From an uncultured Prevotellaceae bacterium (GTDB lineage: Bacteria; Bacteroidota; Bacteroidia; Bacteroidales; Bacteroidaceae), in assembly GCA_900315105.1 (NCBI GenBank), contig OMXX01000186.1:1-9376 (forward strand): DNA of 9,376 nucleotides. The letters are read 5' to 3'. A program made the position numbers and the translations under genes. Shown one piece after another: positions 1 to 9,376 of the stretch (within the stretch, counting starts at the first letter, position 1; each line of letters begins with the position of its first letter). The notes under the pieces were generated by a model, which saw nothing but the letters and a program-made list of their open reading frames with translations, was not told the DNA's origin and did not search any database.

Positions 1-290
1 AAGCAATCAGAATGCATGTAGATGATGATGACAAAGGGGGTCGCAAATTGCTACCCCCCTTGGAGGAAGACAACAAATCACCATTATCAACGAGAGCGGT
101 CTTTACTCTCTCATCCTTTCCTCTAAGCTTCCACAGACGAGGGAGTTCAAGCGTTGGGTGGCAAGCGAGGTGCTTGGGTATGCGAAACCAGAAAATGCTC
201 TCGCAAGGCATGTGGATGCAGAAAATAAAAGGGGGGCGAGATTCACGACCTCAGGTCAAGGAAGAGGATAAAACCTCATCCCAGATTTAG
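1..290 (+). pseudogene. Decayed Bro-N / phage antirepressor-like gene fragment
   Basis: Bro-N (BRO family N-terminal) is a DNA-binding domain common in phage antirepressors. Codons from position 3 read AIRMHVDDDDKGG, the HVD-EDK part of the domain. After the G run at 36-40 the reading must move to the frame of position 35, which gives QIATPLGGRQQ and then INESGLYSLILSSKLP and REFKRWVASEVL, a textbook Bro-N block. Restoring one G to the run would join the two. Directly after SEVL the same frame reads LGYAKPENALARHVDAENK, which normally lies upstream of the INESG block, so order is rearranged or a second copy has been fused in. That frame stops at 269-271. Another frame carries a third similar piece, QVKEEDKTSSQI, ending at the TAG at 288-290. 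The 5' part lies outside the window. I see a dead, recombined remnant of a prophage or mobile-element gene; the Bro-N identity is firm, the history is inference. Confidence 0.75.
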
Positions 291-304
291 GGATCAGGTT
301 CTAA

Positions 305-502
305 TTAACGTGAGTTCGATGAATTGTTTTGTCGGCTTGCGCCCTGAAAAGGCAAAGTTTGCTCTTAGCCCAGGGCAACGCCCTGTGGTATTGGTTCAAT
401 AGATAGACTACGCCCTGAAAGGGCAAAAGCCCTAACATAAAGATGCTTTTTAGCTTGTTAGCCTTGCAGGCTGTTTCAGCAATTTGGTCGAACTCACGTT
501 AA
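305..502. repeat. 198-bp repeat element with perfect 15-bp terminal inverted repeats
   Basis: The left end TTAACGTGAGTTCGA (305-319) is the exact reverse complement of the right end TCGAACTCACGTTAA (488-502). The interior holds small palindromes: CAGGGC-aac-GCCCTG (371-385), GCCCT-gaa-AGGGC (412-424), and a weaker GCCCTGAAAAGGC at 341-353. At 453-470 the text resembles the reverse complement of the stop-adjacent repeat found elsewhere in this window (AGCTTGTTAGCCTT against AGCTTGTTGAGCCTT), and the right end is the same TCGAACTCACGTTAA that ends the copy at 4341-4394. No open frame of note lies inside. It resembles a MITE or a composite of REP-like palindromes; it carries no transposase. Confidence 0.65.
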
Positions 503-703
503 ATAACGAGAATTTGACAAAGGGGCTTTGCGTCTCTACTCTTTTCCCTTTGAAAAAATTGCGTGCGCAAGTGATAAAAAAGTAAATTCTTTAGATACGT
601 TTTCGTCGTATTCACGTTATATTTCTTCTGCAATTCACTTTTTGACATAAAAAACATGAAAAAACGCATTTTCCTATATTACTGTTTTACAAACGGTTGC
701 ATT
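503..703. other. AT-rich intergenic stretch, no gene seen
   Basis: Between the repeat element and the candidate promoter region of the first OsmC-like gene I find no convincing reading frame, RNA gene or strong hairpin. A short palindrome TTGCG-tg-CGCAA lies near 559-570. The stretch is probably spacer upstream of the 749-779 promoter. Confidence 0.4.
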
Positions 704-726
704 ATACCATACCTAATTCATGGTAT
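704..726. promoter_or_regulatory. 7-bp inverted repeat, possible operator
   Basis: ATACCAT (704-710) and ATGGTAT (720-726) form a perfect inverted repeat with a 9-nt spacer, just upstream of the candidate promoter at 749-779. The size and position suit a dimeric regulator binding site. No regulator gene is present in the window, so this is only a candidate. Confidence 0.3.
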
Positions 727-748
727 TCAAATTAACCTAGGTTTGGGA

Positions 749-779
749 TTTCACGAAACTGAAAATGTTAGTACCTTTG
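749..779 (+). promoter_or_regulatory. Candidate Bacteroidetes promoter for the first OsmC-like gene
   Basis: TACCTTTG at 772-779 fits the Bacteroidetes -7 consensus TAnnTTTG. A TTTC at 749-752 lies 19 bp upstream, one base off the -33 TTTG; an exact TTTG occurs at 742-745 but its 26-bp spacing is long. Transcription would begin in or near the GCACTC that follows, leaving a leader of roughly 280 nt before the start at 1066. The -7 match is observed; promoter activity is inferred. Confidence 0.5.
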
Positions 780-1020
780 CACTCGGGAAATGAAACATGC
801 GCCAGCCTTTTGGGCTGACACGCATTTTTCCCTTCGTGCGAGGATGCTTCGCACGTTGCACTCAGAAATCAGAGACGTCCACCGGCTTGCAACCGACGTT
901 GACTATTTTTTCGCAAAGCTCAACAAGCTAAAGCAAGTCTTTCGTGCGAGGAAGTCCGACGTTGATAATATCGGAGTATGTGGAAATCGCACGTTGCACT
1001 CGGAATATAGTCCAAAAACG
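777..1020 (+). repeat. Structured leader repeat array, copy 1 (two units plus a partial third)
   Basis: Units open with TTGCACTC and close with GCACG. Unit 1 is 777-855, unit 2 is 856-993, and a partial third begins at 994. Unit 1 folds as an outer stem (GGGAAA at 785 with TTTCCC ending at 832), ATGCG/CGCAT, an inner CAGCC-ttttg-GGCTG hairpin, then a terminal hairpin CGTGCGA-ggatgct-TCGCACG at 835-855. Unit 2 keeps the inner region and the closing CGTGCGA (943-949) / TCGCACG (987-993), but carries extra sequence in two places. The same unit family recurs at 5854-6086, again immediately after a TAnnTTTG box. It probably forms the 5' untranslated leader of the gene at 1066. A 78-codon frame across it (790-1026) is judged non-coding. 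Confidence 0.65.
905..939 (+). repeat. Stop-adjacent repeat core inserted in leader unit 2
   Basis: The text TCGCAAAGCTCAACAAGCTA and the following AAGCAAGTC (911-939), preceded by a T run, match the core of the repeat at 4341-4394, 5613-5671 and, inverted, 9278-9327. It lies exactly where leader unit A (5854-5931) has only a short T-rich join, so it looks like an insertion into unit 2 or a recombinant between the two repeat families. It lacks the TCGAACTCACGTTAA end seen in the other copies. Confidence 0.55.
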
Positions 1021-1053
1021 ATATAATAATAAAAACAATATAATAATAAAAAA

Positions 1054-1058
1054 AGGAG
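1054..1058 (+). promoter_or_regulatory. Unusually clear Shine-Dalgarno site
   Basis: AGGAG lies 7 nt before the ATG at 1066, in an A-rich context. Most genes here, as is typical of Bacteroidetes, have only A/T-rich upstream sequence, so a strong site is notable and supports this start. Confidence 0.55.
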
Positions 1059-1065
1059 ATTCAGG

Positions 1066-2271
1066 ATGAACAAAACAAACAGATCCATCATTCTCACAGC
1101 CGCTCTGGCTTTAGCGTTGGGCGGAGTACATGCACAGGGCGTAAACGGTGTGTTTGCCTCTGCAAAGAAAAAAGCAATACTTGAAAAAAACGCACCAACA
1201 TTGCGTCAACATCTCAAGGAACGCAAGACTGCACTTGAGGCATGGAACGCTCTTCCTGCAAGCGAGCTGAAACCAGTAACACTAACCGCTAACGTAGTAG
1301 CCAAGAATCGTGCTGGCTACCGCGAACTTAGAGTGCGTGAGTTTCATTATGTAGGTGACTGCGGATATACTGATGGCGGACAGGACGCTGGCGTGGAGAC
1401 ACAGACTACGGCAGCAGCGGTATTTGCCTCTGACCTTGCCGACAGCTACATCAATCAGGCTGCACTTGCAGGGATAGATATTGACTCCCTGACAATAGAG
1501 ATACACGGACAGCCTGACAAAGAGCCTACAAATCGTGTAAAATACAATAGAAACTTCCTATACACCATATACGTGGATTCTCCTGCATCAGACGAGGAAC
1601 TTGAACGTCTGGCACAGTTGGCAGAAGAAAACTCATCGGTGGTAAACCTTATCAAACAGGCTGTTACAGTACCTGTAAACATTGTCTATAAGCATTCGCC
1701 ACGTGAACGTGTAATAGAAGGTGCAACTCTTGAGGGCTTGCGTGAGTATATCCACGGCAAGCGTCAGGCAAAACTTGCTTATCAGAGCAAACCAAGACCT
1801 GCGAATGCACCAGTAAAGAAGACAGGTCCTTGGGTTACGGTATTGCCTAACGGCACACGTCAGTTGACTATCAGCAACAAATATCTCATTGTTCACGACA
1901 ATCCTGCATATCTCGGCGGTACAAATCTCGGACTTACCTCTCGTGAGAACGCTCTTGGAGTGCTCGGCACCTGTCTTACGCATATTTCAGAGGGACAAGC
2001 TGCATTGCTGAATCTCGACATTGACTCTTTGCATGTTCAGGTAGAGGGCGAGTGGGATCCCCGTGCCGGACGCAAGGGATTCGAGAATGAGTCTATTGCT
2101 CCGCAGAACCTGCGAGTAACACTCTATGTTACTACTCCTGAACCTTATACAGCCATTGAGAAGTGGATTGAGCAAACGGAGAATGTATGTCCTATGTATA
2201 ATGTGTTCAAGGATACTCAGACTTTCGAGCATAAGATAATAAGGGTTAAGAAAAAAGGAAGTAAGAAGTAA
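1066..2271 (+). CDS. Secreted tandem OsmC-like domain protein, paralog 1
   Basis: A 401-residue exported protein with two OsmC/Ohr-like domains. OsmC-fold proteins are thiol-dependent hydroperoxide reductases or related thiol proteins using two cysteines. Residues 1-24 form a signal peptide (hydrophobic IILTAALALALGG, probable cleavage near AHAQ-like VHAQ). A helical stretch (about 45-65) leads to domain 1 (about 70-210), with GGQDAG, QAALAGIDIDSLTIEIHG and FLYTIYVDSP. A basic linker follows (about 215-255). Domain 2 (about 256-393) carries LGGTNLG, LGTCLTH, IDSLHVQVEGE and ENVCPMYN. Domain 2 has both expected cysteines, C303 and C375. In domain 1 the equivalent positions are D123 (ASDLAD) and S190 (NSSVVN), so it is probably non-catalytic; C99 is an extra cysteine. 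Likely periplasmic. A paralog follows after 46 nt, suggesting co-transcription. The OsmC assignment rests on motifs read by eye; the substrate is unknown. Confidence 0.8.
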   Translation: MNKTNRSIILTAALALALGGVHAQGVNGVFASAKKKAILEKNAPTLRQHLKERKTALEAWNALPASELKPVTLTANVVAKNRAGYRELRVREFHYVGDCGYTDGGQDAGVETQTTAAAVFASDLADSYINQAALAGIDIDSLTIEIHGQPDKEPTNRVKYNRNFLYTIYVDSPASDEELERLAQLAEENSSVVNLIKQAVTVPVNIVYKHSPRERVIEGATLEGLREYIHGKRQAKLAYQSKPRPANAPVKKTGPWVTVLPNGTRQLTISNKYLIVHDNPAYLGGTNLGLTSRENALGVLGTCLTHISEGQAALLNLDIDSLHVQVEGEWDPRAGRKGFENESIAPQNLRVTLYVTTPEPYTAIEKWIEQTENVCPMYNVFKDTQTFEHKIIRVKKKGSKK

Positions 2272-2317
2272 TTGAAATCTCACATTAGTTTATCACTAAA
2301 AAAGAGTTTTAAGATTT

Positions 2318-3538
2318 ATGAAGAAGAATATAATAGCACTTACAATAGCCGCATTGTCGGTAGCAACAGCAGCACAGGCACAGGGACCGCTTGACGTATT
2401 CCGCTCTGATGCCACAAAACAGAAACTTGAACAGAACGCGCCAAGTCTGCGCAGTCACCTAAAGCAGCGCAGGGTGGCATTGGAAGCATGGAACGCTCTC
2501 GGTGCAAAGGATCTCAAGACCGTGACCCTTACAGCCAATGTAGTAGCAAAGAACCGCTCTGGCGCCCGTGAGTTGCGTGTAAGGGAGTTCCACTATCTTG
2601 GCGACTGCGGATATTCACACGGAGGACAGGACTCAGGAGTAGATACACCGACAACGGCACAGGCAGTATTCGCCTCTGACCTTGCCGACAGCTATCTTAA
2701 CCAGGCTGCACTACTCGGTATTGACATCGATTCACTGACGATTGAGATTCACGGGCAGCCGGACAAGGAGCCTACAGGACGAGTGTGGTATCCACGTAAC
2801 TTTCTCTATACGCTCTATATTGATTCACCGGCAAGTGATGCAGAACTGGAAAAGCTCGCGGTACTTGCAGAACAGAACTCGCCGATAGCAACGCTCGTTA
2901 AGCAAGCTGTAGTGCCACAGCTCACCATTGACCTGAAGCCATCACCACGTGTGAAAAAGGTGGAGGGTGAAACACTTGCAGGACTTCGTGAGTACATCCA
3001 CGGCAAGCGTCAGGCATTCCAGGCAAGTCGTGCAAAGCAGGAGCAACAGAAGAAAGAGAACAATGGCAAGAAGGACTCAAAGCCACAGGCTCCAAAGCAC
3101 GGTCCATGGGTGAAGGTATTCCCTAACGGTGTGCGTCAGTTGACGGTGAACGACAAATATCTCATTCTGCACGACAATCCAGAATATCTCGGAGGTAGCA
3201 ACACGGGCATGACATCACTTGAGGGTACGCTGGGCATTCTTGGCACTTGTATTACGCACATCTCACTTGGACAGGCAGCAGAACTGAATCTTGATGTTGA
3301 CTCAGTATCGCTCACCGTACAGGCAGAGTGGAATCCTGTAGCAGGTCGCAAGGGACATGAGAATGAGTCAATAGCATTGCAGAATGTGCGCTACACCCTC
3401 CATGCTCTGACACCAGAGAGTGAAGACAAGGTTAAGGAGTGGCTCAAGCGTGTAGAAAACATCTGTCCGATGTATAATCTCTTCAAGGATACCCAGACTT
3501 TCGAGCATAAGATTGTTAGAGGAAGTTTTAAGAGATAA
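2318..3538 (+). CDS. Secreted tandem OsmC-like domain protein, paralog 2
   Basis: A 406-residue close paralog of the preceding gene, alignable end to end with long shared blocks such as LTANVVAKNR, VFASDLADSY, REYIHGKRQA and KDTQTFEHKI. The signal peptide is MKKNIIALTIAALSVATAAQAQ. Domain 1 covers about 68-205 and domain 2 about 262-400. Domain 2 retains C311 (LGTCITH) and C383 (ENICPMYN). Domain 1 has D121 and S188 at the equivalent sites; S188-P189 looks like a CP motif whose Cys became Ser. C97 in GDCGY is shared with paralog 1. The linker (about 236-260) is longer and Lys/Gln-rich, the main length difference. The gene begins 46 nt after its paralog with no visible promoter or terminator between, so an operon formed by tandem duplication is likely. 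Role inferred: envelope peroxide or thiol chemistry, perhaps as a heterodimer with paralog 1, since OsmC proteins usually act as dimers. Confidence 0.8.
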   Translation: MKKNIIALTIAALSVATAAQAQGPLDVFRSDATKQKLEQNAPSLRSHLKQRRVALEAWNALGAKDLKTVTLTANVVAKNRSGARELRVREFHYLGDCGYSHGGQDSGVDTPTTAQAVFASDLADSYLNQAALLGIDIDSLTIEIHGQPDKEPTGRVWYPRNFLYTLYIDSPASDAELEKLAVLAEQNSPIATLVKQAVVPQLTIDLKPSPRVKKVEGETLAGLREYIHGKRQAFQASRAKQEQQKKENNGKKDSKPQAPKHGPWVKVFPNGVRQLTVNDKYLILHDNPEYLGGSNTGMTSLEGTLGILGTCITHISLGQAAELNLDVDSVSLTVQAEWNPVAGRKGHENESIALQNVRYTLHALTPESEDKVKEWLKRVENICPMYNLFKDTQTFEHKIVRGSFKR

Positions 3539-3549
3539 AATTATCACAT

Positions 3550-3673
3550 AAGTGAAGAGTGAAGAACTAAGAGTGAAGAATTTAAGTTAGTATTGCAGTT
3601 TAAGGTCGTTTATTAACTTAGCGCTATAAAATGTAACTTAAATTCTTCACTTTTCACTCTTAGCTCTTCACTT
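3550..3673. repeat. 124-bp inverted-repeat element with 40-nt arms
   Basis: The left arm 3550-3589 and right arm 3634-3673 are each 40 nt and pair at about 34 of 40 positions; the outer ten (AAGTGAAGAG) and inner ten (ATTTAAGTTA) match perfectly. The mispaired middle comes from shuffled GTGAAGA-type subrepeats. A 44-nt spacer lies between and contains another TAACTTA. The element fills the gap between the OsmC-like pair and the next gene and ends 18 nt before that gene's ATG. It could be a MITE-like insertion, and as RNA it would fold into a long stem that may terminate, attenuate or protect the transcript. Confidence 0.6.
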
Positions 3674-3691
3674 TCTTAATTCTTAAGAACA

Positions 3692-4342
3692 ATGGAATAT
3701 CAGAGACTCACTATACTCACAACGTTAGCACTTGCTGGCATTCAGCCCTCGTTTTCCCGACAGGGCGCACCGTTGGCTTGGACTTCTCTTTCTGATTCAG
3801 AAGGAAACGCAACTTCAAAAAAAATAGATGCGGACTCGCTAAGATATGCTTTCCCTCCTGTATTCCAGGCGGTGACTCCTCATCAGTCTTTGGATTCGCT
3901 TCAAGCAGAAGCAATACGACAGATTGCTGCACGACAAGGAAAGCATTATGGTTGCTCTGCCATCTCGCTGACTTCCATAGCCGCCACATTAGGATCTGTC
4001 TTTACCGAGAAGCAACTGAGGAGTATGTCAGAAAGTTTCTCGGGCGGTATAGGTCACAAGTTCTCTCAAGGTACATGCGGAGCACTGTCAGGTGCTATAA
4101 TGGCTCTCGGTTTCTATGCACACGGTGACAAGGAGAAGCATCAGCGTCTGGCAAGCGAGGTGTATGATGAACTCAAGAAACAAGAGGGTTCCGTTGTTTG
4201 TGGTGACATATATGGTAAATTCCACTTCGGACATTGTAACGGTTGTATCGGATGCGTCGTGAGCAAGGTGCTGGAAATACTCTACCGCGAAAAAGATATT
4301 CAGACAAAGACAATTCAAATTACTGATTTTTCACATAGGTAA
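3692..4342 (+). CDS. C_GCAxxG_C_C family redox protein with exported-type N-terminus
   Basis: A 216-residue protein whose part from about residue 70 matches the C_GCAxxG_C_C family, putative redox-active proteins of about 140 residues with four conserved cysteines and a CGAxxG motif. Visible landmarks are C88 in YGCSA, the SGGIGHKF stretch, C129 in TCGALSGAIMALG (the CGAxxG motif), C170 in SVVCGD and a final cluster C182, C185, C188 in HCNGCIGC, which has one or two cysteines more than needed. The first about 22 residues (hydrophobic LTILTTLALAGI) look like a weak signal peptide, and a polar stretch of about 45 residues precedes the domain, so it may act in the periplasm like its OsmC-like neighbours. 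This is the first ATG after an in-frame stop at 3677-3679. Function in this family is not established; a thiol relay partner is inference. Confidence 0.75.
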   Translation: MEYQRLTILTTLALAGIQPSFSRQGAPLAWTSLSDSEGNATSKKIDADSLRYAFPPVFQAVTPHQSLDSLQAEAIRQIAARQGKHYGCSAISLTSIAATLGSVFTEKQLRSMSESFSGGIGHKFSQGTCGALSGAIMALGFYAHGDKEKHQRLASEVYDELKKQEGSVVCGDIYGKFHFGHCNGCIGCVVSKVLEILYREKDIQTKTIQITDFSHR

Positions 4343-4394
4343 TTTTTGTTCGCTTTGGCTCACCAAGCTGAAGCAAGTCATCGAACTCACGTTA
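4341..4394 (+). repeat. Stop-adjacent ~50-bp repeat, copy after the redox gene
   Basis: The repeat starts inside the TAA stop (4340-4342) of the preceding gene and runs AATTTTTGTTCGCTTTGGCT, then CACCAAGCTGAAGCAAGTC, then ATCGAACTCACGTTAA. The same unit in the same sense orientation follows the stop of the lipoprotein gene (5613-5671) and, on the minus strand, a probable stop at 9326-9328. It contains only a weak GGCT/AGCT hairpin, so it is not an obvious intrinsic terminator by itself. Confidence 0.6.
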
Positions 4395-4496
4395 AAAAAA
4401 ATTATTGCTATCCGGTAAAAACAAAAACCAGGAAAAAACATAAAAAAGCCAATCACAACCTTACGCTGATGGTTATATGCTTTTTCCTGTTTTTAA
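4395..4496. other. A/T-rich spacer with a weak terminator-like hairpin
   Basis: AAAAAGC (4443-4449) and GCTTTTT (4479-4485) form a 7-bp inverted repeat ending in a T run, with AACC/GGTT inside the loop. It could end transcription of the redox gene, but it is AT-rich and the loop is long. A 74-codon frame (4346-4570) crosses this region and the repeats on both sides; I do not believe it is a gene. Confidence 0.25.
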
Positions 4497-4618
4497 CCTT
4501 AATGTCTTGCCGTAGGCCTGATATGTGTATTTATTTTATCGGGAAGCCCAAGGGCTTACCAGAAAAATAAATACGCATAGCAGCAAGAGGCGAGGAACGA
4601 GACTCTAAGACATTAAGG
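4497..4618. repeat. 122-bp nested palindromic element
   Basis: Three nested inverted repeats share one centre. The outer pair is CCTTAATGTCTT (4497-4508) with AAGACATTAAGG (4607-4618), perfect over 12 bp. The middle pair is ATGTGTATTTATTTT (4523-4537) with AAAATAAATACGCAT (4564-4578), 14 of 15. The inner pair is AAGCCC (4544-4549) with GGGCTT (4552-4557) around a 2-nt loop. GGGGTTTTT follows on the right (4617-4625). It lies about 55 nt upstream of the lipoprotein gene. It may be a small non-autonomous mobile element or a long RNA stem; the internal asymmetry (the right side has about 14 nt more between outer and middle stems) argues against a simple terminator. Confidence 0.6.
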
Positions 4619-4673
4619 GGTTTTTATTGTTTTTGTAGAGGTTTATCGGACAGTAATAAAAGAAAATAAGAAC

Positions 4674-5609
4674 ATGAAGAAATTAGCATTATATTTGACT
4701 ATAGGTTTGTTCTCGGCAAATATCTTCTCATCATGCAGTAGCAGCGAAGAAAACAGCACTGTGAGTATCACCATTCCTGAAGATGTGGAATGCTGTAATG
4801 CGGAAGAGACTTTCCTTGCCTACACCTTCCTGAACAATAGCTACGTAAAGGAGATACCTTCGTTGCGCGACACTATTGGGCAGAAATATGCGGTAAGTGT
4901 CTATTCCACCAACGGAAAACTGCACTTGGGTTACAACGACTTGTTCTTTACCGTGACCAAGATCTCAAATCAGGGATATGTACGTAATTTCACTGTTACG
5001 GATATTACGCCTGTTATGACCATGACGGCTATGGGGATGAAACATTCAACCCCTGCAATAACCGAGAGCAAGGTTTATGACGAGACGTTTCCTGCCGTGC
5101 AACGTGCATGGGTATCGTATATAATGAGTACGAGCGACAATGGTTTTTGGGAATTATCATACAAGATTTCAACTAACGGACTGTCAACCGTTCACGCTCC
5201 ATCGAAGATAACCGTGGATGCGCTGGCTCAGGGGCAGACATGGCTGAAGTCGTTCAAGTACAATGACACGACTTACTATCTCACTCTCGTAAATCCTAAC
5301 AACTACCAGACTGGTAACAATACCATTGAGGCTTACATATCGAAGCAGGGAACAGACAAGGAAGAGCCATACCTCCTGTCGGATGATAAGTTTACTATCG
5401 AGATCTATCCTACCATGCCTGACATGGGCAACCATACATCACCCGGCAACAAGGCTCTCACCCTGCAAGAAGACGGTAGTTACAAAGGTCTGCTTAACCT
5501 TACCATGACTGGTACATGGGATATTCATCTGCATATAAAGGATGCCGACGGTAATACGGTGGCTGGAGACGAAGGGTTGAGCAACCTATATTGGACGGTT
5601 ACTATTTAA
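4674..5609 (+). CDS. Lipoprotein with two YtkA/FixH-like domains
   Basis: A 311-residue lipoprotein. The signal peptide is MKKLALYLTIGLFSANIFSS followed by the lipid-anchor Cys at 21; SSSEEN after it is acidic and may direct the protein to the cell surface, as seen for many Bacteroidetes lipoproteins. Two related modules are visible. Module 1 (about 70-165) has LHLGYNDLFFTV, then PVMTMTAMGMKHSTP (113-127) and FWELSYKI. Module 2 (about 190-311) has YYLTLVNP, then YPTMPDMGNHTSPGN (245-259), GSYKGLLNLTMTGTWDIHLHI and a terminal strand. The Met/His clusters followed by G-x-Y...MTG-x-W are the signature of YtkA-like and FixH-type domains. Such Bacteroidetes lipoproteins are often uncharacterised; the Met-rich clusters suggest copper handling, but this is inference. 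No partner gene such as a copper pump or cytochrome oxidase is in view. No promoter was recognised between the upstream palindrome and the ATG. Confidence 0.7.
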   Translation: MKKLALYLTIGLFSANIFSSCSSSEENSTVSITIPEDVECCNAEETFLAYTFLNNSYVKEIPSLRDTIGQKYAVSVYSTNGKLHLGYNDLFFTVTKISNQGYVRNFTVTDITPVMTMTAMGMKHSTPAITESKVYDETFPAVQRAWVSYIMSTSDNGFWELSYKISTNGLSTVHAPSKITVDALAQGQTWLKSFKYNDTTYYLTLVNPNNYQTGNNTIEAYISKQGTDKEEPYLLSDDKFTIEIYPTMPDMGNHTSPGNKALTLQEDGSYKGLLNLTMTGTWDIHLHIKDADGNTVAGDEGLSNLYWTVTI

Positions 5610-5612
5610 TAG

Positions 5613-5671
5613 TAACGTGAATTTCTCGCTAAGGCTCAACAAGCTAAAGCAAGTCGTCGAGCTGACGTTAA
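5613..5671 (+). repeat. Stop-adjacent ~50-bp repeat, copy after the lipoprotein gene
   Basis: Beginning 4 nt after the lipoprotein stop (5607-5609), the text reads TAACGTGAATTTCTCGC, then TAAGGCTCAACAAGCTAAAG, then CAAGTCGTCGAGCTGACGTTAA. TAACGT at the left and ACGTTA at the right make short inverted ends, which the copy at 4341-4394 lacks on its left side. The orientation relative to the upstream gene matches that copy. Confidence 0.6.
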
Positions 5672-5819
5672 TTATGAGTGTGGCGCCTCTATGGAATACC
5701 GTTATCGACTATGCCCACACTTGGCGTTAGACACATAAGTAATCTAGATTGTCGCTTCACATCGTGAAGAATATATTTTTTTAATCTTTATTCGATTCGG
5801 GTGTCGAAGTTCTTGGAGC
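5672..5819. other. Intergenic spacer with inverted repeats, no gene seen
   Basis: AGTGTGG (5677-5683) and CCACACT (5715-5721) form a 7-bp inverted repeat with a 31-nt loop, just after the stop-adjacent repeat; it may be part of a transcript end. ATTCGGG (5795-5801) pairs with CCCGAAT (5826-5832). No convincing reading frame is present. Confidence 0.35.
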
Positions 5820-5856
5820 TTTGCGCCCGAATTTTCAATTAAAATTCGTAACTTTG
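5820..5856 (+). promoter_or_regulatory. Candidate Bacteroidetes promoter for the symporter gene, with overlapping palindrome
   Basis: TAACTTTG (5849-5856) fits the -7 consensus TAnnTTTG. TTTG at 5820-5823 is a possible -33 box, though the 25-bp gap is longer than usual. A perfect palindrome CGAATTTT-caatt-AAAATTCG (5828-5848) fills the spacer and abuts the -7 box, an arrangement expected of an operator where bound repressor would block polymerase. The downstream bases GCACTC are identical to those after the promoter at 749-779. The pattern is observed; regulation is inferred. Confidence 0.5.
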
Positions 5857-6086
5857 CACTCAGAAATCGGAGACGTCCACCAGCTTGCAGCTGACGTTGA
5901 CTATTTCTTTCGTGCGAGGATGCTTCGCACGTTGCACTCGAAAGATTGAAACGCGCACCGGCTTGCAGCCGACGTTCGCTATCTTTCGAGCGCGAGGTGC
6001 AAAGCACGTTGTCACTCGAAAGATTGAAACGCGCACCGGCTTGCAACCGACGTTCGCTATCTTCCGAGTGCGAAATATGAAGCACG
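5854..6086 (+). repeat. Structured leader repeat array, copy 2 (three tandem 77-78-nt units)
   Basis: Unit A is 5854-5931 (78 nt), B 5932-6008 (77) and C 6009-6086 (78). Each begins TTG(T)CACTC and ends GCACG. All share one layout: outer stem, inner hairpin, terminal GTGC...GCAC hairpin. The outer stems are AGAAAT/ATTTCT in A (5862-5867, 5903-5908) and CTCGAAAGAT/ATCTTTCGAG in B (5937-5946, 5981-5990); C has one mismatch. The inner hairpins are CAGCT-tgc-AGCTG in A and CGGCT-tgc-AGCCG in B, a paired G/C-to-A/T change; C has a partly broken CGGCT/AACCG. B and C are nearly identical. The array would form most of the leader of the symporter mRNA. Its frame stays open by chance (5885-6139) because 78 is a multiple of 3; I regard it as non-coding. 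Confidence 0.75.
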
Positions 6087-6096
6087 TTCAACTTCC

Positions 6097-6110
6097 TCCG
6101 CTCAAGCGGA
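6097..6110 (+). promoter_or_regulatory. Short perfect hairpin before the symporter start
   Basis: TCCGCT-ca-AGCGGA lies 32 nt upstream of the ATG at 6143, after the repeat array. It could influence translation or be the remnant of another repeat; GCTCAAACTCACGT that follows resembles the end of the stop-adjacent repeat. Confidence 0.35.
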
Positions 6111-6142
6111 ACTCTTTCAAGCTCAAACTCACGTCATAATAT

Positions 6143-7357
6143 ATGAAGAAGACATTAATATGGATAGGAGCACTCATAGTTGGTGCATTATTAGGATTAT
6201 TAGGCCTTGGCTGGCTCAACACGGTAATGGACTTCATAGCAACGGTCTATACCCGCCTATTCCAGCTATTGGCTGTCCCTACAATCGTACTGGCTGTCAT
6301 CACCACCTTCGCAACCTTCGGTTCTCAGGGCTCTGGCAGAATCTTCGGCCGTACACTCACATATACCCTTCTGACCACCTTCGCAGCTGCCACCGTGGGA
6401 GCTATACTGTTCGTGTTGGTTGCTCCGGGGAACCTACCATTGGAGGCTATAAACAATAGCGCCGACACAACAGACGTCAGTACTCAGACCTCATACATCG
6501 ACCATATCATCAGCATCATACCTAACAACATCGTACGACCGATCCTTGAAGGTAACGTCCTATCATTGCTCCTGCTCGCTTTCGCTGTCGGCATCGGATT
6601 GTCAAAACTGCCTGAATCAGAGAACAAGGCAGTGGTGGTGAAGGGATTGTCAGGACTGCAAGAGCTGCTGTTCCTGCTCATCCGCGGACTTATCTGGACT
6701 CTCCCACTCGGCATCGTGGCATTCTCAGCCCAGCTCTCTGCCCAGATTTCAGCAGGCATGGTGGCCGACTCCATCGGGAAATACGTATTGGTGGTAATCG
6801 GAGGAAACGTGATACAGTTCTTTGTCGTCCTACCATTGTTCCTATTATCAAGAGGCTTGAATCCTATTCATGTGTTAGGCAAGATGACACCCGCCGTACT
6901 CATGGCACTCTTCACAAAGAGCAGCGCGGCAACCCTTCCCGTGACTATGGAAACGGCCGAGAACCGTCTGGGAGTACGCAAGAACATCGCTCGTTTCGTA
7001 CTTCCTATTTGCACCACGATAAACATGAACGGATGTGCAGCCTTCATCCTTGTCACCTCCCTCTTTGTGATGCAGAACGGCGGCACCCCGATCACGTTGC
7101 CGACAATCCTGCTATGGATATTAATCTCCGTTGTCTCAGCCGTAGGCAATGCCGGAGTACCTATGGGCTGTTATTTCCTAACCCTCTCGCTTATGTCAGG
7201 CGTTGGAGCTCCGATAGCCATTCTCGGTATCATACTGCCTATCTACACCATCATCGACATGATAGAGACAGCCGAAAACGTATGGTCAGACTCATGCGTG
7301 GCAGCCATAGTGAACAGCTACGACAAGGAGACAGCCTCCCCTACTCCCGCAGTCTGA
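6143..7357 (+). CDS. Dicarboxylate/amino acid:cation symporter (DAACS/SDF family)
   Basis: A 404-residue inner-membrane protein of the SDF family, which couples uptake of acidic or neutral amino acids or C4-dicarboxylates to Na+ or H+. Hydrophobic segments occur near 5-25, 36-58, 72-94, 138-155, 172-197, 214-236, 289-310, 318-335 and 345-371. The hairpin-1 signature TKSSAATLPVTM is at 258-269. The unwound TM7 motif is NMNGC (294-298) where GltPh has NMDGT. Hairpin 2 is at about 335-357 (VGNAGVPMG...SGVGAP). TM8 reads DMIETAENVWSD (372-383): D372, N379 and D383 align with GltPh D394, N401 and D405, but E375 replaces R397, which binds the substrate side-chain carboxylate in acidic amino-acid carriers. 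K259 aligns near GltPh R276. The family is certain; the altered site makes glutamate/aspartate or dicarboxylate specificity doubtful. A leader of about 280 nt with tandem structured repeats precedes it. Confidence 0.9.
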   Translation: MKKTLIWIGALIVGALLGLLGLGWLNTVMDFIATVYTRLFQLLAVPTIVLAVITTFATFGSQGSGRIFGRTLTYTLLTTFAAATVGAILFVLVAPGNLPLEAINNSADTTDVSTQTSYIDHIISIIPNNIVRPILEGNVLSLLLLAFAVGIGLSKLPESENKAVVVKGLSGLQELLFLLIRGLIWTLPLGIVAFSAQLSAQISAGMVADSIGKYVLVVIGGNVIQFFVVLPLFLLSRGLNPIHVLGKMTPAVLMALFTKSSAATLPVTMETAENRLGVRKNIARFVLPICTTINMNGCAAFILVTSLFVMQNGGTPITLPTILLWILISVVSAVGNAGVPMGCYFLTLSLMSGVGAPIAILGIILPIYTIIDMIETAENVWSDSCVAAIVNSYDKETASPTPAV

Positions 7358-7428
7358 TGCCACTCAGCTGCTTGTAATCCGTGTCATAAAGAACAAATAA
7401 AGATTTCCGTAAGGATTAACAGATATAA

Positions 7429-7475
7429 AAACGCAGAGACGCGAAGACGCAGAGTTTATCTCTATGCCTTCGCGT
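7429..7475. repeat. ACGCAGAGACGC-type repeat with hairpin
   Basis: The repetitive text ACGCAGAGACGCGAAGACGC followed by AGAG (7431-7454) is a low-complexity intergenic motif. ACGCGAAG (7439-7446) pairs perfectly with CTTCGCGT (7468-7475), and CGCAGAG with CTCTATG extends the stem with mismatches. It lies 82 nt after the symporter stop codon and could act as its 3' structure. Confidence 0.45.
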
Positions 7476-7525
7476 TAGTATATTGTCAATAAAAATTGGA
7501 TTTCATCCTACCTTTTCTCGCCATG

Positions 7526-7552
7526 CCAAAGCTGATGCAAGCATCGCTTTGG
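7526..7552. repeat. Strong REP-like hairpin
   Basis: CCAAAGCTGATGC (7526-7538) and GCATCGCTTTGG (7541-7552) form a 12-bp stem with a single bulged T and a 2-nt loop, flanked by GCCA/TGGC (7520-7523, 7558-7561). This is the most stable compact hairpin in the convergent gap and resembles a REP-type palindrome. Confidence 0.55.
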
Positions 7553-7558
7553 TCATCT

Positions 7559-7619
7559 GGCTTAACGAAAACGTTCATATTATTGCTGCCCGATGAAAAT
7601 CCCACGTTTTCGATAAGCC
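7559..7619. repeat. 61-bp inverted repeat with 16-nt arms
   Basis: GGCTTAACGAAAACGT (7559-7574) pairs with ACGTTTTCGATAAGCC (7604-7619) at 15 of 16 positions around a 29-nt loop. It ends 15 nt from the esterase stop and would be transcribed at the 3' end of that gene. Confidence 0.5.
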
Positions 7620-7634
7620 AAAGGTAAAGACTTT

Positions 7635-9176
7635 TTATTGAGCGCGCAAGAATTTCATGAAGTTGTCGATTAGAGCGATGCGCTCCTTATTGGGCGTCTC
7701 AATAAGAGATGCACCGTTGTTAAACAGCATTACCGTGGCTTTGCCTTCCTCGAATACGGGCCAATAAGGCAGCCCATCACCGCATGGATTACCACCTGTC
7801 TTGGCGAAGTTCACCCAGTACTGCTGCATCAGGTCGCTCACCTTCTTCTCCTGTGGGTATTTCCCTGGCTCGTCATCGAAACATCCATTCAGATAGAGGA
7901 TATCATCGGCATGTGCTGCACCGCGACGATTTCCCTTGGCAAAGACGGTACGCTCCGACTTCTGAGCCAGATATGCCACGTAAACAGGACTCTTACCTGT
8001 CTGCTTTTGTAATGTCGCCCATGCATAGGCTGGCCATCCAAAGTTCAGGTCGCGTATGATGTCGCGCAAGCTGAAAAGGCGCTCTTCATCAGTATTGGCT
8101 GGGTAATAAGCCTTAGCGCTGTCGGCCCAGTTGGCAGGCAATTGACTGAGTTGTTGGTTAAATAGCTCTTCACTCACAGATTCGATCATAGCGGCACCCT
8201 CGTCGCTATTGTGCATAATCAATACGGGTACATCGCTATATTTGCCCTTCTGATAGAGGTTATAAAGAGGTTCAGGGATTACATAGCCATCGACAACTGG
8301 CGTACAAGCCCAAGGCTGGAAGTTTGCGTCATTTCCCGTGAGCACTTTGGCATCCGTCTGGCGCATCTCAGCGATGGAGTTTTTATTCTTCTGTTTCATG
8401 AACATGTCACCATACATCTCGGCTTGTTTCTGGTTCATCACCCCCATACCCATACCCAAAGCCGACATAAAAGCTCCGCTCTCACTTATGCAGGCACGGA
8501 ACAATCCCTTTGCCAAAGGTGAGGCGCATAGGATATTGCAACACATGGCTCCTGCCGACTCACCGAAGATTGTCACCTTCGACGGGTCGCCGCCAAAGTT
8601 CCTGATATTGCGCTGTATCCACTTCAAGGCAAAAATCTGATCCAAGATGCCATAGTTACCTGAATGTCCGTCCGCCTCCTTTGCCAGTTCCTCATGAGCC
8701 ATGAATCCCAAGGCTCCGGCACGATACTCGATAGAGACGGCTACGACACCTCTGCGAGCCAGACTCTGCCATAGTTCACCGCCATAGTGTTCTGTCGCGA
8801 AACTTCCCCCATGGATAAACACCATCACGGGCAGGGCTTCATTGACGGTCTTGGCTGGAGTGGCAACGCTCAGATACAGACAGTCCTCGCTCATCATATC
8901 ATATTTCACATAGTCTTTCTCTGGCTGTGGAGGCCACTTTGCCACATCCTCAGCCTTCAGCACACCCTTCCATGGCTTGGCAGGCTGCGGAGCTTTCCAA
9001 CGCAAATCGCCCACAGGGGGAGCTGCATAAGGGATGGCTTTATATACTGCAAGGTCGTTTCCCTCGAGAATGCCCTCCACGTCACCAGTTTCTACATGTG
9101 TTTTCAACAATGGCTGAGCATGTACAGCCACTATGCTAAGTAGTCCGCAGACCGTCATGAAAAGTTGTTTCTTCAT
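7635..9176 (-). CDS. Secreted type-B carboxylesterase
   Basis: A 513-residue alpha/beta-hydrolase of the carboxylesterase type B family (COesterase), which hydrolyses ester bonds; length and layout are normal. The signal peptide is about residues 1-20 (LFMTVCGLLSIVAVHA, then QPLL). Landmarks in order: GNDLAVYKAIPYAAPPVGDLRW (39-60), the EDCLYL motif (97-102), the oxyanion-hole HGGSF (122-126), the nucleophile elbow GESAGA (205-210) with Ser207, the acid in NSDEG (probably Glu326), and His422 in GAAHADD. All triad members are present. Cys99 is present, but its usual partner in a CPQ-like motif is replaced by WPPQ (81-84), so the first disulfide is probably missing. Cysteines 212, 213 and 217 cluster just after the elbow. 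No lipobox, so probably periplasmic or released. Substrate unknown; plant cell-wall acyl or feruloyl esters are a guess, as no glycan-use genes are visible. No TAnnTTTG box was found upstream. Confidence 0.9.
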   Translation of the reverse strand: MKKQLFMTVCGLLSIVAVHAQPLLKTHVETGDVEGILEGNDLAVYKAIPYAAPPVGDLRWKAPQPAKPWKGVLKAEDVAKWPPQPEKDYVKYDMMSEDCLYLSVATPAKTVNEALPVMVFIHGGSFATEHYGGELWQSLARRGVVAVSIEYRAGALGFMAHEELAKEADGHSGNYGILDQIFALKWIQRNIRNFGGDPSKVTIFGESAGAMCCNILCASPLAKGLFRACISESGAFMSALGMGMGVMNQKQAEMYGDMFMKQKNKNSIAEMRQTDAKVLTGNDANFQPWACTPVVDGYVIPEPLYNLYQKGKYSDVPVLIMHNSDEGAAMIESVSEELFNQQLSQLPANWADSAKAYYPANTDEERLFSLRDIIRDLNFGWPAYAWATLQKQTGKSPVYVAYLAQKSERTVFAKGNRRGAAHADDILYLNGCFDDEPGKYPQEKKVSDLMQQYWVNFAKTGGNPCGDGLPYWPVFEEGKATVMLFNNGASLIETPNKERIALIDNFMKFLRAQ

Positions 9177-9243
9177 TTTATATTTTTTTGAGTAATGATG
9201 ATAATCTGTTTCGTTTTTTATATATTATACAGATAAGCCGTGG

Positions 9244-9268
9244 AAATCATTACCCCATAAGATGATTT
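9244..9268. promoter_or_regulatory. 7-bp inverted repeat upstream of the esterase
   Basis: AAATCAT (9244-9250) and ATGATTT (9262-9268) are perfect inverted repeats with an 11-nt spacer, about 68 bp upstream of the esterase ATG. A T run follows on the plus strand and an A run precedes on the minus strand. It may be an operator or a transcript-end structure; the sequence does not decide. Confidence 0.3.
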
Positions 9269-9277
9269 TTTTAAAAA

Positions 9278-9327
9278 AACGTGAGTTCGACGACTTGCGT
9301 AGCTTGTTGAGCCTTAGCGAAAAATTT
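9278..9327 (-). repeat. Stop-adjacent ~50-bp repeat, minus-strand copy
   Basis: Read on the minus strand it is AAATTTTTCGCTAAGGCTCA, then ACAAGCTACGCAAGTCGTC, then GAACTCACGTT, the same unit as at 4341-4394 and 5613-5671. It begins within a probable minus-strand TAA stop at 9326-9328, so its placement relative to the gene matches the other two copies. Confidence 0.6.
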
Positions 9328-9376
9328 ATTCAGTTGTATATTGTTGACTATCATGTGGTTGAAAGAGCTCTGAAGG
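9326..9376 (-). CDS. Possible C-terminal end of an upstream minus-strand gene (partial)
   Basis: The minus strand is open from the window edge for 16 codons, reading PSELFQPHDSQQYTTE, to a TAA at 9326-9328. Sixteen codons alone prove nothing. Support comes from the repeat that begins exactly at this stop, as it does at the stop of one confirmed gene and near that of another here. If real, this gene lies upstream of the esterase on the same strand. No family can be named. Confidence 0.35.
   Translation of the reverse strand, partial: PSELFQPHDSQQYTTE

Follow-up and report, generated by a model that had tools for sequence, protein, structure and literature searches.

A dispersed hairpin-forming repeat at the -7 promoter box of a Prevotellaceae bacterium and its relatives, and its probable mobility

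Introduction

Two unlinked promoters of an uncultured Prevotellaceae bacterium are each followed by a tandem array of structured repeats, which raises the question of whether such repeats are regulatory leaders or mobile DNA settled at transcription start sites. The original prediction, made from the window (the whole stretch of 9,376 nucleotides analysed here), had left both readings open. We conclude that the arrays are probably copies of a small mobile element, non-coding and non-autonomous, which inserts at the core promoter, restores its box and becomes a hairpin 5′ leader; this conclusion draws on the dispersal of the repeat, its exact placement, its presence or absence at orthologous promoters, the different cores at one promoter and the covariation of its paired bases.

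Two tandem arrays in the window

Both arrays lie on the forward strand and are entered through a -7 box of the consensus TAnnTTTG, which occupies positions -12 to -5 (PMC9723704, PMC7366714). The box of promoter 1, TACCTTTG (772–779), is conserved at the orthologous position in locus L031 and sets the predicted +1 at 784; that of promoter 2, TAACTTTG (5849–5856), sets it at 5861, and the ortholog L074 reads TATCTTTG and lacks the array. Array 1 comprises units at 777–855 and 856–993, and array 2 units at 5854–5931, 5932–6008 and 6009–6086; the covariance model described below matched 777–855, 856–921, 5854–5931, 5932–6008 and 6009–6086. The first unit of array 1 (99.3 bits) has outer arms (785–790/827–832), inner stems (797–801/821–825 and 803–808/812–817) and a tail hairpin (835–843/847–855). 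The second (48.7 bits over 856–921) has an enlarged tail and is interrupted in its right part, at approximately 905–940, by a different, foreign repeat (entries D7 and I8 of the window repeat listing). Behind it, TTGCACTCGGAATATAG at 994–1020 is either a partial third unit or the retained original start region; in L031, an empty ortholog, TTTGCACTCAGAAATAAG stands at the equivalent place. In array 2, the first unit (95 bits) has outer arms at 5862–5867/5903–5908 and a tail hairpin at 5911–5919/5923–5931, the second (66.4 bits) has the long outer stem CTCGAAAGAT/ATCTTTCGAG, and the third (51.1 bits) is a near-copy of the second (89%) with a decayed tail. The tandem repeat score was 274 over 5878–6073, and the starting 8-mer TTGCACTC, sought with up to one mismatch, occurs 12 times in the window against 9.4 expected, which is no enrichment.

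The stems named in the original prediction (GGGAAA/TTTCCC, AGAAAT/ATTTCT, the long outer stem given above, CAGCC/GGCTG, CAGCT/AGCTG and CGGCT/AGCCG) are all in the sequence, and the repeats it placed at 777–1020 and 5854–6086 are real, the former being two units, the second of them interrupted, plus a partial third start. The GTGC...GCAC hairpin that it had closing every unit does so except at 856–993 and 6009–6086, where the tails are altered.

A dispersed family in front of unrelated genes

The repeat is a dispersed family. A covariance model (R1) built from 22 units, which contains no bases upstream of the TTG, gave 69 matches in G001, the nearest genome compared, and 89 (G249), 75, 67, 44, 35, 19 and 3 in seven relatives, so the further copies on which the original prediction had staked its reading do exist. 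The spread is patchy, at least 20 of the 398 genomes sampled from the genus having a match, and the median match length is 79 nt (72–84 nt in 190 of 236 matches). Near-identical cores precede unrelated genes within one genome, and one array of genome G002 combines different cores with nearly the same arms.

Array 1 precedes a gene for an OsmC-like domain protein (1066–2271, forward strand), the first behind it, and array 2 one of the sodium:dicarboxylate symporter family (6143–7357, forward strand); copies elsewhere precede genes for IPP transferase, pyruvate kinase, HisG, acyl carrier protein, tRNA synthetases and others. The downstream genes examined are unrelated and form no evident regulon. 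Since, moreover, Rfam returned no family at the gathering threshold, the regulon of a single riboswitch-like RNA was rejected; at E up to 1, the only Rfam match was ctRNA_pGA1, which scored 16.2 bits where the cut-off is 45.

Placement at the -7 box

Almost always, the start of a unit is the TTG of the TAnnTTTG box. TANNT directly precedes 67 of 72 hit groups; of the other five, three start inside arrays, one lies at a contig end and one has TTACT. Within the wider set of 236 matches, 174 come after TANNT and 52 sit immediately behind another match (a count by the stricter rule; a looser motif rule gave 56 array-internal units), and among the last ten, read by eye, L197 alone is a real exception. 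A query restricted to the core (inner hairpin) yielded 75 matches in six genomes and none with the reversed control; for 30 of these inspected, TAnnTTTG lay at the expected distance in 25 and the other five were inside arrays. As a background, TANN precedes 91 of 175 TTTGCA outside long open reading frames in 400 kb of G001. The unit is in sense orientation relative to the promoter in the arrays examined. Most descriptions of bacterial repeats place them at the ends of genes or dispersed in the DNA between them, and a landing rule this exact is unusual for such a repeat. The suggestion that the repeat is mobile and aims at transcription start sites is well supported by dispersal, by this near-absolute placement and by empty orthologous sites.

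Empty and filled orthologous promoters

In relatives, 29 of 47 orthologous promoters are empty, with TTTGC intact in all 29. The 47 pairs required upstream alignment within 14 nt of the box (six pairs without it were dropped), so that conserved boxes are favoured among them, and 'filled' denotes a match at E up to 1, including L230 (19.5 bits) and L229 (13.6 bits), which look empty by eye. The carrier genomes are MAGs with 79–97% completeness, and possible misassembly at repeats counts against the mobile reading. The pattern of presence and absence comes from comparison of orthologous promoters, in which no insertion was observed as a single event. The core at one promoter can differ between species: L006 carries core A in G001, core D in G249 and none in G226 and G358, and is empty in G128 apart from a 19.5-bit match.

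Clean junctions were found at L155, L004 and L019, the reference copies of the last possibly being paralogs. In the cleaner empty/filled pairs, TTGCA is kept at both junctions and there is no long target duplication. TTGCA stands on both sides of the element and is also part of its own start; because the junction repeat is only TTGCA(C), common to element and target, the boundaries of the transferred segment are ambiguous. Some sites scored as 'empty' (TTTGCACTCAGAAAT...) may instead be what is left of an element that was lost. The transporter orthologs L031–L110 are poor material for this comparison because their 80 loci outside the window contain only a single element. A target-site duplication spanning all 14 nt of the start (TTGCACTC plus arm) was rejected as a general rule: at several sites little more than TTGCA is shared, and of 179 final units only 41 are followed by an exact arm repeat in the flank (permutations gave 9.3, and at most 20 in 2000 runs). 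It may hold at some loci.

From these comparisons, we propose that the element would insert into promoters of the sigma-ABfr type, precisely to the base, at their TTGCA (TAnnT/TTGCA), its target probably being melted promoter DNA. Because the element starts with its own TTGCAC, the promoter would be rebuilt at the upstream junction (TTTGCA in the rebuilt promoter), and the original TTGCA... of the target would end up downstream of the element. By the published distance from the -7 box, the predicted +1 lies about one base before the left outer-stem arm; the host message would begin inside the element, and the mRNA would consequently gain a 5′-terminal branched hairpin leader, the effect of which may be mildly protective or neutral. 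Tandem copies would be secondary events, and movement would presumably depend on an enzyme acting in trans. The complete route, in which the element enters the -7 box, probably through single strands opened by RNA polymerase, rebuilds the box, becomes the 5′ end of the message and spreads cheaply through promoters, is a tentative proposal that we rate slightly short of even.

Structure and covariation

Three helices covary, both in MAFFT-aligned units, an alignment not fitted to structure, and in structure-fitted alignments. In the former, 13 pairs changed on both sides versus 6.6 in shuffles, and the covariation score was 0.364 versus 0.172, with 0 of 500 shuffles reaching the observed value; these shuffles are uncorrected for relatedness of the units, which had also served to derive the structure. 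Covariation exceeded slid controls as well, as expected of a structured RNA. Five of six transcribed parts folded with z of -3.7 to -5.05, and the segment 5939–6008, in the second unit of array 2, with z of -0.40. The structure of the proposed undescribed RNA family, which hinged on covariation, is thereby upheld; its function in cis-acting regulation is not, no regulon being evident among the genes examined. An intrinsic terminator or attenuator was rejected, as no U-run follows the tail in the units inspected, TTGCACTC or similar typically coming next.

The same helices would suit a cis-acting regulatory or stabilising leader spread by its benefit, the 5′ helix blocking 5′-end-dependent decay and selection keeping the pairing, and this alternative is quite possible. 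The many both-side changes, the low folding z scores of five of six units and a left arm starting at the predicted +2 speak for it, as do two paired changes between orthologs, GGAAAT/ATTTCC to GAAAAT/ATTTTC (L009/L181) and GCAAAT/ATTTGC to GAAAAT/ATTTTC (L030/L329). However, G.U pairs in helices 1–3 are hardly in excess of A.C mismatches (106 versus 77), so that selection on RNA is not favoured over a process at the DNA level; in the minimum free energy folds of three of six units, the outer arm is in another register, the right arm pairing with an inner GGAAA or GAAA rather than with the 5′ arm; and the genes are assorted and many orthologs empty.

Possible routes of movement

If the repeat is mobile, it might be a single-stranded DNA element of the IS200/IS605 or REP kind, with TTGCA(C) on both sides as cleavage and target site, GTGCGA as the guide pairing with it, hairpins recognised by a Y1 transposase and insertion into the non-template strand of a promoter melted open; we consider this unlikely, though worth weighing. 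Both flanks are commonly TTGCA(C), to which GTGCGA inside the element is complementary and might pair, hairpins are present, orientation is strict and a clear G.U bias is absent. Guide pairing selects the cleavage sites of IS200/IS605 elements, and the site of one REP system can be shifted likewise (PMC8266576). On the other hand, Y1_Tnp was found in 10 of 14 genomes, whether or not they carry the repeat family: it is present in G003, G005, G010 and G017, all without an R1 match, and the search of the 14 genomes did not find it in G249, with its 89 matches, or G233. R1 had no match at E ≤ 1 at any of the 18 Y1 loci, a motif scan of eight of them found no repeat partner, and a GTAG or CGTC tag common to all 22 aligned units is absent. 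A Y1 transposase partner was thus looked for and not found: Y1 genes do not track the family in these incomplete MAGs, and R1 detected no unit at the 18 Y1 loci; the search for Y1 transposase in the MAGs yielded no mobilising enzyme. A phage or plasmid vehicle was rejected, array 2 having no match in the phage or plasmid collection at the sensitivity used. As a separate observation, the Y1 locus L281 contains GTGCGATAATATTTGTTATCTTTGCACC, by eye a little like a G002 tail, and no R1 unit.

An equally doubtful alternative is spread by recombination, with promoter-to-promoter copying by short homology (TAnnTTTGCACTC plus arm), arrays grown by slippage and template-switch correction matching the arms of an imperfect palindrome. 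It would account for the excess of exact arm repeats in the flank noted above, for L009/L181, where a single substitution is seen jointly in left arm, right arm and flank, and for the G002 array. Against it, the L155 and L019 insertions show little likeness of target and element beyond TTGCA, and in L030/L329 both inner arms changed while the flank arm did not. Old promoter-linked repeats, inherited vertically with local loss and no movement, are very improbable: L022, L011 and L157 are occupied in several species, but the distribution is narrow and patchy, unrelated genes of one genome share near-identical cores, one promoter bears different cores, and empty sites have native sequence straight after TTGCA.

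Discussion

As a mobile element, the repeat resembles REP/REPIN sequences with TnpA-REP (RAYT), which are likewise short, dispersed hairpin repeats, non-autonomous and in tens of copies per genome, a Y1 enzyme in trans being presumed. REPs are 20–40 bp long (PMC3733652); most bear GTAG or CGTC tags, and they lie near the 3′ ends of open reading frames in the species plotted. The present repeat differs in its length of ~79 nt, its position at the -7 box and its lack of a linked Y1 gene in our searches and of a shared tag, neither tetranucleotide being common to the 22 aligned units (CGTC occurs in some cores only). With the ends of IS200/IS605 elements (IS608, ISDra2) it shares site-specific insertion at a short sequence with a fixed target flank retained, subterminal hairpins and possible guide pairing; it differs in that no enzyme was found here and in a target restricted to promoters. 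MITEs are also small non-autonomous repeats of Bacteroidales, one of which, in Porphyromonas gingivalis, bears a minisatellite of internal tandem units (PMC4596501). A MITE of a DDE transposon has terminal inverted repeats, whereas in the aligned units here the two ends, TTGCACTC and GCACG, are not inverted copies of each other, and the repeat at the junction belongs to the promoter box.

Putative mobile promoters are repeats dispersed together with promoter sequence; here, in contrast, the element would enter a promoter that already exists and rebuild its -7 box, instead of bringing a complete promoter with it. The yeast retroelements Ty1 and Ty3, which aim their integration at the transcription start regions of Pol III genes, are unrelated to the present repeat and share with it the targeting of start regions. 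With its near-confinement to the -7 box of assorted promoters, some of which belong to housekeeping genes, the family would show that a core promoter can be a safe harbour for mobile DNA, in parallel to the role of start regions for some yeast retroelements. The family would also provide natural matched sets of promoters with and without a 5′ hairpin, making it possible to test whether insertion is directed at open promoter complexes and whether mRNA life in Bacteroidota is altered by 5′-terminal helices.

Two promoter-associated arrays and their units

The window carries two runs of hairpin repeat units of about 78 nt, each at a promoter. Array 2 (5854-6086) consists of three units ahead of a sodium:dicarboxylate symporter gene (6143-7357). 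Array 1 (777-1020), ahead of an OsmC-like gene (1066-2271), amounts to two units plus the partial start of a third, with a different repeat interrupting unit 2. The stems named in the original prediction are present in the sequence. A second dispersed repeat, AACGTGAGTTCGACGACTTGC...TAGCTTGTTGAGCCTTAGCGA, occurs in both orientations (305-345, 4350-4395, 5620-5671 and 9278-9326), with a further copy inside unit 2 of array 1 at about 905-940; in locus L329 of relative G226 it has likewise entered a hairpin-family unit, at a similar place. The OsmC-like gene and its neighbor (2318-3538), also OsmC-like, are tandem paralogs with ~72% DNA identity over long stretches, and an inverted repeat of the AGTGAAGAACTAAGAG type (3550-3673; 40-nt arms, 85%) lies between two genes; similar GTGAAGAACGAAGAGTGAAGA strings are found behind some elements (L147, L304, L310). 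The hairpin GGGTGTCGAAGTTCTTGGAGCTTTGCGCCCGAA (about 5795-5836), ahead of the transporter promoter, is probably the terminator of the upstream gene; hairpins like it stand before the transporter gene at several other Prevotella loci as well.

Each unit comprises, in order, TTGCACTC, a left arm of ~6 nt, a core in which two stems are stacked, a right arm, GTGCGA, a linker and an end, which is either GCAC(G) or directly the TTGCACTC of the next unit. Among 236 matches to R1, our covariance model of the unit (a set including 3 duplicates and 1 opposite-strand shadow of the near-palindrome), length ranges from 42 to 109 nt with a median of 79, and is 72-84 nt in 190. Several kinds of core could be read by eye from arrays and junctions: core A, GTGCGCCAGCC..GGCTGACACGCAC; core B, GTCCACCGGC..GCCGACGTTGAC; core C, found in G002; core D, GGGCACCGCT..AGCGACAAGCCC; and a further kind with GCGCACCGGC. 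A single G002 array combines different cores with nearly identical arms (GCAAA-). An alternative tail, AAGTCCGA..TTGATAATATCGGAGTATG, sits between GTGCGAG and the closing CGCACG in L161, L151 (with extra bases) and the window (about 948-993).

Covariation of the stems

The compensatory changes postulated in the original prediction are borne out by a MAFFT alignment of 22 rows, in which 91.1% of paired cells are complementary (81.2% in shuffled alignments), 13 pairs show changes on both sides (6.6 shuffled) and the covariation score is 0.364 (0.172 shuffled), a value reached by 0 of 500 shuffles; slid versions of the structure all score at or below 0.122. Helix 4, the tail hairpin, displays no both-sided change in this alignment. 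Model-fitted alignments, which are biased toward the structure, score 0.479 versus 0.172 (110 rows) and 0.407 versus 0.155 (126 rows); the shuffle statistics ignore kinship. Within the three covarying helices, the two fitted alignments contain 106 G.U/U.G and 77 A.C/C.A cells, a weak excess that does not discriminate between RNA and DNA. Three of six predicted folds prefer to pair the outer arm in an inner register. The array units of L392 (G128:C30), with the unusual arms GATGGT and ACCATC, provide a strong example of covariation.

Copies with common upstream sequence form 16 clusters; one counts a single element twice (L186/L203), and in each of clusters 7 and 16 two copies come from one genome, so that duplicated loci are included. 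In L009/L181, GGAAAT has become GAAAAT in both the left and right arms and also in the repeat that follows the unit; the first unit of L030/L329 differs in both arms, with the flank unchanged; and AGAAAA/TTTTCT is set against GGGAAA/TTTCC(A or C) among L267, L314 and L340. An uncompensated A.C pair is seen in L001/L296 and a G.T pair in L182/L272. Of 179 final units, 41 are followed by an exact repeat of the arm (permutation mean 9.3, maximum 20).

Family size and distribution

Array 2 alone matched at least 33 places in the nearest genome, G001, by blastn with scoring of 40 of 62 candidates. Searching with R1, built from 22 MAFFT-aligned units with a structure written for them, is the approach proposed with the original prediction, and it recovered further copies in relatives, all MAGs of partial completeness: at E <= 1e-3, 69 places in G001, 35 in G002 and one in G009, with no match in the other 37 of 40. 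Matches numbered 89 in G249, 75 in G226, 67 in G088, 44 in G128, 19 in G358 and three in G233. In a draw from the genus, at least 20 of 398 genomes had a match at E <= 1e-4, a lower bound given the stricter filters and 11 candidates scored per genome; in the family draw it was 4 of 251, namely G001 and, with a single match apiece, three from other genera. Around orthologs of the transporter, one of 80 loci (L074) had a match; named records there are Prevotella and Xylanibacter, the others being MAGs assigned to Prevotellaceae, Bacteroidaceae or Bacteroidales, and many isolate names suggest ruminant stomachs. Searches of open PMC turned up no title or abstract opening that describes this hairpin family or any repeat restricted to bacterial -7 boxes.

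Placement at the -7 box

In G001 and G002, 97 of 104 hits (68/69 and 29/35) merged into 72 groups, and TANNT immediately precedes the TTG in 67 of them; the other five are a contig end, three array-internal starts and one TTACT. In the wider set of 236 matches, TANNT precedes 174 and another match directly precedes 52. Ten are left over. By inspection, a contig end truncates three of these (L008, L153, L190); three more lie inside arrays, where the tail of a preceding unit is visible (L152, L170 twice); L005 is the opposite-strand shadow; and L022 and L341 have TTACT boxes with alike upstream sequence. This leaves L197 (36.9 bits) as the one genuine exception. The pattern CGCCAGCCTN{1,10}GGCTGACA, a placement test independent of the TTGCAC letters, had 75 matches, spread over six genomes but missing from G358, and its reversed control had none; of 30 fetched, 25 had TAnnTTTG at the right distance and five lay inside arrays. 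Over 400 kb of G001, TTTGCA occurs 511 times and is preceded by TANN at 91 of 175 sites outside long ORFs and 17 of 336 inside; promoter placement thus exceeds expectation for a bare TTTGCA target.

For Flavobacterium psychrophilum, the published sigma-A consensus has this box at -12 to -5 (PMC9723704), and an identical consensus is reported in Bacteroides (PMC7366714). Carrying that spacing over to the window, the predicted +1 positions would be 784 (array 1) and 5861 (array 2), with the left arm beginning at +2.

Empty and filled orthologous promoters

Array 1 is absent from L031, where the promoter reads GTTAGTACCTTTGCACTCAGAAATAAG, and array 2 from L074, which has CGTATCTTTGCGACCGG. The L031 promoter matches that of G001:C12, and L031 probably belongs to the G001 MAG. 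Using flank pieces of 20 G001 arrays, we sought orthologs in G249, G226, G358 and G128 and obtained 53 pairs, from 17 arrays plus a stray from a further locus (L013); six lacked an upstream alignment. With R1 hits accepted as occupancy at E values as high as 1, 18 of the remaining 47 are filled and 29 empty. TTTGC is intact in all 29 empty sites, a result favored by selection, as the upstream alignment had to come within 14 nt of the box. At L155, G128 has TTGCAACTCGAAAAGTC and G226 a unit followed by GCAACTCGAATAGTC; at L004, G128 has TTGCACTCATCATTAGAATT and G001 two units followed by TTTGCATTCACCATTAGAAT; at L019, three relatives have TTGCATCGTCAAAAGG and G001 a unit followed by TTGCATCGTCAAAAGG, a comparison that may involve paralogs because the flank matched several places per genome. 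The L154 junction is less clear. L006 holds two core-A units in G001, one core-D unit in G249 and none in G226, G358 or, apart from a 19.5-bit hit, G128. L022 has arrays in four genomes and only GCAAAATTAAATTTGC in G358, where the ortholog (L209) retains a miniature GCAAA...ATTTGC hairpin, either ancestral or a deletion scar. Because a start of TTTGCACTCAGAAAT... is element-like, some empty sites with this reading may be remnants.

Possible mechanism and consequences

Placement and orientation, together with the empty sites, point to an insertion process directed at the -7 box, in which the element restores the promoter with its own TTTGCA-compatible bases. Its two-sided TTGCA(C) and internal GTGCGA recall the target/guide logic of IS200/IS605 and REP systems (PMC8266576). 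Y1_Tnp, the candidate transposase domain, was detected in 10 of 14 partially complete genomes irrespective of the repeat family, and not in G249 or G233; R1 had no match at any of 18 Y1 loci. Near one Y1 gene (L281, G128:C159, minus strand), where R1 found no unit, GTGCGATAATATTTGTTATCTTTGCACC resembles G002 unit tails by eye. The -7 box is melted in open complexes, which would, hypothetically, account for both target and strand.

In G001, 45 of 54 groups are followed within 350 nt by the start of an ORF with 70 or more codons (median 65 nt). No regulon is apparent among 14 such ORFs annotated with Pfam: IPP transferase, pyruvate kinase, MgsA-type AAA ATPase, Lon N-terminal domain, HisG, class I tRNA synthetase, glutamine amidotransferase domain, acyl carrier protein, class II tRNA synthetase, ATP synthase, ClpS, TetR, C-5 DNA methylase and KilA-N. 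For the transcripts concerned, a putative 5′-terminal hairpin could slow mRNA decay starting from the 5′ end.
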